From assembly GCA_033439265.1 (NCBI GenBank), contig JAVTVX010000017.1, positions 11,430,001-11,494,000 on the forward strand: a stretch of 64,000 nt of DNA, in the 5' to 3' direction. This DNA comes from Dillenia suffruticosa (Eukaryota > Streptophyta > Magnoliopsida > Dilleniales > Dilleniaceae). Below the pieces are notes generated by a model. The model made no database searches, had not been told where the DNA came from, and saw nothing but the letters and a program-made list of their open reading frames with translations. Positions 1 through 64,000 of this stretch are shown in pieces. Numbering within the stretch: the stretch's first letter is position 1; every line of letters starts with the position of its first letter. The position numbers and the translations under genes were made by a program.

Positions 1-188
1 AAATGATTCCAGTACTTCGCATTGCCATCAGATGCACCTGCAGGGCCCCAAACCTTCGTCCAACCATGAACGAAGTTGTTCAAATGTTGATCGGAGCAGA
101 CCCATGCAGATTACATTCTTGCAAGTCATCAAACAAGACCAAAGAATTATCAATTGTCACCAAGACAAAAATCCCGTATGAATTATGA
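1..188 (+). CDS. LRR receptor-like kinase, C-terminal end (partial, CEPR1/XIP1-like)
   Basis: The last 61 residues of a membrane receptor kinase whose start lies before the window. The frame is open from base 3 to the TGA at 186-188. The peptide begins inside kinase subdomain XI, with the typical pattern of a hydrophobic helix, 'IAIRCT', then 'RPTM', the invariant subdomain XI arginine, and 'EVVQML'. After the kinase domain comes a short Ser/Lys/Thr-rich tail ending in 'IPYEL'. The spacing and the tail resemble class XI LRR kinases of the CEPR1/XIP1 group, which perceive secreted peptides at the plasma membrane. The subgroup is from memory and less sure than the class. No intron is visible in this part, and the sequence downstream is AT-rich 3' UTR. 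Confidence 0.8.
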   Translation, partial: MIPVLRIAIRCTCRAPNLRPTMNEVVQMLIGADPCRLHSCKSSNKTKELSIVTKTKIPYEL

Positions 189-2369
189 CGGGGGTTTGAT
201 TAAAGTCAAATGCATTGTCTTTGATATAAAAATAGTGTCCTTCAAACTTTTGGGATTGTCTTCCTAAAGGACAAGGTACTCTTGTATTATGTTGGGAAAA
301 AGTAGGTGATAGATGCTCCCTCGCTCCCGTTAGTTTTTTTTTCCCCATTTTTATTTTGCTTGTAAGGACTTCGAGAAGTTCTAATTCCTATAATATAATA
401 GCCTTAACACAACGCACAACATCTATATTCAAACCCCCACAAGCAATCATCTTGCGGCTTTTGATAATTCCGTTCCTATTTTCTTTTTCTCTATCCTCTT
501 TATTTGATCAGATCAATTCAAAGGAAAAGAAGACTCCAAAAAATAATTAAAACTAAAATAAAACATGAGAGGGTAGAAGAAAGTAATGTGCATAGTGCTC
601 CCTTTCGCCTCAAAGCGGATTCTAGATTTTCAATTTTCTATTTGGGTATAATTTGTGTCTGGACGGATCCTCTTCAAATGAGCTGCCCACAGGAAGAGAA
701 GACCAGGAATTTTTTTAGAAGGATGAGCAGGAATGATGACTGATTGATGAAGGATGATCATTTTTTTTTTTCGTTTCTATTGTACATATAAGAAACATTT
801 AAAGAAATCTTATAATATTTCCTTTCGTTTTTTTCCCATCTCTATTAACATTTTAGTTCTAATTTGATCTAATGAATTTAAATAAAGACACATAATATAA
901 TACAACACAGACATTTGTGTCAAAAAACATGTCGAACGGGGTAAACATGGATATACTCATTTATAATAATGTCCATACAATATAACTAAATGCTAGAAAG
1001 AAAAGGCATCAAGCTTCTTTTATTATAGATAGGGTGTTATGTTCCCAAAGGGACAGTCTAGTAGTACAAACTTCCCTCCCCTAACTTAATGATTTTAGAT
1101 TCAAATTCTAAAAAGATAGGGTGTTATAACTCCTTTTCCTAGAGATAGTGTACTATAACTCCACTAAGTGAATGGATTACTGTGTGAGTGAAACATTATT
1201 CTTTCATTTGTTTACAACAGTTGAAGAAAAAAATTATTTTTAATGCAAAATTCACTGCTTGTGATAGGTCATGATGTAAGAAACATAACGTTGAACTAGC
1301 AACTGATCCACTATGAGGAGTCACTAACAAGCATCAATATCAATCCATATGGCAACCATAACTTGTGACAGCACGTGCCCATGTTAGTGTGATTCAACAT
1401 ATTCGTGTTCGCACTCTCACACACACATAAACACGTGTGAATCCAACTTCATGAGTGATTAATGGGTCCCTCTCAAAAGAATTAGATTCATAGAGACAAT
1501 TTTGCTTTGTCATGGTGGAGAGTCCATGAAGAAAAGGCGAGAATGATTCAATGGAAGGAATAGTTCTCAAGGACACATACACAAACTAGCATAGAAGCTA
1601 GGATACGAAAGAAAAAAGAAAGGAGCAACTTTCCTAGACAAATAGGTCCAACAAAAGGCAAAAGAAGCAACAGATGAGAAACCAAAAACACACCTATTGC
1701 TATACAGAATTAAAGAATCCTAAAAATTCTAAATCCAATATAACGACATATTCAAGGGAAACAAAATTGATCAAAGCAACAAATGAAGCACCAAAAAAAG
1801 TAAACGCACCACACCAAGTTCTGTCAAATGGGCATTGGATTTTACTGTAACCTCATCTAAAGAAAAGGAGAAAATAATGGCTTTCACTTCAGTGAACATC
1901 ACAAGTTTCTTTAAACAAGTAAAGCACCCACTTTCTCAGCTAGAAAATATTATCCTGCAAAAAAAAAGCCAGTGCTTGAGCGTTAAAGTGACTAACAATC
2001 ACTAGCAAAAATTGGTCGAAAATTAACAATGGAACACACAATCAAGAATAATAATTACTTCAACTTCAACATTGCATAGGTGCAAGAAAGAGCAATACAA
2101 AAGCCCTAATGGGCATTTTTGTAATGGTAAATGGGTTGTGGATGATGGAAGTAACGAGCGTTTTCTCTTTCTTGATGGTTGATTCAACTATTGGCACGTC
2201 AAATTGCAGAAGTTGGGCATTTTGTCAAACAAGTTCTGTTGATAATTGACAAATTTAACACCAAGAAATGAGTTAGTTAAAACCGTTGATGGGAAGAGAT
2301 CTTTACCTGGAACAGTGGACTAGAACTAAATACTTGGTCAATTAGCGCCGGTGGATAATGCAGTAGTTG
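189..2369. other. Receptor-kinase 3' flank, intergenic
   Basis: AT-rich sequence with no supported gene. The first few hundred bases are probably the 3' UTR of the receptor kinase. The only recognisable item is the SINE-like block at 1040-1110. The short open frames here have no coding character. Confidence 0.5.
1040..1110 (+). repeat. tRNA-derived SINE-like repeat, copy A
   Basis: This block aligns over about 70 bases with 6723-6795. Both have a 'CCCAAAGGGACAG'-like start, a 'CTAGT..TACAAA' A-box-like stretch and 'AGATTCAAATTCT', which resembles the B box of a tRNA promoter (GGTTCRANNC). Two dispersed copies with RNA polymerase III-like boxes suggest an old SINE. A short A-rich stretch follows. 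No structural tRNA can be folded from it. Confidence 0.45.
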
Positions 2370-2377
2370 GTTTCCAC

Positions 2378-2565
2378 CAGTGAAGTAACCGGGCCGGGCC
2401 GGGCCGGGCCGGTTCAAGGTGGGTTCGAGGAACCGCGTGCCGGGCCGGCAGCGGTTCCTAGGCCAGTCCGGGCCGGGCCGGTTCCCAATTTTTTTCTTGT
2501 GGAACCGGCCCGGCCCGCTGAACCGGAACCTGCGGTTGCGGGCCGGGCCGGGCCGGGTTCGTTTT
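2378..2565. repeat. hAT-1 left subterminal GC-rich array
   Basis: Dense direct and inverted copies of GGGCCGGGCC and GGTTC/GAACC motifs lie directly inside the left terminus, in strong contrast to the AT-rich interior. In hAT elements the subterminal short repeats are the usual transposase binding sites, so that is the inferred role. The matching array at the other end is at 5610-5835. Confidence 0.7.
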
Positions 2566-2873
2566 TTTTTTTTTTTTCTTCTATTGCATTTTTCTAAATT
2601 TTTTTTGTAACTCTATTTTTTAACTCCATTTTTTTTAACTTTGTTTTTTTTTTAATTAACTTTTGATAATTCACTTGTAATTAAAAATTAGAGACATAAG
2701 ATTTTTAGAGTGGTTCCACTGAATTCGGTGTACGTCCACTACCAAGCTCATCACTTGGATTTTTAAATCCACTATTTTTTTTTACATTATTTTGATAATT
2801 ACATCACTTTGATTTTTTTTTCTATTTAAAATGACTTTTAAATAAAAGAAAAATATTAATATTAATATTATTA

Positions 2874-4892
2874 TTAATCTTCTTCTTCTTCAACTTCTTG
2901 TTCATCATCTTCTGAGATTTTGATAATTCCTTGCATTCTTTTTTCTGCATCCTTCCAATCTTTAATGCATATTAAAGTTTCTAAAGTGTCGTCCGCTAAA
3001 TTTGTACGTTTTTCGGTTAACACTCGACCACCTGCACTAAAAGCACTTTCGAATGGTACTGTAAATACCGGAGGGGTTAATACATCTTTAGCCACTTGGG
3101 CCAAAATTGGATAATACGATACATTATTTTTCCACCAACCTAATATATCATATAAATCTACATCATTAAAAACTTCTAATCTAGGTGTTTGTTTATATAA
3201 AAATAATTCATTAAATGATGATGATGAAGTTTTTTGTTTTTTTCCTAACATGTGTAAGGGATTAAATGAAAATGAAAATGATTGAATACTATTACTACTA
3301 CTATTAGCTATATTATTAGTATTTAAATTATTAATTTCCTTTTCATATAATTCAAATATTGATTGTAAAGTATGAGATGTTTGTTGTTTTAAAAAATGTG
3401 GGTTAATAGACATTTTTTATGGAAAAGCTTGTGCAAAACAATCTATTAACATTTCAGCACCTTCAATCTTAACACGTGGATCTAATGCACTTGCAACTAA
3501 ATATAAAATTGGAATTTCTTCATAATATTTTAAAAATTTTGTTTTCATTGAAAGAACAATTTCACCAAATTTTTCTTCATTTTCAAATTCATTAAATATA
3601 TAAATAATTTTACAAAGATTTGGTAGTATTAAATAAGTAGTTGGATAATAATATCCAAAAAATAAATTTGTACACAAATAAAAAATTTTCAATAATTTTG
3701 TAAGTGTAGACGCAAATTCAAAAGCGGTATTATCAATAAAACCATATTCGTAATTTGAATTTGTAAATTCAATTAAAATATTTTGAAAAGGAAGAACACC
3801 TTGTAACATGTTATATGTTGAATTCCACCTAATGTCACATTCCATTTTAAATTTTTTATATTTTTTGTTATGTAAAATACATAATTGTCTCATTTCTTTA
3901 GTTTTTACAGCAGAATTTCTTATTTGATGAATTAAATCGCTAATAGGTTGTAAAAATAGTTCTCTCATTGCTAAACCATCCTTAACACATAAATTAATTA
4001 TATGACATGCACATCTAACATGAAAAAAAGTTCCATTTAAAATTGTTTTTAAAGAATTTTTTAAACTATTAACCGCAGTAGTATTAGCCGAAACATTATC
4101 AAAGGAAATAGAAAAAATTCTATCACTTATTCCATAATCATAAACAACATTTGAAATTATTCTAGCTATATGTGCACTGGAATATGGAAATTCTCAATGT
4201 TGAAAAGTTAAAATTCTTTTTTGTAAAGACCATGAATTATTTATCCAATGACATGTTACTACAATATAATATTCTTTTTTATGCTCACTTTTTCAACTAT
4301 CCGAAATTAATGAAAATTTACATTGACTAGTCATAAATTCTGTAAGTATACTATTTTTTAATTCCTGATATCTATCTAATGATCTCCTCCTATCAGATTT
4401 TTTACTACTTTTTTTATAACCGGGTTGTAAATATTTTTGTACATATTCTTCAAATACAGGACATGCAACTATACTAAGTGGTAATTCTTTTCTTGCTAGC
4501 CATTCTATTTGTTCAATTTTTTCTTTATCCGAATTATATTTAAATGTACCAGTTATATTAGATTCTCCTGTAGAAATTTGTATTTGTTTTGTTTGTGATA
4601 ATTTATCTGGATGATTATTAATTAAGTGTCTCTTAAGTGTGCCTACCCCCCAACCTTTTAAAAATTTATATTTTTTATGACAAATTTTACAAATTGCTTT
4701 TTGTTCATCATTTTTTCTTTCAAAAAATGTCCATATATTAAAATCATTTTTTTTAGTTTGTGTTGTGTTAGATTCAGTGTTACTAGATTCAGTTTTTTCT
4801 AAAAAAGTTTCAATATCTATATGATCGGGAATTTCAAAAAATGGAGGAAGAGGAGATTGTTGAGAAGATTGTGAAGAATGTGTTCCGGCCAT
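2874..4892 (-). pseudogene. hAT transposase with three nonsense codons (hAT-1)
   Basis: One uninterrupted reading register of 673 codons from the ATG at 4890-4892 to the TAA at 2874-2876, broken only by stops at codon 200 (TGA, 4293-4295), codon 233 (TGA, 4194-4196) and codon 492 (TAA, 3417-3419). There is no frameshift. A BED zinc finger has C68, C71, H89 and H94. The first catalytic Asp lies in 'ISDS' just before the codon 200 stop, where the family has Trp. The second lies in 'SFDNVSAN'. The C-terminal hAT dimerisation domain shows 'WW', 'YP', 'FSAGGRV' and 'KDW'. The related copy at 56987-58984 has TGG at codon 233 and TTA at codon 492, so the stops are copy-specific. The full-length product would be a nuclear cut-and-paste transposase of about 672 residues. 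Confidence 0.9.
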
Positions 4893-5119
4893 TTTATAAA
4901 AAAAATTAAGATTAAAATTTTTAAAATAATATATAAGATAAAATTTTTTAAAGGAAATTTAAGATTAAAATTTTTAAAAAAATAATGCAAATGTAATGCA
5001 AATACAAAAAAATAAATATGCAAAAAATTTAAATGTACCGATTTGACGAATATCGCAATTGTTTTTCGCAAAATCTTGAATGAGCTCCCAACCTTGAAAT
5101 CTTCTCAAATCTTGATTAA

Positions 5120-5445
5120 TGTAGATAATGGGGTATAAGGTGATGAAATGGTGTAAATTTTGATGGAAATGGTGTAAAATTTGATGGAAATGGTATAAAA
5201 ATGGTGTAGGTAATGTGGTATAAGAGAATAGAAATGGTGTAGAAATTGGTGGAAATGTAAATAATTGTGGAAATGTAGATAATGGAGAAAATGAAAATGG
5301 TGTATAAGGTGATGAAATGGTGTAAAAATTGATGGAAATGGTGTAGGTAATAGTATATAAAATGATTGAAATGATATAAAAAATGGTAATATAAAGGAAA
5401 TAATAATGAGAGAATATAATAATATTGAGAGAATGTAGATGTGAG
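5120..5445 (-). repeat. Minisatellite-like leader of hAT-1
   Basis: Imperfect tandem copies of a 10-14 base unit, read on + as 'GGAAATGGTGTA' and variants such as 'GATGGAAATGGTG', fill the stretch between the TATA box and the transposase ATG. On the element's sense strand this is a C/T/A-rich leader. The hAT-2 copy has the same type of leader at about 56390-56520, so the repetition belongs to the family and is not a local accident. Long open frames read through it are repeat artefacts. Confidence 0.7.
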
Positions 5446-5493
5446 AGAGAAAGAGAGATTTTGTTGTGAAAATTTTGGAAATGGGGTATAAGG

Positions 5494-5501
5494 TATTTAT
5501 A
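5494..5501 (-). promoter_or_regulatory. TATA box of hAT-1 transposase promoter
   Basis: On the minus strand this reads TATAAATA in the context 'CCTATAAATACC', about 600 bases upstream of the transposase ATG. The same sequence and flanks are conserved in the diverged hAT-2 copy at 56278-56285. That supports a core promoter and not a chance AT run. Confidence 0.65.
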
Positions 5502-5609
5502 GGAAAATTTTTTGACCCTATGGACCAAAATAAGCTCAAAAGTAGCCGTTTTATAGCTGTTGGGAGGGATAAAATTGGAAAAATTTTAAAATTCAAAAAA
5601 AAAGGGGGA

Positions 5610-5835
5610 AATTTGAACCGGAACCGGCGGTTCCAGCCGGTTCCGGGCGCCGGTTCCGGTTTAGTGCCGGTTCCGGTTCCGGGCTGATTCCCGGTTCAAA
5701 TTTTTTTTGAACCGGCCCGGCCCGCTACAGGAAACGGTTCCGGGCCGGTCCGGTTTACTGTAGCATGGGCCGATTCCGGTTCCGGGCTTTATCCGGGCCA
5801 GCCGGGCCGATTTTCGGGCCCAAACTGGCCCGATT
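5610..5835. repeat. hAT-1 right subterminal GC-rich array
   Basis: Repeated GGTTCCGG, CCGGAACC and GGGCCGG words lie inside the right terminus, the counterpart of 2378-2565. Composition switches abruptly to AT-rich outside 5844. The array is presumably a transposase binding region. Confidence 0.7.
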
Positions 5836-6722
5836 ACTTCACTAGTTTCCACTGGTTGTCAAGTGATAACTTGGTGTTTGCTACAAGGTAAAACAAGTCT
5901 AGAAGTTACCCAAATAACCTTTTATCTTCTTTCTAAGAAAAACATGGAGGGTAAAATTAGGGTGGGTCAAAAACATTCACATATTTGACCTAAGTCAAAG
6001 ATTATTCCCTCCCAAGAGGAAATAACAAATTAAACAAATGTATATAATTTTGCAGCTGAAAACTAAATTGATTACTTTAGTGTGAGAGAAAATTCAAAAT
6101 TAATGCATTTAAACAGAGAAAATATAAATAAATTAATTATTAAAAAAAGAAAACTAATATGATTAGTTTGAGAGAGAGAAAAAATTAAATTTAGTTTATT
6201 TTAGAGTGAAAAAATTTAAAGCAATGTCTTTGCATTGAAAATTTTAAAATTATTTAATTTTTTGCATAGAAAATTAAATTTAAAGCAACGCCACATCTCG
6301 ACACACCATGTCACTGGCTCTCCCCCCATCTTCTTACTCTCTCTCTCCCTCCTTCCTTCAAGCCCCGGCAAACCAAAATATAATTTAATGGATTCTCTTG
6401 CGTTTAAGAAACAAAATTTACACCAACAACGATCATTCATCCAAAGTCTCATTGACCATGGCCTGATGTGAACCATACCCCCAAGTTGGCATCAAGATTT
6501 TGGGAGCGGAGACCGGAGAGAGACTCACATTTGATCGTTATAAATGCGATGAGAAATGTGATTGTCGTTTCATCAAGTATCGAGAACCCCGCGCAGATAT
6601 CGCACAATTTTGACAAAATATTATAAACTTTTTACCTACCTGATTTCAGTTAATAAATTAAAAAAAAAACAGAATCAAAAGTTTTAGTGTGTCTATCCCA
6701 CCAGCGGCGAGGTTCGAGCGAG

Positions 6723-6795
6723 TGTCCCCAAGGGGACAGCCTAGTGATACAAATCTCTCTCCCCCAACCTGATGCTCTTAGGTTCAAATTCTTGT
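6723..6795 (+). repeat. tRNA-derived SINE-like repeat, copy B
   Basis: Matches 1040-1110. It reads 'TGTCCCCAAGGGGACAG', then 'CCTAGTGATACAAA', a pyrimidine stretch, and 'TTAGGTTCAAATTCTT', a good B-box match. An A-rich run follows a few bases later, as expected of a SINE tail. This copy keeps the B box better than copy A. Confidence 0.5.
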
Positions 6796-6840
6796 GTAAC
6801 AAAAAAAAGATCTGAGTAAAAATAATCTCCCATCCATAGG

Positions 6841-6843
6841 AAA

Positions 6844-6897
<54 letters not shown>
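6841..6897. repeat. Poly(A) plus (AT)n microsatellite
   Basis: About 21 A residues run directly into about 18 AT dinucleotides. It is a compound simple repeat and probably a polymorphic site. Confidence 0.95.
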
Positions 6898-6899
<2 letters not shown>

Positions 6900-7783
6900 T
6901 CAAATTAACATCATTTTCTAAGAAAGGACATGAATGGACAAGCATGGATTAGGGCTCCGGTGGGTGATATTGGAGATCCATTCAAGACGATGATAAGTGT
7001 TTAGCGACATTAAGGATTTAAAGAAAAAGGTGTTTCAGCTCCTTTCGTTTGCTGCTGCAAATGGTTTCAATAGCTTTCTTATGCTTCCACTTGGCTTCAC
7101 TAGCTTTCCTCCCTTCATTGATTGCCTGTGCCAGAATTCATCAACTTACAGGCAAACAAGGTTCAAATCTAAATATGTGAAATTTCAGTTCTCGTTGACT
7201 TCAAACATGAAGCATAAATAGAATAAAGGAACAAACGGTCAAATGTATGTGCTCAACATAATTCTTGTCTAGAATTTGGGTCTATTAGCTTACAGTCCTA
7301 AGCACTGCCCCAAACAGAGACACAAAGACACAAGCAAAAACTTGTATAGTTTTAAAGAATGAAGTATAGAGTTTAAATCTGAATCGGAAACCAAATGTGG
7401 CACCTTCAGTTTTTACAACAAGCGAGCAGTCCTTCCGAATGTCTAATCCAGAAAAAGGAACCGCCTAATTTTCATAATGTACGGTTTACAAATATAACCC
7501 TCTGTAGACACGTTATGTGGTCTGACAACAAAAATAAAGCACCCACAAAAACATCACGAGCATTTTTATTTTTATTTTTATTTTATTATTATTAATTAAA
7601 AAAAAAAAAAGACTAAAAATCATACTAGTATGGGTATGGGAAAATAGAAGGTTTCAATGAAAATATCCTGCCCCTTTTACACCACTTGCCCTTGCTCAGA
7701 AGTTCGGGGAGGTACATAAGTGAGGCATACCGGTTTTAACAAATCCAGAAGGAACACCATTGTTCTTTGTCAATAGCTTTCAG

Positions 7784-10700
7784 TTATCTCGCTACAGTTC
7801 CCAAAGTTGACTTCCTTTGCTCAAGAAATTCTGACAAGAGTTTATCGATCTGTGCAAACACCTCCTCCTTAGGGGCAGCTCCATTGATCTACAATCAACA
7901 AAAAGTGCTTCACATTTCATCTCCAGAAAACAACATTTAATCTGCTATCGTGCACCAGTATTAGAAGTTCTATGCTAGATGCATCTGTGTAAAATGGTAC
8001 CAAAATCTAGCGCATCCATGAAGGAAAAACAGAATTACCAATGTTAAAAAACAAAATTACTATCAACAAGTAATGATACCTCTCCCATTTTATTTCAAAC
8101 AGAAAATTGGATATTATTCTCCTATCCATAAATTCAAAAAAGCTGAGATACAGCTTTAGATGCCCTGTGAAAGAGCCTGGTAAATAGATTTAGCCAGCTT
8201 AAATAAAGTATGTGACCAAACTAATGTTTCAACAAATGGCCGTAACATGAATAGACATGCATTACAGATACTTCGGCATGTCCTCATGAGCCATTATTTG
8301 TTATAAGTCAAAAGAGCAACGGATAAGAACTAGCTTCAGATTAGGGCTGAACCAAAATGATTGGTTTTCTGGTATTCAAAACTGCTGCCAACCCAAGCAA
8401 CAGAAACCTGCCATCATTGGCCAATTCAGTTTTGTTCAGTACAGTTGGTTCTGCCAATCAAAATATGGGTGTAAAAAAATCATTAAGAAGCCAAGATTAT
8501 TGTAAATGTGTAATGAAATGGTCATCTGATTTGGGAGAATAAAGTTTATAAAAATAAATAAATAAATAAAAAGCACAACAATAACTTAAACATTATAGTA
8601 TTGGCAACCGCTAAAGGTAGCAGATGAAAAATCTCGCATTGATCTTCCTACCAGAAAAATCATCACCATCATTTCAAATGTTTTATAATATGTTAATAGC
8701 CCCCCGGGGGGGGGGGGAATAAATAAATGAATGAGCAGTGAGATTAGGATTAGATCCAGGTCTAGATTGAACACAAGAAGGTAAAGGAAGTGAATGTCGA
8801 ACTGACAGAGTTATTGTAAATGTCATTGACGTTTATGTCACTATTAAAAGTGCACATATATACAACACAAGTCGTTCATTTATTCGCAGTTTGTGGACTT
8901 CTTCAACCGTAACTGCATTGACCAAGTTCTTGTCATGATTTCCCATAATGCCACTGCCAGAAAACCATGATTTTTCCAAGTCATTTTTTTTCTCTTTTTA
9001 GTAATACTTGTACAAGTGCAATTGTATACTCAATCTACGATTTTGAATCACAAGTGATGATGAAAACTTTGAGAGGAAGGGAACAAGAGGGACAAGGTTT
9101 TGAGGAGAGGCAAAGTCGTCGAAATGGAAGAAGACAGCATTGTCTGAGTATCTTCCATATATGGAGGCACCTCCCTCTCCTCTCTCCCTCCCCCCCCCCC
9201 CTCTCTGTTTTTCTGATTTCTAAGCTTTGATTATGAACCTTGATTATAACTTTTGATTATAATTCTCTCCCATAATGTCTATAGAAATTTTGGGCAAAAT
9301 GCTCATTTGTTTTAGGTAAGGATGTCAATGGAAAGTTCAAGGATTCAAACAACTACATCCATTGGGAGAATGAAAGCAGCATTCCGGTTGATTTCTAAAA
9401 CAAATACAAACAAGCTGCCCAGCCCTCTCCTTTACAGACATTCAAATGAAGGAAAAACAAGGAGAATCATCCAGTGAAAAAGCAAATTCATCCAATTCTA
9501 AAGTTTTGGGGAGACCATGCTGTGTTTCGGAAAGTGGAGAGGAAGAATTATGTTGTGAGAGAATAAAAAGAAAAAATAAATAAGGAAAAAAATTGTTGGA
9601 AGAGAAGAGGAAGAAAGAAGAAGAATAAGGTGAGGTGGAAAAGAAGGTTTTATTTTTCTTTTTATTTGAACATGTGGATTTTTCCCATAGATTTTATTTT
9701 CTTAATTTTTGTTCTTTTAACAAAGTAAATAACATGGAGGTAAAATGCTAATGACAGGGGGTAACTTGCCAAAAAAACTGAACAAATGGGGCTTTTGCCA
9801 GTATTGAAACCACAGGAGGCAACTTGCCAAAAAAATGAACCACAGGAGCCTTCTTGCCAATTTTGAAACCACAAGGGTTAACTTGCAAATCTTACAAACC
9901 ACCCGAGGGGGGGGGGTATTTGCAATTCTCCCTGAATTAGAAAGCATTTTTCAAAGGAGGACCTTTTGTTGTTTGGCCAGAATCTCAAATATGACAATAG
10001 CTTAGTCATTTAATATTTTTAAACAAGACCCATTCACCATTAAGTAAATGACTTCAACATTTATTTTTAATTTCCCTAAAATTTGATTTAGTGTCATGGT
10101 AATTGTAAATATTTTTGACTGGAAAATCTTTCAAAAGCTGAATACAGTAAAGGAATATATCTTCATCAAAGTCATTTGAAGCAAAGAATGTCTTAGGAAA
10201 ATGAAATTCAGACTGTAAATCCAAAGGTCATTCTCCTGTCTACCCTGTACAAGTAAAAGGACAGGGTAGAGTATCAAGATAATTCAAGAATATATTTCCT
10301 ACGAAATTAAGTTACTTGGAGCACAAAACGAATTTCTACAGAACCAAGAAATAACTTCATGAGAAAACCACTTCTAACAATATACTAAATGATAAGTCAT
10401 ATCTCTTGTGTTTCACTTAAACAGATTGTAAAAATATTTTCACTTGACACATTTTTGAGTTTAATTCATTGTTTTGACCTATTTAATTCCTGTCCCTTCT
10501 TTTGACTGGAATTTTCTAGAAGGAAAGCTCCACTCTAGTCTAACACTTTCCCTAACCTTTCACTGAATTTGACCAACAATAGAGAGTTTGCCCACATGAA
10601 TAATATTCCCTAATCTTAAGCCAGATCTAATGGTCAAGCATGGATACACGATGCAAGGAACTTTGGACATGAAGTGATGAAATTACACATCTGTATACAT

Positions 10701-10994
10701 CATGATATCATAACAAGTACCTTTTAAAATCTCCTTTGTCCCATCTCATTTGTCAATTTTTGGGCCCATCAGAAATAATACGGATCATACAAACTAGGTG
10801 TTGGGTTGAGTTTCCTCTAGCACTTAAGACATCAACTTACTCAGTTTACAAACATAAATTTTATGAGTGATATTACTGAGAAATCTATAGAAATAGTAAA
10901 TGGGGGACCATGTTGCACACTCAAGCACATTTTGTTTTAATTCTTACATGTACAAACAAGTATGGCGTGGTACGTAGATATGTTTGTGATAGCA

Positions 10995-11032
<38 letters not shown>

Positions 11033-14000
11033 TGACAGTAATGTCTTTGTACAGTGAAAGTACTGCTTCAACATTTTGATGATGAGTTTGCAAACGTAGT
11101 TTAACCTAAAATGTCAAATAGGCACGGAAACTGAATATCTAAATAGAACTGATAACTAAAGAGTCCACAGAAACGAAATTATGCATGGTTTTATCATAAG
11201 AAATATGTACCTTTTCCTCAGTATCATCAAAACGTTGAGTGAGTCTAGCAGCAATCTCCTCAGTTTCTGGTGGAGAATATTTCAAGTGATAAATCTTTCC
11301 AGTGACAGGATCCATCCTTCTTCCAACAACTCTTTCAACAAGGATCTCCTCGGGAACCTGCAAATGCGAATATAAAGGAGTGGCATCATAGGCAAATTGT
11401 TTACTTATGAGTGCATGTCTAGAATATATGTTCTACTTTCAAGGGTCACTTAATTTGGTAAAATACAATAAGTCAACTGAGAAACAACTTCTATAAAATA
11501 TTTGGCAAAAGGCACAAAATTAACCATGGGAGGAATGGTAGTACCGAGAATACTTATTATTAGCCCTTTGTACAACATTCTAGCTGCTGACAAGTGCAGG
11601 ATTAACTGCAGACATCATTATCTCTGTGAGTAGAAGCCTGTTTTGTGATTTTAAACAATCCAAGGTCCCAAATCCAATGAAGCAACCTTATTGTTAGGAC
11701 AAGTCAATTGTGATTTTTTTGAAATAACAGCACAAGTATAAATTCTAAGAAAATCCTTAAGAGAATAAAATATACATGGGGATGTATGTTTAGAATTGTT
11801 ACATCTTCTAATGGTGATTGATAATTAAGGTCCTTGTCAGATCTATTCAAGCATTATATGGTTAGTTAGACAGGATTTTTGAGAATGCAGAGACGAGGAC
11901 AGTGGTCTAAGAAAGATTAGTCACTTGCTTTGGTTACTTCAAGATGGCTTTTTTTTTTTAGCTTAGTACATGCTTAAGGATGATTAAAATTGAATGTTCA
12001 TTCAGGAAGTTTATGCAGTGATGTGAAAGAAAGAAATACTCTTTTGGATAGAAATGTGAAGGGAAGAAATTTGAACTCCAAAATTTTCTAATTTTCATTT
12101 CCGAAAGGGATCTTCAGGATCCAAGGGCATCTTCGTACAAAATAACCTAGCTTGTTTGGATCATACCAAGACAAGGAACACATCTTATCATAAGTGCAGA
12201 AGGCATCGGACCATGACGAGTTCCAATCCTAACATTTGAAATAGGAATACCAGAAAAAAGCAAATTAACAATGATAAGGGACTATGATACACATCATACA
12301 TCAAAATTTGGTCAAACCACATCAACCGCAACCAATAACATATTTTAAAAGTTACGAAATGATTTTATGACTCCCAACATTCATCCTTAATTTTGTAAGT
12401 TCAGTGCCAGCATTAGCAAGAGTATCTTACTTCTAGAAGAATAAAAATATCTGGTTCAAAGCCAAATTCCTTAAGGGCGGTAGCTTGAGAGAAGCTCCGG
12501 GGATATCCATCTAAAAGCCAGCCATACCGTTGGGAATCTGGCTGCATTAGACGATCTTTCACCATCTAAAAAAGATACAGATCACAAAAAGAAACATGAA
12601 TTATGTTAACAATTAAGAAAAAGAGATAAGAAGAACAGAGACATTGTCCAATAATATTAGTTAATACAAAACAATCACTAAATCATTATATCAATAAATC
12701 CTCCTTCAAGAACTATAGTCAATCAGTAAGACAGATTTTTGGTCTTTAATTTTACCAGCTGAATGCGTAAATGATGTCATAAATATCATGTTGCAACTTA
12801 CCATTACAACTATTTCATTTGGGACCAACTGCCCTTTGTCCATGAATTCCTTTGCAAGTTTCCCATTTTCAGTTCCAGCAGCAATTTCTGACCTTAGTAG
12901 ATCTCCCGCAGCAATATGAACCAATTTATACTGCATATAGGATGATGACTTCATTCAATCTGTTTCTCTTCAAAGGGCAATGCCACAATGATGCAGCAAA
13001 ATGGGTCATGTGAATGGGCAGTGACATCAAGCAACAGATAAAGTGATAAACTATATGGGACCTGATACACTAGTAAATGCCAGCATCAGGAATAAAGAGA
13101 ACTACTGATGTCGATTTTAACTATATCCTTCATCATGGTGGAGAAACAGGAATCCTGATAAAGACTTAGAGCATCGCAATATATTACAAAAGGATCATCA
13201 TCTACAGCTCAAGACAGGCATGCATAACAATTATAAATAACTACCAACTGAAGATCTTTCAACATTCTTGATAATCAGACCCATGAAAGATGGAAAAACC
13301 AAAATAAATGACTTCTTTTAATACAGGAAAAAAAATAGAGAGGAAGGAAAATGAAGATTAAAAGAGCAAGAAAGCTTGAAATGTCATCTAGAAGAATAAT
13401 TGTTTTTCATGCTTATGTATCTTTGCTTTTTGATACTCACGTTCTTCTCTCATTACCCCAAGTGCCCTAGGGACATGGCTATGTGCCAGTGATGCTGCCT
13501 GTCTCTCTTGTTTGGCCTATGATAAGAAATGTTGCCTCACACATTCTAAGTTTAGACACCAATCCACATGCTCCACCAACCCCTAGAGAAATTGCAGGCT
13601 TTCCAATGAGTCTCCCAGGTCTTGTTTTGTTTGTCACCCTCTATCACCAACCCCCTTGTAAACCCCTCCCCAAAAAAAAAAGTCATGCCTTCAAGTGGGG
13701 GTGGTTGCAGTAGGATATTTTGTGCTCTTCTGCACTCAGAATCATAAGGTATTCTACTCTCTAATAAACTGGCCTCATCAGTTCCCCATTTTAGAAGGAG
13801 AGTATAGGGTTTAAGATACATTTCCATTTATCACTCTCAACTCTTATTGCAGGGTGCCCATTGTGGGCTTTTATGATTTTTTTTTTGGGGGGGAGGGGGG
13901 AACTGTTTATGTTTAACTTATGAGGCCCAAGGCATAATGGGGGTGTAAAGGCACCCTTAGCTTCGGATTTATAAGATGTGGCTTTTTTAAAGTCATGTTC

Positions 14001-14614
14001 GAGGTAAGTGTATCACCAATTGAGTTCGCAGAGGAAGGATTAAACACTGTATCTCACTCATGCATTAGATTCCACCAATCAAATTTGATCCCTCCTTATA
14101 GACGAACAAGATGCATCAAAAACACTCCATACATCAGAAGAATTGAATCATTGGTCAACAACATTTCAAGTTTTTCGTACCCTCAAACTCGCATAAAAAG
14201 GTAATTTGGCAAGAATGAGTTCCGGTTATTGCTTTCAGCAAACGGTCATCTTTCTCAAAATAAGTCTCCAATTTTGTCATAACATACAAACATAGTTGCA
14301 GTAAAATCAGAAAGAAAGAAAGAAGAAAGGCTTACCTTTTTAGTTATGAGCTCGCACTGAGTTCCCTTACCAGAAGCAGGCGCTCCAGATATCATAATCT
14401 TGAGAGGTTCTGTTTCTTCTGCCTTCGCGGTTGCAAGCACCTGCTTCCTCAGTGAACGGTGGCGGCCCCCAAGTAGGTCTTTTTGGTGGCTAAGCCTTAG
14501 GCTTAGGCTTAGGGAAGAAAAGGCATGTGAATTTGGGAAAAGGCTTGGAGGTCTTCCCGCTGATGGCTTTGCTTGTGGCACCACTACTACTGGAAACATC
14601 AATGAGCATGCCAT
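7784..14614 (-). CDS. AMK2: Chloroplast adenylate kinase (AMK2-like), six coding exons
   Basis: Catalyses ATP + AMP = 2 ADP in the plastid stroma. Coding exons on minus: 14336-14614, 12802-12930, 12431-12565, 11211-11357, 11031-11105 and 7784-7888. All junctions are GT-AG and phase 0, giving 289 residues plus TAA. Residues 1 to about 62 are Ser/Arg-rich with few acidic residues, a plastid transit peptide. The core has the P-loop GAPASGKGTQ (77-86), the AMP-site 'AAGDLLR' (100-106), 'LLDGYPRS' (153-160) and the LID 'GRRMDPVTGKIYHLKYSPP' (193-211). The core matches Arabidopsis AMK2 (At5g47840) closely from memory, and the length is near its roughly 283 residues. The ATG directly follows a GA-repeat leader. 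Intron 5 is 3.1 kb, and its donor lies inside a dinucleotide repeat. The ORF from the ATG reads on into intron 1, so the exon 1 boundary rests on the donor and on homology. Confidence 0.95.
9731..9940 (-). repeat. Degenerate tandem repeat in adenylate kinase intron 5
   Basis: About six units of 28-36 bases, each beginning 'AAACCACA'/'AACCACAGGAG' and containing 'AACTTGCCAA' or 'TTGCAA', run in one direction and end in a G run and 'TATTTGCAATTCTCC'. The unit is divergent. It looks like a fragment of a dispersed plant repeat rather than a young minisatellite. It lies in the largest intron of the gene. Confidence 0.6.
10998..11029 (-). repeat. (GA)16 microsatellite forming the intron 5 splice donor
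   Basis: On the minus strand the fifth coding exon ends in 'GTCAAG' and the intron starts GTCTCTCT, where the donor T is the first base of (TC)16. The donor lacks the usual GTRAGT continuation. Exon and reading frame on both sides fit the adenylate kinase family, so this must be the junction. Confidence 0.85.
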
Positions 14615-14661
14615 TCTCTCTCTCTCTCTCTCTTTGTGGATGGTGGAGTTGGAACAAACAG

Positions 14662-14828
14662 CTGCAGTGGATTAAAACCACGTAAGTGCTAACGAAAAGG
14701 GTAATCAAGAGATAAAAGAGAAAGGGAATCAAATCATAACCCCAAATATCATCTCAATTGTAAGAAAACCATTTCAATTTTCAATTGAAGCAATTATCTA
14801 CCAAATTTCACGGTCAGAAACACAGTAC
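14662..14828 (-). other. Probable 5' UTR intron of adenylate kinase
   Basis: On minus, a donor ('CATCAG' then GTACTG) at 14828 and an acceptor ('CCACTGCAG') ending at 14662 enclose 167 AT-rich bases. The result would be a short leader exon above 14829 joined to 14615-14661, just before the ATG at 14614. This is inferred from splice signals only. Confidence 0.5.
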
Positions 14829-14894
14829 CTGATGTAGTCCAAATTTCGTCCAAGCAATTCTCTGTCAGCCGAGGACGAGTGTGAAAGTTGAAAC

Positions 14895-14960
14895 GAAACC
14901 CCCCCCCTCCCCCGGGTCTCTCTCTCTCTCTCTCTCTCGGTTGCTCTCTCTCTCTCACAT
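14895..14960 (-). promoter_or_regulatory. GA/CT-rich core promoter or leader of adenylate kinase
   Basis: Read on minus: two GA-dinucleotide tracts, then 'ACCCGGGGGAGG' and a G run. They lie about 280-350 bases before the coding start and upstream of the inferred leader exon. GA-rich tracts are common around transcription starts of plant housekeeping genes. No clear TATA box accompanies them. Confidence 0.4.
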
Positions 14961-14979
14961 TTTTTAACAAATCTGACAA

Positions 14980-17900
14980 AGTATATTTAGAAAAAAATAA
15001 TTTAAAAGAATCATTGTTCGGAACCGGGGAGGTGCCTATTATTGACTGAACTGACCATTTAAAATAAATAGTAGGAAACTAAGAAAGGCGTGCGCCAAAT
15101 TTTAGGCTGCCAATTGATGGGCCGGGCCAGATGAGCAACAATGCACGGAGGCATTCCGTTGGATGGATGTTCGTGCGCCCTTCAATGCAAAAGTTTTTAT
15201 TTTTTTAACGTAAAAAGATTTGAACATGAAATTATCAAAAAAAAAAAAATTATATTACTAAATTATTTTGTTAAATATATACAAAAATAAAGAATAAATT
15301 ATAAATAAATAAAAATAAATAAAAACTTATTCTCATAAAGACATTAATAGTTATTACTTTTCTCTCTCATGGTTCGAGATTCAAATTTTAAAGTAACAAA
15401 ATAAACAAATAAATAAACCGAAGACCCGGCCGAGTGGCCCGAAAACTTTTGGGAGACTTGAAATTTTCTTGGCGTTGGGATTTTACAGAGGACTCTAAAA
15501 AAGAAAATAAATACTAATATTAACTACCATCATAAATGGTATTGATAACGCCTCCTAACAAATATTAATGCCAATACCATCCACAGATATTTAATTCACC
15601 ATTGCGCCTATATTATCCCTTAAAATATTTATTATTTATTTCCAAAAGAAAAGTTACACAGATTTTACGAATGCCACAATATATATATATGCGAATGCCA
15701 CAATTTGGCACATCAACCAAAATCTTAAATAGAAAGAAGATAGATTTTACGAATTAAGTCAATTTTTGTATTACAAGGAACATAACCTAAATATTATAAG
15801 TATAAGAAATACTATTTATAATAATCTTTTAAAGATGAATCCACCATGTATATGTCTTTTTTATTTTATTTTATTTTATTTTTAACATAAATATCGAAAG
15901 ATTTTCGATCTAAACAATAATAAACTCTCAAATTTTATAAGGTCTATTAATCCATATCTTTTTGTTTTTTTTTTTTTTTTTCGCGTCCGCATCTTAGGTT
16001 TGCTTCCATTGTTTTCTGACCGAATGGGACCGAATTTGTACACATTAGGCTCAAATGATTAAAAAGAGAACAAAGAAAAGAGGAAAATAAAATAAATTTT
16101 ATAATCAATTTTTGAATTTAAAATTTAAAAATAAAAAATACAATATCAAGATAACTATATTTTAAAATGGGTTTGATAAATATTTGAATAAAATTAATCG
16201 AAATATAATTTCTGATATGATATTAAAAAAAAAAATTCACAAGTTCAAAAAGAAGGAAAAAGGTTTCAAAACGTCATATTCGTGACCACATATTCGCGAC
16301 CAACGTGGTCCATACATATGAAGTCCTCCCGAATCCAAAATCGATGAAATTACAGTCCTAAGACAGGAGGGTGGCAGAGACAACTTTGTCGGGCTATTTG
16401 TTCTCTTCCAACACTATCAGTGGCAGTTTCTGGTTTGAGGTTTTAGTACAATATTGAGCTGTCCCTGTTCAAGGTTTTAATTGTTGACAGAATTAAGAAA
16501 ATAGTATAATGAAGAAAAAAATAATAATATTTACTGGATGTGTTTGTAGGATTATACAAAAGAAATATATTTATACAAGTAAAGAGAAAGATTTTAAACA
16601 AAGATTTATACAAGAGAATTATTCTACTTTCTATCTTTGAAAATTATTTCACTTTCTATATTTAACATTGTGTGTAAACTTAAAAAATCGGGTTTTAAAG
16701 TATGTTTGATATATTTTTTTTTTCGTTAAAATCTTTTATTTTTGGGTTATAACCTGGTTTGAAAAATAAGGGTTTGGAAACTTTAAATAATTTGTTTGAT
16801 AATTTTAGTTAAACTATTTTGTAAGTTATAAACTTAATAAAATTATAATAAAGGGAAATTAACATAAAATTTTTTTATAAATAATTAACAAAGTAAATAA
16901 TTTCATAAATAATTATAAATTAAACATACATATTTTAATTCTTAAATATTATAAAATACAAATAATTGTAATGGAGAAAGAAAATAAAAAAACGATATCG
17001 AGCGGGAATAATTCTTTCTTTTTTGTTCATGTTATTTTCACTCGATGCACCCATATATATATATATATATATACTAATGAATAATACATGAATTCAAACT
17101 TATAAATATTCTTGAATATCTCAAAATTCATTTTTGGACTTCTTAAAAATTATTTTTGAATTTCTTAAAAGTCATCGATATCATCTTGAGAAATGAGAAG
17201 TCGGGGAAAATGAAGAGTTTCTTAAAAATTGAATGGATTCATGAAAAATAAAGAGTTTCTTAGGAAGTGAATGGATATTCATAATACTTAATAACAATAA
17301 ATATATAAAATTCATATTTTTTTGAAAGATTTCTTAAATTCATAAAAAAATAATAAATTAACGATTTATATTTCTATGAATGTTGAAATAGTAAGGCTTT
17401 TTTTAGCTTTATATATGGGGTTATTTCCTAACATATTGTAAAATCGGATTAAATTTATCAAGATATTATGACTTTTATTGGTTTTTAATTCTAACGAAAT
17501 CAATATCGTGAAAATCGATTTTAAAACTATCTAAAAACTATCCAATAATAGTGATAACAAAATTAAATGAAGTTGATTTTTTAAAAGTTGGCTTTAAAAT
17601 TGATTTCTTAGAAATCACTTTAATTATTTTTTTTATTGAATTGTTGCAAATTTTTAAGCTGTTGGAGCACGTGGTGATTTACTCTTGCTCATAAGCCATT
17701 CTTTTCTTTTTCTCCGATCAAGACCATCTTTACAATTCACTTCTCACAATTTTGAAATCCAAATTTTGAATTCTTATGTTAAAAAATAATAAAAAATAAT
17801 GAGACCACCACAGGTGATTTTTTTTTTTTTTTTAAGCAAAACGTGGGAAGGCGTAACAAAAATTTCCCTAAATAATAGTATAATAAAAGTTTGCATTATG

Positions 17901-18504
17901 TTAAAAATATTCGAATTTAAAATCAATTTCTAAAAAATCAACTTTAACTATTTTTTTATTTAACTGTTACAATTTTTTGGAAAGCAACATGTTCTATTCT
18001 AATTAAAATAAATTAATAAAATAATATTCAAGAAATTAAATTAATTAAAATGAAGTAAACAAACTTAGTAGACAAACGAAGAACCTAGATATATATATAT
18101 ATATAAAAAACGTTGAGTTATATAAAAATATATATATCGGTGCTATATATATTAACAATTCTAGATTTTGGAAGAGATTTAGCATTTTTATAGGGTCAAC
18201 GTTTGGGGATTTTTTTTATTTTTTTTGGAACGATAATTTTATTATCATTCAGTATTTTGAATTTTGTTCCAATTAAAAACTTCCAAGCTAATTAAAGAAT
18301 ATAAATACCTATCCTACTTATACGGACAACGAACAAATGTCGATCTTATACGAAAATATGGAGTCCGAGGCAACCACGCCCCTGACATTCGATGAGAGTG
18401 CATAGCCATTTTACAGGCCCAGTTCTCGGCCCAGCAGACGTCGGTCCCATAACAGCTCAAAGCCGCATTTATGATTATTTTTTCCCTTCTTGTCTACTCA
18501 AGTA
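14980..18504. other. AT-rich intergenic sequence without genes
   Basis: No gene, RNA or intact element seen. There are poly-T and TA tracts, and one decayed LTR piece at 16505-16630 that recurs twice near 18.5 and 19.6 kb. Confidence 0.5.
16505..16630 (-). repeat. LTR-like repeat piece, copy 1
   Basis: Similar over about 125 bases to 19528-19655 in the same orientation, sharing 'ATATTTATACAA' and 'GAGAATTATTCTACTT', and to the reverse complement of 18505-18635. No primer binding site follows in this copy. It is probably a decayed Ty1/copia LTR fragment. Confidence 0.45.
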
Positions 18505-18653
18505 AGTAGAATAATTCTCTGTATAAAACCTGATCTAAAAACTCCTTTCACTCGAACAAATATATCCCTTTATATAACCCTAAATAGATATTCAATGAAT
18601 ACTATTTTTTTTTTTCATATTATTATTTTCTTATGTTGTTATGGTATTAGAGC
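18505..18653 (+). repeat. LTR end plus primer binding site, copy 2
   Basis: A block with 'AATAATTCTCTGTATAAAACC' at its start and a T-rich 3' end is followed at 18642-18653 by TGGTATTAGAGC. That is one base from the tRNA-iMet primer binding site TGGTATCAGAGC used by plant LTR retrotransposons. It is therefore likely the 3' end of a 5' LTR of a copia-type element. Its internal region is not recognisable. Confidence 0.5.
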
Positions 18654-19508
18654 AACAATGAAAATCACAGAAAATAAATATATAAATGACTTTATGTCAT
18701 TCCATAGAAGAAATGAGCAGAAGAATTGAAGTCAGCTAGAACTCTCCTTCCCGCAGGAGATCAATCAAGGTATACTTTTTTAAAACTCTGTTTATCAAAA
18801 ACTCAAATTTTATACTCCCTAATATCATTTTGCTCCAACAGATAAGTTCGAAATGGATGTTAGTTTCTGAACCCTTTTTTTTTTTTTATTATAAACGAAA
18901 TTTGAATTTGAATCACAGAATTGGGAAAGAGAATGCGACTATTAGGCTATCCTTTTGGATACGTATGTGCACCTGAAAATTGCAATAGAATTAGTGTGAT
19001 GGCCAACTTTTACTTTGCTATCAATAATCACAATTTAAATTATATATATACAAATACAGTGTTTATAGTGATCTTTAGAAAGAGCAATAACAATGATTGC
19101 CCCTTATTAAAATTTTCCATACATTTTTCTGTTCCGGGGGGCGGATACAAGGGGGGAACTGAATCAGTTTAAATGTAATGTCTCTCAAGAGTGTATAGCA
19201 TACCAAACTAGGATATTCTATATCAATGTTCTCAAAATACAAATTTAAATAAATCAAAGTTTTGTGAATGAATTTGTGAAAAGGGAAAAAAATAATCGTA
19301 AATGCGGCTTTGAGAACAGCCAAGAAGGGGACAAAATGGAAAAAGAAAGATTTGCTACCCCGGTCCTGTTTGAATGGATTTGCCACTCAAGTGACAGCTC
19401 CAACCATGGATTTGCCTCAAACACCACCGGTTCTCCCTCTTTTTCAGCCACCCAACCCTTATCAGGGTTTGTGAGCTCCGTATTTATTTTCATAATTTTC
19501 GTTATTGT

Positions 19509-19658
19509 CCTAATACCGTCACAAAATAAGAAAATAATAATATGAAGAAAAAAAAAATAGTATTCATCGAATTTCTATTTAGGGTTTTACAAAGGGATAT
19601 ATTTATACAAATGAAAGGAATTTTAGATTAGGTTTTACACGAGAATTATTCTACTTGC
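19509..19658 (-). repeat. LTR end plus primer binding site, copy 3 (inverted)
   Basis: Nearly the reverse complement of 18505-18653: on minus the LTR-like block ends and is followed by a 'CGGTATTAGGA' primer-site-like sequence at 19509-19519. Copies 2 and 3 therefore face each other across about 0.85 kb of anonymous sequence. Confidence 0.5.
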
Positions 19659-21059
19659 TATATTCAATAATTGTGAGAGAGAGAGAGAAAGAGTTGCAAT
19701 TTTTTTTTTCAAAGTAATTAACCAATAATTTTTAAGTTACAACCAACTTTTCTTTTTTATTTTTTTTGGTACCATGGTTAGACCACCAATTCAGTATTCA
19801 GGATTTTGTCTCGATTAATCTGAATCGATCGTTTGTATGGTTTTAATTGAAAAGATAATTCTTTTCACGTTGATTTTTCTATTTTCATGGGATCGGAACA
19901 ACCAACTTTTCTCCATTTCTTTTGTTATTTGACACGTGCTTGCCTACCATCATTTTGTGGTTTGATTTTGCTGGGAGGTGTCTTACAAGAACTGGGTAGA
20001 GTCATGCGCCATCAGCAGAACTATCGTCTTCACATCACACGAGTTGTCCTGCCGCTACAAATTGCCTTGACTATAAATAATAATATATTTCAAAAATAAT
20101 AATTATTTTGATATTTATTGTCGTCACCTCATCAACCTATAAAAAATTCATTTATTCTCATTTAAGATATTATAAATAAAAGTAAAATAAATAAATTGAA
20201 TCAATTTTCAAATAGGTTGGAAAAGAAGAATTTAAGGGACAAGTCAGAGTTTCTGATTCAAAACTAAGATCCACGCGATGGATACAATTCAATCAAAGCT
20301 GCACGTTCAGAACAACAATTCTGTGGGGACTTCTCATGTGATTGTTTTGTGTTGGTGGACTGTACGTGGACCCAAGCGTTTCTTTTGCCATCTCATTTTC
20401 ATTTATCAATTAAAAACGATGAGTTTATGATTCGTTTCTCATTTTATTTATTAAAAATTATGACAATATTTTATAACCCCTTCATTTCTAGCATGGACTA
20501 TAATTTTGGGACTCCCACTTCCAGTCGTTTTTTGCCCAGTTTTGCCAAAATTGAGCTTGAACCCATTAATATTAGATAATTTTTTTGGTAAAATTTTTTT
20601 TTTAATGATTTTAATTAATCTTATGAAAGATTTAAAATTTTAATTGTAAAATTGTATATTTTTCATAAAAAAAAATTTTCTTTCTGCTTGAAAATATTAC
20701 AAGTAAATTATTTAAAAATAGAAACAAGTTGAGAGTGATTGATGCTCTTATGTTTGAAACAAAATTATTTTGATATCATATGGGAAAATTTGAAAAATAT
20801 TAATCTATTAATTGTGAAAAATAATACAATAAAAGTGACACGCACACTGTATCTTAATAAGTTAAATGATAACAATGGATTCAAAGACAATTTGATCCCA
20901 CAAAGAGAAATATATATTAGGTGGACAAGTGCCAGCCCGGGTGAGGGAAAACATGAGATCAAGTGGGAGATGAACTGATTTACTTGAACAACGAAAAGAT
21001 GAGATGGTGAGTGAATTCTACTATCCGATTAAAGAGGACATATAGATAGTTTTAGGACA

Positions 21060-21350
21060 ATTCTTCAAAAGGGATTATTTAAAGACATGAGATGCAATGT
21101 ACGTAAGGATGATTGGGAATTACCGAAAAAGATCATATAAAATTGTCAGAGTTATAAACACAAATATGATTCGGATATTAAATCTAAAGTGATCATTTAA
21201 GACCATGAGATGCATAAGAACATAATGATCCAAGTATTAGCCTAAAATGATCATTTAAAAATGTGAAAATGCATAAATATGAAGATGATTCATGAATTAT
21301 TCCAAAAATATCATCCAAAATCATTATATGTATAATAGAAACTAAATAAT
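21060..21350 (+). repeat. Degenerate tandem repeat, about 60-70 bp unit
   Basis: Four or so diverged units share 'GATCATTTAA', 'CATGAGATGCATAA' and 'GATGATTC..GAATTA'. Spacing is irregular, so the array is old. There are no coding features. The sequence around it (19.7-22.0 kb) holds no gene I can support. Confidence 0.5.
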
Positions 21351-22424
21351 GCAGAGATAGTTATAAACGATAGATAATTTCACGATTAATTAACACTAAT
21401 CATCGCAAAACTTAAAATTACACCTAAGCCAACCTGAGAAAATTACCGGATTATCTAGAAAAATTAAAATGCCCATAGACACGGTGTCAAGCCACACAAA
21501 TTATCTCCCCATAAATGAATATAAATACCAATTTTTGTAAAAATCTACTCAAATTATTTTGATAAATATGATAAATACTTAAAATCTATTCAAACTACTG
21601 CAATCAAAAAGAGACAAAACATAAAGAGAAAACATAATTAAAGTTTACAATTTTAATGAAAATATGTTACTTAATCCTTACTTTTTGAAACAACCATGAT
21701 TTTTGAAATATTCGTAAAAACTTCGACCCGAAAAGAAACCTCTTTATATCAACCACAACTTTGCTCTTCAAAAAAAAAAAAAAAAACAAAAAAAACAAAA
21801 ACAAAAACAAAAACAAAAAAAATGCCAGAGAAATTGAAAATAACCACAAAAGCGGCTTTATAAAATATACTTTTACCCAGGGAAGGAGATTTTTGCAAAA
21901 CAAAATAGTTCTTTGAACTTTTGAAAATTTTGGTTTAAACCCAGACGCTTTGAGGAATTCGAGCTAGATCCCAAATACTTTTATTTCCTTTCATTTAGGC
22001 CCTCAGGAGTTTTCAGAGCCTTTTGTTTTGGACACATGGGTCCCTAGGGGTTTCGAAGACCATAGACGCGTTTTGAGCATCCAACAGCGTCTGGTGGCGG
22101 TAGCCACCAGACTTCATAGCGGTGACGAATGAACTGAATTAATGACTCAAAATTAATCCCAATTGAGGTTCGAAGATGTGTTCTGGTGCCATAATCAACT
22201 TTAGAAGCTAGAAAAATGGGTTGGTGATCTTTTGAAGTTTCTCGTCTCGGTCGCCATTGATTTCGGCAACTGAGCTTCGGTAATGCTTTTAAGTGTGGAA
22301 AAGCTTGATTTGAGTTATAAAACAAGTTCAGAAATTAAAATTGACGATGGTGGAATCATCCTGATGATGCTAGATGATGTTGACATGTTAAATTGAGAGA
22401 AAACTGAGGATTTTAGAGAGAATT

Positions 22425-22542
22425 CGTGAGAGAGAGAGAGAGAGAGTTTAAATTGCTCACGATTTCAGAGGAGATGAAGAGCTGTTAGCGGAGAAGAAGA
22501 AGAAAGGAAGGGGAAGGAAGAATAAAAAGAAAAGAGAGATGT

Positions 22543-22582
<40 letters not shown>

Positions 22583-22620
22583 GCAGAGACAGAAGTTGAG
22601 AGAGTCTGAGAGGCCTGAGA
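22425..22620 (+). repeat. GA-rich microsatellite cluster
   Basis: Several (GA)n tracts (22425-22446 and about 22545-22577) lie within a purine-rich stretch. Open frames read on the opposite strand are Ser/Leu repeats caused by this tract and are not genes. The preceding 21.9-22.4 kb has more balanced composition and may be a decayed retroelement piece, but no domain is recognisable. Confidence 0.7.
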
Positions 22621-22799
22621 GAGCGCGCGAGGGAGAGGGTGAAGAGAGAGGCAGCGAGGTGGAGAGCGAATTGGAGGTGTCGGGGTGAGGTGGAGGATGA
22701 GTGAGCGAATAAGAAATTGATATGGCTGGTGATGTGGAAAGCGGTGATTTCGTATCAACTGTTGAGATTTAATGGCAACCATTGGCGAGGATTAAACCA

Positions 22800-24124
22800 T
22801 GTAGTGAGTGGTTGAGACGTGTTATTAGTTGAGCATATCCAAAATGGAGGGCTCAAATTTAATCTAGGATTTTTTTAAAACTTAATTTTAAAATCGAAAT
22901 AAATTGTGTTTAATTGTTAATGCTTCTAGATAATCACATAAAATTCACAAATAATTTCCAAAAATTGATATTTATTCTCATAAATCTTTATAATTTCAAA
23001 ATATATTATTACTATTTATTTAAATTGGGAAAATTTAATGTTAATTCCAAAAATTCCCATTCATATTAAATTTCTTATAATTTTTCTAAAATTCCAAACA
23101 AACTAAATAAATTTTATAGAATCTGAAAATTGATAAATTAAAATACACTCTAAATACTTTCAAAATGTACTAAATATAGATATGATAGTCTAATTTTCCA
23201 AAAATTATAATTGATTCTAGGTCCTAGAGGATTAAATAACATAATCTTTAAGTTAAAAATATTTTAAAATTACAAGAAATAAATAATAAATTCTAAAAAA
23301 ATTAAATTTAATACACTAAAGTAAATTCCAATTTTTTTTTTTTAAAAAAATCATGCTTTATTGCCTCACTATATAAATAATTTAAAAATTATATATTTTA
23401 TGCACCACTAATCCCTCATCTAATACATTAGTACTAATCGCATTGCTCTCGGTCACTTTCAGAATTTTTTTAAGAGGACAACATTTAAATTTATTTTAAA
23501 TATATAATATAATTAAGAATTTAAAAACTTATGGAGAGCCCTTTTTTTCCTTATTTTGCCTTTTTACATGTCATTTTATCAGTCAGATTTATCAATTATG
23601 TTAATGATTTATCGACACGGCTCTTCAACTTTAAAAAATGGCATTAATAAAGAGGGTTAAGCCAATAACAATCATCTAGAAATAATGTGAAAAGTAAGAA
23701 ACATGTACAATTTAGCATGGTTGAGTGGCTAATTATATATTATGAAGGGTATAAGCTCACGTGAGAGATCGAGTTTAAGAATTAGGTTGTTAAAAAAATT
23801 TCTTTACCGTATCGTAGAGTTGATCCTAAGTTTAATGTATTCTTTTCTCTCTTTTTTTTTTTTTAAAAAGGTCAAATTATAGGTTTCACTTTAATATTTT
23901 TGATAAGTTTAATTTTTAAAATTAGAATTTAAAATTTAACCCATATTAAAATTAATGTGTGACTCTAACAAGTTCTTTTGATTCGGATAGTTCAAAAGTT
24001 TTTTTCTTAATTTAAGATATCAAGTTAAAATTCTTATCTTCTTTTTAGGATAATATATTTGTTTTTGTGAAAAAAAAAAAGAAGAAAGAGATAAATTAGG
24101 GCGTGAACGAAAGAAGGGGACTGG

Positions 24125-24155
<31 letters not shown>

Positions 24156-25048
24156 GAGGGGAAGCCTGTACTTGGTTTGTTTTGCATCGTTGTGGGGGCT
24201 TTGGTGCCCTAGTGTTTTGCAGTGTTTAATAGTGTAATTTACAATAAACAAATGATAAAGGGAAGCAAGAACTACAAAATAACTAGTTAGGTATAAGGTA
24301 CGCAATCACATCATTACTCAATCAAAGGAGCCGTATCATTTTATTTATCCACCCTCCCCCCCCCCCCCCGACCCCCAATAAAGCTAGACAACTAGATTAC
24401 TCCAATTGCAATGTGATTGGCCCCCAACCCTTTTAATGAAATTATGGGGTTCCTGTAAAGAGGCATTTATGCCCTCACATGGCATAGTTTACACCCCATC
24501 AAACTTCTAGGGAAGAAGCACGTTATTATCAAGCGAGAATTGCGATCTTTATTGCAATAAAAAAAATAAAGAAACTACCATTACTGACCGACGACCAACA
24601 ATACATCATAAGAGATAATTGTGTGAACCCAAATAATTCATATTTCTCAAATGACTATAATAAAGACAACTTTATTTCTTTCAAATTAAATTAATGTTAA
24701 AGTCATACTATATTTAAATAGGAGTATTATGTATCAGGTTTAGATTTGTTGTGGTTCATAAGAGATTATTTTGTAATTTCAATTAATTAATAAGAATATA
24801 TTTAATAGTTTTATCATTAAAAAAAATTAGTATTTATGTTTGAGCTACTAAGTACGATCCCGTGGGCTACTAATAGGGAAAACAACAAAATGATGAAATC
24901 ATTTGGTGATGCAAGAGGAATATTCACTATAATTAGTATGAGGAGAAAGTTCCCCAAAAAGTTGCCATTGCGTCGGTAACTCTTGGTCAATATGCCAAGT
25001 GCCACAAACCTTGCCTCTAAGAATAGAGGCAAAAATCCCGCTCTTGAG

Positions 25049-25085
<37 letters not shown>

Positions 25086-25560
25086 GCGGGGGGGGATAAC
25101 ACCATGCACCAATGTGACATTAGCAAACTCCCCGACATTTTAATATGAAAATTATTATATATATATATATATATATATCATATTATACTAAATTGAAAAT
25201 CTAAATCTAGATTAATTGATAGCTGACGAACTTTTTTGGGTAAAATTTGAAAAATTTATTCGGTATAATTGTTTGACACTTGTAATTCACTAATTTGTTT
25301 ATATTTAATGAAATTTTTTCATATATATATATATTTATATATTATATGACATGTCATATTTGGAGAGTATGAATTGGAATATAATATTGATTTGGGGAAA
25401 TGGGTTGGGAAGAGAGAGCTGGACAGGAGAGACAAAGCGGCGAGTCTTACCAGAGAACAAAGAGAAAGTTGAAAAGGGCATTTCACCGGCCAACCTAAAT
25501 CCAAAACTCCAAACCATGCCAAAACTAACCCTCCCAACACAAAACCAATGAACGTAAAAA
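22800..25560. other. AT-rich intergenic sequence without genes
   Basis: No gene seen. It contains long homopolymers: poly-T at about 24131-24155 and 25048-25084, and a C run near 24355-24370. A weak SINE-like stretch lies near 23715-23790 with a 'GAGATCGAGTTTAAGAA' B-box-like word. A (TA)n tract lies at about 25156-25178. Confidence 0.5.
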
Positions 25561-25599
25561 CACTAAATGGGCAAAAAATATAACTTAATACCGCAGGAC

Positions 25600-25660
25600 A
25601 GCCAGCATCACTCTCTCTCTCGCTATTTAACTCTCTCTCTCTCTCTCTATCTCTCTCAGT
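25600..25660 (+). promoter_or_regulatory. Probable promoter of the non-coding RNA locus
   Basis: A CT-dinucleotide stretch interrupted by 'CTATTTAA' at 25623-25630, a TATA-like word, is followed about 30 bases later by 'CTCTCTCAGTTTG'. Pyrimidine patches with a TATA-like box at this distance are typical of plant core promoters. The start site is inferred, near 25655. Confidence 0.4.
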
Positions 25661-25742
25661 TTGTAGCCCCCAGAAAGCAGACAAAACAAACAGAGAGTGA
25701 GAGAGAAAGCTGTGTTTTGCCTGTGCCTTTTTCTGCTGCAAA

Positions 25743-25937
25743 ATGGGTCTTCATCAACAAAACAATATGCTTTCTTCCTCCTCTTCCATTTTCAATTGCA
25801 AGACAACTGCCAATACCAGCACCAACACCACCACCACCATCGGCGGGAAAAATGACCAAAATGCCCTTTCCACAAGGGAGGTACAATCTGACCGTTTCGT
25901 AGTAAATCAGAGGTCGTTTTGTTGTGTTTCCAGATGA
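25743..25937 (+). CDS. Short upstream ORF in the non-coding RNA (64 codons)
   Basis: The first ATG after the presumed transcription start opens a 64-codon frame rich in Ser, Asn and Thr that ends at 25937, 67 bases before the miR160-like site. I recognise no family. It may be translated incidentally, and its stop upstream would leave the mimic site free of elongating ribosomes. Coding potential is unproven. Confidence 0.2.
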   Translation: MGLHQQNNMLSSSSSIFNCKTTANTSTNTTTTIGGKNDQNALSTREVQSDRFVVNQRSFCCVSR

Positions 25938-26004
25938 GGCATGCAATGCAGCTCTCTCTGTAAATCCCCAACCCTGATTTTGTGGAACCAAGGCATTTTA
26001 CCAA

Positions 26005-26028
26005 AGGCAGACAGGATGGAGCCAGGCA
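26005..26028 (+). promoter_or_regulatory. miR160 target-mimic site with 3-nt central bulge
   Basis: Seen: AGGCAGACAG (26005-26014), three extra bases GAT, then GGAGCCAGGCA (26018-26028). Removing the three bases leaves 21 positions complementary to miR160. All positions 1-11 pair, and mismatches occur only at 16 and 21. Because of the repeated G, the bulge can equally be drawn as ATG between miRNA positions 10 and 11, exactly at the Argonaute cleavage point. A perfect seed, a 3-nt central bulge and few 3' mismatches are the published rules for IPS1-type mimics. Confidence 0.8.
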
Positions 26029-26130
26029 TATATATTATATAGACTTTTCCTTTTTCATTTTCCTCTTCAGAAAAAAAAAAAGAAACCTTCTCTCTCATTT
26101 CATACCCTTTTCTTTCTTTTTGCTTTTCTT

Positions 26131-26167
<37 letters not shown>

Positions 26168-29100
26168 TTTTTATTTGCTCCTCTCTCTCTAGTGTTTTTC
26201 GAGTCGATCTTTGTCCTGGGTTTTCTTAGCAAAAAAAGAATTGGTAATCGATGATGGGGTATTTGTTATCATTCACAGAAGAAAAGTTCTTTTCTTTTAT
26301 GAAGCATATGGGCTTCCTTTGAAGTATGTACGGAATATTTCGTGATAATCAAAGGTTGTACTTTCTTTTAAATTCTTGTTTTTCTCATTCACCCTCCTTG
26401 CTATATTATGTACACATACGCACTGGATATAGAAAATTGTTCGCATTTGCGAGTATTTGCTCATTCTGCTAAATGTGAAGCTATTGCTAGAGCAATAAGG
26501 TTGGTTTTGGGTGTTTGAGACCATGACTGATATGGAAAGGATTAGGTTGAGGATTTAATTTTGACTCTTTAGAATTTCCATTTTTCTAAGTTGTTTGCTT
26601 TTGGGTTGCTAAAAAATAAGGGCTTTTGGAAAGTGCCTGGAATTAGTACCAATGCGTCTTTCTTCTTTTGTGCATGTTATTTATTTATTTATTTTTGGTT
26701 TGGGCACCATGCAAACTGGCTACTGGGGGGGATGTTTTAGGATGTTTTCCTAAATTTTGCTTATCAAATGGACTCAGGTTTGGTGTTTGATCTGAGTCTT
26801 ACTTTGACATCTCTGAGTAACTCTGGATCATTATTATTTTGTTTTTGCTTTTTTTTTTTTTCACTCACAATGTGAAAAAGATACAGAATCTGAGGATGTT
26901 CATCATTTTCCTGTCCTATTAATATATATATTTTTTTCTTTCAGTATCAACATCGATCGCACTAACTTGAATGGTAATCATACGGCAAATGAAACCTTGT
27001 AGAAATCAACTAAAACTTGCTTAGTTGGGTTCAATGATTCTATGCCTGGCAACTTGAAACCTTAGGCCTTTTGGTCTTATGATTCCGAAACATCAATAGA
27101 TGAGCTCATGTAGGCATCCTTTAGGGAATATGGTTTGGCCATTTGTAAGGCATAGGGGATTCCCATCTTCAATGGATACAATTATGAATAGCATTATCTT
27201 TGATCTGTGGATAACCGGCCTCTGTCTCTGCCATCTAGTTGAACCCTGTCTTGGTCCTGAATTCATGCAAGCTTCATCGAACTGGCTATAATTTGCCTTG
27301 TAGTTGGTACCGAATGCCTTGCTCTACACTTCATATACTTTCTTTAAAAATGTAGGTTATAACCCATGGTTGAACTTAAATCCCCAATAGAGGACGCCTT
27401 AGGTCTACTAATTGGCACTTTTTGCCATTTACTGGTGTCCTAGTTGATCTGCCTTCTTATGATTTAGGTCTCTCAACAACCAATCATTGCTTTTGTGTTT
27501 TTAGATGTAATTTCTATATCTATGAGAAAGTGAGAAAAGAAGATATGAAGATTGTGCAATTCAGAAGCACATCCAGAATGCTCTTTGGTGATTGCTAGTT
27601 GAAAAGCACACCGGACAAAAGCTTGCAGGTGGAAGAGTATAATGGATCTTAGCAATAGATCAAAAAGCTGCTTATGATTTATTCAAATTGTAGAGCTCCA
27701 GAATAATTAGATTAAATGATCCTATTGCTGTTGGTCATGGTGGTGCATAATCTAACTGCCAGAGGAGGCTGAAGCTGATGTAACCCTGATACGATGATCT
27801 GGCATAACTTTAGTCTTCTAAATCATTGTTTTTTCTTTTTTCCTCCTCACTATGCAGTCTAGAGCCTCTCACGTGATATGTCTGTGATCATTACCCAACG
27901 CCTTTGTGGTATTCATTGTGATGTGGCATTTAGTTCATAATATTACCAATCAGTGTCGAGCTTCCCTGCTGCACACACTGTCCAGAGTTGTGCCTCACAT
28001 GGCACCTGTGCTTCTACTTTCTCCGGAAGACACATTCAATCCTCATGATATTGAATTCACTTTGCTGGTGAGTGCCGGAAAACTTCCATCCTTTCTTTCT
28101 CATTGACTAGTTTATATGATATGCATTTGGGTTTACCATTTCAAGTTTCCAAAATAGAACATTGCTTTAATTAATGTTGTGGTAGCTTCTCCAGCTTCCT
28201 CAAGTATTATTGATGCAGAACTTAAATTCATTTATTGATGCTATTGCTGCTTAAGAATATTTAAGTAATGGTTTTAAAATTTCGTTGCTCATTGACGCAA
28301 TCTGCAATTGTGGTAACTGTCCTAATTTTAAAGTAATAAACGAAACATTATCAGAGGAAATTGATCTGTAATATAACATTTCATCATAGCTTGCAAGAGA
28401 AAAGATTGATAAAATAGTCATAAAGCTTGCCATAGTAGCCATCAGTGACAACTATTTTGCTGCTGTGGAGTGAATGGCATGGCTGATATTTTTTTATAGC
28501 AGCTGTAACTGACTGAGTATTTTTGTCTATTGTATGAAGTGCATTTATTTGAATTACAATCTTACATCTAGTAGCAGCAAAAATGCGACAAAGAAAAAGA
28601 GTGGCTGTTAGTTTTTGTTCAGAAATATAAGTTGTCATCTCCATTTCTGACATACTGTGGAATGGTGTTAATCTACTTAAATCATTCTCCATCTACTCCT
28701 TGCTCATATTTGCATATTCATTGCACTTGTCTATGCATAATGGTGTATATTACTTGATTATTGTCATGTATCTCTCATTTTCATCATGAAGGTAATGTGT
28801 TTACTGCATACTTAGCCCCAGTTTTGCTGCTGCAGATTTGGTTTATGATTGATCTATAAGCTTAACCCTTGACATTACTATAAACCTTAAGCTTTCAATA
28901 TTTGTTCTTTTGCCAAGTTTGAAAAACTATTTGGTTGGCACTTTTCTCCTTTCACGGAATAAAGCATCTTGGAGCAGACATATTTCATATTTCATTTTTC
29001 TTTGTTGGGGGTGTGGCAAGGGAGGAGTTATCTTTCTGATCTGGTGATTGCCCCCGCCCGGGGGGGGGGGGTTGGGTGTTTTGAATCCTGACATTCTTTG

Positions 29101-30419
29101 TAAGGTTGATGATACCTTATATTGCTACGGGCTCTCTTTTGGTTTTCCTCTTCAGGCAGGAAACTCTCTCTCTGAGATGTGCACGCACCCATTCTTTATT
29201 TTTGTTGCTAACAAAGGCCAACCCTCTGATGCCTGGGTTAGGTGAAATTCAAGTTAGTCGGTATTGATTTTTCAATCATTTTATATAAGTCCCCTTTACA
29301 GCGGATGTGTATCCAGTTCTTCACATATTAGTTTCATACATCACTCTCTTTGTTAATTTGAGGGGTTTCATTACAGCCGAATAGAGCTGGGACTTGCTTA
29401 GCTCTAGGTTGAGCATGAATGCGTGGATATTGTACTTTTTTTCCCCCTTTTTTCTTTGTTTTTTCCCCTCTTCATTCAATTTTGAACAGAATGATTTTAC
29501 ATCTGTTCTTATGCACTCCAGTCCATGAGGGTCTTCTCATGGTTAAAATCATTAGGATAGTCATATATTTGAATTATAGAGAACCAAATTCAAGAACATA
29601 TGATTGAAGTGAATACCGTTCTGAGCCTGCGGAAAACTGAAATCTTCATAAAGCACTAGACAACAAAAATTGTGGACTCTAATTTTTTAAGCAACTTTTC
29701 TTGCAATCATGCACCTTTTACATGCCAACCGTTGTCTAAGATGTTTAGTTTTGCCTGTATTATATACCGACATAGATACCTACATGACTTATGTTTTGTT
29801 CCGGAGGCTGGTCATCTCTAGTGGCCTAAATAATTGAACTGCAATTATAGGTCTCAAGGGGGAAGAGAGAAGAAATTTTGTTAATTGCAAGCATTAATAC
29901 TGACAAGGCCCATAGCTTGTAAAAGTAAAATTTGTTTTGCATATCATAATAATTTTGTGTTTACTCCCCTATTGATTTTCAGATCAACCACCTGGAGTTT
30001 GTTTTTTGTCCGGCAGAATGACTCCTTCCTCTAAATTTATGCCTCACTGTCTTGGTCTTTGTTGTGAAGCTGTTAACAGACATCTGCAAATGGCATTCTC
30101 TGACATCTTGTACCAAAGCTGTATTAATTATAAACATAAATGGAGAAGGGGCTTTTGCTTTTTTCCTTGAATAAGCATATGCCAGGTAGGCATCAGCTAT
30201 TACATTAGTTGGATTAAGAAAAAGAAAAGAAAAGAAAAGAAAAGAAAAAGGTTCAAGCCTCCCTGCCTGTTGGTCTATTCTGTCTTTTGTTCTGAGATCG
30301 GTTCCTCCCTCCCTTGCAAGCTGCATCATTTATTACATAGAAAATCATATTTCATTAAGTCAGCCATTGCAAATGTTGCAAATCATAAAAATAGATTATA
30401 AATTTAAGGACTTACTGCC

Positions 30420-32373
30420 TGGTTTAAGAGAGCCCTTTGCCTGGTATGCAACCTGGAAAATGGTAGAGATCATTTGTCAGGCTGCTTGCGGGCATGCCAT
30501 TGTTTACGTCTAAACTCCAAAATCATTGTTCTCGCACAATTTATCAACAATGCCACGCTTCGGCTTGGGTTGGTCTTAGATCGAAAAGCTTGATGACAAA
30601 TTCAATTGAGATTTTAATTAAAATGTTTAATATTAAATACATGTATTCATCATTTGTTTAGATGCTAAACCTAGATTATGTTTTGTGCAAGAAGATATAC
30701 AAGTGCCAAATCAAATAGCTCTATATGTTAATAATGGACAGGAGATGTTGACAAAAGGGGGCCAGGGGGCATTTCCCCCATATTTCTTTCAAACAATTGG
30801 ACAGTTAACAAAAGATGTATAATAATTTCTTTTAAGAAGAGTGGGAATAATTAATTAATTAATTAATTAATTATTTATTTATGATAAAAGAGTGGTAAGA
30901 GTGTTAGTCACTCTGTTCACATTTTTATTTGACCAAGAAAAAAGCTGGTATATATTATGCTATTTTTAGATTTTTATAATTATTTTTGGACTCAACACAA
31001 TATGATGCGGTAATTTTCTATTCATTATAACTAACGATTTATAGGTTATTAATTTTATTTATCTTACACCAAAATTATTCGGACATCAACAATAAAGATT
31101 TAGATTTTCGGCTCCAATATAATTGAATTTACACCATCTATGCAAAAATTGCTGAATTCACCTATACTAACCCTTGAGGACTGCAGATTTGTTATCCATG
31201 GTCGCTTTTAGGCCTAAGCTTGGTTGGGGGGTCCGAACATGAGTAAGAAATTTGGTTGTCATCTCAACCCAAAGTTTGGGTATTCATGATCGGTACAAGC
31301 TCTTTTTATTTTTTTATTTATTTATCGATATCTATAATTAATTTATTAATTTTTATTGATTTGAGTTGAGTTAACTATTGGTCCCAATCAAGGGCAAGCA
31401 CTCGACGCACCTCTTTTTAATATTTTTAAAACTCCGAACCCCAAAGCTTGGAAAAGCAAATTTAGTGGCCTGGTCAAGGCGTTGCTCAGTCTGAGCCTTT
31501 TTGTTCTTTCGAGCAAGCTGAGGTCAAAGAAAATATTCCTACCCAAAAAAAAAGGAAGTCAAAGAAAATATTGAGTCATGATTAAGAATCTATACCAACG
31601 TTTGGTGGTTTAATTAGTTTGAGAACTGATATCTCTTAATCATGTTCAGAATTTCAATCCCCTATAAATACGAAAAAATTAACGCTGAAAGACTTGCCCC
31701 CTTCAGGTTATACAACGGTCTGTTCAGATTAGTCAAAACGAAACTCCAGATATTGAATGATGACCAAATCAAAATACTAAAAAAAAAAAATGATTAAGAA
31801 TCTACCCCACTTATGGCTTAGGCCTAACTGGTGAGCCTAATTGGGGCATGGCATCAAAAAGGCAGGTTGCATCTATCAAGTTAGACGGTTGGTAGGGTTT
31901 GTGTTTAAATTTAATTGCTTCATCCTTCATAGAATATAGTTTTCATATATTGTTGGGTTACATTCACAATTTGAGTTGGGGTTGGGGTCCAAAATAAAAG
32001 TACGTTTTGCGGACCTTGCACGAGGACTAGAAATTCTCCAATTTAAGCATAGTTGCGTGGAATTAGGATTAGATCAATGACAGAGCGTTGGAAGAGTAGA
32101 GAGAGAGAGAGAGGTTAGTTTGGAAGCTGGTTTGATGGCTTTGAACTGCTCGGGATTTATGGTGCCTTCCCGCAAAGAAACCTTACTATTGAGGGTATTG
32201 CACCCTACTCTAGACGGGCCCTATCACCGCAGCACCGGAGAAGTATGGTTGCACATCAAGGCACTGGCTTTGAAGAGTTAGAGGCCGATGAAGTGAGTGC
32301 GGCTGAGCCTTCCCTAGCCCAAACTAAGGAAGAAAACGTTTGCATTAGGGGATCGTGGTCCTAAGTGTGATTA
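30420..32373. other. Intergenic sequence without supported genes
   Basis: AT-rich, with a TTAA repeat at about 30850-30872 and scattered tRNA-box-like words (for example near 31650) that may be SINE remnants. The last 245 bases (32119-32364) form an 81-codon open stretch of balanced composition on +, without ATG near its start, ending just before the gypsy LTR. I do not recognise it. Confidence 0.4.
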
Positions 32374-32871
32374 CGTTACAAAAGGCAGAAGAAAGAAGGA
32401 ATAGCAAGTGCTAGGAAGGAAAAACAGACAGGAAGGGAGCAGACTTCAGACTTCCGACTTCCAGAAACTAACGGCTACTGAAACTACTTCAACTAAACAC
32501 TCCAACAAACAACTGGTGTCCTAACTGATGTAGCAAATTGTCAACCCACAACAACTGAAATAACAGATTTGGTTAGAATGATCCAACAACCCAAATCACC
32601 ATTGTATAAATAGCATGTATGATGATAGAAGGATAAGGAAAAAATGTACATTTTTCTCTATCTTTGCTACTCTCTCCCTCTTTCTCTCCTCTTTCTCTTT
32701 CTCTCTCTCTCTTCTTTTCTCTCTCCTTCTTCTTCTCCTTTGCCTCTTCTCTGCATTCTTATCTTCATTTTCCCATGATCAACATTTCCAATACAAGCAT
32801 CAAACCTTATTTGCAGAAGTTGCTGTCAGAAAGAGCTTTATCATTTACTCTACCAATAGGATATTGTAACA
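32374..32871 (+). repeat. 5' LTR of gypsy element
   Basis: 498 bp. It contains 'TATAAATAGCATG' as a TATA-like core, followed by a long CT tract. The first base is C where the 3' LTR has T. I count about 19 substitutions plus a 14-base and smaller indels against the 3' LTR in the first 290 aligned bases, so the insertion is not recent. Confidence 0.9.
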
Positions 32872-32875
32872 AATT

Positions 32876-32885
32876 TGGTATCAGA
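32876..32885 (+). promoter_or_regulatory. tRNA-iMet primer binding site
   Basis: TGGTATCAGA begins four bases after the 5' LTR. It is complementary to the 3' end of plant initiator tRNA-Met, the usual primer of this group. Confidence 0.8.
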
Positions 32886-32903
32886 ATTGAAAGATTTTTG
32901 GAC

Positions 32904-33968
32904 ATGGTAGAAGGAACAAGATCCAAAACTCTCAAGAAACAAATCAAGAAGCAGGAAGCTAGAATTCAAGAACTAGCTATTGAACTCTATGAAAAGCAGA
33001 TTGAATTGGGACGGAATTTTAAGGAACAGAACAAAAAGCTTGAAGACCACCACAAGAAACTTGAGGAACAAACAGCATAATAGATAATCTAGTGTCTACT
33101 ATGGATGAGAAACTCAATACCATTATGCAAAAGATGAATAAAGAAAGAACAGAAGAATCAGAAATCGAGAGAATGCATAGATCTCCCATATTGCCTACTA
33201 TAACAGACGAAAGAGTGAGAGGAGATGCAATGAACATGATAAACAAGAAAGATTCTATTGTTAAAGTAAACTTTCTTAATCTACTTAGAGTGGAGTTGCC
33301 CATGTTCAATGGAGACAACCTCCGAAGTTGGTTAAGGAAATACATGAAGTTCTTTTTTGTTTGTTAGATTTCTAGTCAAGTATGGGTGGACACTATCGAG
33401 ATATACTTGGATGGCAAAGTAGAAATTTGGTTCCAAAGAGTGAAAATGGTGAAAAAGGAAGTGGAATGGGAGGAATTTGCCAGCCTACTATGTCAGTGAT
33501 TTGAAGACAAAGGATTGCAAGATGAGATAAAATAATTTAACAAGTTACAGAAGATTGGAACAGTTGCTGAATACCAAGAGAGGTTCGAGGAATTATGGTC
33601 CATACTGCTCTATAAGAATCCCAATTCACTAAGTCATATTTTATATTCAGTTTTATAAGTGGGGTTAAGGAAGAAATCAAGCCAACTTTGAGGATGTTTA
33701 AGCTTACTACTCTAGTACAAGCATATGAAATAGCCATACTTCAAGAGCAATACTTAGAACTCAGTAAAATAAAGGAAGGAGGAGTAAGCAAGAGCTGGGA
33801 ACTGAATAATTCTAAAAAGGATCTGAAAAGAGAACTGGCCAAAGGAAAAACTTGCGTTAGGGAAGCTGCTGACAACAAGACAACAAAAATATCTTCCCAG
33901 GGGATGCAATTTAGGAGGGCCAACAATTTAGATTTTAGATGCAGAGAAAATTACACACCTGGACATTA
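32904..33968 (+). pseudogene. gypsy gag-like region, broken
   Basis: Starts at the ATG 32904 with a Lys/Glu-rich coiled-coil-like stretch of about 58 codons, then a stop. The register resumes with the retrotransposon gag pattern 'LPMFNGDN..SWL', a 'W.......EF' stretch and 'Y...FEELW'. Several in-frame stops and at least one frame change follow. No intact CCHC knuckle is visible. It would have formed the particle coat. Confidence 0.8.
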
Positions 33969-33993
33969 GTGCAGACTCAGAACTCTTAACTTA

Positions 33994-36900
33994 ATGATTA
34001 TTGTAGAGGATGAGGAGGAGGCGGGCTCAAATTCAGAAATTGCAAGCCCCAAAGAACATGCAGAGTTACCAGGTGAGGTGTATGACATTCTTTTATGTGT
34101 TGTCTCTAATTCTCTTGAAAGAAAAACTATAGCTATACAAGGAACTATAGGGGAATTGACAATAGTCATATTGGTGGATATTGGAAGCTCCAGCAGCTTC
34201 TTGAATCTGACATTGGTTGAAGAAATGAACATAAAGCTAGAAGTGGCAGAACCTTTACATGCTATAATGGCAGACGGGACTAGGATAAACAGCTACACCA
34301 AAATGAAAGGAGTAAAGTGGAATATACAAGGTTATACTTTTTCCTTTGATTTAAGGGTGATTCAATTAGGTGGATGAGATATTATACTTGGAGTGGACTG
34401 GATGTATAATTTTAGCCCTATAATATTTGACTTCAAATTACTATAAGTGAGGATAGCTAGGGAAGAAGGAGAAGCAGTCCTAATGGGAATGGTGGAAGGA
34501 TCCAAAATGAAGTTGATTCATAGTAAAACTACTAAGAAATTTAGGAGTCAGCAGCTGCAGAGCTATGTAACACTATCCCTGCCTAGAGGAGAAGGACAAA
34601 ACATAGCACCTCCAGCTATTACTGAACTTCTACAACAATTTGTAGATGTCTTTGCAGTTCCTAACACATTACCACCTAAAAGATCCTATGACCATTCGAT
34701 TCCTCTTAAGCAAGAGGCATAACTTTTAAACTCCCTCCCTATAGTTATCCACATTCACAGAAGGCTGAAATAGAAAAATAAGTGCAAGAAATGAGGAATA
34801 ATAGGGTTATCAGACATAGCAATAGTCATTTTGCTTCTCCTGTGCTGCTAGTTAGAAAGAAGGATAATACACAAAGATATTGTGTAGACTATAAGCAACT
34901 CAACAGCCTCACCATCAAAGATAGATACCCCATTCCTAATGTCAATGAACTGCTGGATGAATTACATGGTTTTTCATTGTTTTCTAATATTGATCTTAGG
35001 TCGGCTATCACCAAATAAGAGTCAAACCTTCTGATATAGCTAAAACAACCTTTCAGACCCATAATGGATATTATGAATTTCTGGTCATGCCATTTGGCTT
35101 AACTAATGCACCAGCAACTTTCCAAGCACTCATGAACCATATCTTTCAGCATCATCTTAGAAAATTTGTTTTTGTTTTCTTTGATGATATACTCATTTAC
35201 AACTCGGACATGTCTACTTACTTGGGACATCTTAGAGAAGTCGTATTAATTCTTAGACAATATCAATTGTTTGCCAAACTCTCCAAATACACATTTGCTC
35301 AGCCTTAAGTTGAGTACCTAGGCCACATAGTATCTAAGGCAGGGGTTGGATCTTCAGAAGGTTGAATGTATTATGAATTGGTCAGAACCTACTTCTGTTC
35401 AGGCTCTAAGAAGTTTCTTAGAACTGGCGGGGTATTATAGAAGATTTATCAAGCACTATGGACTAATCATTAGGCCTTTGCATAACCTGCTTAAAAAGGA
35501 TAGCTACAATTGGAGTAATGAAACTAGGCTAGCATTTCAAAGTCTCAAAGAAGCTGTTAGTTTAGCTCCTGTGATGAGGTTGCCTGATTTTTCTAAGCCA
35601 TTCATTTTAGAGATTGATGCATGTTCTCATGGATGGGGGACTGTTCTCATGCAAGAAGATAACTTATTGCCTTCTTAAGCAAAGCAATATGGCCAAAGAG
35701 CTTAGGACTCTCCATATATGAGAAAGAGCTGATGGTAATGGTGATGGCGGTTACAAAATGGAGACATTATTTGGTGGGTTACCATTTTATCATCATAATA
35801 GATCACCATAGTTTAAAGTATTTGCTAGAGCAAAGATTAACCAACACTTTACAACACAAATGGCTTACTAAGTTATTGGGGTTAGATTATGAAATATAGT
35901 ACAAGAAAGGGATAGAAAAAGGGTGGTTGATGCACTGTCTAGAAGAGAAAATGCAAAAAGAGATCAAAATGAAAGAATACTCAGGGCGATTACTTCAGTA
36001 CAGCCCCAATGGATTACAGAAGTGCTTCAGAGTTATGAAGAGGATCAGGATTGCCTAACATTGATTGCAAAACTTACATCAGATCCTGAATGTGAACCAG
36101 AGTTTCAACTGCAGAATGTGATTATTAAGTTAAGAAGGAAGATATATGTGGGCAGCGGAGGAAATATTAGGTGCAAGATACTGCAACGATGCATAGTTCT
36201 GCAATAGGGGGATACTAAAGACAATATGGTACTCTTCAGAGAGTAAAAACTGCTTTTTATTGGCCCTCAATGAAGACAGCAGTGGTGAAATTTATCCAAG
36301 AATGTGAGGTCTGTCAGTAGAATAAATATGAGAATGTGCCATACCTGGGCTTATTGCAACCTCTACCTATTCTTATGCAAGCTTGGTCTCAAATAAACAT
36401 AGACTTTGTAGAGGGACTACCTGCATCTGAAGGTTACAATACCATTCTAGTAGTAATCGACAGACTCACAAAGTTCAACCATTTCATAGGTTTACAGCAT
36501 CCATGCACTGTACTCAAAGTTGCACAAGTGTTTGTAGATCAAGTTTTCAAATTGCATGGACTTCTTGATTCCATTATGACAGATAGGGATAGAGTTTTTA
36601 CAAGTTTATTTTGGCAAGAGCTCTTCAGATTAGTGGATACTCAATTGAATCTAAGCAGTGTTTATCATCAAACTGATGGCCAAAGTGAGAGGTTAATTCA
36701 GTGCGTAGAGTGTTACTTAAGGTGCATGACATCTGACAGGCCAGGACCCTGGTACAAGTGGCTTAGTTTTGGTGAATGGTGGTATGATACCACTTATCAG
36801 ATGACCTCTTTTGAGGCATTGTATGAGTATCAACCTAAGTCTATTCCTTGGGGACCATATTATGATATAGTCACTCCAACAACAACAAATTTTGTGCAAC

Positions 36901-37370
36901 ATAAGCAAGCGATTTTGCAGATTTTGAGGGATCATTTAGCAAAAGCACAAAATAGAATGAAGTTGAGGGTTGATCAAAATAGAATTGAGAGGGAGTTTGC
37001 AGTAGGAGATTGGGTCTATCTTAAACTCCAACCATACCGACAGCAATCAGTGGAACTTAGGAAACAATTGAAGTTATCTTCCAAGTTCTATGGCCCATTC
37101 CAAGTTATAGATAGGATTGGAAAGGTGGCTTGTAAGTTGCAACTTCCACCAGGCTCAAAGATTCATCCTGTATTTCATGTATCGATACTCAAAAGATAGG
37201 TAGGACCTAAGCAGAAGGTTATGCCTACACTACCTCTCATCGGAATAGATAAACAAGCCTTGGTAAAACCAGAAGCTATCTTGAGGAGACGTGTAGTTTT
37301 GAGGAATAATCGACCTACCACTTAATGGCTAATTCGTTGTTTCCTATCTTTCATCCTTGAGGACAAGGAT
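33994..37370 (+). pseudogene. gypsy pol region: protease, RT, RNase H, integrase, chromodomain-like tail
   Basis: Protease near 34170 with 'VDIGSSSS' where an active site would read D-S/T-G. RT at about 34780-35330 has 'VDYKQLN', 'MPFGLTNAPATFQ' and 'FFDDILIY' (normally Y/F-x-DD); a one-base deletion near 35000 breaks the frame before the conserved 'YHQIR' block. RNase H lies at about 35500-35890. The integrase core at about 36370-36960 keeps its acidic residues in 'NIDFVEGLP', 'MTDRD' and 'TDGQSE', but the HHCC finger is destroyed. After 'HPVFHVS' a degenerate chromodomain-like tail with 'PEAILRRR' and 'EDKDDF' runs to about 37370, pointing to a chromovirus. The integrase segment is open for 287 codons, the best-preserved part. 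Confidence 0.9.
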
Positions 37371-37390
37371 GATTTCAAAGGGGCGGGATA

Positions 37391-37696
37391 TGTTACAAAA
37401 GGTAGAAGAAAGAAGGAACAACAAGTGCTAGGAAGGAAAAATAGACAGAAAGGGAGCAGACTTCAGACTTCCAACTTCCAGAAGCTAACGGCTACTAAAA
37501 TTACTTCAACTAAACACTCCACAAATAACTGGTGTCCTAACTGATGTAACAAATTGTCAACCTACAACAACTGAAATAACATATTTGGTTAGAGTGATCC
37601 AACAATATAAATAGCATGTATGATGACAGAAAGGATAAGGAAAAAAAATGTACCTTTTTCTCTGTCTCTGCTACTCTCTCCCTCTTTCTCTCTCTG

Positions 37697-37728
<32 letters not shown>

Positions 37729-37887
37729 TCTTTTCTCTCTCCTTCTTCTTCTCCTTTGCCTCTTCTCTGCATTTTTATCTTCATTTTCCCATGATCATCA
37801 TTTCCAATACAAGCATCAGACCTTATCTACAGAAGTTGCCGTCAGAAAGAGCTTTATCATTTACTCCACCAACAGGATATTGTAACA
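37391..37887 (+). repeat. 3' LTR of gypsy element
   Basis: 497 bp, starts TGTTACAAAAGG and ends TTGTAACA, with the same domain layout as the 5' LTR and a longer CT tract. It is preceded by the polypurine tract and followed by TATTA. Confidence 0.9.
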
Positions 37888-37959
37888 TATTATTAAACCT
37901 TTTGGTAGATCCATGGTCCATATTTTTCTGAAACAAAACCTTCAAACAAAAAAGAAGTG

Positions 37960-38095
37960 CGGAGGCCTATGGGATATGGTTGATTGGGGCAAGGATTTTA
38001 ATGTAGTGAGGTTCAAAGAACCCACTGATCTCTTTAATGTTTTCCAAGCGGGACCATTGTTTATTGGCAATTGTAATTTGGTAAGAACTTGAGTT
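37960..38095 (+). pseudogene. Possible LINE endonuclease fragment
   Basis: One frame reads 'WDMVDWGKDFNVVRF' and continues to a stop near 38090. In plant L1-type LINEs the endonuclease has 'GGDFNVVRF', so this may be a short LINE remnant. The conserved Gly-Asp is changed to Lys-Asp and no other LINE domain is visible nearby. Weak call. Confidence 0.3.
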
Positions 38096-38099
38096 TAAG

Positions 38100-39153
38100 C
38101 CTTCTGAGGCTACTTTGAGGGCACTGCCACAAGGCCGCAGCTCCTAAAGTAGCAAGGCTCTTCTGTTTGAGGCCTATTACGATGACAACCGGAAGGGAAA
38201 GTTTCTGCGATGTGTGTGTGGCATCGATACTTTAGCAAAGACTTTGGCCATCACCTATTCTGCTGTCCCAAAGTTTGTGACGCATTTTCTTTTCTGCATG
38301 GTAAATATTTTACGACGGACAATTAGTAACAGACACTTTTTCATCACAAATTGTGTTAATATGCAATTTTGCAATACTATTTTATACGATTTTTATCGTA
38401 ATTTAGCATTACAAAAGAATTATTTTTTTATAATGTGTTGGGCATGAGTTTAATATCTCGGGTCCAATATAAAATATGTTAATTGTAAGACGATTAGATT
38501 ATTACATATTTAGAAAAACTTTTAAAATTTATATATTTACACTTTTGCCCCACCTAGCTCCTAGTTTTCTAGTAGGATGACTTGCTCGGTCTTGGCCTCA
38601 ACATTCCTTTTACCTACCCCTTATGTTCCACACCTATGAAGAACTATGTACATTTATTGGAGATTACCCTGTTAGTTCTAATGTTTGGTCTAGCTTAGGC
38701 TGCCTAAACCTTCATAAAGACTTCTTCTCCGATTATGCTATTTCGCAACAAAATTGTCTACAAACTTGTGGCCATGCCCTCTCATATCCGTTTTGACACT
38801 TTTTTTCCTTAATATTTTCTCTACAATCTAGCTTCTCAAAAATAGTATCATTTTTTAACTCTTTCCCCACCTCAACTCCAAGATGTTTTGGATTTAGCTG
38901 TTCATAGATTATATAAGTTCTTTCTTCTTTCCAAAATCAGCTAATCCTTTAACTCCAAACACTTTGTCTTGGTTAAAAGGAAGCCTTTCTCATTTAGGTT
39001 GGAGCCGCTTAAACAAAGATAGATCCTTCTTAGGCAACCGTGGTGCAGCCGTGTAGGAGGCCTTATGACGGACCATAATGGAAGATAGGTAATTGGGTTT
39101 TCTTGTAATGTTGGTCGATACTCATTTACACTTACAAGACTGTAGTTCATGAG
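38100..39153. other. Intergenic sequence, decayed repeat material
   Basis: No supported gene. From about 38630 to 38770 one + frame is open and balanced ('YEELCTFIGDYPV...'). It faintly recalls plant transposon-derived mobile-domain proteins, but there is no diagnostic motif. Confidence 0.35.
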
Positions 39154-42100
39154 ATGTTAGATTTATTTTATATTGCGGAAGCGTGGAAAAAATCACAAAA
39201 AATAAATAAATCGGATTTTCCAGATAGTATCTCGATGCGCTGTTTTCCAAAAATCTAAATCATGAACATTCTCGAACAAATTGTACGGCTGAGAAGATGA
39301 CCACGAAAAACGAACTATCATTACAATTTCATGATGTCTCAACCCACAATTCGGTGAACCACAAACAATACGAAAAAAATTCTTTATTCAACATTTTCTC
39401 AATACTTTCATTATTTTTTTTTACAGAAGAATGTGCATCTTTCAAAAATATGTCTTAATCTCTTTTTTTCAGCCAATGTGTAGGGAATTTGTTTTTCCTT
39501 TTTCCCAAAGAGAATTCAATCACTCACGTAAGGTAAGATATTACATGATATAGGAGAGAGAAAAAGAGATTTTAGGAGAAGTTTTTGTGATTTGAGGATA
39601 ATGGATTAACTATCCATTATTTTCCAATTAAGATTTAAATAAATTTAAATCATTTTGCCCCTTTTCTTGTGATAAATAAAAAATCTCATGGATATATTTT
39701 ACTGGCATCTCCTACTTGTACATGAAAACATTTTATATCCATCACAAGATCATAATTCATGTGATCTTTCACATCACGCTACTGGATTTTCATGCAGGGA
39801 TAGGAGCCGTGAGACCGGTGAGTACACCTGCAATCAAAAAATTCTTGATGCATCTTTTAGAATGACTGAGAAGTCACCGTTAGTATCAAATAACTCATTA
39901 TACCCCAAACTCAACACATTACATCTATCGAATCACTTTTCTCATAGAAAATGATCATCAATCGTTACTCGACTGTATATTCACTATTATATTTGAATCC
40001 CAACATGGATAAATATAATAGGCAGACCAGTGAATATAACACAACAACGTGATATCGATTGGTTTTCCTTTTCCCTATTAGAATCTATCGATTTCAATTC
40101 AATTGTTTTTCTAAACTTGCCCCGTAGGCCTCACTATCTCCCATACCATTGGTAAGCAGACTAAACTAATATACATTGAGCCAAAAATTCAAAAAACAAC
40201 CATAAGTGATAAGGGTACAATTAAGCCCATCTAAGGGGTCTTGAGTCACATCGTGGGGTGGGGATCAAGATTATATCATCGTCTCATATAATAGTTCCAA
40301 CTATCCCATAGTCGATTTATCATATGTGGTATGAAACGCGTGTCAAAGTGTTATTTCCTAATTTCTCAAAAAAATAACATATGTCAGATTTCTCTAACAC
40401 CGTGTATGTATGAAACTTAGTCTACATATAAGACTTTACTCAAAGAAAAGAATATCTCATAAATGATATTACTAGATGCAAATGATATCTGAGATCTCAA
40501 AACTGATTACTTACAAGCAATACGGACGTGGGTGTGTTCATGTCGGTCATATCGCATATGACTTCATTTTGAATATGTATCAGAGTGATTTATATTCTAA
40601 TAGGGTCACTCTCAAAATCTCTTACATCTAGAAATCGTCTCATTTCCACTCACTTAGAGCTGGAAGTGGTCATTCGTGTAAGAGAGTCGACCACATCTGT
40701 CTGATATATCCTTTTATTACATTATGTTTAAAAAATATGATAATAAATAAGTACAATAAATAAATTAGTTCAAAATATAACTGAATAATACACATATATC
40801 ATATATAATAAATATCAAAACATCAATCTGGTATGTAATGAAAAATGTTAAAATACATGTAAACCCAATGACTATCTTTATCTTACAAAAAAATCTCTCG
40901 TAATGGGTTTTGCGAAGGTGTCAGCCACCATACTATGTATGAAAATATACTTGATCGTTACTTTACCCTTCCCGATAATGTTTCTCATAAAATTGTATCT
41001 AGTATCAATATATTTGATCCTACAATGATACTTAGGTGCCTTAGATATAGCCAATAGCGATCTGATTATCATAATAAATCATCACTGACCTCTTATTATC
41101 TGTTAAAATCCTTAAGTCATCCAGAAATCTTCGAAGTCAAAAACTCTCATGAATTTCTATTGAATATGCTACAAACTTAGTCTCCATCGTAGATAAAGAT
41201 ACACATATTTGTTTTTTGCTGCTTTAAAATATGACACTGTTATTGTGCAAGAAAACAAAATATGATGTCAATTTTCATTCATCAAAATCGCTGCCCCATT
41301 CAATATATGAATACCCAATGAGACACTAATCACTTCCTCAATAACACAATGAGAGATTCGTAATTTTCGTGAAATATCTCAGAATCCTTTTTACTATTTT
41401 CTAGTAACCTCTTTTAGTATTCGATTGATATTTATTCACCAGACTGATTGCAAAACAAGTGTATAGTCGTGTACACAATATCACGTATATCAGGCTACCT
41501 ACTACATTGGTACAAGAGATTTTAGTCATCTCCTTAATTTTTTCCTGAGTTTTAGGACATATATCAAAACTTAAACCTTTACCTTTAGTGATGAAAGTAT
41601 TTATAGAATTGCAATCGCCCATCCTGTAGCGCTTGAGAATCCTTTTGATGTACGACTTTTGTGAAAGAGCCAACACCCGTTTCAAATGATCCCTCTAAAT
41701 CCAAACTTTGATAATGAACTCTGCCTCACCCATGTCATTCATATGAAAACTCGACGATAACTATGTTTTGATGGTTATCAGATATCCCTGTTGTTCCTAC
41801 TCAACAAATATTATCCACATATAAGGATATGATCACAGAGGAGTTAATAAAATATATTAAACACATACAATGATCCTCCTCAATCATTACGAAACCATAA
41901 TATATCACCTCTTCATGAAATCTTAGATACCATTGCTTGGATGATTGCTTGTGACCATATATCGACTTTCAAAATCGACAAACTATCTCTTCTTGACCCA
42001 TAGGAACAAAACCAGATGGCTTTATCCAAACTTCTATTTAGGAAATAGTTTTGATATCTATTTGATATATAATTCTAAATCCATATTTACGACAATCGCT

Positions 42101-43470
42101 AAAAATAAACGACTCGAGATAAATTTGACTGTAGGGGAGAAAGTCTCCTCGTCGTCAACACCTTTCAGCCGAGTGTAACCTTTCATTACCAGATAAGACT
42201 TATACCTCTCCACTGATCCGTCAATTTTTCTCTTGATTTTGAGAACCCACTCGTTCTCAATGGTATGCAAATTAACTAAATCTGAGACCTCATTGATTTT
42301 CATAGACTCCAACTCCTCTTCTATGGTCTTCAACCAATGGACCTTCGTAGGACCTTCAAGAGCCTCCTAGACTGTTTCGGGCTTTTTATCCTTTCCAGGA
42401 GTCACAATGAGGGGTCTCACCTGGGAAATGACATTTAGATACGTATTCTCGATTGCTCCTACCAGGAGGGGTAACCTCTTCACCTTTGTAGGGATCACTT
42501 CTATTAGAACCAAAATCCATAATGGGTTCTTAGGTCCTGTCACGATACTCAATTTTAGTGACAATGTCATTTGTATGCTTACCTAAAAACACGTACCCTT
42601 AGAGTGTTCTGAATATCTTATATATCCTTTCTTGCGGGTCTAACTTGCCATATGGATGCAATGAATCATAAACATATGCGACATATCCCCATGGCTTCAA
42701 GTGGTTGACGTTAGATTGCCTCCATATCCAAAGCTCATACGGGGTACTGATTCCAGACCTTGATGGGATATGGTTGAGCATGTAGGATATAGTCAATAAA
42801 GCATTGATCTGCGCTATCTAGATATCACCACATCCAACAAACTCCTATTTTTTCTCTCGGCAACTCCATTCTGTTGAGTAGTAGTAGGAATAGTCAACTA
42901 TATCGTAATACCCTTCTTGAAATAAAACTTTTTGAATTGTTCAGCCAATTAAATACTTGTACACCCGATCGGTTTTGAGAGTTTTCACACTTAAATTTAA
43001 CTGATTTTCAATTTCGTTAATAAACCTCCTAAAGTATTTCAATGCCTTAGACTAGTACAAGATCAGATAGATATAACCAAAATATATGTAATTGTCTAGA
43101 AACGTAACAAAATACACAGTTCAATTTTGAGTTCTAATGTTCATAAGGCTACGATATCAGAATTGACCATTTGCAATAGAGTCCCAGCGTTCATTATCTT
43201 ACCAAATGGTTTTCTCATGGCTTTGTTAGGCAAAACTCACATACAGGCAACTCAACATTGATTAGCATGCCCAACAAACCACTCGCAGCTAATCATTTCT
43301 TGCCCTATGTGTCCAAATCTACTACGCCATACATTTACATTATCATCAATACAATCAAATATAAAGGCAATAAAAGAGAAACATGAATCGCCATTAACGA
43401 AATAGCATCCGGTGTATACAATCTAATATGGATAAAACCATAATAAATCAAAGAATTGTCATAGTGCAAC
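39154..43470 (-). mobile_element. Ty1/copia retrotransposon, decayed, minus strand
   Basis: Fragments of a copia polyprotein lie in consistent order on minus from about 43330 (GAG-pre-integrase) to 40878 (RNase H end). The 3' LTR probably occupies part of 39154-40800; the outer edge begins TGTTAGATTTATT on +, with the 'TTGCGGAAGCG' word often seen at copia LTR ends. I could not find a matching 5' LTR or a target duplication, so the outer limits are tentative. Confidence 0.7.
40878..43340 (-). pseudogene. copia polyprotein remnants
   Basis: On minus, from 5': a GAG-pre-integrase pattern 'RFGHIGQEM' near 43320-43250, an integrase C-terminal piece 'LNHIPSRSG..PYELW' (42599-42796), RT start 'NEWVLKIKRKIDGSVERYKSYLVMKGYT' in part (42058-42333), RT end 'KSYIKRILKRY' and 'VGSLIYVI' (41401-41685), and an RNase H tail 'KYIDTRYNF' with 'MVADTFAKP' (40878-41072). 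The order integrase before RT identifies Ty1/copia. Stops and frameshifts break every segment. The catalytic Y-x-DD block of RT is not intact. Confidence 0.85.
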
Positions 43471-44769
43471 CTCGGGAAAAAAATTCTAATGTTAGAATTT
43501 TTCTTAAACAACATTATACATAAATAAGTGCAGAGTGCTCGAAACCAAGAAAATTTTGTAGTTTGGGTAATAATCGGGGAGTTCAGTAACGGCGTCTGAG
43601 CCCTTTGACTGTGACTCCATTATTAAATTTGGGTCAAAATGACTAAATAACCAATGAGAACTTAAAGGGACCTATTAGAACTGGACCCATTAATATAAAT
43701 ATGAGGTCAAAAGAGCCAAAAATCTAACTCCCTCATTCCCTCACACTCCGTCGCGTCTCTCTCTCACCTTTTTCATCTCTCCCTTGCCACTTTCTCTCTT
43801 AAAAATTTTCAAACAACATCAAACCCAAAAACCTAACACTTTTAAACCCTAAACCCACCTTTGGGATCAAGGTTTTTGTTGGAGTAAAGTTAAGGTTTGG
43901 AGTGGTTCGACTTGGGACGAAACTGGTGAATCGAATCTAAGGCAATCCTCTTCTCTCAACAAGGTTTAAGTCATTCTTACACAAGTGTGAAATTTTGTAT
44001 AGAGATTTGAATGGTTGAAGTTAGGGTTTGAAGAGAGAGAAATCTAAGATTTATAAATAATTGAGATTTGGATAAATTGAAGTTAGAAATCATTTATAAA
44101 TGCAAATATGGTGAATTTGAAGAGGTTAGAACTTAGTCTGGTTGATGTTAGAAGTTTAGGGTTTATGTTAAATTGGGAAAAATTAATAAACCTTAGTTTT
44201 ACGAATGGTTAAGTGATTAAATTGTGTTGAATGCCTTAAGTTAAGGCATTCGGAATCTAATTTATAGTTTGACTTTGAATTGGAAGTGAATTTAGAGTAA
44301 TTACCCTCTTACGAGGTGATTCGACGAACCTTTGTGTTTAAATGAGAATATTTTACTCAAATGTTTCAAAAATTAATTTATAAATGTGGTTATATATGTT
44401 TTGCGAATCGTGGATTGTCCAAAGTATGATTTATACGTTACGATGACTTGATTCATCTTCTTAATGAAATTTGCGCATGGTTGGTTTGTTATATGAATGA
44501 GAATAGATGAAATTATGGAGTATTAAAATAAATGTTGAAATGTCATGGCACGGGAGTAGAACTAAACTTGATGCATGATGAGTTGGGTGTAACGATCCCT
44601 TTTAAACAACTATAGTCTAGTCTATCACGAGCTGATTATTGGAACGGTGTGAATTTGATGATTAATAACTTGACTTGGGGAGAGGTAAGAGTAGAAGAAC
44701 AAATTTCTCACAAGTTTCCACCTTAATGGGACACCAAGCTTGCACCTCTTTGTAATCCCATGGCCAATA
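43471..44769. other. Intergenic, possible old LTR remnant
   Basis: No gene. The stretch from about 43650, with CT-rich tracts and 'AACCCTAAACCC', reads like the 3' part of a gypsy LTR and leader, but no boundaries could be fixed. Confidence 0.35.
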
Positions 44770-44774
44770 CCAAG

Positions 44775-47700
44775 TGTCATGCCCTGATCCTCGATCCAAG
44801 GCGTGAGAAGCTGCCACACTATCCCAGATGCTGAGATTAAATTCCCAACCATCAACAAACAAACGAACAGAACCTCCCCATAAATCAGATATCCATCCTA
44901 TATCAAAATCCTATCAATCAATAACATGTCAATGTATAAAACCTAACCTGGCAAATCATCAACACAACCAACCAATCCACATCTCTATCAACATCCTAAA
45001 ATAACATAAGGCTAATCCAGTCCTATCCACGACCTCTACTGCCATGCCCCCATCAAAGACATGAACAGTAGCCAGTCACCCATCCTGTGATTTAGAGGTG
45101 GCATCGAGCGAACCTAATAGACAATCCTAGACATGACGCGTTTTCCAAGGTGATTGAACACAATAGTACAATCATGTCTCAATGCAATATAATGAAATGA
45201 GAGTTACAATAATATGTACAATTCTTTACATACAGTCATCCATTTTATACACATGTACAATGGTCTATCTACAATCCCAAATATACAAATATACACACAC
45301 ACACACATATATATATATATATCATCCTATATCTTTAAATACAATGCTGCGGAAGAATGGTTAACAACATACCGAGGTCCAATGTCTCCAACAAAGCCTC
45401 GTGCGCTACTATATCGTAACGCGTCCCACTATAGTTATCTCTGTGGAACAGAAAGTGAGAGGTGAGTATTATGGAGAATACTTAGTGAGTGAGAGGGTAT
45501 ATATAAGTGTGTTCAATGTGTTGGTGAAAAATGGAGTGTCAAAATGATTCAATAAATTTACAACTCTGCATAATGTATGAAAACAGTGCATAATGAACAA
45601 TTCATTATGAATCATTCTTTTTCATACATTTCAAATACATATGCATCCATATCAACCGAATCACACAAGTATAGAGAATGCCAAAATCAGTTCCTGGCAA
45701 AGGTCGACCACGACCAATGAGAAGCGCATCGAGGGTTTTTATATTCAAAGTTAGAAAATGCTCTCTACCTCGACGTTTGCGACGGACCTCATCAGGTACT
45801 AGACTAGGTCGTTATCTAGTCCTCCCCCTTTCGAGTTCAACCCAACTAGTACCGTATCGAGTCCCAATATCATATGCGACGTTTGGGGATACCTCCTGTA
45901 GAAGCGTATCTGGACACAATGGGTGCCTCTGCAAACGCCCTTTGTAGCTACGGCATACCCAACTCATGGACGTATCTCATAAATTATATCATCATGGCAT
46001 GCATAAAGGCCCTCGGCCGATAACATAATATCATCATAATGTACGTACCATGTCAGCATTTATCAATCCATATCAAACACTTCTCATAATTGATTTCATA
46101 AAATCATATGCATATCGATGCAACGGCACGTTTTTCATTTCGCAAATCATTTGGATGCATGTTTCATAATAAAATCATGTTGTGGACACTCCAAGGATTC
46201 ACAAAATATTTCACAAATCCATTCCAAAAATCATAACACATGATCATAATTCATGCTTGCATTGAAAAGCATTTAAAAACATGTTGTTATGCATTGAACA
46301 CATAATATAATAAATCTCATTCACAGTATGCGGGAGGGTACGCCACTTCTGGCACGAATCTCGAGACACAAAAAAAAATACTTTTCTTAATATCACCAGC
46401 AAAGCTCTATAAACACAATGTAGAATATGTGTCACTTAAGAGGTCATATGATGCGTATATAATAACGTAAATGTGGTTGCTAGTTATAGGCAAAACTATG
46501 ATTTTCAAGTTCTATTCTTGCGCAATTTTAGGGAATTGACCATAAGTTCCTCAACCGGGGTCGGAATTGGGAAATTTCTATTTCTATGGTTGACTCACAT
46601 AAAAACACTCACTTTTCATGTTGAACTTATCTCCAAAATCTCGGTGGAAGATTTCTTAAAGTCACATTTTCAAACCAATCTAAACCTCACTCTCCATTCT
46701 GTCCTGTTTTAGTAAATTTCCCCTATCTCACAATCATTCATGCAAAGACTCTAATTTTTGACTATGTAGTAGTCAATACACAAGGTTACAACTTCTTAGT
46801 TGGGCACTTTCTCAGATTCCTAGTGCAAGTCCCTGAAATAACAACATTTTGCCCACATTATATTTTAAAAGTCTGTTCTGACTAATTTTTAACACAACCA
46901 TTACAACGTTTAACACATAACTCCAAATTATCTAAAATTGTTACTGTACCTAGACAACACATAACCTTACATTTTTAATGTTTTTGGTTTCTTCCAATTA
47001 TGCCTAGAAGGGGTCAGAAATTGGCCACCAAATCTCTATTCAGTTTTGGCAAAGAAACAGAATTGTTTCTGTACAGTTTTGGAAGATTTTGTATAACGCT
47101 TGATTTCCTTGGCCAAATTGGCTGAATGGTTCACAGTAGGTGGATAAGAGGGAGATCTACAACTTTTCTTCTTTGAGATCTTGCAAACAAGGGCTGGAAG
47201 GGTCGTGCAATGCTACTATTTTTAGTGTTGGAAAATAGATGACCCTCTGATGAGTTTCAATAGAATGGCTGTAACTTTTGACACAGGGATCGGATTGAGG
47301 TGATCCTTGCCTTGTTGGAAAGCTAAGACATGGGTCTACAATGCTTTCAACTAGCCCAAGATCTGAATCTATCAGGAAGGGGCTTGAAAACTTAGATTAG
47401 TGTTACCGCCGAAATCAGGATAAAATGCAGGATTGAACAGAGAATTAGTGCAGAATACCAAACTTTGAAAACTCATATAAAATCCATCTTTATTCAGAAT
47501 GCAATGATTCTTTTCTCATTTTAAAACTATGAATGTCTTGTTTCTTGTATATAAATTTCACATAATTTGCCCAAGTGAAGAAAATTCAGTAGTTAAAGCA
47601 CTACAACCAGTTCAGAATATCTAGATTTCAGAATTTTTAGTTTCCTTCCTTGACTTCAGATTTCGGCCATCCTAGTTCCCTAAGCAAACCTCCTCATTTT

Positions 47701-49220
47701 GACCCCAAATTAAGATATGTTATGCTATGGAGTATGGAGGGCCTCATACCTGAAGATCGACAGATGGGCTTGAAGCAAAACCTGGATCTCTCCTCTTGAA
47801 CTCTTGGCTATCCCTTTGTTCTTCACAAAGCAATCCTTCTCCGTTGGCCTTGATTTTTGGATATGTTGTTCTAGGGTTCAAGAGGGATGGATTTATGTAA
47901 AAATATTGAAGATTGGTTGAAGGAATCAAGCCTCCCTTCAAGGAATGGCTCACGGCTGTGGAGGAAGACTAGAGAGTATTTGTGTTCTTGCCTTTTTGCT
48001 TGGACATTGAAGTGTCTGGAAGGAGAAGGAAAGGTTAAGTGTTTTTAGCTTTGTAAAGATTTTTCCCCAATAAATCCTAGCCATCCAATATTTGTGAGGT
48101 GAATTCCTAGATCTAGGATTATTTGGCCACACAAGAAAAACCCATTTTTAAGTCAATTTCTAACCCTAATTAAGTTTAATTAACTTAATTTTAGTTGGAT
48201 TTAACCATTGTTAATTAACTAGGGTTAGTTTCTTCCAATCATTTAGTACCACTTGTCAAGACCACGCAAAGTCCTATACAGTGGATTCACACATTCCAAT
48301 AAAGTGATTGCACATACTTCAAGAGCATTAAATGCTTGTCCTTTGTACTTATCCACTCATTGACTCGCGATCCAAGACCGGTCAAAGTTACTATTCATCT
48401 CAAAAAGTTTTAAAATCACACACAGGACCTAGGTTTTCATGCTGAGTCCAATGTCACTGGTTTTGTGTAAATCTGATATCGTTTGGTCACCCAAATGTCA
48501 TTCTGAGTGAACGAAATCTACGATCGATCAAAATTTGACCTCGACCTCAAAACGCGCAGAATCTCATTATGGATTCCGTTTTACATGTAGATTTCAAAAA
48601 TATAGGTCTTGTGTGGAAACGAAACCATTTGCTCGGTCAAATTTTGATTTGGCCCTCAATTTTTGGTCTTAAGCATTCACTTTTAAAGTGAATTTAGCAT
48701 GTATAAATCACACGGCGTCAATTTTGCAAGCGTGGATTTCATTTTGGCTCGGTAGGATAAATTCCAATCCTACCAGGCGAGTTTTGACAAATTTCTCAAA
48801 ATCTCATTTTGACATGTGAAAATCATTAGTTAACCTAAATTTGGCTTCTTACCAAAATTTCAACAATTTCGCACGCGTAGATTTTGATTTGTCTCGGTAG
48901 GAGTTTATTTCTCACCCCTCGACGAGTAGTTATCGAACACTCCCGAGCAAACGATGTGACTTTGCCCAAATTCAAGTTTTATTACCTTTTTAGGATGATT
49001 TTGCACATGTAATTTCATTGGACTCGAAATCACACGTGTAAATTTCAAGATGCTCAGGAAGGGTCCCTTTTTAGTCCCCCGGGGCCATGCCCAAAATTCT
49101 TCTAAGACATTTTGGTTCGGAAAAATTTTTGAGTGATTTTTCTCTATGTGAAAATGAAAATAAATCATATATGAGATAATGAGGAATACAATATACAGTA
49201 CACCGAGTGTCAGTGTTACA
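44775..49220 (-). mobile_element. Solo LTR, 4446 bp, probably Tekay-like gypsy
   Basis: Bounded by the perfect 5-bp target duplication CCAAG at 44770-44774 and 49221-49225. The + strand edge reads TGTCATGCCC and the other edge AGTGTTACA, giving the canonical TG...CA. Read on minus, it starts TGTAACACT and ends GGGCATGACA, the style of Tekay/Del LTRs. There is no primer site, polypurine tract or coding domain inside, so it is a solo LTR left by recombination between the two LTRs. Open frames within it are incidental. A compound AC/AT microsatellite lies at about 45291-45322. Confidence 0.8.
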
Positions 49221-49796
49221 CCAAGGGTGGAGGAAAAATAAAAGAAAGAAAGAAAGAAATAAATAAAAATATTTGAAAATAATGTGAATGAAAAATCCTG
49301 TTAGTAGTTCTTTAACCAAACGTTCGGCCAAGCATTGGTGGGAAATTTGTTTGGCATCCCTATAATTTTTATGAAATCAAAGAATTTTTCATTGAATTGT
49401 AAAATTGAGTCATAGTTAGATATTTAGCATTTGATAAAAAAAAAAGATTTGAAATTCAAAATGTGGTTGTTTGGAATAGGGGTGTTCATTATTCGGTTAA
49501 ACCATTCACCCACCCAAATCATTAGAAATTTAGGTCATTGGGTTCGGGTTAATAAAAATTGGACCGAATGCTTCCATCGAATAAAAATTCAGGTTAATGG
49601 TTCAGGTTGAAAAATAAAGATTTTTGTTTGGGCCTCATCGAAACCTGATTAATATAAAACATAAAATATCTGATTAAAAAAATAAAGATTTTCACTTTTG
49701 GAATAAAAACATAAAACTAGCCTCTCTTCACAGTTACTTCACGCACACTGCCACTTCTCCTTTCGTTCCCTAAAATGTCAATCCTTACAGCTTGAA

Positions 49797-49870
49797 TTGA
49801 GAGAGAGAGAGAGAGAGAGAAGAAGAAGAAGAAGAAGAAGAAGAAGAAGAAGAAGAAGAAGAAGAAGAAA
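49797..49870 (+). repeat. (GA)n(GAA)n compound microsatellite in hAT-3
   Basis: About 11 GA dinucleotides followed by about 16 AGA/GAA trinucleotides, inside the 5' non-coding part of hAT-3. Confidence 0.95.
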
Positions 49871-50496
49871 CATAAGAAGAAGAAAAATAATAATAAGAAG
49901 AAGAAACAAGATTTGTTCTTACGTTAATCCAGTTTTTTTTTTCTTTTAACTCTATTGATCTTTTTTTTTTCCTTAGATCTAGTTCCTAAGCTACCGAGAG
50001 GTGAGAAGAAACAAGGTTTGTTCCTCTACCTATCCCTCTTTTTTTCTCATATCTAATTTTTTTAAACAAGGCTCCTCCTCAATTTTTTTTTTCCTTTTTC
50101 CTAAGCCTACATCCGTATAAGTATGAACACGAACACCAATTTTCTTAGATCAAGGTTCTCTTTTTCTCAAATCCAGTTTTTTTTCCTTTTTTCATCCTCA
50201 TTTTTTTTAACAAGGTTCCTCCTCAATTTTCTCAATTTTTCTTGATTTTCTTAACAAGGTTTGTTCTTATGTTAACCCTTTTTTAATAAGATTCCTCCTC
50301 AATTTTGACCCAAATAATGAACACGAACACCCCTATTGTTGATCCGATTTTTTTAACTCTACTACATTTTTTTTCCGTTAGATCTGGTTCCTACCTAAGT
50401 TTTGTTAATTTCTTTTTTCAAATTTGTGAACTATCTCTCTCCCTTTTTTTTAGCTTTGTTGATCCAATTTTTAACCATTGTACAAATTTGTTTCAG

Positions 50497-52400
50497 ATGT
50501 CTCAACCCAAGGACAAAACTGCAAGTAATGAAGAGATGGTGATGGACTTGGAATTGAAAACTGAAAAAAAAGGAACAACCAAAGAAACATAAAATAGCTC
50601 GCAAAAGGTCTAAGGTTCGGGATCACTTTTATTCTTTTATAAATAAGAAAGGTGAGAACAAAAATACTTATAGATATTGTGGAAAAGAGTACTTTTCCTA
50701 ACTAGAATACATTGAACTAATATTTTATTGAGTCATTTGAAAGTATGTGCTTTATACACCTCCAAATAAGCCCTTTGGTCAGATTGAATTAGCTTTCCAA
50801 AGTGGAGATGGTGATGAGAAAAAGGTTAATTTAATTGTTTGAAAATTTGATCAACAAGTAATTAGGAAGACATTATGTCACATGATCATTGTGGATGAAC
50901 TTCCTTTTAAGTTTGTAAAGGGAAAAGGGTTTAAGCATTTTATGAATGTTTGTCAACCTTCATATCAAATTCCATCTAGAATCATTGTGGCCATGGATTG
51001 TTACCAGTTGTATTTAGAGGAAAAGAAATGAGTTAGGGCTCAAATTAAAGAAAATCTTGATAGGATTTGTTTAACTACAAACACTTGGACTTCTTTGCAA
51101 AAAGTTAATTATATGTATGTCACGACTCATTTTATTGATAATAATTGGAGGTTACAAAAGAGAATGTTAAGTTTTTGTCCTGTGTTAGGTCATAAAGGAA
51201 ATGATATTGAGAAAGTTGTGGATATATGTATACTTGAATGTGGTATTGACAATGTTTTCACAATAACAGTTGATAATGCTAGTGCAAATGATGTAGCTGT
51301 TGCATATTTGAAAACAAAGTTTGTTAATTGAGAAAAGTGTCTTTTGGGAGGGAAATGGGCCCATATTCAGTGTGTTGCCCACATCATGAATTTGATAGTT
51401 CAAGATGGCTTAAGCCATATTTGTGGTTCTATTGATTGTATTCGGGTTGCAGTTAAATATGTTAGGTAGTCCCTTGCAAGAATAAAAAAATTTAAAAGTT
51501 TTGTTGAGATTGAGAAGTGTTCTAACACTAAGAATCTAGTCCTGGATGTCCCATTGAGGTAGACTTCTGCCTATTTACCGCTAAATACATTCTCTTTTTA
51601 AAAAATATGTGATTGCTCATATGTGATTGCTCATACTTTTTTGGATGACATAACTTGCATTGATGTGGTTTTGAAAAAATATCTTAATGAAACTAATGAT
51701 TTTGACCTTATAGACTTGGCAACACTGATGGAAGCAAAATTTGACAAGTATTATGGGAAGACTGAAAAATTCAACATGCTTATTTTTTTTTTTCTGTGCT
51801 TGATCCTAGAAATAAATTTGAGTATCTTGAGATTTTACTCTGTGATGTGTATAGGAAAGTAGATGGAATATCAATGGCTAAACTAGTCAAAAATTCCATG
51901 TATGATTTGTATGATAACTATGTGAGAATTCATGCTCTTCCTAGTATACTCTCTACCTGTACTTGTAGGTCCTATTTTTCTCCCTCATCATTAGGGAAAA
52001 GGGCGGCAGATATAGAGCTTGCAAAAATATTAAAGGAAAAGTTCAGAATGGAGATGAAAAGGAGGAAAATTGAGAGTGGTATAGGGGGACTCTAAATTTG
52101 AGATTTTGAACTGATGGAAAGTTAATAGCCCAAGATTTCTCATTTTATCTTTGATGGCTCGTGATGTTTTGGCGATTCCAATCTCCACAATGGCTTTTGA
52201 ATCTGTTTTTAGCACAAGGAGAAGAGTTTTAGATGCATTTAGGAGTTCTTTAGCTCCTAAAATAGTTCAAGCATTAATTTGCACTGAAGATTGGTTTTGT
52301 GCAAATTCTACCCCAATAGAGGTTGAAGAAATTTGGGAGGAAATTCAACAAATTGAAGAAGGTTGTAATGTCTTGAAATTTGTTAATATTTTCAGTTATT
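50497..52400 (+). pseudogene. hAT-3 transposase, broken
   Basis: Starts at an ATG just after a splice-acceptor-like 'TTGTTTCAG'. Frame fragments show a degenerate BED finger ('YRYCGKEY', about 50660-50690), the catalytic-core stretch around 51095-51330 with 'TVDNASAND', 'CVAHIMNL' (about 51370-51400), a middle domain near 51620-52095 and the C-terminal dimerisation domain at about 52150-52330 with 'FESVFSTRRRVLD..RSSL' and 'CTEDW'. Many stops and frameshifts; not functional. The family's usual length is about 650-700 residues, consistent with the 1.9-kb span. Confidence 0.85.
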
Positions 52401-53412
52401 TTTTTTTTTTTTTACTTTTCATGATAGTTATAATTGTTTGTTTTTATTTTTGTATTCAATGGCAGAACTAGGGATAGATGCTTCTAGTATAAGTATGGAG
52501 GTACCATGATTGTAGCTTCCTAATGCAGCTTGCTGATACAGAAAAAAGTTCAAAATACAGAAAAACATATGAGATTAATTCTAAGTTTATTTTTCTATTC
52601 AATAGAGCAGTTGATGCAGCTTGCTGAGATTTTATTTTTCTATTTGTTAATATCTATTTTTAGCTTCCTGAACATTTTTGTTTTGTTTTATGATGAAATG
52701 GCTGTATGATGTGGACCTACTAGCGTCCTAATTTTGAACCTCAAATTCTGATGAAATGGCTGCATGGACCTAGTTTTCTGTTTTATTTTAGTAGACTATG
52801 GCATGACAAGAATTCTATTTACCGCCACTAGTCAACTTCTTGTTCTCTTTAGCTTGAAATATTTTTCTACCTACACCTACCGTTTTTGTCTTTGTTTATG
52901 TTTCATTCTTCTTTAGAAAGTCTAGAATTTTAAATAGAAATAATACACCAGCAAATTTCTATCGGATATTTTTACATGTATTTCTAGTGCATTGTTTATC
53001 GAAAAATTGAAATTTTTTGATGTTGACTGATTTGCTGTACTGTACCAGTATGTGAATGCATAATCGCCACATCTACTATTTTTCAAGATTTGTGTCCTTA
53101 ATATATTCCCATGCGAGTAGCAAAATCCATTCTCTTTGCTGGCAATAGAAAATATCAATTTTCATACAGCAGCCTTCTCTTCCTTTGAGCTCTAACAGGT
53201 TTGTATGAGGGACTTTTCATGTTCTGTAGTTATTCGGGTAAATGCAAACCTAAACCGGTTAACCCAAATTTTGATTTAGGTAAATTGATTTGGATTTCAT
53301 TTGATTCAGTTCGGTTCTTGGTTGAATTTTCTAAAGTTCAAAATACAAATAATCCGAACCGAATAACCCAAAAAACCAAATACCCGCTCGAATGAACACC
53401 GCTAGTTTGGAA

Positions 53413-55464
53413 ACCATAAATGATTTTTTTAATGGTTTGACATATTTACATTCACTACTCATTTTAGCATAATTATACCATTGCATTCCACTCACTAAAT
53501 ATTTTAAACTTACCCCTTAATATTTATTATTTTCGGAGGAAGTCTAGACTCATGGTATCTAGCTGGCGTTGGATTTGTCAAGAATATCTTAGCGAGACTA
53601 TTTACGGTATGGGTTATATTGTTATGCCTTACGGTATTTTGGTATATGGGTAGAGTTTACATGTATCCCAAGGTAATATTGCAGTTGCCACTTACTTGAC
53701 TTGTGGGTCGGGATATGACAATTTTATTGGTATCAAAGTATTAGATTTTAGAGATGTTCTAAATGTTTTTGAAAAGTTTTCGAATGAATTTTTTATCTTG
53801 TGGAGTTCAAAGTGTTTTTCAAAAAATATATATATATACATAAATACATATATATATACACTTAAAATGCCTCCTATGGGTCCTAGGAATAGAGATGTTC
53901 CTAGACTAGGGTACATAACACTTCTTTAAACCGAGTGAGCTAAATCTAGACTTTCCTTCTGTACCATACTATGCTTCCATGAAGAAAGGTGAGGAACGTG
54001 AATGAGAGATACCCCGATTAAACATGAGGATGGGTCATCATCCCATACTCCTCCTGCCAATGCACCATCACGCTTGGCTCCTCCATCCGGGATTCCAGCT
54101 CCACCACTTGAGACTTTTCATCAATAGATGGCATGGTGGAACATGTATGGAGTGTAGTTTCAAGCTTAGAATCCACCACCAAACCTCCCACCCAATTCTG
54201 CTATCACCCGAGCACCCCGATGGCACCCATGGCACCTCCTCTACCGGTGGTTGTGCCTCTTAGTAGGCTAACCAATGAACTATCAAAGTTAATTAAGGAA
54301 GCAAGGCAATTGTGGTACGATACATTTTCTAGGTCGAGCAACGCCATAGTGGCGAAGGACTGGATTACTAGGATCTAGAAGACGGCGACTGATATGGGGA
54401 TCAATGATAATTTGAATTTGATAGTGACAATGAGGCTACTCAACAAGAGTGGTAAGATGTGGTGGGACAATCTAAAGAGGAGAACCTCTTCCCTCATCAC
54501 ATGGGAAGGATTTTTTTAGGGCATTTGATGATAAGTATTACACCAAATTTTATCAAGATCAGAAGAGGTAAGAGTTCTTTAATCTCCATCAAGGAAACAA
54601 GTTAGAAACGGAATATGAGATAGAATTGAGAAAATTGGCCCTATTTGTGCTAGAGATGGTGGCCTCTAAGGATATTTGTGTTTGAAGTTCGAAGGGGGCT
54701 AAATCTCAACATAAGAGAGAAGATGTCGGTGACAGAGGATCATACTTTTTAGGACATTTTGGAATTAGCTTTAAGGGCCGAGAAAATGGTAGTGGAAAGG
54801 GGAAAAATTTGGAAAAATTTTGGGAAGAAAAGAAGGTTGAGTATTATGTTCTGTCAGGACCATCAAAGAAGTAGGGTAATAGCTCTCATGGTTGTAGTTA
54901 TTTCACGGGCTCCGTTGGCCCACCACAAGGCCAACGTGTATAGAAAATGGGTACACCTTCCGCCAGTGAAATTTCCAGGGTTAAGATGGCGGAGAATAAG
55001 TAGGTACGGTATAATAATTGTAGAAAGTTTCACCTAGGAGTTTGCCTAGCTCTGAGAAAGTGTTTCTAATGTGGCAAGGAGGGACATTTTTGCAGCAATT
55101 GCCCATAATTGGCTTACAGATACAAGGAAGTCAACCCAACCAGGAGCAGACCGGTCAACACTTCGTTACCACCCACAACTGCTACTCAACAGATGGGAAA
55201 CATGAGCAATACAGTGGCCACTTAGTGACCCCAGACCTGAGCGCTCAAACCTGAATTTATGTTATGACCAATGAAGAGTCTCAAAACAACCCCAACGTGG
55301 TTACAGGTAAACTCAAACTTACTTGAATAGTAACATCTAGAGAAACTTTTTGGGGCTTTTATCATTATGGTAGGATAAATTTTCAAGTCTTGTTGAGTTT
55401 TATAGGTGTTGGCATAAATTATATATATATTTTTTAAAAATCCGAATAGTTGCATGGTATAAAA
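53413..55464 (+). mobile_element. Tekay-like gypsy fragment: LTR end, primer site, gag, start of protease
   Basis: An LTR remnant ends 'GGGATATGACA' at 53720, is followed by six bases and by TTGGTATCAAAG (53727-53738), a variant tRNA-Met primer site, and then by gag. The coding remnant stops in the protease region near 55320, and the CACTA element begins at 55465. The rest of pol and the 3' LTR are absent from the window. The LTR end resembles the edge of the solo LTR at 44775 read on minus. Confidence 0.75.
53866..55325 (+). pseudogene. Tekay-like gag with zinc knuckle, truncated
   Basis: Begins 'MPPMGPRNRD', then Pro/His-rich sequence, the retrotransposon gag domain ('WWDNLKRR' near 54460, 'KYYTKFYQDQKR' near 54540, 'EFFNLHQGN') and one CCHC knuckle near 55050-55110 reading C-x2-C-x4-H-x4-C, with a stop codon inside the first C-x2-C. 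It ends with 'DVVTG'-like protease-lead sequence ('NVVTG'). Stops and frame changes occur throughout. Confidence 0.8.
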
Positions 55465-55935
55465 CACTACAAAAAAAGAATTTTGCAATGAAATTCTATG
55501 AAAAGCTCATTGCTAATAGCTTGTTGCAAATATTAGTGACGAAATCCTTGATGTTTGTCGTAAATTTTGGGATAACAATGTTTCGTCACAAAATTCATTG
55601 CTAATATTAGTCACAAATAATTTTTTGTTGCAAATTAGTGACAAATTTGGTGACGAAACATTGTTCCTCGCAAAATTCAAGATGAAAAATTATTCGTCAC
55701 AAATTTCGCGATGAAATATGGTTTGTCAGAAGATTTGGTCACAAATTTTGTTAGTTGCTGAATTTGTTGCTAATTATAGCCATGAATCATCGGTCGTCAC
55801 AAATTAGTGACGAATTAGCGATAAATATTTTGCAACTAATTTAGAGATAAATTTTTGTGACGAACTTAACGATAAATTTAGTAACGAATTTGAAAAATAT
55901 AGCGATGAATTTTGCGATGAATCTAGAAATTTTGG
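55465..55935. repeat. CACTA terminus and subterminal repeats
   Basis: After the CACTAC terminus, about ten copies of a GTGACGAA / TTCGTCAC core, often as 'TTCGTCACAAA' or 'TTAGTGACGAA', occur in both orientations over 470 bases. In En/Spm such subterminal arrays bind the TNPA-type protein. The array decays toward 55930. Confidence 0.8.
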
Positions 55936-56277
55936 ACAAAAATTAATTTTAATGGTATATAATGTCAAACATTAATATGAAATTTCTCCTGTCTCTGCTA
56001 GAGATGTGCTCGGTCCGATTTGGACTCGAAAACCGGCCCAGCTGGCCCTAAAAAGCCCGGCACATGAATCGGACCGGAGCTACAGTAACCCAGCCCGGCC
56101 CTAACCGGGAATTGTAGCGGTTCGGGCTGGTTCAACCGATTTTGGAATAGGGAACCAGCCCGGCTGGTTCCAACGGTTCTTTTTTTTTTGATTTTTTTTT
56201 TGAATTTTATCTCTCCCAACAGCTATAAAACTGCTATTTTTGAGCTTATTTTGGTCTATAAGGTCAAAAAATTTTCC

Positions 56278-56285
56278 TATAAATA
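56278..56285 (+). promoter_or_regulatory. TATA box of hAT-2
   Basis: TATAAATA within 'CCTATAAATACCTTA', the counterpart of 5494-5501 in hAT-1, with conserved flanks on both sides. Confidence 0.6.
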
Positions 56286-56986
56286 CCTTACACCCTATTT
56301 CCAAAATCTCCACAACAAAATATTTATCTCTCTCTCACATTTACATTTTCTCAATATTACAACATTCTCTCAATTTTCATTAATATTTCTATTATCATTT
56401 CCTTTTCACCATTATTACAATTCTCTATATCATTTTCATTACCATTTTTTATACCATTTCTACCAATTTCTACACCATTTCCATTATCATTTCTACCATT
56501 ATCTTTATTTCTATCATTTTATTCATTAAACACATTCTCAAATTTGTATTTTAAATTTTTGTGAAACCCATTGACTCAGTAAACAATGACATAACATGTT
56601 TATGAAAGTTCTATATGGGGGCAACTAATTGTCGAAGGAAAGAAATATTTCAGCAAGGACAAACAAGCTCCACCTCTTACCTAAAAACTTTCCTGGTATT
56701 TTTGCTAGAGAACGGTTTGGGTGGAGAATAGAGAATTATAAATTTTCTACGACCTTCAACATTGATCAAGATTTGGTAAGATTTCAAGATTGAGAGTTCA
56801 AATTCAAGATTTTGCAAAAAACAACTATGATATCCGTCAAGTCGGTACATTTAATTTTTTTGCATCTTTATTTTCTTGCATTTGTATTACATTTGCATTA
56901 TTTTTTAAAAATTTAATCTTAAATTTCATTTTAAAAATTTAATCGTATATTTTATTTTGAAAATTTATTCTTAATTTTTTAATAAA

Positions 56987-58984
56987 ACGACCGAAACACA
57001 CTCTTCCCAATTTTCTCAACAATCTCCTCTTCTTCTATTTTTTTTCAAGATGAAATTCTTGAAAATGTATATATTGAAACGCTTTTGGAAGAAACTGAAT
57101 ATAGTAACACAAAATTTAATACAATACGGATTAAAAAAGATGATATTAATATATGGATATTTTTTGAGAAAAAAATGATGAATAAAAAGTAATTTGTAAA
57201 ATTTGTCATAAAAAATATAAATTTTTGAAGAGTTGGGGGTAGACACACTTAGAAGACACTTAGTTAATAATTATTCAGATAAATTATCACAAACAAAATA
57301 AGAATAAATTGCTATAGGAGAGAGTTAATATATCTGATACTTTTAAATATAATTCGGATAAAAAAAAATTAGACAAATAGAATAGCTAGCAAGAAAAAAA
57401 TTACACTTAGCATAGTTGCATGTCCCGTATTTGAAGAATAAGTATAAAAATATTTACAATCCGGTTATAAAAATAGTAGTAGAAGATTCGGTAAGAGGAA
57501 ATCATTAGGTAAATATCAAGAATTAAAAAATGATATAATTACACAATTTATGACTAGTGATTGTAAATTTTCATTAATTTCGGATAGTTGAAAAAATGAG
57601 CATAAAAAAGAATATTATATTATAGTAATATGTTATTGGATAAATAATTCATGATTTTTAGAAAAAAGATTTTAGTTTTTCAATGTTGGGAATTTCGATA
57701 TTTCGGTACACATATAATTATAATAATTTTAAATATTGTTTATGACTATGGAATAAGTGATAGAATTTTTTCTATTTCATTTGATAATATTTCGACTAAT
57801 ATTACTGCGGTTAATAGTTTAAAAATTTTTTTAAAAATAATTGTAAATGAAACTTTTTTTCATATTAGATGTGTATGCCATATAATTAATTTATGTGTTA
57901 AGAATGGTTTAGTAATGAGAGAACTATTTTTAAAACCTATTCACGATTTAATTTATCAAATAAGAAATTCTTCTACAAAAATCCAAGAAATTAGACAATT
58001 ATGTATGTTATATAATAAAAAATATAAAAAATTTATAATAGAATGCGACATTAGGTGGAATTCAACATATGACATGTTACAAGGTGTACTTTCTTTTCAA
58101 ACATTTTAATTGAATTTACAAATTCAAATTACGAATCTAATTTTATTGATAAAACCGCTTTCGATTTTGCATCTACACTTATTAAATTATTGAAAATTTT
58201 TTATTTATGTATAAATTTATTTTTCGGATATTATTATCCAACTACTCATTTAATGTTACCAAATCTTTGTAAAATTATATATATATTTAATGAATTTAAA
58301 AATAAAAAAAGATTTGGTAAAATTATTCTTTCTATAATTTTTTTTTAAATATTATGAAAAAATTTCAATTTTATATTTAGTTGCAAGTGTATTAGATTCA
58401 CATGTTAAGGTTGAAGGTGCTGAAATGTTAATAAATTGTTTTGCATAAACTTTTCCATTAGAAGTGTCTATTAATCCATATTTTTTAAAATAACAAATAT
58501 TTCATACTTTATAATCAATATTTGAACTATATGAAAAGGAAAATAATAATTTAAATACTAATAATGTAGGTAATAGTAGTAATAGCATTCAATCATTTTC
58601 ATTTTTATTTAATCTCTTACACATGTTAGGAAAAAAGTAAAGAATTTTATTATCATCATTTAATGAATTACTTTTATATAAACAAATATCTAGATTAGAA
58701 AATTTTGATGATACATATTTATATGATATATTAGGTTGGTGAAAAAATAATATATCGTATTATCCAATTTTGGCCTGGTTAAAAATGTACTAACCCCTTC
58801 GATATCTATAGTGCCATCAAAAAGTGCTTTTAGTGTAGGTGATCGAATGTTAACCGAGAAATGTATAAATTTAGCGGACGATACTTTAAAAATCTTAATT
58901 TATATTAAAAATTGGAAGGATACAGAAAAAAGAATGTAACGAATCATCAAGATTTCGGAAGATGATAAACAAGAAATAGAATAA
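56987..58984 (+). pseudogene. hAT-2 transposase, broken
   Basis: Aligns from end to end with the hAT-1 transposase. The start codon is ACG at 56987-56989 where hAT-1 has ATG. The BED finger region (about 57190-57290) and later parts contain frameshifts and many stops. The best-preserved part is 57651-58109, with 'SFDNISTN' and 'CHIINLCVKNGL'. The C-terminal dimerisation region lies at about 58700-58920, and the frame ends at TAA 58982-58984. Far more decayed than hAT-1. Confidence 0.9.
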
Positions 58985-59793
58985 TAATAATAATAATAAT
59001 AATAATATTTTTTTTTTTGGTATAAAAATCATTGTAAATAGAAAAAAATCAAAATAATGTAAAAATCAAAATAATATAACAAAAAAAAAAATTAGTGGGT
59101 TTTAAAATCCAAATGATGAGCTTGGTAGTAGACGTATACCGAATTCGGTGGAAGCACTCTAAAAATTTTGTGTTTCTAATTTTTATTTTTTTTTATAAAA
59201 AGTGAATTAAAAAAAATAAAATGATTAAATAAATCATTACAAGAAAGTAAAAAAAACAACAAAGTTTAAAAAAATGGAGTTATAAAAATAAAATAAAATT
59301 AAAAAATAGAGTTACATAAAAAAGAGAGTTAAAAAAATACAATAGAGAGAAAAAAAATTTTAGGCCAAACCAGGCCCGGCCCGGCCCGGTTTGAACCGGC
59401 CAGCCGGTTCCTGTTCAGCGGGCCGGGCCTGTTTAACTAAAAAAAATTTTGGAACCGGCCCGGACTGGCTTAAGAGCCACAGCCAGCCCGGCCCATGGTT
59501 CCAGGAACCACCCTTGAACTGGACCGGGCCTAGCCCGGCCCTACCCGGTTACAACTCTAGTCTCTGCTCATCCATATAACTAATCATCCAATAGCATCAA
59601 TCAACTAATGATTCAACAACAACAACTAATTATTTTAACAATGTTAAGAGTCACAACAACAACAGTATCAACAACAACAATATCAAGAGTCACAATGTTC
59701 AAATGTAATAATTAAATTAACAATGTTTATTGTTTAGGTAACCATGTTCAAATGTAACCATCAAATAACAATAAATAGTATCAAGAGTCACTA

Positions 59794-59860
59794 TCGTTAT
59801 CGTCGTCGTCGTCGTTGTCGTCGTCGTCGTCATCATCATTACCATCACAACCATCACCAT
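59794..59860 (+). repeat. Trinucleotide microsatellite (CGT)n(CAT)n
   Basis: About 14 CGT/TGT units followed by CAT and CAC units, just outside hAT-2 and beside the last Ptta exon of the CACTA element. Confidence 0.9.
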
Positions 59861-59914
59861 CACAAGCATTGTCACCAGGAGATAGAGAAGGGAGAATTTG
59901 ACTTGAAGCAGGGG

Positions 59915-60400
59915 CTAACTGAAGATGCTACAAGATGAGTCTTTGTTATGCGCGTAACTCATTAACTTCGTTGTCTCTTTGCCTCTATTGTGCATATACC
60001 TTTTTAAGTTCGTTGTCTCTTTGCGTAGTAGGTTTTTCAAGTAGCTCACCTCTTGGGTTAATTGTATTATTTCTATTCTTATTGTTGTCATGGTGGAAGA
60101 AGATAGACCAATGGTTTTGCAAGTCCTGTTCAAAGAATCCATCCCAAGTACTCTTCCCCTTTTTGCTTCACCAGTTGCCTCAAGCTATAGAGCCATACTT
60201 TTAACAGATAGCTCAGATGAGACAGCATCATCACTACCATTCGAATTCCTCAGTAAAACCTTATCATATTTTTCTTGTATTGTCATTAGGAAAATTAGAA
60301 GAAAATGAAAATAAGAATATAATGAAATATCAAACAAAGAAATCAAAGTGCCCAAAGTGGACACCTTATGAGAAAGTATCCGAATAGAACCCACCCAACA
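59915..60400 (-). pseudogene. CACTA Ptta/En/Spm transposase, C-terminal exon
   Basis: On minus: 'QEKYDKVL', an acidic Ser-rich stretch, then 'GEAKRGRVLGMDSLNRT' followed by a Ser/Thr-rich stretch and a coiled-coil-like 'LTQEVSYLKNLL'. This is the usual C-terminal layout of plant CACTA TNP1-like proteins (G.PK.GRVYG.GS, Ser-rich linker, coiled coil). At least one in-frame stop separates 'MAL' from 'LEATGEAK'. Confidence 0.7.
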
Positions 60401-61469
60401 AAGAAAAGATGGATGAAGCCCACCATCAGCTTGGAATAATTAGAGTATGGTAGATTTATATGTTAAATTACACTAAAACAGAAAAAAAAAAACATGCTAA
60501 TGCCCTCCCTATGGGGCTGGTGCAAAAGCTAATTAAAAAAATTACAAAAAAAAGAACTAAGGGAGAGGGGAAAAGAAAGAAAAAAGGAAAGTGGAATATA
60601 ATTTGAGTTTGAAATCACACTACCAGCATAAGGAGGACCATGCTTACATTATACCGAAACAAGATTAGCTTAGCATTTGAACAAAGTTTGAGCTTTATTC
60701 CTGCATGCCCTAGTTAAGGAAAATAAAATACTAAAAATAAAGGGAAAAAAAAAAAGGAAGAAGAAGAACAACAGCAACAATGTAACCATATTTGATTAGG
60801 GCAACTAGCCTAGCCGCTCTCTCCTCCCTTGCCTTCTCCCTTAAGGCTCTCATTCTTGTATATTTAGGTGAGTCCTTATTAACCCCTCCACAATCAAAAT
60901 TTCTATCCCAAGAACTATATTCAAAGAAATTGAGGATTTACCAATACCTTTCAGGATCTTTGAACAAATAACTTTTCTGCAAATTATACACATGCAGATA
61001 AATAAAATATTCTAGTGTGAGTCTTTTTTTGAAATGAACAGTTAGCCTGCTATTTCTACCAATGTAAGACAATAGCTGTCTTACCTAAGGAGCTCCATTT
61101 TGAAAACCAACAATTCACAAAAAATTTTTCTTTTAAAAAGGAAAAAAAATGTACTAGGTTAAGGCTTTAATGCTTGTGAAGGGGGTGTTTACGTAATGGT
61201 GGATGAAGATTTGAGAATTTTCAAGTTGATTTCTATTGAACAAAGGTAATATAATCATTAGCTTTATGAAAGTAAAGGAGAATGGAGAAGGTATTTTGGT
61301 CATTTAACTTAGGATGTTGGTTTTTTTATTCTTAAGTAAGCAAGTTGATTTCATACCTTAACGGCCATTCTTGTCTGTAAGCACCAAGATAAAGAAAGAG
61401 AACTGTCATATCAAAGCAAAAGACAAAGCAAGAAAAAAGAGAGATATTACGAGGAAGAGAGAAAGGCTT

Positions 61470-61733
61470 TGTGACACTATGGCTGTACAGAGACAATCAT
61501 GGGAATTACAAAATCCTCTAGTACTATGGATGAAGAATTCAGGAACCATCACCAACAATGTCAGCCCATTAAAAGAAGGAGATGAAGATATCTTAAAATC
61601 AGCTCTGATTGCTTTTTGAGCAAAGGAAGAAGAGATTGAGAGGAAAAAGACTGAGGTGAAGGAGAAAGTCCAAACTCAGTTTGGTCGAGTTGAAGAGGAA
61701 ACTAAGCACTTGGCTGAGATCCGAGAAGTAAGT
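61470..61733 (+). pseudogene. Captured host gene fragment: RAB6-interacting golgin/DUF662 family
   Basis: The + frame reads 'SPLKEGDED', 'KSAL', a TGA stop at 61617-61619 where the family has Arg, then 'AKEEEIERKK', 'EVKEKVQTQFGRVEEE', 'TKHLAEIRE', and ends exactly at a splice donor (GAA then GTAAGT at 61728). This is the conserved N-terminal coiled-coil block of plant DUF662 (GORAB-like) proteins, thought to act at the Golgi. The rest of the gene is missing. The preserved donor shows that genomic DNA, not mRNA, was copied. The fragment lies between two exons of the CACTA transposase on the opposite strand, so it is probably intronic cargo. Confidence 0.7.
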
Positions 61734-62289
61734 AAAAATGTTACATCGATTCTTTGCACTAAGACATGCCTAGTAAACAAGACACAGCAAGGATCTCTAA
61801 TCAAATTAAGAATGGAATCCCCTACTATTATGAGAGAGGGGTTATAGGACTTGTGTTCAGATTACAATGACATTATTCATCCCCAAAATTTAATTAATAA
61901 TGATCAAATAGAAGAGTATATATTAGGGATCAAAGAATCAATTTAGGCAGTGAAAAGAAACTTAGGAGAGATTAATCTAATAAATTCATCTTCCAACGCT
62001 GTTATGGTAGGTTCAACACTATATGTTCAAATCAACATTGTCATTACAATTAAACAAGATATGTTCAAATTAATATCATCATTACAATTAAACAAGATAT
62101 GTACAACAAGATAATATTGTTATGATAGGTTTAAATATGTCCAACATAATCAAATAAAAATGACCCATGTAGTTGATAGAAAAAGATACAACAATCAAGT
62201 TGGGAACTAACATTTTTCATACATCGATAACTAATCATCCACTTTCATACTTATTCTGATATGACATGAGTTCATTAAGCCACTAAAGC

Positions 62290-63270
62290 AATTGAAAGTT
62301 TTGAAATTACATACCTTACCTACTCTAACTCTCTCCCCATTACACGTCTTGTCTTTCTTTTGGAATGTCCACTTGAAAGTGTCTATAAATGATGGCTCGC
62401 TTCCCATTCCTTAGCCTAAAAAAACACTGTTAGAAATAATGAGATAGTTAAAAAATAATTGAATTAAATTAAAAATTAGTGTTTTAACAAAATTATCAAT
62501 CTATTTCTATGTTCATCTCTATTGCTTGAGCCTCTCGCAGAAGTGGCATATGATTCCCTAGAATTACAAGATCGGTTCTTCCTGTTCTGTTTACTCCTTT
62601 ATTTGCTATCATTAGATTCCCAAAAGTTCAAAATTCTAACCCAATTTTCTTTAGTGATGCAATTTGTTATTCTGCAACACTTTGCATTATTCAGCACCCC
62701 TTGGATGTGATGATAACATTTTTTGTTAAAAATTCTTCTTATCTCATTCTCCTCACTCTCATCCCAAGTGAACTATCACTGCAAAATAAAAATACAATTA
62801 ACTATATTAAAATTATAAACTTAGTTTCATATATAAACTAAAAGACATAACTTACCTTAAACGTCTTTCCACCATAACTCTTTTGTATCTTTTGGAGTGC
62901 TAGTTTAGGTCATCCAAGCCCTTCTACAATGGTTGTTCACTATTCTATTAACCTCGTGCACAACATGTACAAAATTTGTGAATCTGTCATAAAGTTACGA
63001 ACAAACAATGATAAGTAAATAAGATAGTTAAAAGAACCATATGTTACATAAATAAAAGAAATAGTAATAAAATTTTTATGAATCCCCGTAAAAGGATATC
63101 ACCTATCACTTATTTTCTTCCCCCTTAACAAGTGAATGTTGCACCAAAGGTGCAACTGAAGGGGACAGTGAAGGTGCATCAGTAGAAGGGGAAGGGGAAG
63201 GTGTAGTTGGAGTGGACTGCGACGCTGAAGAGGAAGGGTCTGATTTTTCATCACTAACTCATTTATGCCC
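62290..63270 (-). pseudogene. CACTA Ptta/En/Spm transposase, upstream exons
   Basis: On minus: a Ser/Pro/Thr-rich N-terminal stretch (about 63270-63117), 'NNHCRRAW' and 'KELWWKDV' (about 62990-62860), then 'WDESEENEIRRIFNKK', 'FWESNDSK', 'SKQNRKNRS' and a degenerate H-T-x-G-S block (about 62765-62520), then 'MGSEPSFIDTF' (about 62410-62300). The series F-W-x-S, Q-N-x-x-N-R, G-x-x-P matches the plant Ptta/En/Spm transposase family. Stops are present, and the segments look like separate exons. Confidence 0.75.
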
Positions 63271-63550
63271 CCCACATCGATACTGCCAAGTATAAATGTT
63301 AAAACAATAAAGAAAATAAAAATTGCATGTTCATTAGATACATAATGAAGTACATGAAGAAATTTATCATATTTAAATTGACGTACTAATTAGAATAAAG
63401 ACCATCAATACTAAAAAAAATGACTCTAATGATCTAAAAAAAAGAAGACTGTGTATAAGTAAATAAAAAACAATATATAATAAAAACTACACTACCAAAT
63501 GACATATAATAAAGATTAAACTATCTGATTTGAAGATAAATATCAGATTC

Positions 63551-64000
63551 TTATTGTATTAAGAAAACAAAACTTGTCTGCCATAAAAAATCAAAGTCCT
63601 CAATGTCATCTCCACTGTCAGATTCATGTCCATCATCTCTATTCTTATCATTTGTCTCAAAATTAGATTCTTCAAAGTCATCCTCATGAATTTTACTTGG
63701 ATCCATATCTATCACTACTCCACATGAATCTCGTAATGTTTGAATGTTATATTTCTCAGTTTGAATCATGTTGGTAACTTCCTCTTGTTGATATGCTATG
63801 TCTTCCTAGTGTTCCTCGATCTTTTTCCATACTTTCGTTTTACAAGCAACTCACCAATCAATTTTGTCACGTTTTAAATTAGGATATAATGCATAATATA
63901 CTTGAATCGTTTGTTGTGCTACCATGAATAGTTCATATCTATTATATAATTTCTTATGATTTATTTTGACCAAATTAAATTTTGAATTCACCTTCATCCC
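63551..64000 (-). pseudogene. CACTA TNP2-type transposase, C-terminal part (partial)
   Basis: On minus the register enters from the window edge: 'YELFMVAQQTIQVYYALYP', 'KIDWWVACKTK' (the second W position is a TGA at 63851-63853), 'VWKKIEEH', a TAG at 63806-63808, then 'NMIQTEKYN..LRDSCGVVIDMDP' and an acidic tail to the stop at 63551. The 'A.Q..QV+Y....' pattern is the DUF4216 domain that follows the catalytic domain in plant CACTA TNP2 proteins. The catalytic domain would lie above 64000. Confidence 0.75.

Follow-up and report, generated by a model that had tools for sequence, protein, structure and literature searches.

A predicted target mimic of miR160 in a probable non-coding transcript of Dillenia

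Described miR160 decoys and the Dillenia site

The principle of target mimicry is illustrated by the Arabidopsis IPS1 RNA, in which a 3-nt bulge opposite the cleavage site of miR399 prevents cutting (PMC6162444). Endogenous target mimics (eTMs) of miR160 are described from Arabidopsis, which has a pair of them, eTM160-1 and eTM160-2 (PMC11353855), from rice (osa-eTM160, 688 nt) and from Brassica rapa (bra-eTM160-1 and bra-eTM160-2, 530 and 464 nt, respectively) (PMC9975556). According to the excerpted text of this last source, a review, overexpression of eTM160 in rice brought miR160 down and ARF18 up, an effect that a mutated version did not have, overexpression of bra-eTM160-2 in B. rapa lowered miR160 and raised ARF10/16/17, and overexpression disturbed anthers and fertility in both rice and Brassica (PMC9975556). 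An Arabidopsis eTM160 construct knocked down miR160 in potato (PMC6018911). In longan, where an eTM was defined by a 3-nt insertion between miRNA positions 10 and 11, four miR160 eTMs have been predicted (Unigene11608, 56365, 64827 and 66891) (PMC4633511).

A site of the same kind is found in the Dillenia DNA analysed here, a stretch of 64,000 nucleotides that is referred to as the window.

26005..26028, + strand: miR160 target-mimic site, AGGCAGACAGGATGGAGCCAGGCA (24 nt), assessed by pairing, chance and permutation tests

Based on the arrangement of its bases, this site is probably (roughly 0.6) an endogenous target mimic of miR160 (eTM160) that lies in a probable non-coding + strand transcript. 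Decoys of the eTM160 kind are already on record for Arabidopsis, rice and Brassica; the Dillenia site is an additional predicted case, most likely a new predicted member from the Dilleniaceae or close kin. It shares with the Arabidopsis, rice and Brassica eTM160s the same miRNA and the same kind of decoy, but those are measured transcripts whereas the Dillenia site is predicted from DNA alone. With the predicted longan eTMs it shares the 3-nt insertion at positions 10/11; in the excerpted text, however, three of the four longan eTMs are transcripts of protein genes (two of them antisense to the coding region) and the fourth is an unknown mRNA, while no protein gene was recognised at the Dillenia locus (PMC4633511). 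Compared with IPS1/miR399, the bulge principle is the same but the miRNA and the pathway (phosphate, PHO2) differ, and function is demonstrated for IPS1, as excerpted, and predicted in Dillenia.

The proposed mechanism begins with a probable Pol II transcript of the + strand that would start near position 25655, carry the mimic site about 350 nt in and hold no recognisable protein frame; we infer that the site is transcribed and retained in the mature RNA. AGO1 loaded with miR160 would bind the sequences on both flanks of the bulge and so may be captured, and the three unpaired bases opposite the cut position would block slicing. Because the bulge would block slicing, it is proposed that miR160 would be retained on the RNA and kept from its ARF10/16/17-class targets, the mRNAs of which would be spared and the ARF genes thereby de-repressed. 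If expressed, the locus would extend the miR160 decoys of Arabidopsis, rice and Brassica to the Dilleniaceae or their close kin (Dilleniales), and the question of whether eTM160 sites are conserved or repeatedly arise anew could be put to a further, independent lineage. Since overexpression of eTM160 affects anthers and fertility in rice and Brassica, such a decoy, if expressed, would also bear on auxin-controlled reproduction.

No Dillenia decoy was named among the literature matches listed, which does not establish its absence in print, and no comparable site was found in the excerpted text on the lncRNAs of plum (PMC6371585) and hickory (PMC9130753). The cotton transcript TCONS_00807084 is given as an eTM of miR160 in the excerpted part of a review (PMC9975556), but as a putative miR160b precursor in that of the source paper (PMC6888562).

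Pairing geometry and chance expectation

The miR160 sequence used as the query agrees both with a printed Hevea miR160/ARF duplex (PMC3368772) and with a longan primer (PMC4633511). The letters GGAGCCAGGCA likewise occur in print, in the ARF site of the former and in the primer of the latter (PMC3368772; PMC4633511), and as the complementary sequence in the excerpt of a published table, under an entry named miR160.

On the + strand, miRNA positions 1-10 are paired by 26019-26028 and position 11 by G26015, and the intervening three nucleotides (ATG, 26016-26018) form a bulge that faces miR160 positions 10/11. Across positions 12-21 there are eight pairs out of ten, the only mismatches being at positions 16 and 21, and there are no G-U pairs. 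The sequence-only reading had counted pairs at positions 1-11, three unpaired bases and then 8 of 10 pairs with mismatches at 16 and 21, which is correct; its placement of the bulge between positions 10 and 11 is also confirmed, although the bulge can be drawn equally well between positions 11 and 12. The three bulged nucleotides also spell an ATG in a strong start context (AGGATGG), and this ATG opens a tiny frame, MEPGIYII followed by a stop, at 26016-26042.

The published eTM rule specifies, besides an RNAhybrid P-value, a bulge of 2-4 nt opposite miRNA positions 9-12, perfect pairing at positions 2-8, at most four mismatches with at most two consecutive, and an energy below -25 kcal/mol. 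At 26005-26028, pairing is perfect at positions 2-8, the target bulge within positions 9-12 is 3 nt long (at 10/11 or 11/12), the two mismatches are non-adjacent and the duplex energy is -34.5 kcal/mol (ViennaRNA duplex folding). The same calculation gives -45.4 kcal/mol for a perfect site, and -28.8 kcal/mol for the best duplex elsewhere in the window (12,792 tiles).

The window was scanned on both strands with 27 miRNA families, using perfect pairing at positions 2-8, a 3-nt bulge at positions 9-12 and at most four mismatches; the miR160 site was the sole match. Sequence simulated to the composition of the window (200 Mb, first-order Markov, both strands) contained no miR160 sites with up to three mismatches, one with four and nine with five. 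When permuted miR160 sequences were run against the window, one of 40,000 reached two mismatches and a further six in 40,000 had a best of three. By calculation, at most 1.6e-5 sites with up to two mismatches are expected per 64 kb, and at most 0.13 per 500 Mb; for up to three mismatches these upper bounds are 2.1e-4 and 1.6, respectively. Simple chance at the scale of the window is rejected on the scan of 27 families, the simulation, the calculated bound and the permutations, and 26005-26028 is a statistically solid target-mimic site at the sequence level.

The bounds also show that, improbable as a chance site is in the window, a large genome could have a lucky one. The alternative that survives best, in itself unlikely, is that the locus has the geometry of a mimic but is inert, being untranscribed, spliced out with an intron, or present in an RNA that is too scarce or too folded. 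It draws on the expectations of 0.13 and, with up to three mismatches, 1.6 per 500 Mb, but has against it the window expectation of at most 1.6e-5; the remaining evidence on it comes from the sequences around the site.

Transcription, splicing and accessibility

The features that bear on whether a transcript would carry the site are as follows.

25623..25630, + strand: TATA-like box, CTATTTAA, flanked by CT-rich tracts, read from the sequence
25881..26070, + strand: candidate intron, with approximate scores of 6.3 (donor) and 6.6 (acceptor)
26001..30000, + strand: T-rich stretch; of 32 bins, the two with the lowest AT skew fall here

The TATA-like box is 374 nt upstream of the mimic site and from it a + strand transcript start near 25655 may be read off, which would place the site downstream of the putative promoter and so argues against an inert locus. 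The T-richness of 26001-30000, to which T runs such as that at 26108-26164 contribute, fits + strand introns or untranslated RNA. A scan with a bacterial-type promoter model was set aside, as the model is inapplicable to plants.

The splice signals point the other way: excision of the candidate intron would remove the mimic site, and another candidate acceptor, 26010, falls within it. Their weight against the decoy is lessened by the scoring, which uses approximate frequencies and does not separate the strands. The counts of well-scoring sites, 21 donors and 21 acceptors on the + strand and 25 and 19, respectively, on the - strand, also speak against the decoy in that the + strand is not favoured. 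An inert site would also be consistent with the predicted accessibility. The cost of opening the mimic site is 12.4 kcal/mol, higher than for 93% of the 103 surrounding 24-nt windows, and this poor predicted accessibility counts against the decoy reading. Compared with shuffled sequences, the + strand around the site shows no gain in fold stability (z -0.33).

The earlier proposal of a miR160 target mimic in a long non-coding RNA is supported in part: the geometry holds and is not due to chance at the scale of the window, and the lack of a credible protein frame is supported as far as the frames were searched (below). The promoter and splice signals that it invoked are weak overall: the TATA-like box, the CT-rich tracts and the T-richness are present, but the splice counts do not favour the + strand, and use of the candidate splice sites could take the mimic site out or interrupt it.

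Other identities of the locus and its neighbourhood

The search of 25300-30600 against Rfam, on both strands and at E values up to 10, gave no match to the miR160 precursor family; the eight matches that it did give are to other families and each stays below the gathering score. A MIR160 precursor is rejected on this result. The best unbulged miR160 site anywhere in the window has eight mismatches and a cleavable miR160 target of the ARF10/16/17 type is likewise rejected. The locus is thus not recognisable as a MIR160 gene, and it is not an ordinary target either. When the window was compared with itself, no repeats of at least 60 bases were found to cover the mimic site.

A relic, whether it stems from a fragment of an ARF10/16/17 gene or from a MIR160 locus that has decayed, could be mimic-like without being a mimic. 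The frame 25964-26251 reads GRQDGARH across the site, where the bulge supplies an additional codon, and this is close to the ARF motif GIQGAR, which makes a relic of an ARF gene possible. The flanks, however, show no resemblance to ARF by eye, and for a decayed MIR160 locus the lack of an Rfam match is joined by a - strand fold that is only modestly more stable than shuffled sequences (z -1.68). A relic is regarded as improbable.

The coding potential around the site was assessed from its reading frames, among them the following.

25743..25937, + strand: upstream reading frame of 64 aa, from the first ATG after the putative transcript start, in a strong start context

None of the 44 frames of at least 50 aa in 25300-31000 (26 on the + strand and 18 on the - strand) reached the Pfam cut-off, the weak matches all being below it and the lowest E values being 0.0026 (25322-25750, - strand) and 0.0071 (25667-25852, + strand). 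Homology was searched with six of the 26 + strand frames, taken unspliced, in a database that includes proteins of Dillenia and many other plants; the six frames joined as one query had 1422 candidates, none of them at E values up to 1. A protein-coding exon at the site is rejected as far as Pfam (44 frames) and homology (six + strand frames) reach, and the statement in the sequence-only reading that there is no credible protein frame is supported to the same extent.

The 64-aa frame could nevertheless belong to the mRNA of a small unannotated protein, with the mimic site in its 3' untranslated region, as its stop is 67 nt ahead of the site and its start is well placed. This is very improbable: the frame has no Pfam family and no homologue in the protein database, where no candidate shared even three words with it, and frames of at least this length are opened by 6 of the 99 ATGs in a comparable context (A..ATGG) on the + strand. 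Least probable of all is a two-function transcript, with the 64-aa frame upstream and a second start at the bulge ATG, in which ribosomes that pass the site or start at that ATG could strip off miR160, so that translation would turn the decoy on or off.

The surroundings of the predicted eTM160 locus include a gene and several mobile-element-like sequences.

~7.8-14.7 kb, - strand: exons of a chloroplast adenylate kinase, by homology to Dillenia turbinata proteins
2468-5583 and 56196-59468: hAT-like element, present as two copies in inverted orientation, ~50 kb apart
32372-37891: LTR retrotransposon, with direct repeats near 32372-32875 and 37389-37891 that are 91-92% identical
40881-42817, - strand: broken frames resembling a copia-type polyprotein by eye

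The joined adenylate kinase exons are 95% identical (228/241, 13 differences) to a Dillenia turbinata protein; for a second protein of that species the identity is 88%, and the next full-coverage match, among the best 120 of 2207 proteins, is at 72%. The gene identifies the plant family, and its 13 differences point to a different species within it or to a paralogue. This gene provides a synteny anchor for the locus. The arms of the hAT-like copies are 72-90% complementary, in pieces among the matches listed, and a hAT dimerisation domain is present at 2874-3416 on the - strand. The LTR retrotransposon begins ~2 kb past the T-rich stretch and contains, between its LTRs, a match to SH3_Tf2-1 and a match to an aspartyl protease that is below the cut-off.
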